Assembly: GCA_963920765.1 (NCBI GenBank)
Contig: OY987246.1
Location: 20,084,868 to 20,148,867 of the forward strand
DNA: 64,000 nt
Source of the DNA: Ulota crispa
Lineage: Eukaryota; Streptophyta; Bryopsida; Orthotrichales; Orthotrichaceae
Reading direction: 5' to 3'
Shown piece after piece: positions 1 through 64,000 of this stretch (its first letter is position 1; each line of letters begins with the position of its first letter). A model generated the notes under the pieces. It had not been told where the DNA came from, searched no databases, and worked only from the letters and a program-made list of their open reading frames with translations. Both the position numbers and the translations under genes were made by a program.

Positions 1-771
1 ATTCAAAAGTTGTGTTTCCCAAAAGAATTTGGGTAGCTTAGACATCTTTGGAGAATCTTATGCTAAAACTCTCATCAACTTTTGAAATTTGGCAAGTATG
101 TAACTAAAAAAACATAATGTACAATTGTCGAAAAAAAAGAAAAATTGAACTCTCACATCACATTTAGAAGGGAGTCAAACTTTGTTAACTATGTTTGGGT
201 AGTTTCAAGAAAAAAAAAGTTCCTCTATCTTCATGCCCTTTTATCTTTCAATTTATAAATCCAAAACTCTTGAAACTTTTTTTCACATATTCCAAATGAT
301 TGTCTCTAACTTTTAACCATTCAGATTTCAAATGAAAGACTTGTTGCACAAGAGATCATGAAATAATGACTAATGTATTGCCCATTCACTAAACCTCCTT
401 GCATTGCAAAATGATTTAGAATAAGCTAGATTCTATCTTTGCATTTGAAACTTTTCATGAGTGAACCTAACATCATATACTTGTGAATGGTCAAAAAGCT
501 CAAATTTTTGTACAAGCAAAAATTTTACTCTAAGAAGGCTCAAAGTCTGTTGACCTTGTTTTGCAGGAATAAAGAAAAGTTGTTTTTCTCACTTCAAATG
601 TTATAATCTTACAATCTGCGCGATCAAATGGGCTATATTTTTTTGCACATGACACACTTTTGTACGGTTGGAATTGAGAATTAATGTTTATATTTTCAAT
701 TTTGGGCAAGGCACTAAAAGTTGGCAGTTTCTGAGATTTTTTCTCAAAAAACACCCTTGGTCCTTTAGGGG
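1..771. mobile_element. piggyBac-like (TTAA) non-autonomous element, right part
   Basis: The right end reads TCCTTTAGGGG followed by TTAA at 772-775, the shared terminus of the TTAA family in this window. The interior resembles the copy at 21754-23023, for example the stretch around 50-110 against 22270-22330. The left end lies outside the window. No transposase is seen. Confidence 0.7.
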
Positions 772-775
772 TTAA

Positions 776-2067
776 ATGCGACTAGTGTTTTTTTTTTGTG
801 CAACTTTGTTGTTACTGCCAGATATTTGTGGTATTTGTGTATTGCAGTAGTTATTGATGAAAATTACTGTAGTATCAGTAAGAATTTATTTAGTATAAAA
901 TGTCAAGAAATTAGTGTGTGGGCAACCTAAGCGCAATATTGTGTAGCTCTCTCTTCCCTTCCATATTTGAACTGGTGTTGCCGTTTACTAATTTCAGTTG
1001 TCCAGAATTTTTAAAAGCAAGCCATAACTCTCACATTTCAGTGTTTTTGACTGCACTGAAATCTGCTAATACAGAGAAACCGAAAACAACATTCGTTACT
1101 TTGAATGTTCTCAACGCATTCTTTAGCTGTTACAGTAGAACTTGTGTGAAAGCGTATTGTCAAAGTGAATAACCTTCATAAATGTCTAGCAAATTCTTTT
1201 TTGGTCCCAACCAGAAAATAAATGATGTATTGATGTATTGAGGTCAACCTCTATTAGTAGATAAACTCATTCCTAGTTGTAAACATGCAGCTGAAAATTT
1301 CTGTTAAAACATCAACACTGTGTTCATTTGGTAACTATGGAAACAACTTTGAAAGTCACGGCATTTGTAGTTGGGGGAGTATCATTGATTTGAATTCATG
1401 CTTAGTCATGGAGCTTACATATAGAGAGACACAAACTTTGAAGAGAATCAAAGTCTGTGCTCTTATGGAGTAGGATTTAGGTGATGGTTAGTGCGCCTTT
1501 AAATTAGTAGTAAACTATGATTTGGAGCCCCAACATGTCCCAATTCTACAATTATTGGTTCAATTTTTGGAATAAGCTTCGACTCACTTCAATCCTTGAC
1601 ATTAGAGATTATGGTTGAAATCTGGAATAGTACTCTAAAAAGAGATGAGTTGACGAGGCTCCTACGAGAAGAACTAGGTGTACCAAAAAGGTGAAACCAA
1701 CTAATGGCCTTGGGATCATTGTTAAGTTTTGTTAAAATGTAATTATTTACATAGATCTGTTTACTTTTTAATTTTTTTGCATAGTTGACATTGTGGGATG
1801 GATTTGAAACTGAAATCTCAATACCTCGGCTTGGTTTCCTTTCTCTTTCCTTCTCTTTTTGAAAATTTCAAAGCTTGTAATAATGACCTCAACCAAGACA
1901 TAGAAACAAGAGAGAGAAAATGTCCTTTATGTTCTTGTTTTAATGAACGTTTGAGGCCTAAGTGGGTGTATTAGTATAGAAAGTGCGTCTCATTTGAGAG
2001 AAAGAAGTCGCTTTTTTCTCAAAGTCGGTGTTTATTGTATTTTGATGAAATGTGGCCCTCCTTGCAG
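776..2067. other. No gene recognised, upstream of the PIN exons
   Basis: AT-rich DNA between a transposon end and the first recognisable PIN exon. No exon of the PIN N-terminal half was found here, so this is probably a long intron or a truncation boundary. Confidence 0.5.
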
Positions 2068-4906
2068 GTGGGACTTTGGACCTCCCCGAGTTTTGAGGAA
2101 TTCTTTGGATATTGTTGGTAGAATCACTCTTGGACTTACAATGTACAACATAGGTGAACTCTCTGTAGTGTACGCTTTTAGTTGAATTCCGTGCAATCTT
2201 GTAATACTATGAGCCTTCTTTCCTTTAAAGAGCGGTTTGCTGGCTATTTTTACAATTGATTGGTTTAAAAGAGTTGGGTTTAGTTTAAAAAATTCAACTT
2301 AGGAATCAAGTATCAACAAAAAAAAATTCATGTAGTGTTCAATCATTCTTTTGGTATTTACTTTTTGCTCTTTTACAACCCCGCCAAAGTTGGAACATGG
2401 GGTTTTGACTTTTGACTTGGGACTTGTAGAATTGGGGCTTGAGGCATAGTGTAAATGATTTGTTATATTGCATTGGTAAAGGTAATGAGCTTGAGATAAC
2501 AAATGTAAAACTTGACCAAATTGCATTGATAGAGGCAATGAGCTTGAGATAACAAATGCAAAGTTTGACCTATCATTATATAAAATCATGGGTAAGATAA
2601 GAATAAAATAAAATTTAAAAAAAAAAAAACACTTCTTGTTATGCCATATTTATCTAAATTTGAACAATTCAAAATCTAAAATTAGTTTTTTGATGAATTT
2701 TTTGGGAGATATATATGCAAAATATTGAGAGGTTTCTCATGTATTGCTTATGTATTGGGAGATTTTTTGATTTTTTGCATAGTATAGAATTAGATGAAAA
2801 ATCCAAAAAGTCCAAAATTACATGAGTAATTTAAATCTAGATAAATATAATATCATTGCATTTATGGCATCCAATGATTTATTGAAGATGATAATGGTCC
2901 AAACCACCTCCAAAGAAATAAAATGGAGTTTTGATATCTCAATATCTTTGGAGTGCTATGTGGGATTTGGGAAAGCATTATGTTCATCCTTGTTACTTAA
3001 AACTATTGGAAAGTTAACCTCTATAAATACAAAGAAATGAAGTATATACTAGTTTTTTGCACCAATCAAGGTATAGAGTTTCTATTTGTTTAATTTTTGA
3101 TGAGTGACATGAGGTGTGCAAGTTTCATATGTTACAAACTAATTGTGTTTTCTGACATTGATCAAAAATTTGGGTGATTGGTCAGGATTGTTCATGGCAG
3201 GTCAAAAAAAGCTTGTAACTTCTTGGTGGGTTGCATTTTATGGAGCATTTTGCCGTTTTATTATTGGCCCTGCCACAATGGGCATTGTATCCTTGCTGCT
3301 TGGACTGAGGGGTGATATCTTGCGATTTTCAGTTCTTCAGGTATGTTTTGCCTCAGCTAAGAGCATCTCCACCATTACTTGCCAAACCTAATGTGATAAA
3401 AGTTTACATTTATTTTTAAAAAGCCCTTAAAGTATCTAGAAACCTCTAATTTTCCAAAACATAGAAACTAAGTCCATAATGACATGAATACTTCATACCA
3501 ATGTTGAGGAGAATTTTTAGCTTCACTTGATAAAATCCAACATGTCCCACATTCACTGCTTGGTTTGTCATGGGCATGCACCAAATATTCCTATTTTTAT
3601 ACTTTGTTATACAATGCTTAGTTTTTTTTTTGGAAAATTCCTTCTAATAAGAATTTTGGAATATTTGTTGCCATCAGCTTAATTCAATGTTTATTTATGT
3701 TTCAAGATATTGAGATACTCACTTTGGCTGTTTTGTCTTTGGCAGGCAGCATTACCACAAGCAGTTATAAGCTTTGTATTTGCTAAGGATTATGATCTGC
3801 ATACATCCGTCTTTACCACTACGTGAGTATCTCATCTTTTCTAGGCCTTTCAATAATCACATGGACAACCAAAGCAAAAAATAGAGAAACAAACAAAACA
3901 AAAAAAAACATGAAAGTTAAAATATTAAGAAAGTTTTATGTATTGATAGTCATTCACAATGTTGGTGCTTAAAGGGCTGGTGTTGTGAATCCTAAATCTA
4001 TACTAATCCTAGTTTTGAGAGCTTTTTGGAGATTGAATTATGGCAAGACAAAAAAACTTGATGTTGAAAATAGATCCTCTCTAGGGGGTAATGACTTTGA
4101 AATATGTTTAAACATCCCATTTGTAACTAAAATCCCAAGATAAATTCTATTCACTACAAGAAAAATCTTTCCTAAATTATTATTACACAATGACTATAAT
4201 TGAGTCATTTAACAATCACTGTGGACATTTGCAAATGTTGTGGACCAATCATTTATGCATTTTTTTTGTAGTGATTATGTTGTTAATGAATATAAGCTTA
4301 GTCATATTTGTTCAAATGGTGTGTTGCAAAGTGAAAAAAATTGAGTCTACTTCAAGGGTACAAACCTACAAAACTGGGGACTTGGCTACCAAGATGGATT
4401 TCTGTTTTTGCTAGACTCAATGCATGAAGCAATGGATCATTCTAGTAATACCAAAGTTCCCAGAAAAAACAATTATATATAGGCATTTCTAAGTGAATTT
4501 GGATTATGGATGCTTGTAAAGCCATAAATCTTGATTTTCAACCTCTAAAGTCTTAACCAATAAAAATCATGAGAATCTGGTGGGACTTTAAACTTGAGAC
4601 ATAGTGTGAATCGCCTCTTGAATGTGTAGAACATTCATATTCCATTTGAACTACAGTAATAGACTTGTTGAAATTAATCCTAAATTCTAGTCTAAAGTTT
4701 GTCCACAAAAATGGATATATTTAGATTTCCAAGAGCTTCTAACTCTTTTACCCTTTTTGCATTTTCTTATTGAATATTGTTTAGGAGTTCTTTATTTGGG
4801 GGTTCTCTTTTGAATGTTGGACTTGCTTGTGACATGCAGGGTATCACTTCAGACAATAGTTTTCATGCCCATTGTGCTGGCTTACTACTTACTACTTGAG
4901 CTCTAA
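2068..4906 (+). CDS. PIN: PIN-type auxin efflux carrier, C-terminal exons (partial)
   Basis: Four exons encode the C-terminal membrane half of a PIN carrier, which exports auxin from the cell: 2068-2153 (RWDFGPPRVLRNSL...), 3186-3340 (GLFMAGQKKL... CRFIIGPATMG... GLRGDILRFSVLQ), 3746-3822 (AALPQAVISFVFAKDYDLH) and 4840-4906 (ending LAYYLLLEL, stop TAA at 4904). Every junction has GT/AG and phases agree (IG|LFM; VLQ|AALPQ; T|VSLQ). The order matches known PINs: GLFMA, RF-x-GPA, GLRG, AALPQ-x-V-x-FVFAK, YY-x-LL-x-L. The reading frame is open throughout these exons. The protein is quite divergent from the usual PIN (for example AGQKK, CRFIIGPATMG), so it may be a lineage-specific paralogue. The N-terminal exons are not in the window or are lost. 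Whether the gene works cannot be told. Introns contain a 53-bp tandem duplication (2467-2572) and a CACTA MITE (4152-4273). Confidence 0.82.
2467..2572. repeat. 53-bp tandem duplication in a PIN intron
   Basis: Two adjacent similar units, each starting ATTGCATTG and containing AATGAGCTTGAGATAACAAA. Confidence 0.75.
4152..4273. mobile_element. CACTA-superfamily MITE in the last PIN intron
   Basis: 122 bp with ends CACTACAAGAAAA and TTTTTGTAGTG, the classic plant En/Spm terminus, flanked by the 3-bp duplication ATT (4149-4151 and 4274-4276). Too short to code. Confidence 0.85.
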
Positions 4907-5289
4907 ACAAATATGCAAACTCAACATTCAAATGGCCATAAGCGGCCTTGTCTATCCAAATAGACAAAGTAACTTGAGGAAATCACATTCATGAAGACGC
5001 CCAAATTGGGTCTCTTGTTTAGATCAACAGTGTTCAGTAGATGATGTGGAACTTTCATTTGTTCGATTCCATTTTTATTTTTTGGACCATAACATACAAT
5101 GTTCTTCATTCAATTTATTGATATAGATTTTGGTCTCATTAGAGGTGTATGTTATATTTAACCATTTATGAACTGCTCATATAATTCTAGCTTTGTGTGC
5201 AAAACATAGGGAGATCTCTCGATGGACAAAATGTCCAAATGTTTTGCGTAGATATCCTAGATTTATGCATAAATCTCTTAATTTTTTTG
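4907..5289. other. PIN 3' flank, nothing recognised
   Basis: AT-rich DNA after the PIN stop codon. Similarity to duplicon 2 begins at its right edge. Confidence 0.4.
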
Positions 5290-5878
5290 GAAAAATATTT
5301 CAACATTTTGCAAATGATGTATAAAAAGTAGCAAGAGACCTACCAACTGTTTTGCACACATATTATTCATTTTGGGCTTTCTATAGTTCATAACTAAAGA
5401 AACACCACACAAGCAATTGAAGTGATTGTATTGAAGTCATTACAAATATACAATGCACATGCATTTTAAATATTGTTTCCTTTTCAGTATATTTGAAACT
5501 TTGCACATGCCATTGTTTGCAAGCACATCCATTAAATTAGTAAACATTCAACAAGTGCAATGCTAAAGACCAATCTCTATTCCATAAATTGCTTTCTATG
5601 GTTAGTAGCAACTATGTCATTGACCTTCTTTGCATCGTCTTTGCGTATGAATTGCATTAAAAACATGAAACATTCATCAAAAGTCCAATAAGCTTCTATC
5701 TAATCTTAAAACTTGGAAGAAATTCAATTTAATTTGATATTTTTGTCTTTCATAGGCAAAAGATGTCAGTGTAGAGAAACGTGCATAGGAGTAAGCTATG
5801 ATTTATTATAAAACACAAGGAGTGGACTTCATTGCAAAGTGATGCAAAAATTAGTTGTCTTTTGTTACTTAGAGGATG

Positions 5879-5999
5879 TCAACCCCATATTCGATCAATA
5901 TGGAGTGGTCAGTTATATATGGAGTGTATTTGGACCAACACAATGTCTAGATACACTCCATATGTAGCTGACAACTCCATATTGATTGAATATGGGGTT
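5879..5999. mobile_element. Short palindromic MITE, 3-bp target duplication ATG
   Basis: 121 bp with inverted ends (AACCCCATATTC / GAATATGGGGTT), flanked by ATG (5876-5878, 6000-6002). Duplicon 2 has the uninterrupted site GGATGAGTAAAG near 20360. Confidence 0.8.
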
Positions 6000-6045
6000 A
6001 TGAGTAAAGCAAAACCTTCTTTTGTGCCATTTATGTTTAAATCAA

Positions 6046-6447
6046 GGGAATTGTTATATGCACACCGGGGGTTGATATTTGCACACCTCCCCAAGGTAAA
6101 TTTTAGATTTCTATTGTCATAAAGTTGAATTTGAGAATTTTGAATTCAAATTTGGATTTGGAGACCATGATTTAATCCAGAACCATAAAAAAAAGTTGCA
6201 ATGCAACAATATCCAATGAAGAAGTTTAGCTAGGGAGAGTGTGTTACTTTTACTATTGTTTTAAAAAAAAGATAAACTTTTTCATTGGATGTTGTTGAAT
6301 TGCAATTTTTTAATGGTTCTAGACTAAATCATGGTCTCTAAGTCCAATTCTAAATTCAAATTTCTCAAATTCAGCTTTTTGATGGTAGAAATCTAAAATT
6401 ACCCCGGGGTGTGCTATCAACCCCCTAGTGTGCATATATTAATTCCC
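6046..6447. mobile_element. hAT-like foldback MITE
   Basis: 402 bp, almost entirely an inverted repeat with ends GGGAATTG / TTAATTCCC and an 8-bp target duplication TAAATCAA (6038-6045, 6448-6455). Duplicon 2 keeps an empty site near 20395. A close relative forms the centre of the palindrome at 14372-14766. Confidence 0.82.
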
Positions 6448-6626
6448 TAAATCAATCCTTTAGTTGTTTATATCAAATTCAATCAGTCCAAATCCTCCGC
6501 GCTCTAATTACCACAAAACAACAAAATATGTAGAGTTTTTCTCACCTTTCTTTTATGAGGGAGATTCCACAACCAACGGATAGTAGAATTCCTGCATGGA
6601 AATCTTTTTCAATGGCAAAACAATAA

Positions 6627-7382
6627 GGGGCTCCAAACATAAAGTTTGATCTACAAGTTTCTCACCTCACAAGGTCCCACCTCACTCGTGAATTATTTTT
6701 GTTCACTTGCATGCCCAAAGTCTCAGACACTTGTGAGTTTGCGGTTAGGGTTTTGTGCACAAGTCGGGGTTAGAGTGTTTGTGACACCCTTGAGGATGAG
6801 TTGTGCCAAAGTGAGTTTTTGAAATTCATTCCTAACAAAAATCATGTTGGGAGTGAATTCTAGAGGTGACTCACCTTGCTGTTCACTAGTGAATTCACTT
6901 AGGTGTATTGCAACATGAGTCACCTGAAAAAATTAATGTTTGAGGCTCCTAATATGGGGTTTCAAACATAGAATCTAGCCTACAAGTTTCTCACCTCACA
7001 AGAATTCAGGTCACTAGTGAATTATTTTGTTCACTCATATGCCCGAAGTCTCCCTATGAGTTTGCGTGAGTTTGCGCTTAGGGTTTAGCTTTTGCAACAA
7101 CAATGCTGCACAAATACGACCAACACAAGCACAAGCAATGCAAGTACAAGGAGTAGGGCAAGAGTGGAGCACAATGGATGGGTGGCGACCTCCATCCGCA
7201 TTCACACTTGTATCTAAACTACTACTCACCAAAACCACAAAGGTGGGATTTCTGAAATTTACTCTTAAGGTGGATCATGTTAGAAGTGAATTTCAGAGGT
7301 GAGTCACCTCCCTATTCATTAATGAATCCACTGAGGTGAAAGACAACATGAGCCACCTAAAAAAATTGATGTTTGAAACCCC
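6627..7382. mobile_element. Two adjoining PIF/Harbinger-like MITEs
   Basis: The block is absent from duplicons 2 and 3 and is flanked by TAA (6624-6626, 7383-7385). It holds two related copies, 6627-6949 and about 6956-7382, each with GGGG-C/T-TYCAAAC type ends. A third relative lies at 54070-54500. Both contain short fragments of raised GC that do not read as a known gene. Confidence 0.65.
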
Positions 7383-7765
7383 TAATTATTGATGGAAGGA
7401 TTGTAGACAGCATAGTAGGATCTGGTCATGCATGATATCCCTGGCTAGTGAAAGGGACAGAAACCGGTGGCTCGAGAAAGTCAGAAGGTTCTTTGATCCT
7501 CAGTTGTATGTTCCAACTTACGCTATACATAAGGTAAGAGCTTACACAATGCAGCCCAAAATGTGTCGAACTTTCACAAAACAAAGGACTTAGTTACCTT
7601 CCCTTCAAGAAAGATAAGTACCTCTGCAAAGATGAGGTTAGTACAGTACCAAAATAGATACTGGCACCGACTCTTTTATCAAAAACGTATTCTGGCACAT
7701 GATTGAAAATGACAACTCCCTGACCCGTGCCTTCCATTGGAATGGACACCTAAAAGTTCACCGTC

Positions 7766-7882
7766 AACGCCATATTCATTAAATTGGGAATTTTGTAACA
7801 TTTTGAGTAAGGTGACCACCTTGAACCGAAGGTAAAGTACACCTTCGGAATCTCGTTTTCCCAATTTAATGAATATGGCATT
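7766..7882. mobile_element. 4-bp-TSD MITE family, short copy
   Basis: 117 bp, ends AACGCCATATTCATTAAATT and its complement. Flanks are CCGTC on both sides (5 bp, one more than in other copies). Confidence 0.8.
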
Positions 7883-8530
7883 CCGTCTCATTCGGGTGCA
7901 ACCTGTTCGTCCAGTTTGAAGGGCGACAAGTTTGTTAGTGCACATATCTGCAGCGTCCAAACTTGTTCCTCCACGATACTTCACAGAGAAACTGTGAACT
8001 CTGCTAGAAAGTGTGCAAGAATTACGACAATCAGTTTCTCAAAATCCACCATGGTATTACACATAATAAGTGATCAAATTGACAAACCAGAGTTGTAGCA
8101 GAAACAAAGCACGTCCTTTTTCCCGATTTCAAATTTCGTACAACATTGCTTGGAACCATGTCAATCTCTAGGCACCTCAGCCTGAAAATGCAAGCAAAGC
8201 AAGAGCCCTACAGATCAGAAAAATTCGGGTGGATTGAAATAAAAGTACTCGCCAAACGTTAACATTTTCTGCAAAGCTAGCTCATAAAACCCATAATTAC
8301 CCTTCTACCCAGCGTTTGCAACTCCGAACATTCTCCCTCGCACGAGAGATACTCTCTACTCCGTTGTTTTGTGAGAAAGAGTTGGTTCCAAATATCTGGT
8401 ACCCAACCACATTTATTCAGGAAATCTGAAGGACCGGATCACTTAAGATACTCCAGCAAAAACTCCCACAATAAACTGCAAGCGTGACGCTCGTACCGGA
8501 GGTGCAATTCCAAGCGGAGAGACGACGTCT

Positions 8531-11500
8531 TCACATCCTCCGTGATGCCTTGGCCATGACGAACAAGCCCAGCGCTGCCGAAGCGGTGGCAATGCTGCCG
8601 CCATGCTTGCCGCCAAACGCCGCCACGTCCACCGCTGCATCCAGCCAGTTGTCAGCGCGACGTAGACATCCTTCCCCAGAACGGAGTACAGCATTCGCAT
8701 CGGCAATAGAAACGCTTGATAAGCCCATGGCAGCCATTGCACTAAGCCCAGCGTCTCAAACACGCCGTCCAGAAACCACTCGCTGTGCGTGGACGCCACG
8801 ACGCCGTTCACGATAATGGTGCCTCCCATTGTGAAGGGATTGTAGAGCCCTTGCTTGTGCACTTCAGAAATTCCGATCACCTCCACCGCCACTGATCCAT
8901 CAGCCCACATTCTGTCGCCCACGATCACGTCCTGAGCGCGCTTGTAAGTGAGCGTACCTGCCGAACCTGCAGCCCAAGTAAAAGCATGTTCAAGTGGTGA
9001 GCAATGCAATGTTCTCTTAAAAGACACGCGTGAACGCTCCTACAAAATATTAGGCAAAGCACGAAGAGAAAGAGTCATGGCGAATTCTGATTCTAATGTA
9101 CAGTAAAGTGAGCTGCAGGACCAAGTGAACTCTTTTGAAAAAGAGTTCGGGATATGTTATTCTTTTCGGTAAGGTTTACAGGTGCTTTGCAGGACAGATG
9201 AAACCTCAAACACACTATACATGTAAAGACGACAAGAATTGTTTCAGTTCACGTTGCTGTTATTTCAATTTTACAATGCAATTGAGGTTTCGCAGATACT
9301 AGAACCTCATAATAGGTAAATTGGGCCAAAGTGGACATTTTGGGACTTCTGGTCACCGCAAACCGAGCTCCAGCATTTTTTTGTAGGAATTTCTGAGGGA
9401 AAAAATCTTAGTGGCTTAGATTGAATCTGATACTTTTGAATATGGTTTGAGGTAACTATCTGGGTTTGAGGTGGAGTACAAAATGGTACCTTTGTTTTTC
9501 CCAATTTACCGAATATGACGTTCTAGGCAAACCGCGTTACAGAGGTGGTGGTGGACAAGATATTGGCATACCTGCTGAGACGGGGACGAAGTGGAGAGCT
9601 GTCAGCTCAAGCATCCTGCTCTCGGCTGCACGGTCTGACACGTCGCCAGCTACTGGTTTCACTGTGAATTGAACAAAGTTCGCAGAAGCCACAGCATCAC
9701 GATGTCCGAAGGCAAACACGTCCTCGTATACAAGGCTTCCATCAAGGCCTCTCACAGCTACCTGCACGTTAATTGTGCACAACATTACGTCTTAAAAACA
9801 TTGCACAAACATTTTATCAATGACAAATGTGGAACTAGGCGCATCCCACATCAGACTCGATCGTCGGCAGGTTTGGTATCGGTTCAGATTGAGTGGTCTT
9901 AAGTATGCAAAGGTTGGTTAACTAGTATTTGGGTTCAGAACTCCACTTTCCCTGTCCAATTTCAACGCTCTATTTTGAAGAGAGTAGGCACTTAGGACAT
10001 GCGACATGGTACAATCATAGTTTGAACCGCCCCTCGGCTTTCCAGAACTTGTAGAAATTTGAGCACGGTCAGAAAACACTAGCAGATTCATAGACGAGGT
10101 GCAGCAGCACTGACCTTGTCACCCAACATTAAATCGAACATCCGCTTCACTCCACCGCTTGCAAGAGAGATTGTGGCATCACCTGCACGCATTTTTGGCA
10201 GATATAATTGGTAAGAATATAATCAAAACCAGCAGAATGTATATCATAAAAGCATTTTACTGGCTGTGACAAATACTAAAACCAAATTTACAGTGATGGG
10301 ATTGACTCAAACTTTATTTCAGACGCTGCAATGGATTGGGTATTGAAATGGTAAAACAGGGTTAGAAATGGACCTGGGAAGCATCCATCGTTTGCACACG
10401 CTCCACACAAGCATTGTTCATAATCACCCGTGCATGCAGTCCCACAGGTTCCACAGTTGAATAAATCACTGTTCAAATCGACATCAGTTCCATTGCACGT
10501 CATTATTTTCGTGCCGCAGAAGAGACTCAAACAACCCCCGCCGCTACACTGGGTTCGGTTCTGGGTTGCGCAAACGTTCCCGCAGCTGCCGCAGTTGTTA
10601 AGATCCTGATTCAAATTAAGGCATTCGCCATTGCAGATGCCATAGCGGGTTTGGGTACTCAAATCCACGCACCGGCCTGCGCACTTGGTGAACCCGGAGT
10701 TGCAAGCCAAGTCACACTGGCCAGCAACGCACACAATCGTGCCGTTCTGTCCTCCGGACAGGCCTCCGGTGCACACTGTCCCACAGCTTCCACAGTTGGA
10801 GACATCGGCAGCCACGTCAACACACTTGCCACTGCACTTGGCGGTGCCAGCTTGGCACTTCAGGTCACACTTGCCACCGACGCGCACAGCCACAGTGCCG
10901 TTCCCTCCCCCAGGGCACACAGTCCCACAGCTCCCACAGTTGCTCACATCGCTTGCTAGCTTTACGCACGCCTTGTTGCATTGCTTGTACCCGTACTTGC
11001 ACTCCTTGCAAGCGCCTTGCACACAGAAAGCCACAAAGATGGCAGGGGCCGGGCAAACGTGCTTGCACTCTCCGCAGTTGTTCTTATCCGATAGAAAGTT
11101 GACCTCGCAGCGGTTGTGAGTCTTGCCATACCAGTCGCACCACCCGTGCTTCTCGTCGCACGCGAACGAGCACTTGCCCTTCTTGCGCTCGTGGTGTGCG
11201 GTCCGCCCTCGCACTTCGCCTCGCACTCGCCGCAGTTGAATGTGTCGCTCCACACATTCGTCTTGCATTTGCGGTCCTTGCTGCATGTCGCCCACCCCGG
11301 CGAACACTTCGACGCCCCTGCAACACTTGCACGTGCAATCAGCTCAGATCTATACCGTTCCAATTTGTGGACTATTCCACAACTCTAGGAATGAAGTCTC
11401 ATCAGTTTGCAGCAACCACCATTTCACACATTCTCTATGCATGTCTACGTTGCTAGCGAGAGCTTTGCACAATCGCCTCGTATCCAAACGTCAGGGAATC

Positions 11501-11676
11501 GTTGTAGCTGTGCTGGGACTCTCTCGTTCGGACCGCTCAGACATCCATGGCAACAGCTCGACACACACCAGTTTGGGACACAGGAGCGGGTGCAGAAGAG
11601 ATTGCTTACCAACGTCAGCTGTTACTATGGCGCTGATTACGAGCACAACCACGAGCGAGATGAGACGAGAGGCCAT
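8531..11676 (-). pseudogene. STIG1-Hog gene A, damaged copy
   Basis: Same five-exon plan as gene B: exon 1 11610-11676 (signal peptide MASRLISLVVVLVISAIVTA), exon 2 10374-11317 (STIG1-like Cys modules), exon 3 10115-10182, exon 4 9572-9761, exon 5 8531-8966. Splice sites are kept. Compared with gene B, exon 2 has a 4-base deletion near 11195 just after the GGPHTTS residues, and exon 5 has a 1-base deletion near 8655 after KDVYVAL, so neither exon reads through in one frame. The Hint signature residues are still present (GCFPGD, LTALHFVPVS, GLYNPFTMGGTII). Exon 4 keeps four residues (PVAG region) missing from gene B. A 220-bp MITE (9303-9522) sits in intron 4. Probably a recent pseudogene; assembly errors are a weaker alternative. 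Confidence 0.85.
9303..9522. mobile_element. 4-bp-TSD MITE in intron 4 of gene A
   Basis: 220 bp with ends AACCTCATAATAGGTAAA / TTTACCGAATATGACGTT and target duplication CTAG (9299-9302, 9523-9526). Genes B and C have no insertion at the matching sites near 25765 and 40090. Confidence 0.92.
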
Positions 11677-12664
11677 GGTGACAGACGCCGGTGGAATGCA
11701 GTCTGTGTCTGACGTTCGTCACTCGCCCTCGACAAGAATGGCGCTTGCTTGCTTGCAGCTCTGTTTTGAGATCTGGCGTGGGTGCTGTTCTTGTACACCT
11801 GGTATGCAATTCAGAATTGGGGTGGGGCTGGCTGGCTACAGTAAACTCAGGGTTTTTTCTTACAGCGAATTTTTCCCAAAATCTTACCTATCTATGGGCT
11901 TAGTTTACTGCACATATGTCGATGTGTGGCCAAGGTGGAAAAGCTCAGGCTTTTTTCTAAATAAGGGTAATAGTTATAATAATTTGTTCCTATTTTTTTT
12001 GGTTCAATTGTACCCTCTCCCAACTGAGTCCCAAGTCCTCAGACTAACGCAGCATCTTTGAATCCAAACATGAACTGAAAATTCTCAAATTGAATCTCTT
12101 AAGGTTGTACGCTCATAAACCGTTCGCACATTTTGAACCGTTCAATAGCTTGTTGCATTGTGAAATGGTGCAGTGGTGGTTCTTACATTGGCCTCTTACA
12201 ACTCATTGAATGCAAGAAGAAAAGGTATTTTTAATTGCTAGAGCCAAATGAATTATTCTCCTTGCTTCCTTAAATCTCTTCACAACTTGCAAGTGAACGG
12301 TTCTTGGAAAGTTTAAGGTTATTAATAGATACCTATGACACATGCACTTCAAAAATTCATAAGTAACTCAAAAATGCTTCAAAAAATAAGAAACAGTTTG
12401 TGTTACATTTTGCATCTATTTGTCTTTGTCTGAAAAACAAACTAAAAATCCTCCCATCCACGGAAAACCATGAAAAAGAGGGATGAGCCTTTAGATGGGA
12501 GGTTTTTGAGCGTACTACCTTAATGGTAAATATCTAAAATCTCACATTTTGTAGTGGATGAAATTGAAACATCGCTTTTCCACCCTAGCCCCAAATCAAC
12601 ATATGTGTAGTAAACTGAGGTAAATTGAGCCCTGAATTTGTCACATGCAACTATTATTACAATT
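11677..12664. other. Upstream flank of gene A, no gene recognised
   Basis: The first 130 bases match the promoter-side flanks of genes B and C. No TATA box as good as that of gene C is seen. The rest is AT-rich with no recognised feature. Confidence 0.4.
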
Positions 12665-12921
12665 AACACCATATTCATTAAATTGGGAATTTGCGATTCC
12701 CAAACTGAACTTCACCTTAAACCCAAAAGGTTAACTTAAACCAAATTCAAAGCTATCAAATTCAGTTTGACCCACTAAGATTTTTTCCCTCGCAAATTCC
12801 TCCTCTCAGGTGAGGCCATGTGTACCCAAAACAACACTGCAAACACTGTTTTAGGGGATCAACTAAAACCTTCAAAAGTCCCAAATTGTCTAAAAATTCC
12901 CAATTTAATGAATATGGTGTT
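12665..12921. mobile_element. 4-bp-TSD MITE family, 257-bp copy
   Basis: Ends AACACCATATTCATTAAATT and complement; target duplication AATT (12661-12664, 12922-12925). Confidence 0.9.
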
Positions 12922-12925
12922 AATT

Positions 12926-13993
12926 AGATGAAGTTCAAGGGGAAAAGTGGATGAGGTTGCTAAGTCCTTCCCCATACAAATATTTGGTTCACCAAATATA
13001 CTGCATTAGACAAAAAATGAGCTCCAGAGAAGGCCCCTACACCTTGATAAACCATTTTATTTATTGAGGTAGGAGAAGCATAGGTAAGGTACCTACACAA
13101 GGGTCTCTACCTTGTGCAAAGTACTCAAATGTACCATGGTACATAACAAATGGATTGATGATGGAAAACAATATTATAACATGACAATGACAAATGCAAG
13201 GACCTTTAGTGGGACACAAGAATAAACTAGGACTAGAATTCCCAATCAAACAAGGACACTCATCAAACAAAAAGCATATGATAGTGTAAAAAAATTACTC
13301 TCATGAAGTACTTGTAAGTGGGTATAGGGTATTAGTCTCTTTTTATTTGAAAAAGGACATTACATTTAAATGCTTTTGACCCCTACAACCACTTCCCATA
13401 AGGGCCTTCTCTTGAGCTCATTTTTCCTCAAATGGATGAAAGTAACTCGTATTAGGAAACTTATTGGATGAACTTGCATACAACTACATTCATTTTTATT
13501 TTATTTTAGTTGAATTAAGGTAGGCAAACCCATACCCAACTGGATTTGGGCAACCTCCACGTCTTAAAAATTCAAGAAAAAAATCCATATGGTTAGCCTT
13601 TCAAGTTTCAACAAGTTATCATGGAACATAATTTTTGTGGAAAATTTTATTATAGAAAATTTTATATTAAAGGGCAAAGTTGCAACTCATAGAGTCCCTA
13701 TTAGCAATTCTAAACTAACCTTCAAATTCCTTGGGATGTGTTCCTATAATGGCACTTGACAGTCCCAACCCCAACTCTCCAAAACTAGGTTAACAATTGA
13801 CATGTGACAAGATTTGCTTGTGTAAGTAGCTTTCATTGCTCCACTATGGGTTCAATGTTGTGTGGTAAAACCCTTAGAAGTAGGGTGCAAAAATGGGGAC
13901 TGATTGGGAACTGGTGTGTTTCTTTATTCCTTACCTAGTTGCATTCTTGGGTGCAGGTTGCTAGGTCAACCTTGAGCAACACAAAGGAAAATG
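12926..13993. other. No gene recognised
   Basis: AT-rich non-coding sequence with no convincing exon, RNA gene or clean transposon ends. Confidence 0.4.
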
Positions 13994-14371
13994 AAAAGAA
14001 AAAATATAAAAAATAGGCTTGACAATGGGTTGTATTTCAAAAACAATCTTGACAATTCAGAAATATTGAAAATAGGCCTCATCCGGGTACTGACTCTGGA
14101 GTTTTTGAAGTTGATTTCTTTCAATTCCCAAACTGGTTAGTCAAGGAACTTTTTTAGTTATTTTATCTATATCATATTATAAATATTGAAAAATTAGATT
14201 TTCGATTGGCTTTTCAGCCAATATTTACAAATTGCAAATAATTTTTTCTCATTTCAACCGGCTAGCTTTGAACTAGTTGTTGGATCTTCTTGGACCACCT
14301 CATCATATATAAAAAATAGGCCTTGCAACTAAGGTGACCAAAATTTTGTGCATGTTTATATATGGGAAATT

Positions 14372-14766
14372 GGGAGTTGATATGAGCACACTTGGGGTTT
14401 GATATATGCCCACAAGGAGAGGGGTAAATTTTAGATATTTATCATCAATAAGCTGAATTTGGAAAGCTCAAATTTAGATTTGGATTTAGAGGCCTTGATT
14501 TAGTCTAGAACCACAATGGAGGTTACAATTAAACTACGCCCATTGGAAAGCTTAATTTTTTCTAGAAACAAGGGCAAACAAGTTAAGCTTTCCATTGGGC
14601 GTAGTTCAATTGTAACCTCCATTGTGGTTCTAGACTAAATCAAGGCCTCTAAATCCAAATCTAAATTTGAACTTTCTAAATTCAGCTTGTTGATGGAAAA
14701 TATCTAAAATTTACCCCTCTCCTTATGGGCATATATCAAACCCCAAGTGTGCTCATATCAATTCCC
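14372..14766. mobile_element. hAT-like foldback at the palindrome centre
   Basis: Ends GGGAGTTGATATGAGCACAC and complement, and an interior like 6046-6447. Flanking duplications cannot be judged because the flanks are themselves palindromic. Confidence 0.65.
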
Positions 14767-14966
14767 AATTTCCCATATATAAACATGCACAAAATTTTGG
14801 TCACCTTAGTTGCAAGGCCTATTTTTTATATATGATGAGGCAGTCCAAGAAGAACCAACAGTTAGTTCAAAGCTAGTTGGTTGAAATGAGAAAAAATTAT
14901 TTGCAATTTGTAAATATTGGCTGAAAAGCCGATTGAAAATCTAATTTTTCAATATTTTTAATATGA

Positions 14967-15168
14967 CTAGTGGACTCGTGCACCTGCTGTTCTAGCGCAA
15001 GGTTATTGTGCAAGAAAGTTTAAGTTGTTTGCCTCCTTCTCCCACGGCCACCCCCTATCCTTGTGTATATCCCATCCCCAAGGCCAACCATAACTGCCAT
15101 TTAATCTTCTTGGAGCACACACATCCAACTACCCAACTAATAGAACTAAGCCTATTATAGAAATAAGA
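14967..15168 (-). mobile_element. Short non-autonomous Helitron
   Basis: On the minus strand it starts TCTTATTTCTATAATAGG and ends GGTGCACGAGTCCACTAG (CTAG end), inserted between A and T. The opposite palindrome arm shows the empty site CTATATCATATT near 14170, giving exact borders. 202 bp, no coding capacity. Confidence 0.85.
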
Positions 15169-15546
15169 TATAGAAAAAATAACTAAAAAAGTTCCTTGAC
15201 TACCTGATTAGGGAATTGAAAGAAATCAACTGCAAAAACTCAAGAGTCAATGCCTCGATGAGGCCTATTTTCAATATTTCTGAATTGTCAAGACTGTTTT
15301 CAAAATACGGCCAATTATCAGACCTATTTTCTATATTTTCCCAAAAGAAAACCCTGGGGGAAACTTTGCAGCTAACGACACGTTGCTCGTGGAGGGCATG
15401 ATCTTCTTGGGGTATGTGAGATTGGTTCCGCCTATTTTGGGCGTGTGATGCGCCATGAATATGTCTCATGGGAGTTTGAACATGTGAGGAGTGTGGATCA
15501 GTAGATTAGTGGAGAGTCTGGAGATTGTAGACCAGGGGTTTGTTTT

Positions 15547-16001
15547 GGGACACACTAGGGAGACACCCCCCAGTTGCTAGGGAGACACCCCAGTTGCTAG
15601 GGAGATACCCCCAGTTGCTAGGGAGACACCCCAGTTGCTAGGGAGATACCCCCAGTTGCTAGGGAGACACCTCCTATACCTCAACCTGAAATAAAATCAA
15701 AACAATATTTTAGCGCACAGCGGCAATTGCAAGCATTGCAAACATATAAAAAATACGTCTCATTTGTGACATGATTAAGAGTTAAAACTAGTCATTCCTT
15801 TTGTTTGTAAGTTTAACTCTTGACCATGTCACAAATGAGACATCTTTTTTATGTGTTTGCAAAGCTTGCAGTTGCCGCAGTGCGCTAAAATATTGTTTTG
15901 ATTTTATTTCTTATCTTGACATAACAATAATCTCAAATTTAATAGGTTGGGCTATAGGAGGTGTCTCCCTAGCTACTGGAGGTGTCTCCCTAGTTTGTCC
16001 C
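15547..16001. mobile_element. Foldback MITE with internal 20-21-bp tandem repeats
   Basis: Ends GGGACACACTAGGGAGACACC-like and complement; long inverted arms around 15690-15950. The left terminal segment AGGGAGACACCCCAGTTGCT is amplified about six times (15554-15665), against two units on the right. Related to 49654-50390. Confidence 0.78.
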
Positions 16002-17429
16002 TTTTTTTTGTGGCGAAGATCTTGAGACTCAAGTAGAAGAACCTATTCCCAATCGGGGTTCTATTCCCAACCACTAGGGTGTTTTGGGTCCAACCAGCCT
16101 ATTTCTAAGCCTTGGGATGCAATTTTTCCCTTTTAAAAATTAAGACAAATGAAATCATGACATGTGTCTTAAAAGAATGTAGGAAGTAGTGCGTAAGAAG
16201 TGTTTTGGTTGTGATCAAGATCAGGAGAGTCTACTGATTGGGTATGGGTTCCGAACACTTTATGCACTTCAAAATTTGTATAAAATTCAATTTTGCATGA
16301 AAAATTCTGAATTTTTTTGTGTTGCAATAGTTTGTATGAAGCCACCAAAGAAAAATTTGCACCGCATTGTTGCTCTAATGTGCTATCTTGTAGGAGCTTA
16401 AATGATTGGGTATGGGCTCCTCTATAATAGGGTTTTCTTTTTTTGTGGTGAAAATTTGCCTAAATCTTCACTAGCAATTGTAAGGACATCATCACACATC
16501 CTCGGGGAATGGGGTGGAGAATTGGCTAGTCTTGCATCTCTCCCCATCCCATAAGGTTGAATGCAATCCCTTTCACTGGAGGGATCCTCTCAACCTTGTT
16601 GCAATTCCCTTTGCAGATCCAAGCATTGGGAAAAACACTCATGAGTATTTGTGAGTTGTTGCCAAGATGTTGCAAGCTATTGCAAGTGACAGGTCATTCT
16701 AGTAGCAAATAGGAACAAACGTTGTGGTATTACTAGTGTACTAGGAATCAAGCAAATTTGCCATCCTAGGAGGTTGTTTTGATGGGGCCTAATTATGTGT
16801 TGCCGGGGTTGCATTGGAGCCCTAAAAGTACCTTTGACTCCCACGTAATTGCCTCCACCAAGAGAAACGCCATTATAGCCCCATTCTCTGACTCACTTGG
16901 GTTGATGCTGCTCTAACACTACAAAAAATAGATGAAAAAGTGGATAAAATTGCCAATTCCCTCCAAAGGCAAACACCAAATCCACCATATTTTGAATGAA
17001 GTTTACTAATATTAGTACAATTTATGGATGAATGTGCACTTCTCACTAAGTTTATCCAATTCCATCCATTTTTTCCTTACATGCTTATATTGCTAGGTGT
17101 TGGACTGTCTACCAACGAAAAAACAATTAAAAAAAAAAAAAAACCTGCTGAAGACCCCTAGGCTAGAGTAGTGTTTGGGAAATTTTTTAGACTTCACCAG
17201 CTAAAAATTGGCATTTTTTGGATTCAATCAGTTTTTTTCTAGATTATGCCGGCAATTTTTCTAAATTTATATAGTAGTATACTATGTTTAGATTTTTTAG
17301 TAAAACTTGATTGATTTTTTTGTCGACAAGTTCAAAATGCAACCAGTTTTTCTCCCAATTCCGCCGGCTAACAATGAACTAGCAACCGGTTTTTCCCGCA
17401 CATTGGGCTAGAGGAAAATGGGGTTGACT
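16002..17429. other. No gene recognised
   Basis: Mixed AT-rich sequence with no exon supported by similarity or splice pattern. A 15-bp A tract lies near 17130. Confidence 0.4.
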
Positions 17430-17984
17430 TATTATCAGTTATTCTGCACAAGCTACGAGTTACACGCTTCTGTCACGAGATGCTTGTTTTGCACTTTCAC
17501 AGCTTTTTAGAGTGCTAGCTTGACAGAAATAGCATGCCATGGGGTTAACACCGGAGCGTGCCTGGCAAAGTTGAGATTAGCCTGGTCACAGGGTTTTCGT
17601 GTTTTGGAAATCTGGAATAAAGAATTTCTTGAAAAGTGTAACGCCGAGTCTCTTGATGGTTTTAATCTGATCTGGAGAAAGGGTGAGGTGTAGATTCTGG
17701 AGTTTAGATCGTACTCATGCGGTTGGATCTCCCAACTTGATGTCCAATATTGTCACAAACTTATGAACATATTGTTGAACGATGACTTCATAAGACTTTC
17801 TCTATGATTATATGGGAAGATACAGTCAAGCTGTTGACACTTTTGGAAATCCGGAGTGGGACTTGATCAAGTGGGCTTGAAATGTGTGATGATAAGAATG
17901 GGATGATGATGATGTCTGGAGATCTGTTACTGTTGAATTGAAAGCCGAATTGGAAGTTTTCTTCACGTACTGATGTCCAGGCTA

Positions 17985-18008
17985 TTAGGGCTTTAGGGTT
18001 TAGGGTTT
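17985..18008 (+). promoter_or_regulatory. Telo-box-like repeat (TTTAGGG) in duplicon 1
   Basis: TTAGGG/TTTAGGG repeated in tandem, as in the 5' regions of many plant housekeeping genes. The matching site in duplicon 2 is at 30777-30799. It lies upstream of an AAAATGGTGCTGAGCAACATG start-like context at 18134. Function is inferred only. Confidence 0.35.
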
Positions 18009-18140
18009 ACGGTAGCTCCTCTCTTCGTCATTCCTTGCGGGTTTGTTGAGATATTGCAACATTTTTCAGGCAATGTGAATGTGATTTATTTCATGTGGTA
18101 CTTTGTACGTTGTTGTTGCTGCTTGCAGTTAAAAATGGTG

Positions 18141-19262
18141 CTGAGCAACATGTCAACTCTAGGAGGATGAGAACTCGGCATTCCACATCGACATGTTTGA
18201 CCCTTGTAATTACGTTGATGGTTCTGATCCACATCAGCAGCCTTGTTTTTTCTGTTTATCAGTTACAAGAAATTGGGGCTGGAGATTTATTACTCATTGC
18301 TGCAGGTATGTACAGTACAGTATGTCTTTACCTTCCTCAATTTGTTTGCGTTATTCCTTGTTCTTTTTTTGCTTTTTCTTTTGTTTTTTTTGTGTGAGTT
18401 ATTTCTGGGGTGAAGAAAAGGTTGAGAGTTTAGATCCAAGCTTGAAAAAAACTGGTACAGTATATGAAAAGATGAAAGGCGCATGACTGATACGCAAATG
18501 CGTAATGCTGTAGGCAGACGCCATCTGGAAGAATTTTGACACAGTGCTTGTAACCCTTTTCAAGCATATACAGGTGCTTTTTCCAATAGAGTTCTTTCCT
18601 GGCTCATTCTTTCTTCATTTCTAACATGTTAACAAGCCTTCTTGAGTTCCCGTTGCATTGGCATGGAAAACCTAGCTTTAATATATGAAAGAATTCAGAC
18701 ACTTGTATTGCAAACTTTCTCTTGATTTGAGCAAGGAATTAATAGCTCCTCAAGCTAAAGAAGCTCATTCTCTTCAGCTACGAAACTCTGTTGGAGCTTT
18801 AAGCTTGTTTTTAATTGACATGATATTGCTCTGAAGAAACTCTTTGTTTGGCACTTTTTTTTCAAGATTACTAACGACTTTTGATTTGCCTGTGCCACGG
18901 CATCACAAGAAACTTACACACTGCACGGTACCATTTCAAACCACTGAGGACAAAGCAACCCCAAGTGGATTTGAATTTTTGGGCATTTTAAAAGTAAAAG
19001 AAATATGAAAAAAAAGTACTGAACAGCATGTAAACTTTCCAGATTTGTGTTTTTTTGGTATTCTCCTTTTCTCAAACATAGTTTTGGTTTCACTTCGTTT
19101 TCATTGCCTGAACAATTTGACATTGCAGAGCTGTTGTTTCTATTTATTTTGTTCGTACCTTTGAAATTGGTGTGTGATAAATGCACAGGATGAAGCTGAT
19201 AGGAATGCGGAACAGATGCTAAACTACTTGAAGGACAAGCTTGGTTCTCTCGGACAGGTGTG
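18141..19262 (+). other. Possible exons of an unidentified gene
   Basis: A stretch ending at a good donor (GCTGCAG|GTATGT near 18305) and a short open segment with acceptor and donor (19189-19259, translation DEADRNAEQMLNYLKDKLG) look exon-like. I cannot assign a family, the phases do not join directly, and a stop follows the start-like ATG at 18135. It may be the relic of a gene whose leader was duplicated (see 30900-30945). Confidence 0.25.
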
Positions 19263-19676
19263 AACATTGATTATTGTACTATACTACTTTATAAGTAGTG
19301 GAGAAATTTCTCATTGTGGTGTTGTTGTCTTAGAATCAAGGATAAAACAATCTGATTTTCAACTCAAAAACCTTGTTCTTTTCAAATGGTTTGGCAGTAT
19401 GAAAACCTCAATGTTTCATTTTATATGTATATATCCTAAACCTTCATTGACACTATGACCCTTGTCCAAACGATTTGTCAACGTCCAAGAGTTTGCAGTG
19501 ATATCTTATTTCCTTGGTTTGATCTTTTTGCAAACATATCTCAACATTTTACATATGATGTATGAAAAACAGCAAGGGATCTCCCAATGTTTTGCACATG
19601 GATTATTCATTTTGGACTTTCTATAATTCGTAACTGAAGAAGCTCCACACAAAAGCAATTGAAGTGATTGTATTAA

Positions 19677-19893
19677 CCCTTAAACGACCATAATATACGC
19701 TGACATATAATTGTCATTTGCTACCAATAAGAAATTTTAATTTGAGATCTCAAGTAGCTCACTAGTACCGCATTGATCTATTTTCCAACTACTTTGTTGG
19801 TCTCAAATGTAGTAGAGGTGTGGATCCATTCCAAATACAAGAAATACTCCCTATATTGTTTTGGTCGCAAAGGGCCTTTTGGTCGTTTAAGGG
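19677..19893. mobile_element. piggyBac-like (TTAA) MITE
   Basis: Ends CCCTTAAACGACC / GGTCGTTTAAGGG, flanked by TTAA on both sides (19673-19676, 19894-19897). The paralogous site in duplicon 1 (near 5424) reads GTATTGAAGTCATTAC without insertion, so TTAA is the target site. Confidence 0.88.
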
Positions 19894-20446
19894 TTAAAAT
19901 CATTACAAACATACAATGTAAGTTCATTTGAAATACAGTTTTCTTTGAGTATGTTTGAATTTTGAAACAATGCACATGCCAGTATGCCACTGCTTGCAAG
20001 CAAATCCATTGAATTAGTAAACATTCAACAATTGCAGTGCTAAAGACCAAGTTCTTTGTTCCATAAACAACTTTCTATGATAGCATCTATGTTGCCCAGC
20101 TTCCTTGCATTGTCTTTTTGTATGAATTGCATTCATTATACATGGAACATTCATCAATAGTTCAAAGGGCTTCTGCATATTCTTATAACCGGAAAGAAGT
20201 TCAGTTTAATACGACGTTTTTTTCTTTCATTTGCAAAGGATGTCGGCGCAGAAAACGTGCACAAAGAGGATTATATACAGCTGTGATTTATTGTAAGACA
20301 CAAGGAGTGCACTTCTTTGCACAGTGAGGGTAACACTAGTTACATTTCATTACTTGTAGGATGAGTAAAGCATAATCCTGTTTCTTTCAATTTATGTTTA
20401 AATTAATCCTTGTTTATATCAAATTCAATTGGTCCAAATCCTCCAA

Positions 20447-20702
20447 AACACGAGATTCATTAAATTGGGAAAAAAGTACATTTTGGGACTTCTGAAGGTT
20501 TAAGGTGATCACCTTAAATCGAGCTTCAGTGTTTTTTTTTGCTACATGTGCCCTCACCTGAGAGGAAGAATTTGCAAGGGAAAAAATCTTAGTGGCTCAC
20601 ATTGAATCTAATACCTTCAAATCTAGTTTAAGGTGACTTTTTTGGTTTTAGGTGAAGTACAACTTGGGAATTGCATTTTCCCAATTTAATGAATATCGTG
20701 TT
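20447..20702. mobile_element. 4-bp-TSD MITE family, 256-bp copy
   Basis: Ends AACACGAGATTCATTAAATT and AATTTAATGAATATCGTGTT. Target duplication CCAA (20443-20446, 20703-20706); empty paralogous site near 6500. Confidence 0.92.
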
Positions 20703-20732
20703 CCAAGCTCTAATGACCACAAAACAACAAAA

Positions 20733-21142
20733 GGAATTGATATATGTACCACACTCTACTGACTATTCTACCACACGTACTATATATGGCTATGATATTA
20801 TAGTAGGCATGGACCATGGACTAAACATTATTAAATTGAAGATACAATTTGATATATAAATTGTGAATTTAACTTTGTTTTTTCAACTCTACATCGTGCT
20901 CATAGTTTCCATTACAAAATCTAATTTATGTTAAGTTTGATTTTGATCTTTTAATTATAACTATGAGCAAGATTTAGAGTTGAAAAACAAAGTTAAAATG
21001 ACAACTTTTATATGTCAAATCGTGTTTTCAATTTAGTGATATTTAGTGCATGATCCACACCTATTATGGTATCATAAATATAGGCCATATATAGTACGTG
21101 TGGTAGAATAGTCAGAAGGGTGTGTTACATGTATCATTTCCC
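20733..21142. mobile_element. Mutator-like MITE, 10-bp target duplication
   Basis: 410 bp with long inverted ends (GGAATTGATATATGTACC / ACATGTATCATTTCCC) and target duplication AACAACAAAA (20723-20732, 21143-21152). Duplicon 1 has a single uninterrupted copy of this target near 6520. Confidence 0.88.
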
Positions 21143-21753
21143 AACAACAAAATGTCCAGACTTTTCCACTTTTCTTTCATGAAGGAGATTCTAGAACCAA
21201 CATCAATGCCACTGATTGTAGAGTTCCCGCATGAAAACGTCTTTCACCGCTAATTTAAAAAAGTTTTTGATGGAAGGATGCAACACGGCTCATGCATAAT
21301 TTCCCATGGCTAGTGAAAGGGACACTCAGACACCGGTGGCTTGAGACAGTCAGAAGGTTTTTCGCTCCTCAGTTGTGTGGTTCGACGCTGTAAAGTGTAA
21401 ATAAGGTAGGAACTTTCACAATCCGAATCACCCGGTTACCTCACCCTCAGGTCAGACGATTCGCTTTGCAAAGATGAGGTTAGGGCCATTTCACACTACG
21501 GCCAAAGGGTGAGAGGCCATTGGTTTCCACCAATTAGATTGCAAGAAACCAAGAGTTAAGTAGTCCTTTGGTCTTCCTCACTAGTGGGTTTCCAAAGGTT
21601 ATCATTCTCCAAATGCTTACATGGTAGCTTTTTATCATCCAAAGTAATAGCCTCTCAAGAAAAGTTTGGGTCATGCAAAAATGGAGACCCAAACTATGAT
21701 TGAGAAGCCATCACTTAGTTTTCATAAAAATAATAAAAAATCATGAGGTTTAA

Positions 21754-23023
21754 CCACTAAAAACGTAATATTTGTTAATTTGGGAAAAAGCGTACAAAGT
21801 GGGACTTCTGGCTATTATTTTCTAGAGAACGCCATATTTATTGAATTGGGAGTCTGTTGACTGTTTTCCAATGAAATGAGATATATAGTCTTTCAGAAAG
21901 ACACTCTTTTTGGATAGAAAGTTTATTAACTTCTGAAATTTTGGACAGAAATTCATTAACTAGGTTTAAGGTGACCTCCTTAATTGCATGAAGGTGGCTA
22001 TTTTGGATTAAGGTGAGGTACAAAATGGTACCCATTGTTTTCCCAAATTAACAAATATGACATTTAAAGGACCAAGTGGTTGTTGAACAGCCACTTGAGA
22101 AATTGGGTTAGGTCATATGGAGTCAATTTTTGTTAGATGTTCTCAAAATTGTTATACAAGGTGCAAATATGTATCCCTCAAGTGGAGATGTAAATTTTTC
22201 CCTAATTGGATGCCCGGTTCAAAAGTTATGTTGACCAAAAGAAATCGGGCAACTGTGGCAGTTTGAGCATTTTTGGAGAATCTTATGCTAAAACTCTCAT
22301 CAACTTTTGAAATTTGGCAAGTATGTAGCTAAAAAAACATGATGTACAATTTTCAAAAAAAAAAAAAAAAAAAAAGATTTCTCACATTGCATTTTGAAGG
22401 GAGTCAAACTTTGTTAATTATGTTTGGGCAATTTCAAGAAAAAAAAATCCTCTAACTTCGGGTTCTATTATCTTTCAATTTGTAAGTCCAAAGCTCTTGA
22501 AACCTTTTCTCACATATTCCAAATTTTTGTTTTTAACTTTTTACTATTCAGATTTCAAATAAAAGATTTCCTCATTGCACAAGAAATCATGAAAGAATGA
22601 CTAATGTATTGCCAATTCACTAAACCTCCTTGCATTGCAAGTGATGATTTAGAATAAGCTAGATTCTATATTTGCATCTGAAAAAATTTCATATGTGAAC
22701 CTAACATCCCATACTTGTGAATAGTTAAAAAGCTCATTTTTGGGTAGAGCAAAAAATTTACTCTAGGAAGGCTCAAAAGTCTGCAAGCCTTGTTTTGCAA
22801 GAATGAAGAAAAGTTATTTTTCTTACTTCAAACATTATAATCTTACAATCAATGTAGTCAAATGGGCTGATTTTTTTGCACATATTAATTTTACTTATTT
22901 TACACATTTCTATATGGTTGAAATTGAGAAAAAAAAAACTTTTATTTTCAATTTTGGGCAATGCAGTAAAAGTTAGCAGTTTCTGAGATTTTTTCTCAAA
23001 AAACACCCTTGATCTTGTAGGGG
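21754..23023. mobile_element. piggyBac-like (TTAA) element nested in the Harbinger-like element
   Basis: Left TTAA at 21750-21753 then CCACTAAA; right end GTAGGGG then TTAC (mutated TTAA). Interior matches 1-771. Its left inverted end is split by the MITE 21762-22064. Confidence 0.8.
21762..22064. mobile_element. 4-bp-TSD MITE nested in the TTAA element; compound copy
   Basis: Ends AACGTAATATTTGTTAATTT / AATTAACAAATATGACATT, target duplication TAAA (21758-21761, 22065-22068). Removing it restores the left end TTAACCACTAAAGGACC of its host. Near 21827 it carries a second internal terminus (AACGCCATATTTATTG), so it looks like one copy inside another. Confidence 0.92.
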
Positions 23024-23296
23024 TTACCAAATATTATGACCTTGGACTTTGGGCTTGGCCTTTGGAGGCTTCAAACTATGGCCATTCTAGTTGTGATGCC
23101 GTGAAAGTTCATTGCCAAGAGTTTGACCTATGAACTTGGCCTTTGAAGGCTTCACACTAAGAGCAGCCAAAGGTGTCAAGAAAACTATTTTATTGCCTAC
23201 TTTCAGCCCATTTCTTTGGCCTCTCAACAAAATTTGAGCACACAATCCTACGTCCCTAGTTGGCCATAGTGTGAAATAGGCCTTAGCAGAGTAGCA

Positions 23297-23552
23297 AACG
23301 CAATATTTGTTAATTTGGGAAAAAACACGAATTTTGGGACTTTTGAATTTTTCATTTTTAAAAGTTTTAAAGTGATTTAGAGTGAATTTTATGACAATTT
23401 CTTCAAAGACCTTACATCAATAATGAAGTATCTCAAAGGAAATATCAAAAATTTCACTTTAAATCATCAAAATATTCTCACAAATGCAAAATTTAGTTTC
23501 CCAAAAATTGGTTTTGGGAAAGTGGTTTTCCCAAATTAACAAATATAGTGTT
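23297..23552. mobile_element. 4-bp-TSD MITE family
   Basis: Ends AACGCAATATTTGTTAATTT / AATTAACAAATATAGTGTT, target duplication AGCA (23293-23296, 23553-23556). Duplicon 1 is uninterrupted at the matching place near 7655. Confidence 0.9.
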
Positions 23553-23595
23553 AGCACAATAAATATCCATACCGACACGCTTGTCAAGACATACT

Positions 23596-24019
23596 AGTGG
23601 TAGTCACGGTTCGACTTTTGTTTTTCTCAATCTTCACGGAAACCGACATGCCGCGCTGGCCGCAAGTGGCGCGAGGCCAATTCTATGAAGATTGAGAAAA
23701 AAAATTCTCCTCCCCAAAGCATGGAGAAAATGGCTTGAGAAAATATTTTGCGTGAGAACTCTTACCATGGCCTACTTGTTTACCTATTTGTAATTGTTTT
23801 TCACCCTTGCTTTTTTTGCTCCTCCAATCAAAGGCCGTGTTGCCATCCTCTAATGAAACATTCTCCATTCTCCATTCTTCATTCTTCATTCTCCATCACC
23901 CACAAAAGGGGTGTTACACCTCCTTCCATGAAGAAGTGCTTCAATTGGCTTCTACATTCACTCTACCATTTCTCAATCTTCACGGAAAATTCATTCTCTG
24001 ACCAACAGTGACTACCACT
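23596..24019. mobile_element. AGKGGTAGTC-ended MITE, 3-bp target duplication ACT
   Basis: Ends AGTGGTAGTCACGG and GACTACCACT, flanked by ACT (23593-23595, 24020-24022). Same family as 28360-28780 and the piece at 63970. Confidence 0.75.
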
Positions 24020-24191
24020 ACTGTATTAAGACACTTCTTTGAAAATTAAAAAAAATCTTAAACCCTTGCAAACCACTGAAGTGGGATGCCCCAAAGTATA
24101 ACTTCTCTTTGAGGTGAAACCTACTCATCTAGTTTGAGGGGTGGCGCACATACCAGTGCTCACATCTCCAACGCCCAAACTAGATACTTGA

Positions 24192-24448
24192 AACACCGTA
24201 TTATGTAATCTGGGTACAAGGGTACTTTTTGGGACTTTTGAAAGTTCTAGGTGATCACCTAAAACCAAGCTCAAGCGTTCTTTTTTGGTACACTTGCTCT
24301 CACCTAAAAGGAGGAATTTGAGAGGGACAAAATCTTAATGGCTCATACTGAACTTGATATCTTCAAATCTGGTTTAAGGTAACTTTTTGGGTTTAGGTGG
24401 AGTACAAAATGGTACCTCCCTAATTCCTAGATTACATAATATGGTGTG
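24192..24448. mobile_element. 4-bp-TSD MITE family, variant ends
   Basis: Ends AACACCGTATTATGTAATCT / AGATTACATAATATGGTGTG. Flanking duplication is not clear in this copy. Confidence 0.8.
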
Positions 24449-25019
24449 GACGACAAAATTTCACTTAAACCACCTGTGAACCCTAAACCCTAAACCGCAA
24501 CAACCAGCCTTTGCTAAAATCCACCGTCGGTGGCATTACACACGAAAAGTGTTCCAGTTAACAAACCAAACTTGCAGCAGTAGCAACGCTTCATGTCTTT
24601 TTCTCAGTTTCAAAAGTCTTACAATGTGCTTCTTCGAACCATGTCAAAAGTGTCTAGACACCTGCGCCTGATTACTGCACGCAAGGTGCACCTTGAGATC
24701 AAGAAATTTCGGATGGATTGCAAGGATTATACTCGCCATACGTTGCATATTCTGCAAAGCTAAAACAAATCTATACAACCCATCCTCTTCTACCCCGCCT
24801 TTGCATCCCCGAACATTTTCCATTCACGAGAAAATCAATGCTCTCTACTCTGTCGTTTTGTGAGAAAGAGTTGGTTCCAAATATCTGGTACCCAACCACA
24901 TTTGTTCAAAAGGTCTGAAGGAGCGGCACCATGTCAGGTCCTCAAGCAAAAAATCTACCAAAAACTGCAAGCGTGACGCTACTGCTTGAGCTGCAATTCC
25001 AAGCAAACACACGACGTCT

Positions 25020-27948
25020 TCACGCCCTCCTTGATGCCTTGGCCATGACGAACAAGCCCAGCGCAGCCGAAGCGGTGGCAATGCTGCCGCCGTGCTTGAT
25101 GCCAAGCGCCGACACGTCCACCGCTGCATCCACCCAGCGGTACAGCGGGATATAGACATCTTTCCCCAGAACGGAGTACAGCATCCGCACCGGCAGTAGA
25201 ACCGCCTGATATGCACACGGCAGCCACTCCACCACGCCCAGCGTCTCAAACACGCCGTCCAGAAACCACTCGCTGTGCGTGGACACCACCACGCCATTCA
25301 CGATGATGGTGCCTCCCATCGTGAAGGGATTGTACAGCCCTTGCTTGTGCACTTTGGAAATGCCTGTCACCTCCACCGCCACTGGTCCGTCTGCCCACAT
25401 TCTGTCGCCCACGACCACGTCACGAGCGCGCTTGTAAGTGAGCGATCCCGCCGAACCTACAACCCAAGCGAAATGCATGTTAAAGTAGCGAGCATTACTA
25501 TGTTCAGTCAGCAGGAGGCCCTAGGAGGCATGTCTTCAAAAAAAGTGTGAAGGAAAATACTAACTTTAGGGTGAGCAAAACAGTGGGCGGCAGTACCAAC
25601 TCTTTCGAAGTATATGAAGTGCATTTCGATAAGGTTTACGGTTGCTTTGCAAGACAGATGGATCTTCACAATATACATAGAAAGACAACACGAATTGTTT
25701 CAGTTCACGATGCCGTTATTTCATTCATGATTTACTATGCGATTGAGTTTTGGCAGATATTAGGCAGACTGCGTTACAGAGGTGGCCGTGGACAAGATAT
25801 TGACATACCTGCTGAGACGGGAACGAAGTGGAGAGCTGTGAGGTCGAGCGTCCTGCTCTCGGCTGCACGGTCTGACACTAACTTCACTGTGAGTTGAACA
25901 AAGCTCGCAGAAGCCAAAGCATCTCGGTGTCCGAAAGCATACACATCCTCGTATGCAAGGCTTCCATCGCGACCCCTCACAGCTACCTACGCATCAGTTG
26001 TTCACAACATTGCTTACTCCAAACATCTCATAATTAGCTGTCCATTCCGATATATAGCACATGTGAGACTAGGAGCATTCCAAATCGCACGCCTCTTTAC
26101 AGAGAAGTTGATGGGTTTGGTTTCAGTACTACAAACTGTCGAGTAAGCTTTGAAACACGGAGATTGATTAGTACTTAATTAGGCTCTAGACCCCGCTTTC
26201 CTTAGTCAATTTAGGCTTACTACTTTGAAGAGATCAGTACTAGGCACTTGGCCATGCGATATGGTACGTAGCCAGAATTGCGGGTCCCTCAACTTTTCAG
26301 AACTTGTAGAAATTTGAGCACGGTCAGAAAACACTAGCAGATTCATAGACGAGGTGCAGCAGCACTGACCTTGTCACCCAACATTAGATCGAACATCCGC
26401 TTCACTCCACCGCTTGCAAGAGTGATTGTGGCATCACCTGCATGCATTTTTGGCAGATATAATCGGTAAGAGAAAAATCAAAACCAGCTGGACATATGTC
26501 AGAAAAGCATTCCTTGGCAGTGACTAAGATTGACTCAGACTTCCTTTCAGGCGCTGCAATAGATTGGGTACTGAAAGGGTAAAACAAGATTATTTAGAAA
26601 CGGACCTGGGAAGCATCCATCGTCCTGACACGCTCCACAAAAGCATTGTTGGGTATCACCCGTACACACATTCCCACAGGTTCCACAGTTGTTATTATCA
26701 AAGAACACATCGACATCATTTCCATTGCAGGTCATATTAGACGTGCCGCAGAGGGGATTAAAACAACCCCCGCCGCTACACGTGATAAAGTTCTGGGTTG
26801 TGCAATCATTCCCACAGCTGCCGCAGTTCATAAGATCCTGATTCAAATTCAGGCACTTGCCATTGCAGATGCCATAGCGGGTTTGGATACTCAAGTCCAC
26901 GCACTTGCCAGCGCACTTGGTGAACCCGGAATTACAAACAATGTCACACTGACCAGCGACGCACACAACCGTGGTGCCGTTTGCTGCTCCAGGGCACACT
27001 GTCCCACAGCTTCCACAGTTGGTGATATCAGTAGCCACGTCAACACACTTGCCATTGCACTTAGCAAAGCCAGCTTGGCATTTCAGGTCACACTTGCCAC
27101 CGACGCACACAGCTATGGTGCCGTTCCCTCCCCCAGGGCACACTGTCCCACAACTTCCACAGTTTGTGACATCGCTTGCAACCTTCACGCACGCTTTGCT
27201 GCATTGCTTGTACCCGTACTTGCACTCCTTCTTACAAGCGCCTTGCACACAGGAAGCCACGAAGTTGGCAGGGGCCGGGCAAACGTGCTTGCACTCTCCG
27301 CAGTTGTTCTTGTCCGTGAGAAAGTTGACCTCGCAGCCGTTGTGAGGCTTGCCATCGCAGTCGCACCACCCGTGCTTCTCGTCGCACTCGTACGAGCACT
27401 TGCCCTTCTTGCACCTGCTCGTGGTGTGCGGTCCGCCCTCGCACTTCGCCTCGCACTCGCCGCAGTTGAATGTGTCGCTCCACACGTTCGTCTTGCATGT
27501 CTTGCCTTTGATGCACGTCTCAAACCCCGGCGAACAACTTGACGCATCTGCCACATTTGCACATGCTTGCATTCAGCCCAGATCTATACCGTTCCAATTC
27601 GTTCCGACAGCAGACTACCAAGGCTCAGATGCAATTCCACTAACTCTACGAATGAAGTCTCATCAGTTTGCAGCACACATTTGCAATGCAGATCTACGTT
27701 GCTTTTCCAGCTAGTAAGTACGAGCTTTGCACGATCGCCTCGTATCCAAACGTCAAGGAATCGTTCTAGCTGCTGGGACTCTCTCGTTCGGACCGCTCAG
27801 ACATTCATGCATGGCAACAGCTTGAGATCTACACACCAGTTTGGGACACAGGATCGAGCGGGTGCAGAAGAGATTGCTTACCAACGTCAGCTGTTGCTAG
27901 GGCGCTGATCACGAGCACAACCACGAGCGCGATGAAACGAGAGGCCAT
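25020..27948 (-). CDS. STIG1-Hog gene B: secreted Cys-rich protein with Hedgehog-type Hint domain, apparently intact
   Basis: Five exons: 27882-27948, 26606-27547, 26370-26437, 25809-25986, 25020-25456; all introns GT/AG, phases 1, 1, 0, 1; 1692 nt, 563 residues. Residues 1-20 are a signal peptide (MASRFIALVVVLVISALATA). Residues 24-333 hold six repeated Cys modules of the STIG1 type (NCG-x-C-x3-C; CxGKCVD). The Hint domain begins at Cys334 (GCFPGDATITLASGG), runs through YEDVYAFGHRDA, has T409-x-x-H412 (LTALHFVPVS) and continues with GLYNPFTMGGTIIVNGV (458-474), like the Hedgehog autoprocessing domain, and ends with a small hydrophobic stretch and basic SRRA. In Hedgehog, Cys and TxxH drive self-cleavage before Cys. 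By analogy the STIG1 part would be released outside the cell; that is inference. Start chosen because the signal peptide is conserved in all three copies. No frame break found. Confidence 0.88.
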
Positions 27949-28359
27949 GGTGACAGTCGCCGGTGGAATGCAGTCTGTGTCCGACGTTTGTCACTCGCCC
28001 TCGTTGACAAGGATAGCGCTTGCTTGCAGCTCTGCTCTGAGATCTGGAGTAGCTCCTGATCGGAAGACAATATATCCACACTTCGAGTGCCATGCGCCAT
28101 CTTTTGCGGTGTGGGGCCAGGGAGCTTTTCCACATCTCAAAAATTCTGCTGAGATTTCAGAATTTTACTATTTAGAAATTGAATTTAGAAATTTTGAATT
28201 CAGATTTTAGATTCAGAGACCCTGTTTTAGATCATAGACCTTGGAAGGGTTTGTGATTGAACAATAAAAAAATAGGGGGCAAATTATTACTCTTACTCCT
28301 GCTTGGACCCTAGCCCCACGCTATAAAAGATGGCAAATGGCACTCGCATGGGATATATT
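27949..28359 (-). promoter_or_regulatory. Upstream flank of gene B
   Basis: The first 100 bases align with the leaders of genes A and C (GAGATCTGG anchor). A TATA-like GGATATATTGTC lies on the minus strand at about 28062-28073. Beyond about 28130 the sequence is AT-rich and resembles half of the foldback at 6046-6447. Confidence 0.35.
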
Positions 28360-28780
28360 AGGGGTAGTCACGGCACTTTCTTGAGTGATTATGAAGAATG
28401 AGAATGCGAGTGTGCCGCATCGCTAGTGGTTGCCAAAGCTTGCAGTTCAATTAGAGTGCTAAACTTCTCAGAGCTCCATTATTTTCCTTCAGAGGTGAAG
28501 AATGGAGTGGAGAATGAGTTAGCATGTGAACTTCTTACCATGGTTTGCCGTTTTCTCTGCTTGTGAATCGCTTTTCACTCTAACTCTTTTTGCTCCTCCA
28601 ATCAATGGTTGTACTGTCTTTCTCTAAGTAAACCGTTCTCCATTCTCCATCCTCCATCACTCACAAATGGGGTGTCACAACATCTTCACAAAGAACAAAC
28701 TCCTATGGGCTCCTACTTTCACTTAGCCAATTCTCAATCTCCATTCTCTTTTCATTCTCCGAAGTGCCATGACTACCCCT
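28360..28780. mobile_element. AGKGGTAGTC-ended MITE, 3-bp target duplication ATT
   Basis: Ends AGGGGTAGTCACGGCACTT / AAGTGCCATGACTACCCCT; flanks ATT (28357-28359, 28781-28783). Confidence 0.78.
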
Positions 28781-28854
28781 ATTGTCTTCCTTGTTGATCT
28801 TGTACATCTGGTAAGTTATGTAAGAGCGGCAACAGGGGACAAGTTATCAATTAA

Positions 28855-29783
28855 CCCCTAAAGGACCAAGCCCTTTTTTTTGCCAAAATCACTAAAAACT
28901 GTCACTTCTAAAAGGTTTAAAAAAAATGGATTTTATGTTTTATTTTTGGGCAATCTAACCATTGAATCTTGCCCCAAACTAGAAGAGGCACTTGTGGGAA
29001 AAAAATCAGCTCATTCCAAATTGAGAGGAGTGAGATATTTACATCTAAAGTTAAAAAAGATTGTTGTTTTTGATGCTGTCCAAAAATTTCAGAAGCCTTT
29101 GACCACTCTTATAACAAAAAAATTGCTCTACCCAAAGTTGCGCTTTATTTTTTCCATGTAGGAGATCAAGTTAGGTATGTGTGGGAGAATTTTCAAATCA
29201 ATTGGAACTTTACAAGACATGGGAAAAAATAGTAAGTAAAAAGAAGTAGAGAATGAGTCAAAACACTAAATTGTTAAGACTTTAATAGTGGAAATGAAAA
29301 ATGCAAATCCCAACGGTGATAATGTTGTGATAAACAATCTACTTCCTTGGGTTTAATTTTTTTTCCAAAATATTGAAAATTGAGTAAAATAAAAGACTTC
29401 AAAGTTTAATTTAGAGTAGAGATTCCATAACTGCCCGTAAACAAAAACTCCTCATAACTTTCATGTCGTTGATTGAGATTGAATGATTCAAAGCTTCTCA
29501 TGAATAAAAAAAATCTAAAGAACCAATTTCAAATTTGAGTTTTTTAAAAAAAAATTAAAGAAGTTTTTGAACTGCCCAAATGGGCAGTCCTCCCCAAATT
29601 TTCTGAAATTCATGCATATCTTTTTTGTCAAATGTCGGAATGAAGAAGAAATAAGATGCACACATAGGTCTTTGAATTCCCCATCTCCAATAAAAATTTC
29701 AAAAAATCACACAAAATAGTTTAGCCATAGATACATGCCCAAAGTCCAACCTGTCCCTCGAAGGGACAACAGTCCTTTAGGGG
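28855..29783. mobile_element. piggyBac-like (TTAA) element, 929 bp
   Basis: TTAA at 28851-28854 and 29784-29787; ends CCCCTAAAGGACCAAG / GTCCTTTAGGGG. Interior related to 36803-37751. No transposase. Confidence 0.85.
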
Positions 29784-29792
29784 TTAAACATA

Positions 29793-30201
29793 GGGAATTA
29801 CTATAGCGACACCCTAAATCGCTAACAAGACACCGCCTCTGAGCATGAAAATGTGATTTTTAATGTTGATTTTGCTGATTTTTTAATTTGGATCAAAAGA
29901 TTTGTTTCTCCTTTATCATTCTAAGGTTATAATATAAAAAAAATAGGTGTGCTTAAATTTCAAACTAAAACTATAGGACTTTTGAATTACCTAAAGCAAA
30001 AATATATCAAAAAATAGTATTGGTGCAATAATATTTCAATTTTTTTTTTGTATTTGTCATGTTTTCTTTCAAGGAGGTGATAATGTTGTAATTGAATAAA
30101 TGATGGACCACTTAATAAATCAAAAATAGCACTAAATTATCAATTTTCATGCTCAGAGGGGTGTCCCATTAGCAATTTAGTGTGTCGATTTAGTAATTCC
30201 C
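29793..30201. mobile_element. hAT-like foldback MITE
   Basis: Ends GGGAATTACTATAGCGACAC / ATTTAGTAATTCCC, 8-bp target duplication TAAACATA (29785-29792, 30202-30209). It landed beside the right TTAA of the previous element. Confidence 0.87.
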
Positions 30202-30776
30202 TAAACATATTCTTCTGCACATGTTTAGAGTTACGCGCTTCTGTCACGAGTTGCTTGTTTCGCACTTTCTCAGCTATTTAGAGTGCTCTCTCGAACAGAA
30301 ATAGCATGCTATACCGTTTACAGTGCCGTAGCGTGCCTGGCAAACTCGAGATTAGCCTGGTCACAGGGTTTTTGTGTTTTGGGAAATCTGAAATATTAAC
30401 GACTTTCCTGAATAGTGTAACGCCGAGTCACTCTCTGATAATTTGAATCTGATCTGGAGAAAGGGCGAGATGTAGATTCTTGGGCTCAGATCTTTCTCGT
30501 GCAGTTGGATCTACCAGCTTGATGTCCAATAAGCTTATTATCACAAACTTATGAACATATTTAATGGTGAACGATAACTTCAAGAGACTTTCTCTATGAT
30601 TATATGGTAAGATACAGTCAAGCTGTTGACACTTTTGAAATCCAGAGTGGGACTTATTTAAGTGGGCTTGAAGTGTGTGATGATAAGAATGGGATGGTGA
30701 TGATGTCTGGAGCTGTTAACTTACTGTTGAATTGAAAGTAGAATTGGAATGATTCCTCACGTACTGATATCCAGGC

Positions 30777-30799
30777 TTTTAGGGTTTAGGGTTTAGGGT
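30777..30799 (+). promoter_or_regulatory. Telo-box-like repeat in duplicon 2
   Basis: TTTAGGG repeats corresponding to 17985-18008, upstream of the shared AAAATGGTGCTGAGCAACATG context ending at 30942. Confidence 0.35.
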
Positions 30800-30944
30800 A
30801 GCCCTCTCCCCTGTTCGTCGTTCCTTGTGGTTTTGTCGTGATATCGCAACATTTTCAGGCAGTGTGAATGTGAATAGTCTCATGTCGTGTTTTTTAGGTT
30901 GTTGTTGCTGCTTGTAGTTTAAAATGGTGCTGAGCAACATGTCT

Positions 30945-31195
30945 GACATCATATTAGGTAAATTGAGAATAACAGTACATTTTGGGACTGTCAGTGTCAT
31001 TATGTGTAATTTAGCATATTACAAAAAAACAGGCATGCCCTTTTTTGTACAATAGTGAAGTCTCAATGATTAATTCAAAGAAGTTTAAATAATTACAACT
31101 TTGAGCTATAGCCATGCCTACATTTACTATATGTAAGATTAAGGTGGAGTACAAAATGGTCCCTTTGTTTTTCCCATTTTACCTAATATGATGTC
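30945..31195. mobile_element. 4-bp-TSD MITE family, variant ends
   Basis: Ends GACATCATATTAGGTAAATT / TTTACCTAATATGATGTC. It interrupts the duplicon right after the shared ATG context, at the point where duplicon 1 continues (18155). Confidence 0.82.
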
Positions 31196-31309
31196 AGCCT
31201 TTGACTTTTTTAGAGTATCAACTTCACTCAAAACAATGAAACTCAAAAACTTTAAACCCTAAACCTAAATAGCAATGTTTTGTGTTGTATTTTGTGTTAA
31301 TATTGTGCT

Positions 31310-32596
31310 CAGATTGTCCACTGCGAAAAATTAAAACACGAGCAGCATCTTATGGGACCTTGAAAAGAAGCTGTCTAAGTTCACCAAGGCAACACTGGAG
31401 TAATTTGATATTATGAACCTCGGTGTCATGAAACTGTGCACTCATCAAGTGAGCAGGTTTTTCTCTAACATTTTTTCTATCTAATGTTTTTGAAACTCAA
31501 GTGTCTTTTTAATTATTTTGTTGAAACGTGTTTTACTATGCACTAGGCTTGTGGAGGAAATGTCGTTAGAAATGGAAGGAATTCATGGTGGCCACCTCTG
31601 CTGCAAGTGGCAAGTCTTTGTGCTACAATGTGCCGGTTTTGGAGGAGCTTACAACAAACCTTACTGCTTGTGCTCTTTACTTGTTTCCCACCAAGGTAAT
31701 TAAAATTGATTTTCATAGCATATTTACATTATGTTAGATTCAAAATTTGTTGAATTAATCATTTATTCATTCTTTCTGATTATGATAAGTCTGGGTCTAG
31801 GTTAAGAGACCTTTAAATCTTTAGAGGTCTCTGTTGTATTCACAAAATTATTACAAAATTATTAATGGTAATGTTGATGCGATAGAATATTAGATTGTAG
31901 ATGATGTCAGAGTTAATGCCTTTGACACTTGCACCCCACTAACATCAAGTTAACTTCATTTTCATTACACTAATATTATCTTAACTTGAATTCAACATGA
32001 AGATTATGTGAACCTATTGCCGGCTGTTTAGGCAAACAGTTTTTTTCTTCAATCCAATGGGAGTTCTATTGTGACGTATGGTATTGAGTTTTGGAATGAT
32101 ATGAAGGGGGTTTATTTTTTGGGCTGTAGGCTTTAGTCTAAGATCAATTGCGAGCATTACTTGAGCTTTTTGGGGAGAAGAGCAGCTCCATTGGGGTGGG
32201 TGTATACGATGGTGACTCCAGTCAGGACTTACGCCTGAGGTTTCGAGATTCAGCTCGCTTGGTTGATACATTCCTTGTCCAAATTTGAAAATTTTCTTTC
32301 ATATAAATTAAGGTAGTAGGCTCTAAAAGTAATCATGTTCTAAATGCATTCCTTACCTAAAATTGAGTAACATGTTCCTTCAAATATCTATCATTATCAT
32401 TAATGAGCTAGGTAGGCTTGAATGAGAAGTTTTAGAGTTGACTACCTTATCATGGATTTCTTGCTTTTTCTTTTCTTTTTTATTGTGTTAAAGTTGTCTA
32501 GTCATGCTTTTTGCAGCTCATTACAAATCCAGATATGTTGCACGTTTCTATCTTGCCATCCCATTGCCAATTTGAGCGCTTTCTTGCCAACCTAAA
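31310..32596 (+). pseudogene. HRQ1: HRQ1-like DEAD/DEAH helicase, decayed partial gene
   Basis: Four exon relics in the right order: 31310-31456 (QIVHCEKLKHEQHL, then KLSKFTKATLE, LGVMKLCTHQ), 31547-31695 (VATSAASGKSLCYNVPVLEE ... ALYLFPTK), 32130-32261 (DQLRALLELFGEK ... GVYDGDSS ... RDSARL) and 32517-32596 ([20 protein letters not shown]). These match the Walker A region and following blocks of the HRQ1/YprA-type superfamily 2 helicases known in plants and fungi. Splice sites and phases are mostly kept, so it is a decayed gene, not a processed copy. Breaks: a TAA at 31401, a 2-base loss before VATSAASGK, and a TAA where ALAQDQL is expected (32139). The DEAH block and C-terminal half are absent. 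Confidence 0.78.
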
Positions 32597-32845
32597 GTAA
32601 TGTTTCTTTCATTCTTACCCTTTTTAGTAATACAAAACTTTTTTATTACTAAAGTGAGTGCTTTCTAGCTCACTTTGTAGGTTTATCGTCCCTTACGCCA
32701 ACTATACTAGTTTATATTTTTCCAAGGCTTGTAGTGGTATAAAGGTTTAAGAGTTTACGGGTTCAAATCAAGTCTTATCCTCAAATACAAAGTTATGAAA
32801 TTATATACCCTACTAGTATACTACCCATCATACGAACGGAACTAT

Positions 32846-33187
32846 GCCCCCCACCCCTTATCCCTGTGCCTCCTATCCTCGTACCCCCTATCCCGATGCC
32901 TCCTATCCTCGTATCCCCTATCCCCGTGCCTCCTATCCTTGTATCCCCTATCCCCGTGCCTCCTATCCTTGTGTCCCCGATCCCCGTAGCCTTGTCCCTA
33001 TCCGCGTGTCCCCTATCCCCGTGCCCCTATCCCCGTGTCCCTATCCCCGTGTCCCTATCCCCGTGTCCCTATCCCCGTGCCCCCTATCCTTGTGTCCCTA
33101 TCCTTGTGCCCCCTTTCCCCGTGCCCCCTATCCCCGTGCCCCCTTATCCCCGTGCCCCCTTATCCTCGTGCCCCCTTATCCCCGTGC
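32846..33187. repeat. C-rich minisatellite, G-quadruplex-prone on the minus strand
   Basis: About 20 irregular units of 13-20 bases around CCCCTATCCCCGTGT. The minus strand is GGGGATAGGGGCACGGGG-like. Open frames across it are repeat by-products. Confidence 0.9.
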
Positions 33188-33400
33188 CCTTTTTTGGCCG
33201 AGAGAAAGTTGTGGTGCAATTGCTAGTGATGATGCCACTACCAGTGATCTATTGTTAATGTTTGATGAAGCCATAGGTGACTTTCTAGTGATGGTGCAAC
33301 TGCTAGTGACTTGTTGTTAACATCTAGTGAAGCCATAGGTGATTTTACTTTACTACATTTATAACTTTCTGATCCCAGTCATGCCCGACCCTATCCTAGT

Positions 33401-33768
33401 CATGGTTGTTACATTGGGCTGCCCGTCCGCTTGCCCGTCCATCCGCCAGAAGTGCCCGATTGAGCTCATGTCCGCCCAATGTGGTCAACTCATAGTTGAC
33501 TTCAAAAAATGGTATCAAATGATAAAAAAAAATTACTTTGTACATGGTGGTGATACTCATTGTTGCCAACATGAAGTCAAAATGTGGATTTAAAGCCATA
33601 TCATGTGATAAAATGCAAAATAATAATTTGATTCTTCCATTTTTAGGTCAAAAACCCTAAAAACGGTCATAAAATTATAAGAGGATAGGCACGTCCGCTC
33701 ATCTTGTCTTTTTTGCCAGTCCGACTCTCCTACTTGATAGCCAAAAGTTGCCCAATGTAACAACCATG
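33401..33768. mobile_element. hAT-like MITE, 8-bp target duplication
   Basis: Ends CATGGTTGTTACATTGGGC and complement, flanks ATCCTAGT (33393-33400, 33769-33776). A diverged relative without clean ends lies at about 33870-34262. Confidence 0.85.
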
Positions 33769-33776
33769 ATCCTAGT

Positions 33777-34558
33777 CATGCCCAACCCTAACTGACTGAA
33801 TGGTATTCAATTATTAATATAGATTGCAAATTTGTAGTGGTGAACAAGGCACATGCATATAGTAGAGTATTACGTTTGGTTGCCACACTCAGTTGCTAGA
33901 TAGGACGTCGCGTCCATATGCTCACCCATTTGTTCAAAGTGCTCAATTGGACTTGTGTTTGTTTGATGAAGTCAATTCATAATAATTGACTTCAAAAAAT
34001 TAAAAAATTGATAAAAAAACTTACTTTGTACATCTTGGTGTCACTCAATATTGCCAATATGAAGTCAAAACATGGATTTAAAGCCATATCACGTATTGTA
34101 AATGAAAAATAACAATTTGGTTCTTCCTTATTTAGGTCAAAAACCCTAAAAATGCCTTGAAAAACAAGTAGACAAACATATCCATCTAAGCTACCCATTT
34201 CATGCATCAGCGTGTGTTGTCTGACAACCAAATCTTGCCCAAAATAACAACTATGGCCACATTGCACTCATTTTTTAGATGCCTAAATTGCTTGCAAAGC
34301 CCCTATGCAGTCATTCAAAAAACTATTTCATTAAATTTACAAAGTTTCTAGTGCTAGTTTAGTGAAAAAAACTTCTACATATAATCATACAGTCTTCATA
34401 TTGAGTTCATATCAAAAGAATGTTTGTACTACTGTGTGTAATGGAGTCAACTATAACATGAAATCAAAACTAAAACTCCTACAATTGATATGAACTTGTC
34501 ATAACATTGACACCATTTTAATGTTGATCTAATGCAGTGTATGGATCCAAACCCACCC
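33777..34558. other. Diverged relative of the hAT-like MITE, then nothing recognised
   Basis: About 33870-34262 shares the interior of 33401-33768 (for example GGTCAAAAACCCTAAAAA). The rest is AT-rich non-coding. Confidence 0.5.
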
Positions 34559-34567
34559 TTCATTGTA

Positions 34568-35187
34568 GGGGAAATTACAAAATGAGTAACAAAAACAAAA
34601 GAAATTACAATTTAGGTAACAGTTTGAAAGTAATTATAGTTTGGGTACCAAAATTCAATAACCTCAATGGATTTTGCAACTCCTAAGGGTGCATGCCATT
34701 GAAGCCAGCATTGGCGCCATTGCCAACTCAAGATTGGTTGGGATCATTGTTCTCTTAGTTGCAATCAATCACGACCCTTGCTTGCACCTAGCCGCCAATC
34801 TTTGCCAAACAATTGTAAATCGCACACTATCAAGGAACAATCACTTACTTCTTGCTCACAAGTACCACTTCAAAAATTCAACCCCGCACACTCACCGGTT
34901 GCGTCTCACTCATGGACGTGCATTGCACATTGTCTGATTGATATTCAACCGCTACTTATGAATCAACTTGTGTTGGGAGACAATGCGCAATGGCATGTCC
35001 ATGAGTGAGAAGCAATCAGTGAGCGTGTGAGGTTGAAGTTTTGAAGTGGTACTTGTGAGCAAAAGGTAAGTGATTGTGCAAATTCCATTGCGGTTATTGA
35101 ATTTTGTTACCCAAACTGTAATTACTTTCAAACCGTTACCCAAAATGTATTTTCTTTTGTTTTTGTTACTCATTTTGTAATTTCCCC
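34568..35187. mobile_element. Mutator-like element, 9-bp target duplication
   Basis: 620 bp; ends GGGGAAATTACAAAATGAGT and complement, flanks TTCATTGTA (34559-34567, 35188-35196). About 100-bp inverted arms; 34690-34840 is unique interior of higher GC, possibly captured DNA. Confidence 0.88.
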
Positions 35188-35196
35188 TTCATTGTA

Positions 35197-35646
35197 TGTA
35201 GTGCCACTGTGGCTAATCCTCGTGAGCATGCCATGGTAAGTATTTCTCTTCCTTTTTCTTTTGATTATTTTTTTGCATTTGTTGAGAATTTTTTTTTAAT
35301 GCAATGGAAGTCATGTATATATATACTAGGGAAATTGTCCAAATAACAAAAATATATCCAAATTGAAATGACTCAATTTACAGAAATTGTCCAATTTGAT
35401 AGTCTTTTGTCATTTTAGACATATTTAGTCAATTCAGACATGTCAATGAGGAAATAATTTCTTGTAGTGTATAGCTAATTCTAGATATCACAAGGTTTTT
35501 TCTTTACTTTTCTTTCTCTCTGTCTCTCCCATGAACGAACCTGTTTTGTGTGCTAGTAGGAACTGGTGGAAATACAAAAGGCAAAGATAATCCAAGTCGA
35601 TGGTAGTTCCATGGAAAGAAGACATTTGTTTTTTGGAATCCACCTA
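35197..35646. other. No gene; possible CACTA right-end relic
   Basis: TTTCTTGTAGTG near 35458 looks like a lone CACTA terminus. Nothing else recognised. Confidence 0.35.
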
Positions 35647-35655
35647 TTATTTTTA

Positions 35656-35977
35656 GGGAAAATTTCATGGATACCCCTGAAGTTTGAAGTAATTTCATAT
35701 AATCATACCTCCGCTTTTTTAGAAATATCACAAATACTCTTAGACTAAAAAAATTAGGCGTATGTTTTGTTGTGCATGTCATTTCCTTTCTTTGTGAGCA
35801 TGTTGTTTCTTTTTTGTTTCATGACATTCTCTTCTTCAATATTGTTCATGAAGAAAGTACGAGCACAACATATAAATGCCTAAAAATTTTGGTCCAAGCA
35901 TATTTGTGAAATTTCTGAAAAAGATGGGGAATCTATGAAAATATTGCAAACTTTAGGGGTATTCATGAAATTTTCCC
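35656..35977. mobile_element. Mutator-like MITE, 9-bp target duplication
   Basis: Ends GGGAAAATTTCATGGATACC / TATTCATGAAATTTTCCC; flanks TTATTTTTA (35647-35655, 35978-35986). Same family as 53464-53787. Confidence 0.87.
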
Positions 35978-36050
35978 TTATTTTTAAGTCAGTAAGCACT
36001 CTAACATGTCGTATTATCAACAAATTCATATCACTATCAACAATCCTTAA

Positions 36051-36694
36051 CCCCTAAATGCCCAAGGCACCACATTTTGGTGCCAACAATATTTTGAAGT
36101 TCAATAAAATCTAACTAAGTTGCTATTTTTAGTATTTAGTATTTTAGAATTATTCTTTTTGAAGTCAGTTTTAGCATCAAAAACCCAATTTTTAAAATTA
36201 TTGATTGTGAATTTTCTATTCAAGATTTTGTGCAAGGGTGTCCATTATAATCTTGATTTTTTTAGTGTTGAGAGCTCATGATAATGAGCCTCAAAAACAC
36301 TAGATCTTGGAGAAAAATTCACACTAGAAATTCATTTTGAAATTTTGTAAAAGAGATTTTGAAAAGCTGTAAATGGACTAGAGTTATTTATGTTATGTCT
36401 TTCAACCTCCTTTTCTTTTGATGACCGGCATTTTAGATTTGACATGTGAAAAGACAATTGAAAAACTTGAAGTCATTTTTGCAGTTTTAACACCTTCTTG
36501 ATCAAACATTATAATCTTTCAATCCATATATGATGTTGTTGTGTTTTCTTCTCCTATATGATGTCTAACATATCTAGTTTGAATTTGTATGGTTACAGTT
36601 TGAAATTTTTGATAGAATTTATCAAAATGTTGACTTTTTGTTTAGTTTAGAGCAAATTCCTAAAAGCTCAAAAAATGCCTTGGGCATTTAGGGG
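36051..36694. mobile_element. piggyBac-like (TTAA) element, 644 bp
   Basis: TTAA at 36047-36050 and 36695-36698; ends CCCCTAAATGCCCAAGGC / GCCTTGGGCATTTAGGGG. Confidence 0.87.
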
Positions 36695-36802
36695 TTAAGA
36701 TGATTTCTATTTTAAGCTCAAGTGGCACAAAATACTCCTAAACGTGCTAAAACTTCATTTTCTAACACTCTCATGTTCATGTTTCTTTAATAAAAGCTTT
36801 AA

Positions 36803-37751
36803 CCCCTAAAGGACCAAGCCCTTTTTTATGTGAAAATCCCTAAAAACTGCCTCTTTTGGGGGAATGAGTAGAAAGGTAGGAAAAAAAGTTTTTTTGAAAA
36901 TCCAACCGTAAGATCTTGCCCTAAACTATGGGAGGTACTTGCCGAAAAAGTTTCAGCTCAATCTAGATGTAGAGGAGTGAGATATTGACATTTGTAATGG
37001 AAAAAAAAGTTTTTTTCCTTGCTGCCCTAAAATTTTAGAAGCCTTTGATGGCTTCTATATCAAAAAAATTGCTCTACACAAAGTTGAGGTTTATTTTTTC
37101 CATGTAGAAGACCAAGTTAGGTAAATGTAGGAGAATTTTCAAATGAAATGGAGGTGTGGATCATACTTTGTAAAATCCTGCAATACCATAAGGCCATGAA
37201 ATTTGCATATACGCTAGGCAAAATTGGAGAATTTATGTAAAATTCAGAAATCTAAATTACTTTGATCCAAATGGTGAAAATCAAGGAATCTTAGACTACT
37301 ACAACTTGAAAAAAAAAGTAAAAAAAAAAAATACACAAAGAGCTCAAGAAAGGAAAGCAAGTCTTCTTACAAGAAGCAAAAAGAATGGAGGTTTGGGAGT
37401 CCCATACCTACCAGCAAACTAAAACTTCTCACTACTTTCATCTCATCAATCAAAACTGAATGATTTTAAGATTCCCAAATTTGTATAAATCTAAAGAACC
37501 AATTTCAGATTATTATTATTTTTTAAATGCAATTTTGATTTTTTTTGGGCTGCCCGCCCTCGCCCTTTTTCAAAAATTTATGCATAACTTCTTCAATAAA
37601 TGTCAAAATGAAGAAAAATTTAGATGCCCACGTAAATCTTTGAATTCCCCACATTCAATAAAAGTTTCAGAAAATCACAAAAAATAAATTTGCTATAGGT
37701 ACATGCCCAAAATCCAATTGTCCCCCGAGGGGACACTTGGTCCTTTAAGGG
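36803..37751. mobile_element. piggyBac-like (TTAA) element, 949 bp
   Basis: TTAA at 36799-36802 and 37752-37755; ends CCCCTAAAGGACCAAG / CTTGGTCCTTTAAGGG. Interior related to 28855-29783. Confidence 0.87.
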
Positions 37752-38296
37752 TTAAACAACAAGGTTGGTAGAAGTTTACTTTGGTAAGTTTAGTTCAGTC
37801 TCTTTTACATTAAGCAGAACCTTGTTCTGTGTATACTGTGTTTAAGTCAAACCTTGTTTCTTTCAAAGTTTATCAGTCGAACACCTCCGAGCCCTGAATC
37901 CTAACTGCAAAAAACCATGAAATGTGTAGAGTTTTTGACGTTTCTTTCCTAAAGCATATTCTAGGACCAACGGCACAGCCACTGATCGTGAAATTCCCAC
38001 ATGAAAACGTCTTTCACCTGTAAAACAACTGTTGAAGGAAGGACTCAAAATGGCGTGGAAGATTCTGGTCATGCAAAGTTTTCCCTTTTCTGATGGAACA
38101 GAAACCGGTGCCATAGAGAAGTGATGGTTTTACGATCCTCAGCTGCATAATTGAACACTGCAAATTAAAAGGGTGTATGCATGATGTAGCAGGACATGTG
38201 CCACGCTTTCACAAACCCAACGACCCGGTTACCTCCCCCTCACGTCATACATTTAACTCTGCAACAATGAGGCTACTAATGTACCCAAATAAATGT

Positions 38297-38567
38297 AACA
38301 TTTATTTGGTAATCTGGGAAAGAGGGTACTTTTTGGGACTTTTGAAGGTTTTAGGTGACCACCTAGAACTGAGCTCCAGCATTTTTTTGTCCTCACTTGA
38401 GTGGAGAAATTCGCGAGGGAAAAAATCTTAGTGGCTCAAATTGAATCTGATACCTTGTTTAAGGTAATTATCTGATACCTTCGAATTTGGTTTAAGGTAA
38501 TTTTTTGGGTTTTATGTGGAGTACAAAATGGTACCTCCCTTTTTCCCAGATTACTTAATATGGTGTT
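38297..38567. mobile_element. 4-bp-TSD MITE family, variant ends
   Basis: Ends AACATTTATTTGGTAATCT / AGATTACTTAATATGGTGTT. Flanks share TGT; the exact duplication is unclear. Not present at the matching place in duplicons 1 and 2. Confidence 0.8.
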
Positions 38568-39319
38568 TGTTGAAACTGACTCTCTTCTCAAATACATATT
38601 TCGGCACTTGCTTGGAAATGAAAACTCTAAAACCCCCTCAAAAGACTGGAATGGGTGCCAAAAATTACACCCTCTCCTTTCGGGCAATCTAGCACTTTTA
38701 TCATCCAATCTGAGGGGATGCGGGCATATCAGTGCACATGGTTCCTGCGCCCGTATTAGTTACTCCGTCAACGAAATTTCACACCAAGGCAAGCTGTGAA
38801 CTCTGCGAGTGCGCAAGAACCGCGACAATCAGTTGCCAAAACCTAAGGTATCGTTCCACAACGTAAGTGACCAGATTGACAAACCGGACTTGCAATAGTA
38901 GCAGAGTATGTCCTTTTCTCGGATTTAGAAATCTTACAATGTCAACCTTTGGAACTCATCAAAAGTCTCCAGGTACGTACCTCAGCCTGAAATTGCAAGC
39001 AAGACACACCTTGTCATCAAGACGTGTCAAGTGGATTGTAAGGAACACAATCACTAAAATCTACATGTTCTGCAGAGCTAAGTCAGACAACTCACACTCA
39101 TCTACCCCGCCTTTGCACCCCCGAACGTGTTTCGTTTGCACGACCAGTGCTAATCAATGAGTCGTTTTGTGAAGAAAGAATTGGTTGTTGCACTTACACT
39201 TGAGCACACTTATTCAGCAGGTCTGAAGAGGCGGGGACCATGTGAGCACCCCGACCAAAAAATTGTGCACGCGTGAGGACACTACTGGAGCTGCAATTCC
39301 AAGCAAACACACGACGTCT

Positions 39320-42191
39320 TCACGCCCTCCTAGATGCCTTGGCTATGACGAACAAACCCAGAGCTGCCCAAGCGGTGGCGATGCTGCCGCCGTGCTTGCC
39401 GCCAAATGCCGCCGCGTCCATTGCTGCATCCAGCCAGCGGTACAGCGCGATGTATGCATCTGTCCCAAGCACGGAGTACAGCGTCCTCACCGACAGCAGA
39501 AACGCCTGATATGCGCACGGCAGCCACGGCACCATGCCCAGCGCTTTGAACACGCCGTCCAGAAACCAGTCGCTGTGCGTGGACGCCACCACGCCGTTCA
39601 CGATGATGCTGCCTCCCAAAGTGAAGGGATGGTAGAGCCCTTGCTTGTGCACTTCGGAAATGCCGGTCACCTCCACCTCCACTGATCCGTCGGCCCACAT
39701 TCTATCACCCACGATCACGTCATGAGCGCGCTTGTAAGTGAGCGGTCCCGCCAAACCTGCAGCCCAAGCAAAGGCATGTTCAAGTGGTGAGCAGTGCAAT
39801 GTTCTCTTAAAAGGACACGTATGAACGCTGCTACGAAATATTCGGCAGAGTCCCAAGAGAAAGAGTCACGGCGAATTCTGATTCTAATGTACAGTACAGT
39901 GAGCTGCAGGACCAAGTGAACTCTTTCGAAGAAGAGTTCGGGATATGTACTGCTTTTCGGTAAGGTATACAGTTGCTTTGCAGGACAGATGAAACCTCAA
40001 ACACACTATACATGTAAGACGACAAGAATTGTTTCAGTTCACGTTCTCGTTATTTCAATTTTATAATGCAATTGAGTTATCGCAGATACTACGCAAACCG
40101 CGTTACAGAGGTGGTGGTGGACAAGATATTGGCATACCTGCTGAGACGGGAACGAAGTGGAGAGCTGTAAGCTCAAGCGTCCTGCTCTCGGCTGCACGTT
40201 CTGACACTTCGCCAGCTACTGGTTTCACTGTGAATTGAACAAAGCTCGCTGAAGCCACAGCATCACGATGTCCGAAGGCATACACGTCCTCATACACAAG
40301 GCTTCCATCACGGCCCCTCACAGCTACCTGCACGATAATAGTTCACAACATTACGTCTTAAAAACATCGTACAAATATTTTATCAATGACAAATGTGGCA
40401 CTAGGTGCATCCCACATCAAACTCGATCGTCGGCAGGTTTGGTATGGGTTCAGATCGAGTGGTCTCAAGTACGTGAAGGTTGGTTAACTAGTATTTGAGC
40501 TCAGAACACCACTTTCCCTGTCCAATTTCAACGCTCTATTCTGAAGAGAGTAGGCACTTGGGACATGCAACATGGTACAGACTACAGAGAGTGAACCGCC
40601 CCTTGGCTTTTTAGAAACTCTAGAGATTTGAACACGACCACAATAAACTAGTAGATTCATAGACAAGGTGCAGCACTGACCTTGTCACCCAACATTAGGT
40701 CGAACATCCGCTTCACTCCACCGCTCCACCGCTTGCGAGAGATTGTGGCATCACCTGCACGCATTTTTGGCAGATATAATCGTTACAAGAAAATCAAAAC
40801 CAGCAGAATGTATATCAGAAAAGCATTTACTGGCTGTTACAAATACTACAACCAGATTTCCAGTGATGGGATTGACTCAAACTTTCTTTCAGACGCTGCA
40901 TTAAATTGGGTACTGAAATGGTAAAACAGGATTAGAAATGGACCTGGGAAGCATCCACCCGCACACGTTCCACAGAAGCATTGTTGAGAAACACCCGTGC
41001 ACACAGTCCCACAGGTTCCACAGTTGAACAAATCACTGTTCACATCGACATCAGTTCCATTGCAGGTCATTATTTGCGGGTCGCAGATAATCAAACAATC
41101 CCCGCCACTACACATTAGGGTTCGGTTCTGGGTTGCGCAAACATTCCCGCAGGTGCCGCAGTTCAGAAGATCCGTAATCAAATTAACGCACGCGCCATTG
41201 CAGATGCCATAGCGGGTTTGAGTACTCAAGTCCACGCACTTGCCAGCACACTTGGTGAACCCAGAGTAGCAAGCCAGGTCACACTGGCCAGCGACGCACA
41301 CACCGTGCCGTTCTGTCGTCCGGAGCACGATGTCCCACAACTGCCGCAGTTGGTGGCATCAGTAGTCACGTCAACAATTGCCATTGCACTTGGCGAAGCC
41401 AGATTGGCATATCAAGTCACACTGGCCACCGACGCACACAGCCGTGGTGCCATTCCCTCCTCTGGGGCACACTGTCCCGCAGCTCCCGTAGTTGCCCACA
41501 TCGCTTGCCACCTTCACGCACGCGTTGTTGCATTGCTTGTACCCGTACTTGCACTCCTTCTTGCAATCGCCTTTCACACAAGAAGCCACGTAGTTGGCAG
41601 GGGCCGGGCAAACGCGCTTGCACACTCCGCAGTTGTTCTTGTCCGTTAGAAAGTTAACCTCGCAGCCGTTGTGAGTCTTGCCATCGCAGTCGCACCACCC
41701 GTGCTTCTCGTCGCACTCGAACGAGCACTTCCCTTTCTTGCACCTGCTCGTGGTGTGCGGTCCGCCCTCGCACTTCGCCTCGCACTTCCCACAGTTGAAT
41801 GTGTCGCTCCACACATTCGTCTTGCATTTGCGGTCCTTGCTGCACGTCGCAAACCCCGGCGAACAGTTCGACGCATCTGCCACATTTGCACATGCATGCA
41901 TTCAGCTCAGTTTGCAGCAACAGCCGTTTCACACATACTCAATGCAGATCTACGTTGCTCTCCCAGCTAGCGAGAGCTTTGCACGGTCGATTGCCTATGA
42001 ATCCAAACGTCAGAGAATCATTCTAGCTGCTGGGACTCTTGTTCGGACCGCTCAGACATGCATGGCAACAGCTTGAGACACACCAGCTTGGGACACAGGA
42101 GCGGGTGCAGAAGAGATTGCTTACCAACGTCAGCTGTTACTAGGGCGCTGATCACGAGCACAACCACGAGCGCGATGAGTGGAGATGCCAT
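39320..42191 (-). pseudogene. STIG1-Hog gene C, probably damaged copy
   Basis: Exons 42125-42191, 40944-41876, 40681-40754, 40138-40327, 39320-39756 match gene B in order, splice sites and phase. Exon 5 is open to the SRRA-stop. Exon 2 has a 2-base loss near 41375 and a 4-base loss near 41305. Together they restore the frame, but an in-frame TGA appears between them, right after CNGNC. One module also has NYGSC in place of NCGSC. Exon 3 has an 8-base duplication offset by a 2-base loss, giving ISRKRWSGGVKR in place of ISLASGGVKR right after the Hint start. GCFPGD and LTALHFVPVS are kept. An unannotated splice could bypass the stop, but the simplest reading is early decay. Confidence 0.82.
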
Positions 42192-42300
42192 GGTGACAGA
42201 CGCAGGTGGAATGCAGTGCCTGACGTTCGTCACTCGCCCCCGTCGAGAATGGCGCCGCCTGCAGTTCTGTTCTGAGATCTGTAGTGGCATGGCTGGTGTT

Positions 42301-42309
42301 CTTATATGC
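42301..42309 (-). promoter_or_regulatory. TATA-like box upstream of gene C
   Basis: GCATATAAG on the minus strand, about 110 bases before the ATG at 42191, a plausible TATA distance with a short leader. Genes A and the relic at 42873 carry GTATAC/GTACAAG-like variants at this place. Confidence 0.45.
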
Positions 42310-42630
42310 TTGGTACTTAAACCCCTGAGTTCACTGTAGCCAGCCACCCCATTTCTGGCTTTTCACTTGGCTAATTTTTGCCAAAATCTTACCTGATTCA
42401 ATCACTGGCGACTGGCGACCATAACGATATGAGCTTCGGGTGGAAAAGTGGATGACGTCGCCAAACCCGTCCGGCCCTCCCCATGCAAAGGCTGGGGCTA
42501 GATGGCATGCCGTTTTGGCTGGGGCCCGCCTACTTTCCGCCTGATGCCCTGCCCAGTCCTCCTGCCCGAACTAGCCTTTAAATCAGTTTGATTTTCCCTT
42601 GGTCGCACGACAGGCACCCAACAATTGTGG

Positions 42631-42776
42631 TAAGGAAGAGAATTTGTATGATAAGGAAGAGAATTTGTATGATAAGGAAGAGAATTTGTATGATAAGGAA
42701 GAGAATTTGTATGATAAGGAAGAGAATTTGTATGATAAGGAAGAGAATTTGTGTGATAAGGAAGAGAATTTGTGTC
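42631..42776. repeat. 21-bp tandem array, 7 units
   Basis: Unit GATAAGGAAGAGAATTTGTAT, near-perfect; the period is a multiple of three so every frame stays open (for example YDKEENL repeats). No gene context. Confidence 0.93.
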
Positions 42777-42814
42777 ATTGATGAGTGTTGATCAATTTTT
42801 TGTTTTATTCATAT

Positions 42815-42872
42815 AACACGATATTTGTTAAATTAAGAAAAACGGAGGTACCATTTTGTACTCCACCTCAAA
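42815..42872. mobile_element. 4-bp-TSD MITE family, truncated end
   Basis: Starts AACACGATATTTGTTAAATT and carries the family motif TACCATTTTGTACTCCACCT, then breaks off into the relic at 42873. Confidence 0.7.
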
Positions 42873-42985
42873 CATGGTGACAGACGCCGGTGTTTGCCAC
42901 TCGTCCTCTTCAAGAATGGCGCTTGCAGTTCTGTTCTGAGATCTGGCATGACTGCTGTTCTTGTATGCCTGGTGGGTAAGCCAGA
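42873..42985 (-). pseudogene. Relic of a fourth STIG1-Hog 5' region
   Basis: CATGGTGACAGACGCCGG, AAGAATGGCGCTTGCAG and GAGATCTGGCATG match the start codon region and leader of genes A-C in order. No exons follow because a truncated MITE abuts the ATG position. Confidence 0.75.
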
Positions 42986-43578
42986 AATGGCATGGCTGGC
43001 TACAGTTAACTTCGCCGATAGCTACACGTTCCCAGTGCACTGTATGAGTCTTTAGGCGCGAGCTCCATTCCGCCACTATTGAGCATGTGGAACGCCATGA
43101 ATATGTTGTCTCTGAGCTGGCTAGTTTCAACTTGTGTGGAGAGTGGTCAGTGAAGAGTGAAAACTCCTTGCCAGCGGCAGCTGGGGACGACTTGTTGGTT
43201 GTATCGCACGTGCGGAGTACCGCGCGTTTCTTTCACAAGTTGCTGGATCGCACGTTGTCAGCTTTTTAGAGTGCTAGCTTGACAGAAATAGCATGCCATG
43301 CGGTTAACAGTGCCGGAGCGTGCACTGTGAAAGTCGAGATTAGCCTGGTGACAGGGTTTCTGCGTTTTCAAAACGGAAGGACTTTTTCAAAAAGTGTAAC
43401 GCCAAGTCTGCTATAATTTGGAGGTGACTTCTGGAGGAGGGTGAGGTGTGGATTCCGAGGTTTAAATCGTACCCATGCGGTTGGATCGACCACCTGCACA
43501 ATATTATCACAAAATCATGAATATAATGCTGAACAATAACTCCATGAATCTTTCTCTATGTATGGTAAGATAACTGTA

Positions 43579-44440
43579 TATCTTTGAGGGCGCCGCAAAA
43601 CATGCGTGGAATGTAGAATGAAATACAAGTGAAAGAGCGTCCGATGTAACTTACAGATTTGAGGTACCTTACATTGGTGAGAAAACCAAAAAAGATGTAG
43701 GAGTTTTTCAAATACTGTTGAAGAGCTCGTGATCATGTCTGTTAAAGCAGAAAGTGTTGTACTGTAAACGAGTTGTATCGTTACTGGCTAGCACGTACCA
43801 AACAATGTCTTCGTCGTTTACTGGGAAGTCCAGGCGGTCGGATTAAAGAGGTCAGGGATTATGCAATAAAAGACACATAAAAAAGGATACAATCGTCTAA
43901 CACTTGGGCTCCATCGAAGGTTACGAAGGCCGGTCTGCTGACAAAACAAAGACATTCAGTTGCAATAAGATCAATTGGAGATAAGGAAAGCAAGAACAGC
44001 GGATAGAAGCTATGAATGTAAACACAAAGTACTACTTACTGATATCACTCATGTTAACACTTCCACCAATAAGGGTTGACTTTCATTTGGGTTCAAAATT
44101 GAAAGCAAGGAAACGACAATAAACGGGTCACAAAAACATACACGGCATGGAAGTGTTCTGACAAACAACAGAACTGAAAAACAAAGAGCCAGAAATTGGA
44201 AATGTGTTCCGACAAGTTTTTTGGCAAGAAGCACAGGAAATTCCAATTTTGAAAAACGCGGAAAACCGTGACCGGTTCCAGGCCAGTATGGAAGTTACTA
44301 AGTGCAGAAGGGCCTTCCAGGGAGAGTAACGAAGCTGACTTTGAACTATTATAGACAATCGCTGGAAGCCTATTATTCTATCTGCAACGAGGGGTCCCTC
44401 TGTGCAGATAAAAAGGAAATGGGACGAAATAGGAGCGAGG
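43579..44440. other. No gene recognised
   Basis: Intermediate-GC sequence; no exon could be supported. Confidence 0.4.
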
Positions 44441-45058
44441 TCAGGCAACGTCACCGAGGACGGTGTTCTGCCAGTCCAGGCTTTTGTACACGCCGTCCCC
44501 AATGTTGCTACAACACCCTTGCACGAACCATTACCGGTACCGCAAAGGTCGCCAACTGCAGCTTCTCCGTCACCTCCCCACGTTGACAGCATGTAGCATA
44601 TCCTGCTTTTTGGCAAACACCAGCACCTTCACATCCCGCAGCACATCCACGGCCAGCAGTCTCTGCAGCTCGTCTCGCGCTTCGGCGATCCGCTCCCTAT
44701 CGCAGCTGTCCACTACGAAGATCAACCCCCTGTGCCACAGATCCCGGATCTTGTCTTGGCCTCCCACATCTTACACGGTGAAAGTTCACGGTGCTGTACT
44801 GGATGGACTCCACGTTGAAACCTACGGTGAGGATACGGTCCACCCCGTCCTCGAGCTTCAGTACGTATAGCAACGTCGTCTTCCCTGCATTTCAAGACAC
44901 GCACTACTTGTCCAACACGGAATAGATTGTTGAGAAAACAAGACTAGCACTTCGGGACAGAACTTCATACCAGCGCAGTCGAGGCCCAGCATCAGAATCG
45001 CCAGCTTCTTATTTCCCCAGATCACACTGGAAAGGAGCTTCTTAATGATCAGCCCCAT
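44441..45058 (-). pseudogene. ARF: ARF-family small GTPase pseudogene
   Basis: Exon 1 (44971-45058) begins MGLIIKKLLSSVIWGNKKL and ends GLDCA; after an 86-base GT/AG intron, exon 2 (from 44884) resumes GKTTLLYVLKLEDG, so the P-loop GLDCAGKTT is rebuilt by splicing. Then come [59 protein letters not shown] and GDGVYKSLDW. ARF GTPases recruit coats and control vesicle budding at Golgi membranes. Damage: a 1-base insertion and TAA at the TVWDVGG position, loss of about seven codons after DLWH (the switch II side), and further frame slips in the C-terminal third. The glycine at position 2 for N-myristoylation is kept. Retained intron means this is not a retrocopy. Confidence 0.82.
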
Positions 45059-46108
45059 CCTTGAAACTCTTTAGCTCTGGTCAGAAGCTTGTGGGAGGTT
45101 CAAGTGACCCACAAGAATTTCGCCAGAGGTCACCGCAACTGAAAGCGTCCGTCAGTACAGCTTACCCATGCAGAGGACACGACCTAATCCACGGGATTCA
45201 CTCGAAAGCTTTGTCACAGTAATGCATTCGTGGTAAATTGATCTATATCAAAAAATTCTCAATACACTGTATAACTACGTAGCCTCCAAGCCCCCCCAAC
45301 CACGACGCTGAAATACCAATGGGATCCAATTACTTGTCCCAAAACCGGGTGCGTAGCATTCCATGGCCACTTCGGCATCATCCCTGAACAGTCGAAATCG
45401 CCATGAGCTTGCAAAGTGTTGCACAAATTCAGTACTTCGTGAGTATAGTTGACAAAGTTGGCGACGCATGGTCGTGTTGACAACGGCAATCGTGCGTCCA
45501 CGGACCTTAGGTCAGCGTTGGTAAGGTCAAAAACATCGATAATTCACCCAGCACTAAAACAAAACCCTAGTTAGTGAATAAATCCCCAGTTCCTTCCAAC
45601 AATGGTCTGGGTTGAGACTCGGGTACCCGTATTCGATGTATCCAGCAATTCACATAAATCCTAATTCCAAAAGACCTCCCAGAAAGCATAACTTTGGGCA
45701 CTCTTGACCACAGAAATTAACCTTACATTGATGTTTTCCAGGACTCATAGCATCGACTCTTGCCACTATCAGAAAGTCACAATCTGTTTTGACAACAGTG
45801 CCATAACTTGAGGTGGAGTATTTCGAGGCCAGGAAGATACAATCAATACCGCCCGACAATGATTCACTTTCAATTTCGAAGCATCACTGCTGTTGCTACA
45901 AAATTCTCGTCTGATTCATTTCTAACCTAAAACACTGTAAACTGTAAAATCGAAAGAGAGTTGCTCAACTAATAAAATCCGGAGACAATGAATGCAAGCA
46001 TACAGAATGCCAAAGAACGGAGGTGGTATGAGAGGCCTTCCATGAATTAAACCTCGGTGTTGTAAAGGCTTGATAACTGTACTAAGCAGCTAAACCCTAA
46101 TTGCAAAA
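45059..46108. other. Between ARF relic and UTP11, unassigned
   Basis: A minus-strand open stretch at 45259-45501 has two competing frames, and another lies at 45650-45859. Neither resembles a family I know. 3' flank of UTP11 at the right edge. Confidence 0.35.
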
Positions 46109-46789
46109 TCACCTTTTTCGCTCGGTTTTCCATCTGTACACCGGCTGTTGGGAAGGGTTTTCCAGCTCACTCGATCGAAGTTTTCGCTTCCTGCCCTTCC
46201 CACTCAACTGCTTCTGCATCGCCACCGCAGAAGCCATATCCTTGAGCTTCACAGCTCGCTCACTCCGCTCCTGCATCTCCTTGGTCAACTTTTTCCGAAC
46301 CCTAGGCACTTGAAGGGGCTCCGAGGGCCGGTCCACCACTCTCTCCCGCGTGTGCGCAACTTCATCATCATCCTCCACGAAGAACACGTGCTTATTTGTG
46401 TTTGCGCTCAAGGGAAGGACGGACGACAGCAACCTCTCGACTTTCTTTAGCTCACTCTGCGCTTTGCTCACCAAGTACCCGGCATCCTGTGACCTCAACA
46501 GCTTCAGCTCCTCCTCCGTGTACACTTTGGCGCCAGTCTCGCCTCGGTGAATCCCTTTCACGGTCTTGGAGTTGATCATCTTGAAGAAGAACTCATCGGG
46601 ATTCCGATTCGCCGCTTTCTCTTTCAACTTCTGCAGGTTCTGTTGCTTCTTCTGGAAATCCTTCGCTCGCAAAACATAGTCCTTGTGCTTCTCCAGCAGC
46701 CCGAAGCGCGCTCGGAACGCCGGCTGCGACCGCTCCTTGTGAGCGCGCCCGCCCGCCGCGGCCTTGCTCGCTTTGCGTAGCGACGACAT
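46109..46789 (-). CDS. UTP11: UTP11, small-subunit processome protein
   Basis: 226 residues in a single exon, a usual length for plant UTP11. The protein is a nucleolar component of the U3 snoRNP/SSU processome that processes 18S rRNA precursors. Family blocks are visible in order: MSSLRKA, AHKERSQPAFRARFGLLEKH, KDYVLRAKDFQKK, LKEKAANRNPDEFFFKMI, KTVKGIHRG, YTEEELKLLRSQDAGYL, ELKKVERL, NKHVFFVEDDDE, then a basic C-terminus (KGRKRKLR, WKTERKR). An in-frame ATG at 46813 would add MRFSRTGA; I prefer the one at 46789 because known family members begin MSSL. The frame is intact and composition is more GC-rich than the flanks. It is the clearest housekeeping gene here. Neighbours do not suggest co-regulation. 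Confidence 0.95.
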   Translation of the reverse strand: MSSLRKASKAAAGGRAHKERSQPAFRARFGLLEKHKDYVLRAKDFQKKQQNLQKLKEKAANRNPDEFFFKMINSKTVKGIHRGETGAKVYTEEELKLLRSQDAGYLVSKAQSELKKVERLLSSVLPLSANTNKHVFFVEDDDEVAHTRERVVDRPSEPLQVPRVRKKLTKEMQERSERAVKLKDMASAVAMQKQLSGKGRKRKLRSSELENPSQQPVYRWKTERKR

Positions 46790-47133
46790 GGCGCCCGTCC
46801 GACTGAAACGCACTTTGCCTCAAGCTCTGGAGAAAAGAGGCATCAGCAAACCATCGAATCGAGTTTCTCACGACACGATCACAACCCTAATCCTCTCGAC
46901 GCACCGACCCAGCAAAAAAGAACTGAAGTAGCAAGGGTCGGTACACTCTATGTCCCACGTCCCACGTCCTAAGTCCCAAGTCCCAAGTCCGAAATTCCAC
47001 GTCCCAAGTTGCACATTCCAAGTCTCAGTTTATATTGAATATTTGAGTATTTTGATAAGTTGAGCTAAGAAAAGCGGTATTTAGCATTCATATTTAGTCC
47101 TACATCTTGATTCACTTAGAAATGGTTAATGTC
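46790..47133. other. UTP11 upstream region with a degenerate 7-bp repeat
   Basis: The 5' flank up to about 46930, then 46948-47035 with irregular repeats of CCCAAGT/CCCACGT. Confidence 0.6.
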
Positions 47134-47135
47134 TA

Positions 47136-47556
47136 CTTCCTTTGTCCCAATATAAAGCTCCAAATTAGGCATAGTTCTTGTCCCACTAAAACGCTCTTTT
47201 TTGCTAATTTCAATTGCTAAGAAAGTGTTTGTCATGTTCAATGATCTCAAGGGAGCAAGTTAAGCAATTAGAGAGCATTCCTCTCCTGACAAGCTTGGCC
47301 TTGTTCATATGAGGTATCATTGTTGTTACTAATTTTTAAATCATAAATAATGAGGAGCTAGCAACATGTACAAATATGGTACCTTTTTGCATGGAATTTG
47401 GGTGTCTAAATGACAACATAAAAACTGGAGATTTTGCAAACATTTGGTAGGTGGTATAATGATTCTGGAATGCATTTGTCACTAACATAATGACTAACAA
47501 TACAATTAATCCCTCATGGAGAAAAAAATTGGAGCTTTATAATGTGATAGAGGAAG
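47136..47556. mobile_element. Stowaway-like (Tc1/mariner) MITE
   Basis: Ends CTTCCTTTGTCCCAATATAA / CTTTATAATGTGATAGAGGAAG, flanked by TA (47134-47135, 47557-47558). The terminus recalls the plant Stowaway consensus CTCCCTCCGTCCC. Confidence 0.8.
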
Positions 47557-47684
47557 TACATGACAACCCTCTTAGGAAGTTTTTGTGCAACGAAGGTGAG
47601 ATTTTGCTCAAGAGTTGAACTGTGCTAAAAAAAGAATTCTAAGTATGAGTTCAAATCTAATACAAAGTAATTATTTTTGCTTAA

Positions 47685-48170
47685 CCCCTAAACGTCCAAG
47701 CATATGTTTTTTGTGCTTTGGCTATTAAGAAAATAATAATAATAATAATAATTGTATGACAAAAAAAAGTTGTTTTTCATTTGGTTTTTCCTCAAAAGTG
47801 ATCATAAATACATGGTCCATCATGGAAGGTGAATAACAACCTCACCAAATATACTCATATTATTAGGTAACCCAAATTGTGAGAAAATTCAGAGACACAA
47901 TGTTAGGTCCCATATTGCCCTTCTTACAATTTGCATGAGGTCAACATACACTATTGACTTTTGCAACTTTTAGAAACAATACTATACGTGGCCAACATGG
48001 CATTTTTTTCTAGTAACATTGACACATTTTCACTAATCAAATCAATCCCTCCAATTCTAAATGAACTCACTCTTGATAGCTGCCTTTTTATTGCCAAAAA
48101 TGCCCTCGTGGCCAACATTGTAGTGCTACAAGGCAAGGCAAGCCACGGTTATCAACCCAACGTTTAAGGG
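47685..48170. mobile_element. piggyBac-like (TTAA) MITE, 486 bp
   Basis: TTAA at 47681-47684, TCAA (mutated) at 48171-48174; ends CCCCTAAACGTCCAAG / ACGTTTAAGGG. Confidence 0.8.
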
Positions 48171-48174
48171 TCAA

Positions 48175-49006
48175 AGTATTCTTTATTTGGAAGCATTTTT
48201 TTTAATTGTAAAACTCAATTTAATTGGGAACTTGGGATTGCACATTGAGGTAGAATTTCCACATATGAGATATAAGACATAGTGAGATTGGCCTCTAAGG
48301 CATTGGTAGTACATCAATATTTAGAATCTTGTAAATCATCAATACTTAATGTTTGATAAAACGTCAATAATAAGGCCCACTTTATATTAAAAGTAATAGG
48401 GCTTGGCTCAATTTGCAGTGGGCCCAATTTAGAATCCATTAGGATTGGTCAACAATTAGGTTAAAGTTGTGAAATTGGATTAAAATTGGAACTTCTAACA
48501 TAAAATTGTTCAATCCAATTGATGGCCCCATTTCAAGAAGTAGTGAGTTTATTAAGAATGGTGACTTGTTATCACCTTTAGGTCCTTCAATGGAAAGTTC
48601 TTAGATCCAATTAGTGTCCCAATTCTACACGAAAATATACATTTCAATGGTCGAAATGATAATTTCTATTTAATTATGGATTTGAATATATGTATTGTTG
48701 AAATACTAAATCCTAGTGACAAGAGATTTCCACTAAGCTTATTTCATACTTGTGAGTGAAGTAAAAATTGTTACAACTCATTATTTGACTCGTATTGAAG
48801 TAAATTGCTGCAATGGAATCATGATCATTATTTTTCAATTTTATTTCACAAAAATGTCCTGTATATTATCTTATAAAATAATGTTGCGGTTTTCCAGCAT
48901 TTCTTATATTTCGTTTTCTTTGTCCTTTCATTTTTCTAAAATCCCTTCCATTCTATCTCTAATGGAGTTAAAATCACCTCCCTAATCTTCTACCTATTCA
49001 ACAGTA
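48175..49006. other. No gene recognised
   Basis: AT-rich, non-coding; no clean element ends seen. Confidence 0.4.
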
Positions 49007-49148
49007 ATCTCAAATTTTGCATTGACTTCATATGTTTGATTTCTACTTTGGGAATGTGAATACACTACAAGGAAACCATCTCAAATTTTGCATTGACTTC
49101 ATATGTTTGATTTCTACTTTGGGAATGTGAATACACTACAAGAAAACC
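49007..49148. repeat. 71-bp tandem duplication ending in a CACTA terminus
   Basis: Two near-identical units (49007-49077, 49078-49148). The second includes the left end of the CACTA MITE below; the first carries a lone copy of that end at 49063. Confidence 0.88.
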
Positions 49149-49263
49149 ATGGTCAAATCTACAAAAAGTTGACAAAAATTGTGACCCAATCTACAATATA
49201 TTATAGATTAGGGCACAATTTTTGTCAACTTTTTGTAGATTTGACCATGATTTTCTTGTAGTG
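49134..49263. mobile_element. CACTA-superfamily foldback MITE
   Basis: 130 bp, ends CACTACAAGAAAACCATGGT / TCATGATTTTCTTGTAGTG-like, nearly full palindrome. Flanks ATA and ATC (one mismatch). Confidence 0.83.
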
Positions 49264-49653
49264 ATCACTTCAATATTTTGTTGACTTCTAACCCATTGAT
49301 TGATTTTGAAATTGATGGCATTGAATTTGCTCCTTTTTGTATTCACAAGGATACATTTAATATTAAGTCAAGCACATGTTGAAAGGGCACATCAATGCAT
49401 TTTAATCATAATTCTCCACCTTTTTAGAACTTAAAATATATTTTCTTTTTTCATTATAAATCTACTAGATTGGATTCAAAGTTCAATCCTCATTGACTCC
49501 CAGTGTTGCTTGTCTACGTCTGTGCCAACGCATCAGCTCCTACCGTCAAGTGGTTTCTTATAGGGACCTTTTCTAATTGATATTTGAAATTAATAAAAAA
49601 ATTATGAGCCATTGTTTTAATGCTCATCGGATTGTTTGTTGATAATAAATAAA
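49264..49653. other. No gene recognised
   Basis: AT-rich, non-coding. Confidence 0.4.
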
Positions 49654-50390
49654 GGAAATGACTAGTGGACACCCCTAGTACCTCGTCTAGTACATCCCTA
49701 GTTGATACGTGGACACTTTTCGGGACATTCCCTATAGTCTAACCTATTAAATTTGAGATTATTATTACGTTAAAATCTATACTATTAAGTGGGAGGATTT
49801 CTCTAAGTGCGTCCTTTTCTAGAACCTTTTAGAATTTTTTATTGTAAGTTGAAGCAACAAAGGACTCAAGATATAGAACACCAAATGTCCTCCAACCATA
49901 TCATTTTCCAAAAATTTCTAGAATTTCTTGGTGGAAGTTGAAACAATAAAGGATGCCCCAAATATGAAACACCAAACACCCTTCAACCATGTGTTATAAA
50001 ACAAAAAACACTAAGTTGTATTACCCATATATGTCCAACTCACACAAAGCGTGTGCTTGTATAGTTGTATACTAGTATGAAATAAAATCAAAACAATATT
50101 ATAGCCCACATTTGCGTTTACAAGTGTTACAAACATACAAAAAACATGTCTCATTTGTGACATGGTCAAAAGCTAAACCAATTGCTCCCTTCATTTATAA
50201 GTTTAACTCTTGACTATGTCACAAATGAGACATATTTGTTATATGTTTATAACACTTGTAGATGCAAATGTACACTATAATGTTGTTTTGATTTTATTTC
50301 ATAATTTAATATAATAATAATCTCAAATTTAACAAGTTGGGCTATAGGGCATGTCCACTTAGCAACTCCGGTGTCCCCCTAGGCATTCCC
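49654..50390. mobile_element. hAT-like foldback MITE interrupted by a Helitron
   Basis: Ends GGAAATGACTAGTGGACACC / GTGTCCCCCTAGGCATTCCC, 8-bp target duplication TAAATAAA on both sides. Related to 15547-16001. The left arm is split by the Helitron 49776-50075. Confidence 0.83.
49776..50075 (+). mobile_element. Short non-autonomous Helitron
   Basis: 300 bp; 5' TCTATACTATTAAGTGGGAG, 3' hairpin CACACAAAGCGTGTG then TTGTATACTAG, inserted between A and T. The opposite arm of the host foldback (near 50312) gives the empty site. Confidence 0.88.
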
Positions 50391-50868
50391 TAAATAAATG
50401 ACTTTCAGCTTCAAATCAAATTACATTAAAAAGACTGACGTTGGGTTAGTGTTTCAAGTAACCATTCCTTTGTGTATCTTATTGGGGTGCTAAATAAAAG
50501 AACGGATATTTTATATATATTGAAATTGATAATGTGTCAAATAAGATATGTCATCGAGGATAACATTGAAACAGTCAATATAGACAATATTGAAGATATT
50601 GTTGAATAGGATGTTCCATTAAAATCTTCAATAAAGATCACTATAGAACAAGGATCTTAGGATGTTGCCCCTGGCTCCTATCATCTTATGTTTGCTTACA
50701 TGTAGGCATATCTATGTGAATAGAGATTTGTATTAGAAACATAGCATAAAATATAATCCCAAACAGTCATTCAACTTCTCAGTAAAGGAATTTTTGTATA
50801 GACAAATTCTTGCCACAATTTTACCTCTTCTTGACATTGCTTACCTTAACCTACCTTCACACTAAAAA
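50391..50868. other. No gene recognised
   Basis: AT-rich, non-coding. Confidence 0.4.
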
Positions 50869-51110
50869 AATTGGATGAAAATTGGATGAAAATTGGATGA
50901 GAATTGGATGAGAATTGGATGAGAATTGGATGAGAATTGGATGAGAATTGGATGAGAATTGGATGAGAATTGGATGAGAATTGGATGAGAATTGGATGAG
51001 AATTGGATGAGAATTGGATGAGAATTGGATGAGAATTGGATGAGAATTGGATGAGAATTGGATGAGAATTGGATGAGAATTGGATGAGAATTGGATGAGA
51101 ATTGGATGAA
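50869..51110. repeat. 11-bp tandem array, 22 units
   Basis: Unit AATTGGATGAG repeated about 22 times with almost no variation (GAAA variants at the left edge). Two overlapping minus-strand open frames (SNSHPILIQF repeats) are by-products of the array. Confidence 0.95.
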
Positions 51111-51811
51111 TCTATCATGTCGTCTCAAATAAACACTAGGTTTGCAAAAAATTGAATAAAATTTAGTTACAACATTAGATTTTATGAATGAACATGCACA
51201 CACAAGAATGTCATATTTAACTAAATAATATTTCTTCATGCGATTAGGGATTATGCGTTACATCCAAAAATATGCCAAACATTGAAACAAACTATTGGTG
51301 CAACATTTAAGCAAAACATCAAGAGATCTCCGCTTATGTTTGAACAAAATCTCTAATTTCTTTTTGGGTATTTAGATAAAACATTGAAAAATCTAGCAAT
51401 GATTTGCAAATATCTTCATTTTTTTATTATTATTATTTATGCACTCTTTTAAGTCCATATTTAGCCAAACACAACATATGCATGATATTGCTTGTTAGAA
51501 GAAAAGATGTGAACACTTGGGTAGATCACTTAGCGTATTTTACAAATGATGTGTAGCATAATATAGGGAGGGTTTTATTTATTGGAGATAAAAATTAAAA
51601 TAGAATTACAAATAATAAAAGGAACATTCAAAGTGGTAAATCTAGTATAAGTAATATAGGGTCCCTACAAATATGGGACATTACTTATATATATTTATAT
51701 AAAATATAGGGGTGATATATATAAGGGTATGTTCACATTTGGTGTCAGAAGGGGTATTAGGGTGATGAATGTACTCTAAAGGTATGTCCAAATACATTCA
51801 ATTTTCCTTTG
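51111..51811. other. No gene recognised
   Basis: AT-rich, non-coding. Confidence 0.4.
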
Positions 51812-51941
51812 CTAATATCCCTCTTAACAACAAGTGTTAACATACCGTAAGAATATCCTATGTAATACTATTGGGACTAATACCCCTCTTAACAACAAGT
51901 GTTAACATACTGTAAGAGTATCCTATGCAATACTATTGGGG
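51812..51941. repeat. 65-bp tandem duplication
   Basis: Two adjacent units each containing CTCTTAACAACAAGTGTTAA, differing at a few bases. Confidence 0.88.
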
Positions 51942-52246
51942 CTGTTGTATTTAGTATGGTCTTTTGGGGCTCATCCTAAATCCCTATTTGACATGATGTT
52001 CACTATGCCCATGAAGTTGCAACTAAAATTGATTATGGAAATAAACAACTGATGCTAGGGCTCAAGCTCTTTGTTCTTCAAGTGATTATGAATTGTCTTC
52101 CTTTCAAATCTAGTACATGAAGTTCTTTCATATGATTTGCTTTTGTGTGTAGTTGCTTGTGAATTCTTCAAGTTGAGAAATATTCTTATTCCATTGTATT
52201 TTTTAGTTAGAATATGCTCTCCCTTTCATCTCATCACTTTCCTTAA

Positions 52247-52483
52247 TCCCTAAAGGATGTTGATGTATTGTGTACTCTCTCTTGTGTTGTATACGGATGG
52301 GGTATCTAGGTAGCACATAAATCCCATTGGAGTTGTAAATTTTAAACCAGTCATAAACATTTTTATGATAAACTTGGATTTTTGGGGGAATTTTTGACAT
52401 TTGTCATATAATCTTTTTTCAAGTACTAAATGATCTTTTTATGAATATAGACAACACTTTTGGTAGGCAACATCCTTTAGGGG
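52247..52483. mobile_element. piggyBac-like (TTAA) MITE, 237 bp
   Basis: TTAA at 52243-52246 and 52484-52487; ends TCCCTAAAGGATGTTG / CAACATCCTTTAGGGG. Confidence 0.85.
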
Positions 52484-52848
52484 TTAAGAATTTATTTTTT
52501 CCCTTATAAATAAAATAGCATAGTAAAAAATGTTATCTCTAAACCTCTATTAATAATTATAGAGTACCCTAAAATAAGCCAATTTTTCAAATTATATAAT
52601 TATAGAGGTCTTATTATTCTTGCCTAGGAAGTAAATAGCCCCCTATAAATTACCCCCTCACCGCACGTGGGGTACCCAAACATACCAAGAGTGATCTACC
52701 TGAGTGTGCACATGGATGTTTCCTACATTGCTCTACAATCCAATCTCAAAAAGATCATCACCAATGTTTTTTAATCACTTATCATGTAAAACCAAGAATA
52801 TTATGTAAAACAATTTACCAAAAACAAAGTTTTGGTTTTAATCCCTAA

Positions 52849-53282
52849 CCCCTCAACTCCGCAGGTATCTCATAATACACTAAAAAGGGGTGACGTTCTT
52901 GCCCTTGGGGCATTGAGGGGTTAAACCCCAAGCCGGTCCTTATGGTTGCTTTGTATGGCAACACAATAGTACTATGTTAGGTGCCCACACAATTTGATTG
53001 TGTTTCCAAAAGTTGCAAAAATCAACAATGCATGCTATTCTAATGAAAATTGGAAGAAGGGCAGCATGAGACCTAACACCATGTTTATGAACCCTCTCAC
53101 AATTAAGATTATTTAAAAATAATAGGACATTGAATGAGGTTGTTTTTGGCATTCCATGATGGACCACATCTCCATGAAAACATCTAACAAAACCAGATGA
53201 AAAATACTCAGGCTTTTCCCATTGTATATAGTATTCATTTGTTATTGAGAGGACAAAAATTGTCTCCTTTGGCATTTAGGGG
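52849..53282. mobile_element. One or two piggyBac-like (TTAA) MITEs in tandem
   Basis: A 72-bp unit (52849-52920, CCCCTCAAC ... CATTGAGGGG) ends at TTAA 52921-52924, where a second unit (52925-53282, ACCCCAAGCCGG ... GGCATTTAGGGG) begins; right TTAA 53283-53286. They may share one TTAA or be one rearranged element. Confidence 0.65.
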
Positions 53283-53463
53283 TTAAGGATCTAAAATTTG
53301 GTACACTTGCTTGGGATTGCATAAGAATTGAACATTAATGATGTAAGACAAGAAAATGCCAATTTTATTTTACATTATGCAAAATTCCTTTGAATTGCCT
53401 AAAGGATAAACCCAAACTTTCTTTGTGAGAATATAGGGCCTATGGGGAATAAAGATAATATCA

Positions 53464-53787
53464 GGTGGTAATTTCATGGATATTTGTGAAGTTTACAATA
53501 TTTACACAAATATCCCTGCTTTTTCAGAAATTACACAAATATCCTTAGACCATAATCTTCAAACGTTTGTTTTATTGTGCTTGCCACTTCCCTTCTTCCT
53601 TTGTGCGCACGTTACTTCTTATTTGTTTCATTACATTCCCTCCTTCAACATTGGTCATGAAGGAAGTACGAGCACAATAAATAAATACCTAAAAATTATG
53701 GCCCAAGGGTACATGTGCAATTTCTGAAAAAGCAGGGGATATCTATGCATATATAGCAAACTTCAAGGGTATCCATGAAATTTTCCC
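53464..53787. mobile_element. Mutator-like MITE, older copy
   Basis: Same family as 35656-35977 (GTATCCATGAAATTTTCCC right end). Flanks ATAATATCA / ATAATAAAA fit a decayed 9-bp duplication. Confidence 0.75.
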
Positions 53788-54069
53788 ATAATAAAATCGC
53801 CATGGACAAGACTTGCCGTGCAGAGTCTGCTTTGCTCAATTGATTGGTTCGTATTGACGTGTCAATGTGTTTGCCGACTGACTGACCTTAGGAAGGGTCC
53901 AGGCTGGTACCTAGGACTTCACAGGAGGGTTCTGTTATCCGCCATTTCCCCATCCAAATCTCAACGAAACTTACGGCTAATGTTTTTGGCACTTCACTCA
54001 ATCCATTATTGCCACGTGTAACCTAAGGTACTAGGCTTCACAAAGGTGAAGTTTTAGAGCATGACATTA

Positions 54070-54500
54070 GGGGATTTCAAACATAAAATCTGGCCTTTGA
54101 ACTTCTCACCTCACAGGATCTCCACGCATTAGTGAATTGTTTTCGTTCCCTCGTAAGCGCAAAGTTTGAGACATTCGTGAGTTTATGGAAGTCTTTGTGA
54201 AAGAAATTTTGAGGTTTGAGGATGCAAGTGAATGAGACTCGCGAAGCCACAAAAGTGAGTTTCTGAAGTGCACTCCTAACGTGATTCACGTGACAAGTGC
54301 ATTTCAAAAACTCACTTTCAAGAATTTCATCCTCAAGGCTGTCTTAGACGCTCAAACCCCTAACTTGCGCACAAAACCCTACTCGTAGATTCATGGGTGT
54401 GTCAAACTTTTTGGAGTAGGAGTGAATGAAAATAATTCACTAGTGAGTGGGAATCATGTGAGGTGAGAAACTTGTAGGCAGGTTTCATGTTTGAACCCCC
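54070..54500. mobile_element. PIF/Harbinger-like MITE
   Basis: Ends GGGGATTTCAAACATAAA / TTTCATGTTTGAACCCCC with TTA on the left. Related to the two copies at 6627-7382. Confidence 0.65.
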
Positions 54501-55379
54501 TTTCATAGCCCCCTGTGTCTCAGGGTCCTATTAAGTTTGTTTGTTTTTTTGTGGGTTGAGCAACATGCACCCATCCGAATGCAAGTCGGTCAGCATTTGT
54601 GAGCACAATTCTTGAGTTAATTAACATTTAAGGGCCCACTAGGCCCTCGAGAGGCCACGTCGGCCCTTAAGTACTAATAAACTTAAGGATTGGACTCACA
54701 AACGCAAAAAAAAATGGATAGAACTGGATAGAATTAACAATGTGTGCATGTTATTCCATAGTAAAGTTCATCTAAAACTTGGCAAACTGTTTTCTTGGAT
54801 GAGGCATTTGACAATGTCATCCAATTTTTCAATTAATTTATTTAGTGTACCAACCTGAGAAAAAATTAATTCAAATCTTTGTTAGAAAAACAAACCCTAC
54901 TTTGTCCTTACCACTACCAGAGATCCCAACTGAGATTGAAAAATGAGCTCTGGCCATTTAGAGCTAAACTGAGTGTTAGTTATTAAAATTTCAAATATAA
55001 CACTCTAGGGGCTATTGTACTGTACATTTGAGGCCTTTTTCTGGAGCCTGTTCTTGGTCTCTCATTGGTTGGTGACATGAAACATTCCCATGGCCTTTAC
55101 ACTAGGCCTCTAGGAGTCAAGGTCAAAATTTTAAATATACTTTGATATTTCAAAGAAAAGATTTGACACAACCCCAATTCCACATTTTAGGTTCATTATG
55201 AGTAAAGACCAATTCAACCTCTTCACCATTGTCAAAGTTCATTAAAACTACAAATTCTACAATTATCAAAATAGAACAAGTTTCCTTTTTAATAATCAAC
55301 AAATGGTGCCACTCACTCTCTTTCTTCATCCCTTTTTTTTTGAAGTTTTCAAATATTGCACTAAGGACCTTCAAGGCCA
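54501..55379. other. No gene recognised
   Basis: Mixed sequence; a short open frame at 55150-55380 (minus) has no recognisable family. Confidence 0.4.
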
Positions 55380-55381
55380 TT

Positions 55382-55444
55382 CGTTAATTTGGGAAAAAGC
55401 GTATAAAGTGAGATTTTTGGCTTTTTTTTTCTAGAGAACACCAT
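55382..55444. mobile_element. 4-bp-TSD MITE family, fragment of the compound subtype
   Basis: TTCGTTAATTTGGGAAAAAG ... CTAGAGAACACCAT matches the left part of 21762-21840. Confidence 0.7.
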
Positions 55445-55489
55445 ACAATAGTACTTGCTAAGATGAACTTGTGTAAGAAAAATGCTTGG

Positions 55490-55757
55490 AACGGGATATT
55501 CATTAAATTGGGAAAAACAAAGGTATTATTTTGTACTCTACCTCAATCCAAAATAGTCACCTCAAGCCAGACTCAAAAGTATCAAATTCAGTCTAAGCCA
55601 CTAAGATTTTTTTCCTCACAAATTCCTCCTCTCAAGTGAGGACATGTGTACCAAAAAACAACTAGAGCTCAGTTGGGGGCCTGCTTTGGGGTGATCACCC
55701 CAAGCCTTCAAAAGTCCCAAAATGACCATTTTGTCCCAATTTAACGAATATCTCATT
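55490..55757. mobile_element. 4-bp-TSD MITE family
   Basis: Ends AACGGGATATTCATTAAATT / AATTTAACGAATATCTCATT, target duplication TTGG (55486-55489, 55758-55761). Confidence 0.9.
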
Positions 55758-55896
55758 TTGGATAAGATCACTGTCCCTGATATGGAAGTAGCCCAACAGG
55801 TTTAGTACTAGGGAGCTGCAAGGGGTATTTGGTTACAATGAATGCTCTCTTAAGATGAAATGAATATTTTGTCCGGATACCTTCATCTTAACCAGG

Positions 55897-56137
55897 CACT
55901 ATTGTATTCATTGAATTGGGAGTTTGTTGACTGTTTTCCAATGAAATGAGATAATTATATATCCTCCAAAAATACGCTCTTTCTAGACAGAAAGTTCATT
56001 AACTTCTGAAAATTAGTAGAGAAGCTCATTGACAAGGTTTAAGGTGACCTCCTTAATTGAATTAAGGTGGCTATTTTGGATTAAGGTGAGGTACAAAATG
56101 GTACCCATTGTTTCCCCAAATTAACTAATATGACGTT
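55897..56137. mobile_element. 4-bp-TSD MITE family, inner-subtype copy
   Basis: Starts near CACTATTGTATTCATTGAAT and ends AATTAACTAATATGACGTT; interior matches 21830-22064. Left border and duplication are uncertain. Confidence 0.75.
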
Positions 56138-56440
56138 TTTGACTTTTATTATCTCAAGGTTGATCCACACCAAACTAAAATGGTATTTCAAAAAATTAGG
56201 TGATGGCTATTACTTCCTTGTCACCTTGTGTAATAGTAATTTTTTTAATATGTTACATTCACTTTTCTAGTTGGTTCAAGATTGGCAATTTTGGCATTTC
56301 AAACCTCTTGCCCTAGACTCCTAGAGTGGTGACAAGGGTGCTTTTAGTAAAATAGTTATTAGAATCTTTACAAAACAATTGTCCCCTAATTTTCCAAAAA
56401 TACAAACTACTTCTTCATCCGTTCCAAACCGGCTATTTTG

Positions 56441-56680
56441 AACATCATATTTGTTAAATTGAGAAAAAGGATGCATTTTAGGACTTCTTTGCATTTTTTT
56501 AGAGTATTTTGGTGATTTAGAGTGAATTTTATGATGATTTCTTCAAGATTCTCATCAATTATATAGGATCTTGTAGTAATAATCATAAAACTCACTTTAA
56601 ATTGCCAAAGTATTCTCACAAATGCAAAATTTAGAAATCCCAAATTGTGTCATTTTTCCTAATTTAACAAATATGGTGTT
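56441..56680. mobile_element. 4-bp-TSD MITE family
   Basis: Ends AACATCATATTTGTTAAATT / AATTTAACAAATATGGTGTT, target duplication TTTG (56437-56440, 56681-56684). Confidence 0.92.
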
Positions 56681-56721
56681 TTTGGCTTGTGTGACCTTGC
56701 ATCAAAGTCATTAGACACAAG

Positions 56722-56987
56722 AATGCCATATTCATTAAATTGAGAAAATCAAATTCCCAAGTTGTACTTCACCTTAAACCCAACGTTTCTCCTTTTGACG
56801 TTTAAACGCTAGATTCAAAAACATTAAATTCAGTTTAAATCTGAGCCACTGAGATTTTGTCCCTTGCACCTCTCAGGTGAAAACAGGTGTACCAAAAAAA
56901 ACGCTGCTTAAACTTAGGTTTAAGGTGATCACCTTAAACCTAAACCTAATTTATCCCCAAAATTGGAGTTTTAACGAATATGACGTT
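56722..56987. mobile_element. 4-bp-TSD MITE family
   Basis: Ends AATGCCATATTCATTAAATT / TTTTAACGAATATGACGTT, target duplication CAAG (56718-56721, 56988-56991). Only 41 bases from the previous copy. Confidence 0.92.
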
Positions 56988-57124
56988 CAAGGGAATTGGC
57001 TGCAGTGAGTTTCTTCCTACAATGAATGCTTGGGGCTGTTCTTGAGGCCATTTGCACAAGTTTTTTTTTAAAGGCCCTGATATTCAAGTTAAAAAAGACT
57101 TATGGATCACTAGGTTGAAGTTTC

Positions 57125-57583
57125 GCCAAACTCTGTCACGTTTCTGAAGCGAAATCCCGACCACGTTCGTGGCGCCCCGCCACTGTCGCCCCCATAGCCG
57201 GTGTAGCCCGGATCGTGTCAGTGACAGTTACATCGACTGTGCAAACTTGCTGCAACCCAGAAAGAGGCTCGGTGTCTTCGACGTAGAGCAGTCTCGAATC
57301 ATTCGAGGCAAACTTCCTACGCGGCATATCAAGTTCCTGGAACGAACTATGCATGGGTTCCATGGCTCACTCCCCGGAGACAGATCTAAGCCGTCGAACG
57401 AAAGGCGTACCACGCAAGCAAATCAAGTAAATAAATATCATCATCCGCATGCACTGAATCACTCACTCATTCAAGTCTTTCTTATCTTCGGTTTTACTGC
57501 AAAGACGTGCCGCAATCATCTAGTCTGATCGATCGATCGATCCAGCACAGATCATCACCAGTCGATCGATACATTCAGCCACT
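57125..57583. other. Germin-like promoter side; unassigned GC-richer block
   Basis: 57125-57410 has raised GC and a 75-codon minus-strand open frame (57136-57363, SRLLYVEDTEPLSGLQQ) that I cannot assign. GATCGATCGATC near 57530 is a simple repeat in the presumed 5' leader. Confidence 0.4.
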
Positions 57584-59023
57584 ATGAGTTCCTCATTCTC
57601 CACGAGAATGCTCGTCATCATCGCCTGTGCATTCGTGCTGGGCGCACTCCACACTGCCCATTCTGCCGATCCCGACCCCTTGCAGGACTTCTGCGTGGCG
57701 GATATGTCACCGACAGCGCCCCTTGTGAACGGGTTCCCATGCAAGCCTCGGGAGAACGTCACCGCCCAGGACTTCACCCACACCGGCCTTCGTAAACCTG
57801 GTGCGCATTTCTCTGCATGGATTGCTCTCAATCCGCTCACGTCAGAGCCACTCCTTCATTTGTAACATATCACAATTGCACTTGATTTTGTGTCCTTTTT
57901 GAAGATATGATGCTAACCCTCTCTTAGGCGACCTCAAGCTCATCCCAGTTTTCGTCTCACGTTTCCCAACAACGCACACATCTGTCTAGATCACTTGCTT
58001 GAACAGGATTATTTGGCACGCGGCGAATATTAAGGTTTATAGAGAATGTCAGACTTGCAGAGAAACGAACCAGATAATTTCACTGTCACAGGAAATCTGC
58101 TGGGAGACTCTGGTGATTCAAACGCCACGTGTATCACAGATGTAGCTTAAGATGGAGAACGTTGAAACACCATATGTAAATCATTTAAGGTAAGAGCACC
58201 CATTACCAACAGTATACCTACCTAATGGCGTCACTTTCTAAACATGGCAATCAATGTAGAACTTAAATCTACGTACATCATAGATAGCTTATCATTTTGA
58301 TTACCATCAATAGGCTATCTATGATGCACCTAAATACAAGTTCTAGAATGATAGCCCTGTGTAGACACAGGATGACGCCATTGAGTACAATGTTGGTAGT
58401 GGGTGCTCCTAGCTTAATATAAACAGTTCGGTACGCTAACTTTTTAGCAAGCTACGCTACGTTATGAAAGATGGGTGTGATGCTGAATTGGAACAAATGA
58501 TTTTACTTAAACATCCTCTGTGGTTGTACTAGTTTTGAAATTTGTGACTTGTGCTGCAGCATACGATGTGTCGGTGTCCGTGACGGGAGCGATCGTGACG
58601 CTGGCGACGGTGAACGAGTTCCCGGGGCTGAACACGATGGGCGTGTCGCACGCGAGGCTGGACTTCGCGGTGGGCGGCGTGGTGCCACTGCACACTCACC
58701 CGCTGGCGACGGAGACGCTGTTCGTGCTGAAGGGGTCGGTGTACACGGGGTTCGTCAGCGCCGACAACGTGCTGTACGCGTCCACTCTGCACAAGGGTGA
58801 CTTCACCATCTTCCCTCGCGCCCTCTCGCACTTCCAGCTCAACGTCGGCAACGAGAGCGCCATCACCTTCAACACTCTCACGTCCCAGAACCCCGGATTC
58901 CTCGTCACCGCCAACCAGATCTTCGTGCCCAACATCACCAGCGAAGTTATTGAGAAGTCCTTCGGCGTGAATGCCTCCACCGTGCAGCAGTTGACGGACT
59001 CCATTCCTCGCTACTGGGGTTAA
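57584..59023 (+). CDS. GLP: Germin-like protein (cupin), two exons
   Basis: Exon 1 57584-57800 and exon 2 58560-59023 join at GT/AG with phase 1 (RKP|AYDV), giving 226 residues, normal for germin-like proteins. These are secreted apoplastic Mn-binding cupins, some with superoxide dismutase or oxalate oxidase activity. Residues 1-28 are a signal peptide; the mature start DPDPLQDFCVAD is typical. C37 and C53 fit the conserved disulfide. Germin box 1 gives H117-x-H119 and E124 (LHTHPLATE) and box 2 gives H163 (FPRALSHFQLN), the four metal ligands. NVT at 58 and NES and NIT further on are possible N-glycosylation sites. The C-terminus PRYWG replaces the common short tail. Exon 2 is GC-rich compared with its surroundings. 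The 759-base intron holds a MITE at 58187-58417. Frame is intact; probably functional. Confidence 0.94.
58187..58417. mobile_element. GAGCACCCAT-ended MITE in the germin-like intron
   Basis: Ends GGTAAGAGCACCCATTACCA / TGGTAGTGGGTGCTCCTAGC with TTA/TTAA context; internal palindrome CATCATAGATAGC / GCTATCTATGATG. Same family as 60662-60984. Confidence 0.75.
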
Positions 59024-59384
59024 GAAAAGTTTTCCATTCCCATGATCCCGCCCTTAATTGGACCTTGATTAAGTCAATTGGCTTCGAAAGCTTAATAGTG
59101 ACTATGGTGTGGAAATGGATAACTTTCAAAAGGCTGGGGATTGTGACCAGCTAGCCTTTCTTTCTGTAACTCTCGTTTCTTATGCCGTTTTCATATGCCT
59201 TACGGTATTCTCATGGCATATGGTGTTGTTAGTAGTACTTTTGTTGGCTATTAGAGTAGCTTCCTCTACATGAGGAAAACTTCTTCATTGTTGCAGCCCC
59301 TCTACTTAATAAAATGGGAGTTTCACTGTTTAGAGCTGTTGTATACTACCATGAAATTATGCTACCAGGGAACTTTTTGTTAGT

Positions 59385-59616
59385 ACGCGATATTCGTTAA
59401 TTTGGGAAAAAAATCCCGATTTTGGGAGTTTTTAGGTGATTTTTGAGTGAATTTTATGATTATTTCTTCAAGACCTTGCATCAATGATGAAATATCTTGA
59501 AGGAATTATCAAATAATTCACTTCAAATCACCAAAATATTTGCACAAATGCAAAATTCAGTATCCCAAAATCTAATTTGGGAAAGTGTTTTTCTGAAATT
59601 AACTAATACTGTGCTT
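59385..59616. mobile_element. 4-bp-TSD MITE family, older copy
   Basis: Left ACGCGATATTCGTTAATTTG, right AATTAACTAATACTGTGCTT; flanks TAGT / TACT (one mismatch). Confidence 0.8.
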
Positions 59617-60661
59617 TACTCAAATATTTTGCCACAATCTTACCTTGTTTTGACATTGACTATCGTGACACAAATTATTATTTTTTGATGAAACAATTTA
59701 TGAAGTTGCCAAATCTATGTCAAAGAAACATTAGGTGCATCAAATCTTGGATAAAAGTTAGTAATATCTACTGATTTTAAGGATGAAGGTGCACACGTGA
59801 CTGATTTAGTCTGTTTTTTTCCTTGTGTGCAGTGTAGGGTATGAGTTGTTTGACCGATGCAATACCAAAAAAAATCTTAGCATGTGTAAATACGTAACTA
59901 TGAAATTATGACATTGTTTTGTTACTTGAATGCAATATCCCACCTTTTATAGACCATAGTGCTTAAGTGTACTCATTCAAGTTGATTTGGAACCACTAGT
60001 CTCAAATCTGAGTTCGAAATTTCTTTGAATGAATTTTGTTAGCCACTCAAAATTGAAACAATTCTAAAAAGCTTTCTTACCGTGGAGTAGATTAGTAATG
60101 AGGTATGAGAGTGTCACGTTTCAATCTTGGGTGATATCGTGTTTGTGAGATAAATCCCACAAGGATTATTTTCTTTTTGAGACTTCCCACATGGTTCTTG
60201 GAAAAAGAGTAAAACTAGTAGGTAAGTGATTGACGTAACGCCATTTGAAACCCATGGTATTTTCAAGAGTAGTGAATCAATGAAAAGCATTGAGATGGTG
60301 GGGTCTCTCATTCAGTGTCTAGAGAGATTTTGAGTTTCCTCATTAAAAATCTTACATTTCTCATTTTCAACTGGTTTTTTAGTGCGTGCATGAAATAGTG
60401 TCTCATATAGACACTTTCCAAAAATCTAACCGGTATTTATCTGTTCCATTCAAATTTGGACCTGTTTTTTTTACATTTCATTCAACGGACTTTCTATAAA
60501 AAAAATTTGGATCTCCCCGCTCATTGCTCTCATTGCTCTTCACCACCCAATGAACTCTACAACCTCCCAAATCAAGAAACTACAGACTGAAACCTCTAAA
60601 TCATTATTGTAAAGAGACTCAACCGTAAACAGAGCCCCAATAACTATTCCTTGAGGCACTG
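59617..60661. other. No gene recognised
   Basis: AT-rich, non-coding. Confidence 0.4.
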
Positions 60662-60984
60662 TAAGGTGGGAACACCCATAAGCGTTAGTGTCCTCATAAC
60701 AGTTACCTCTGAAATCTTGGAAAATCTGTGGAAATGGATAAATGTAATTACAAGGATATACAACATGTGGACATGAAACCTTAGTGTTGGTTATGGGTGC
60801 AATGGCATTTTGCTCTTTAAAAATTCACAACTTATTCTTAAAGTATCCAAATAATACATTCAAAAGTGCAAATTCATTATTTTTCTATTCCTAGTAGGAT
60901 CCTCTAATTTGCTAGCTATTTAATAATACTTGTCATGTTCAAAACCCTTAATTTTTAGCTTATGGGTGCTCCTACCTTAATAGC
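60662..60984. mobile_element. GAGCACCCAT-type MITE
   Basis: Ends TAAGGTGGGAACACCCATAA / TTATGGGTGCTCCTACCTTA. Confidence 0.72.
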
Positions 60985-61271
60985 TAGGGAAACTTGCTCT
61001 CTAACTAAGTTATTGGCTATAGCATTGAGCAGCCCACTGCTAGTGGCAATTTAGGAGTGGTTGCTACCGTAAAACTCCTCTAAACCAATATCCTCTAAAT
61101 TGATATCTTCTATAATCTAATACATAACACAAATCTCAAAGTCAAACCATACGTCAGTCATAAACCAAAGCACTTAATTTAATAGTAGTAATGCTCCTTG
61201 GTGCTATCCAGGCACTAATCTCAAGGTCACTTCATTTACACTTCCACAAAATTAACTAATAACTTACATAA

Positions 61272-61501
61272 CCCTTGAACGCCTATGGAGCTCTTGGATA
61301 CGGCACCGTATTCTAACAATTGCCCAGCATTCCTCTCAATATTTTGGATTGTTGAAAGTTCACTTGAAGGCACTTGTGTAGCCCAGAATCTAGATCACTT
61401 CCTATTACATTGTCACATCTAATTCCACCCCTAACCCCCTTGAATACGTTGTATACAAAAATATACATATGGCCATAGAGGGCCTTCCCGGCGTTCAGGG
61501 G
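61272..61501. mobile_element. piggyBac-like (TTAA) MITE, 230 bp
   Basis: ATAA (mutated) at 61268-61271, TTAA at 61502-61505; ends CCCTTGAACGCC / GGCGTTCAGGGG. Confidence 0.78.
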
Positions 61502-61505
61502 TTAA

Positions 61506-62402
61506 ACTACTGTATGTTCATAGTAGATTCAACACAAATCTGCAGAATCAATTATTTTCTTGATAAATCTAATTCGGCATCTATTTTGACAATTAAATTA
61601 AGATTAGGCATTTAAAAATTATTATTATTATTTGATAGCCAATCAGTCTTTTTAAACAGAATCAAGCATTTTGCAAAGAATCTTTGACTTTCCAAAATTT
61701 ACCCTTGGTATAAAGTTTGCAATAGATTGAGTATTCTTGGAATTAGCTTAAAACTTCCAAAAATAGCTAAGCTTAATGACTTTTATGATGTTACACTTCA
61801 GATTTTGGATTTGTTTAACATTGGGCATTTTTAGAGAATAATTTATAGAATAATTAGGCAAAATTTTGGGGAATTATTTTATGCCGAATCTGCTAACAAC
61901 CTACAATAATCTAGTTCTTGGGATCCCAACCATATGAGTTTAGAGGAGTTCTACTGTATAAGCCTTCAATGTTCACCTCTTCGTGGAAATGGGACCCATT
62001 TTGAGTTAAATATCAAAGTGTACATCATTGCTTTAGTGGGAAAAGAATCTATCAAAAAGCAAATTTTCCCAAAAAAATATGAAAATCTAGTGATAAAAAC
62101 ATTTGAAAATTTGCTTTTGAAAAAACCAAATTTTCCTTAAAAATGAAAGATTTAGTTAGTTGTGAATTATTCATGTGATTATGGACCTTCTATATCCTTG
62201 AAAAGTTGGAGATTTTTTAACATTTTCATACATGTTTCCTAAGGTTTTTTATGTCTTTGGATTTGGATATATTTTCCAATTTTTTGCCAGCATCTCTTGA
62301 TGTTTATAAGTATGTCATGACAATTTTCAAGTACCTCCAAACGATTTGCAAACCAAAGCAATTTTTGAATTAAAAAAAGTTAATATAGATTTTAAGGAAT
62401 AC
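61506..62402. other. No gene recognised
   Basis: AT-rich, non-coding. Confidence 0.4.
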
Positions 62403-62522
62403 AACACCATATTCATTAAATTGGGAAAACCAGATTTCCAAGTTATACTCTAATGGTCAGTTTAAGTTGGTCACCTTAAACCCAAAATGTTACAAAATTC
62501 CCAATTTAATGAATATGGTGTT
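62403..62522. mobile_element. 4-bp-TSD MITE family, short copy
   Basis: 120 bp, ends AACACCATATTCATTAAATT and complement; flanks ATAC / TTAC. Confidence 0.85.
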
Positions 62523-63969
62523 TTACTCAAAGTGATGAACTGAAAAATTTGTCAAAATAGAAATTGTTTGTCTGGGATATAATGAAGGTGGTCATCTACG
62601 CTACTTCTCTGGTTCATCAGTACCGAAATAACATAAGATTTTGCTTGCAGTCCCAACAGTTTCGATATTGTTAGTTATTCTAGTAGTTATTGTGATTGAT
62701 TAAGAGAAAGTTCAACCGCATTATTTATCTTTTAACAGCTATTTTCTCATGCTTTGAAATCTGTCAATTGACATAAACTCGTTGTAAACCAAGAGGATTC
62801 GGTATTTTGGATTAATCCAGTAAACCTCCTTGCCTTCTCTCCATCAACCGGCCATTAGTATTCTTACAAAATTTTGCAGTATTGCTCACTTTGGGACTTC
62901 ATAACCTCAATGGACACTTGTTTTGCGGAGATGGTAACAGTGCATTAGACATGGAGAGTAGTGTTATACATCTCCCCTCAAAAAAATCAATTGTCACAAC
63001 AAATTAGATATTTTTGAACTTGGTGAAGTGCATTTTGAAAGAATACAAACAAATGTGATTTTTCAGATTTTTTTTGAAAATTGTCATGTTCTTACATCTA
63101 ATATTTTCTTGCCTTTAGGCTTTTTATAGCCCACTAAAGAGCATGGTTAATGCTAGTTTTTTCCAAATCTTCTAAATTGCCATTTTTGGTGTTACTAGCA
63201 CACACGACTGAACCAAGTGCAAAATTATAAGTCCAAGTGCTAACACTCCAAACTGGGTGTTGGTCACTGGCGGCAAAAGTTCTTCTCTACTTGTTGACAA
63301 GCTCCAAACAATGGCCTCTCACAAACTTGATGGATGAATCTAGATGCACCTAAGATGTACCTGAGCTTCTCAAATTTGCAGTACTAGTGGCTTGGTAGGT
63401 CTGCTTACTCCACACTCCACGTGACAATTCCACTCGGGAGATACAGAAACCCATTCTAACGAGCAACGGCTAATGCTACTTCCGCGTAAAAATACATCAA
63501 ATGGCTTGAAAGTCCATGATATTGTTGATGAAAATTCCATATTGTACTGATATAGATCAAGGGTTATGGTATCTTAAATCTAGATCCACATAAGATTTAT
63601 TGCACATTTACCACTTCCAAAGATAACCAACTCTTGGAGTTCTCTGAATTTGAGATAACCTTAACCCTTAACTCTTTAAGGTTTGTGGTTGATTTGGGGG
63701 GCAGGCAAGAGGTTTTCTTGTTCTAAACTCAATGTGGATGAGAAATAGAGTCATGGATATTAAGTAGTAGTCCATTTTAAAACCCCTCCCACATATTTAA
63801 TTTTTCATAAAATTCAAAAGTGATTACATATTTGAAAAGCCAGCTCACGGGGAAAAAAAGTATTAGAATTTGAAAAGTAAATTACTCTTATTTCACACTT
63901 TTAATCCATGTCAAATGCAATTTTGCATCATTGAGTATGCCAAATTTATCCACTTTAATCAACATCATT
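62523..63969. other. No gene recognised
   Basis: AT-rich, non-coding. Confidence 0.4.
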
Positions 63970-64000
63970 AGGGGTAGTTGCAAGAAACACTTCACGGTTT
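63970..64000. mobile_element. AGKGGTAGTC-ended MITE, left end cut by the window edge
   Basis: ATT followed by AGGGGTAGTTGCAAG, the start of the family at 28360-28780. Confidence 0.45.

Follow-up and report, generated by a model that had tools for sequence, protein, structure and literature searches.

A moss gene family joining STIG1-type cysteine modules to a Hedgehog-class Hint domain: candidate self-cleaving precursors in Ulota crispa

The locus described here raises the question of whether a moss may make a secreted cysteine-rich protein by the self-cutting chemistry of animal Hedgehog. It lies in a 64,000-nucleotide stretch of the Ulota crispa genome, hereafter the window, where five GT-AG exons on the minus strand, between positions 25020 and 27948, join into one 1692-nt frame that encodes 563 aa followed by a stop (copy B; Table 1). 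GT-AG borders are present at all four introns, whose phases are 1/1/0/1. When the exons were rejoined, the five-exon model, the 563-residue product and the residues C334 and H412 given in a preliminary description of this DNA were reproduced exactly, and the hydropathy of exon 1 agrees with the signal peptide proposed there.

Table 1. Features of the 64-kb window, in window coordinates.
Feature	Position	Strand	Remarks
Copy A	8530..11676	-	Five-exon gene as copy B, frameshifts in exons 2 and 5; low end estimated from copy B
Inverted repeat	14172-14966		390-nt arms, 95% complementary, 15 nt apart
Copy B, exon 5	25020..25456	-	Hint end GLYNPFTMGGTIIVNGV (STH where Hedgehog has SCY), P-x-R motif (LLPVR, 505-509), weakly hydrophobic C-terminal tail, stop
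Copy B, exon 4	25809..25986	-	Hint, FGHRD (H379, at the Hedgehog D303/D46 place) and LTALHF (T409, H412)
Copy B, exon 3	26370..26437	-	Hint, GDATITLASGGVKRMFDLMLGDK
Copy B, exon 2	26606..27547	-	Six STIG1-type modules, with 51 Cys over residues 23-333, then the Hint start G333-C334-F-P
Copy B, exon 1	27882..27948	-	Start codon and signal peptide MASRFIALVVVLVISALATADV; hydropathy 2.26 over 19 residues; donor G|GTAAGC
C-rich array	32854-33190		14/15-bp unit
Copy C	39320..42191	-	Five-exon gene as copy B, frame breaks in exon 2, exon 3 6 nt longer; ends approximate
Utp11 gene	46112-46819	-
11-bp array	50869-51109		22 copies
Cupin gene	58511-59020	+	Germin-like by our own reading

A Pfam search at E values up to 10 returned only Hint and Stig1 on copy B, and no N-terminal Hedge domain. 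Hint (PF01079) covers residues 328-481 with E 5.2e-26 and 92 bits (gathering cut-off 29.7), and Stig1 (PF04885) matches in six stretches with E 6.3e-17 and 62.3 bits (gathering cut-off 24.1), both thus lying above their gathering scores. The earlier assignment of a Hedgehog-class Hint with intact Cys1 (C334) and TxxH (T409 to H412) is borne out by these results, and that of plant STIG1 modules holds in part: PF04885 recognizes the modules, but the same array matches the NCBIfam Cys-rich model MXAN_6577 (NF041328) with a higher score (123.8 bits, E 4.8e-36). In the PDB, the sequence of copy B matched four Hedgehog chains, from fly and human, with E between 1.3e-7 and 2.5e-6, plus a ferredoxin at chance level (E 0.63), and a 15-row profile of the family retrieved the same four chains (E 1.2e-25 to 2.3e-21) together with a V-type ATP synthase chain, weak and likewise at chance level (E 0.17). 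An intein proper is unlikely, as PF01079 and PF04885 are the sole Pfam matches and no intein model appeared at E up to 10. Bacterial contamination was rejected on account of the spliced genes, the 25.6-Mb contig and the Utp11 and cupin genes nearby. Scanning the window for Rfam families and tRNAs gave no matches.

The STIG1-Hint fusion is no artefact. When the moss's own genome (274.8 Mb in 157 contigs) was searched with PF01079, at least eight places were found, seven of them over the cut-off, and the counts are lower bounds. STIG1-Hog genes occur in at least six co-linear copies, A, B and C in the window and D, E and F (loci L010, L012 and L013) at 17.32-17.36 Mb of the same contig, about 2.7 Mb off, and the splice sites are retained in all six. 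The number of NC..C motifs in the array varies, with six in B, seven in F and nine in the longer array of D. Two more Hog genes, G (L009) and H (L014), have a plant-type N-terminal domain, and the intron after CFPG is also found in G.

Outside Ulota, a search with the Hint half yielded 15 relatives among 6878 candidates, the closest being proteins of Ceratodon, in keeping with a moss host. Nine are land-plant proteins (three from Ceratodon, one each from Physcomitrium, Selaginella and Marchantia, and three from Adiantum); the remaining six are a red algal protein (P0015), three of bacterial type (P0012-P0014) and two whose contigs are short (P0005, P0009). The predicted Ceratodon purpureus protein KC19_11G148500 (P0001, 429 aa) likewise consists of a signal peptide, STIG1-type modules, Hint and a tail, although it has fewer modules than copy B, and its Stig1 match, beside an equally weak CPL1-like match, falls under the Pfam cut-off (18.8 versus 24.1 bits, E 0.0024). 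Its array nevertheless aligns with that of copy B at 144 bits, above all of 500 shuffles in which every C and G was kept fixed (maximum 92.4). A chance join of two genes was rejected because of the six co-linear copies and of P0001, which has both parts. A false fusion, in which exon 2 and exons 3-5 would come from separate transcripts, is extremely improbable, given that Cys1 itself sits at the end of exon 2, that exon order and splice sites are retained in the six copies, and that P0001 carries both parts in a single predicted protein; the copies and P0001 thereby go part of the way to meeting the objection of separate transcripts raised in the preliminary description.

The fusion may have arisen once, with exchange between genes, or twice. 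The co-linearity of the first three modules in copy B, P0001 and a second Ceratodon array (P0017, which has no Hint in its precomputed Pfam line) argues for one origin of the STIG1-Hogs, the identities being 44.6-47.4% (44.6% for copy B and P0001). In the Hint tree, the six Ulota copies group together (99/100) and P0001 falls outside; a test on 22 rows spoke mildly against placing all STIG1-Hogs, that of Ceratodon among them, in one clade (AU p 0.0275). For this test the fly and red algal sequences had been dropped as long branches from the 24-row tree, and it was made after inspection of the first tree. A profile search (14 matches, with the 7994 candidates sharing most words being scored) brought up no other STIG1-Hint protein, and PF04885 and PF01079 never occurred together in the precomputed Pfam labels among the matches listed (in one case, the best 120 of 620). 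Because P0001 is itself missed by those labels, other fusions may be missed too.

The next question is whether the copies have been maintained as proteins. Across Hint exons 3-5, each of the 15 pairings of the six copies gives a dN/dS of 0.21-0.35 (copy A being cut at its frameshift), and across the first modules of the STIG1 block each of the 10 pairings of five copies gives 0.06-0.36 (copy A being omitted). In the latter block, all 16 Cys columns are invariant, against 49 of the 80 other columns. Since dN/dS is low in both halves, both evolved as protein for most of the history of the family, and purifying selection on both halves is supported. Protein-level evolution may have ended in the damaged copies, which number four of the six: the frame is broken in A, C and E, the last having an internal stop, and D has TTG where the other copies have ATG. 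Copy F (589 aa) is open throughout and is the second open copy besides B. Some of the breaks are possibly assembly errors.

This damage, together with a Tyr at the position of Hedgehog D303 in copy F and the in-frame stops of the other Hog genes (one in the N-terminal part of G and two in the last exon of H), would fit a family that is decaying in the moss, with copy B as an uninterrupted but unexpressed relic. Such a decay is improbable, however, as dN/dS is far under 1 in every pair computed, B and F are open, the splice sites are retained and part of the breaks may stem from the assembly.

The residues expected to perform the chemistry were compared in a MAFFT alignment of 33 rows, 2 animal and 31 non-animal. 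The His of TxxH is present in 31/31 non-animal rows, all of which have either Thr or Ser at the Thr position. At the D46/D303 column, the place of the general base of Hedgehog, the two animal rows have Asp and 29 of the 31 non-animal rows have His, including copy B, where H379 replaces the Asp; the two remaining rows are copy F, with its Tyr, and the fragment P0142, which shows a His but was left uncounted because the alignment is unreliable there. The Cys of Hedgehog motif J is missing in all 31 non-animal rows, which have T, S, A, V or E instead. As active-site changes do occur, copy F being the example, the Hint might be an inactive fold or a partner-binding domain in a protein that remains whole; the conservation of Cys1, of T/S and of H from bacterial-type proteins to moss makes this quite improbable.

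The His at position 303 has an experimental precedent. A fly Hint in which D303 was changed to His retains structure and activity, PDB 6TYY being that variant, and its activity with coprostanol and epicoprostanol rises more than 200-fold and more than 300-fold, respectively, according to PMC9163320; a wider range of sterols is accepted by the same variant, as stated in PMC8529194. The His at 303 in plant and bacterial-type Hogs would therefore be the natural counterpart of the engineered fly variant. The link between the two is our own and not that of PMC9163320. Because the natural residue matches an existing fly experiment, clear predictions exist.

We consider copy B, with a probability of about 0.68, to be a secreted Hog-type self-cleaving precursor that would free its Cys-rich part before C334 by means of water or a sterol-like alcohol. 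This reading draws on the architecture, the open frames of B and F, the conserved catalytic residues, the purifying selection on both halves, and the P-x-R stretch and tail discussed below; the fly D303H data, with fold and activity retained and more sterols accepted, are also counted in its favour. Against it stand the damage in four of the six copies, the Tyr at 303 in the open copy F, the weakly hydrophobic tail of copy B, the low tail hydropathy of six of the 15 relatives, and the tail comparisons given below, which do not demonstrate a sterol recognition region. In the proposed mechanism, the signal peptide would direct the precursor into the ER, the Hint would fold, and T409 and H412 would drive an N-to-S acyl shift at G333-C334, as suggested by the conservation of these residues in the relatives and by the known chemistry of Hedgehog. 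H379 would take the general-base role, and resolution of the thioester by the nucleophile would free the STIG1-type array of 311 residues; a helical tail, a feature that is weak in copy B, would perhaps keep the Hint part near the membrane. A membrane sterol or other alcohol acting as the nucleophile would give a lipid-tagged array and water a plain one, both being compatible with the sequence. By analogy with STIG1 and GRI, the freed array would probably work extracellularly, as a signal or as a wall or matrix protein.

The region after the Hint bears on the choice of nucleophile. A P-x-R motif follows the domain in 14 of the 15 relatives and in copy B, with a second conserved stretch behind it, and the C-terminal stretch has a hydropathy above 1.6 in nine of the 15 relatives and below 1.6 in six; that of copy B reaches at best 1.38 over 18 residues. 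Replacing H374, F377 or R381, which lie in the first helix of the SRR of human SHH, by alanine lowers cellular cholesterolysis, and P379 is invariant (PMC7242414; PMC7906309). The likeness of P-x-R to this region is suggestive only. A profile comparison with fly and human Hedgehog aligns up to the point where the Hint ends (E 1.4e-22 for one target), the tails alone match Hedgehog over 7 columns at P-x-R only, which is not significant (E 0.076, probability 0.7%), and P-x-R is not in register with Hedgehog in the 33-row MAFFT alignment.

Cleavage by water only, a sub-case of the precursor reading in which an unmodified STIG1 array would be freed with no lipid, is favoured by these tail, profile and MAFFT comparisons, which did not demonstrate homology to the animal SRR, and by the absence of the motif J Cys. 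Conversely, the P-x-R stretch persists from bacterial-type proteins to moss, a degree of conservation that seems beyond the needs of a simple hydrolase, and the fly His303 is active with sterol-class alcohols; cleavage by water only is thus plausible at somewhat less than even odds. Self-cleavage as such is likely and a sterol-type adduct is doubtful. The fullest form of the precursor reading is put forward as less likely than not: mosses would make a sterol-tagged extracellular Cys-rich signal through Hedgehog-type chemistry, plant sterols being accepted by a natural His303 site, and in plants the Hog module would have been joined to varied secreted cargoes (STIG1 arrays, the plant-type domain and Pro-rich stretches), perhaps to STIG1 on more than one occasion.

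A 2008 paper described Hog proteins from Physcomitrium patens and Selaginella in which an upstream region is conserved, and already envisaged an ancestral secreted protein, possibly bearing a sterol (PMC2362128). Hogs in moss and Selaginella are thus known; what appears new here is the STIG1 fusion, of which no report was found among the open-licence papers listed by the searches, and what is new is the His at 303 in nearly all aligned non-animal relatives. The other full-length land-plant Hogs found (Physcomitrium P0004, Ceratodon P0002 and P0003, Selaginella P0006, Adiantum P0007, P0008 and P0011, Marchantia P0010) share the Hint, P-x-R and His303 with copy B but have a plant-specific N-terminal domain of the TPALxWG type in place of the STIG1 modules. 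It is this domain that STIG1 replaces, and not, as the preliminary description supposed, the Hedgehog ligand. Animal Hedgehog (fly Hh and human SHH) has in common with copy B the Hint by sequence, Cys1, TxxH and the G-x-PLT region, and differs from it by Asp at 303, the motif J Cys, a long SRR loop and the Hedge ligand domain. Caenorhabditis elegans Warthog and Groundhog, Glomus GmGIN1 and choanoflagellate Hoglet carry other N-terminal domains on the Hog domain, according to the descriptions in PMC2362128 and PMC1636047.

Flowering-plant STIG1 and GRI have PF04885-type modules in common with copy B. Both act extracellularly through receptor kinases, and GRI is cut by the metacaspase AtMC9 (PMC13157962). 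A self-cutting STIG1-type precursor, if true, would be a release route unlike the metacaspase cutting of GRI, and the sequences suggest that some plants may produce a secreted signal by Hedgehog's self-cutting chemistry. The moss precursor bears on ligand release without a separate protease, and offers a tractable plant in which to ask whether the chemistry works outside animals, and with which nucleophile.

Other Hog proteins met in these searches differ in what precedes or follows the Hint. Five come from Selaginella: in P0136 and P0140 the signal peptide is followed almost directly by Cys1, and in P0137-P0139 the two are separated by a Pro-rich stretch alone. When bacterial and archaeal genomes were scanned, relatives of the plant-type Hog, of the bacterial type, turned up at two loci (L015, L016) in two Geminicoccus genomes, and P0012-P0014, which are kin of the Geminicoccus Hogs, have a hydrophobic C-terminal end. 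In the protein of the red alga Erythrolobus (P0015), the Hint is fused with an aspzincin metallo-endopeptidase domain.
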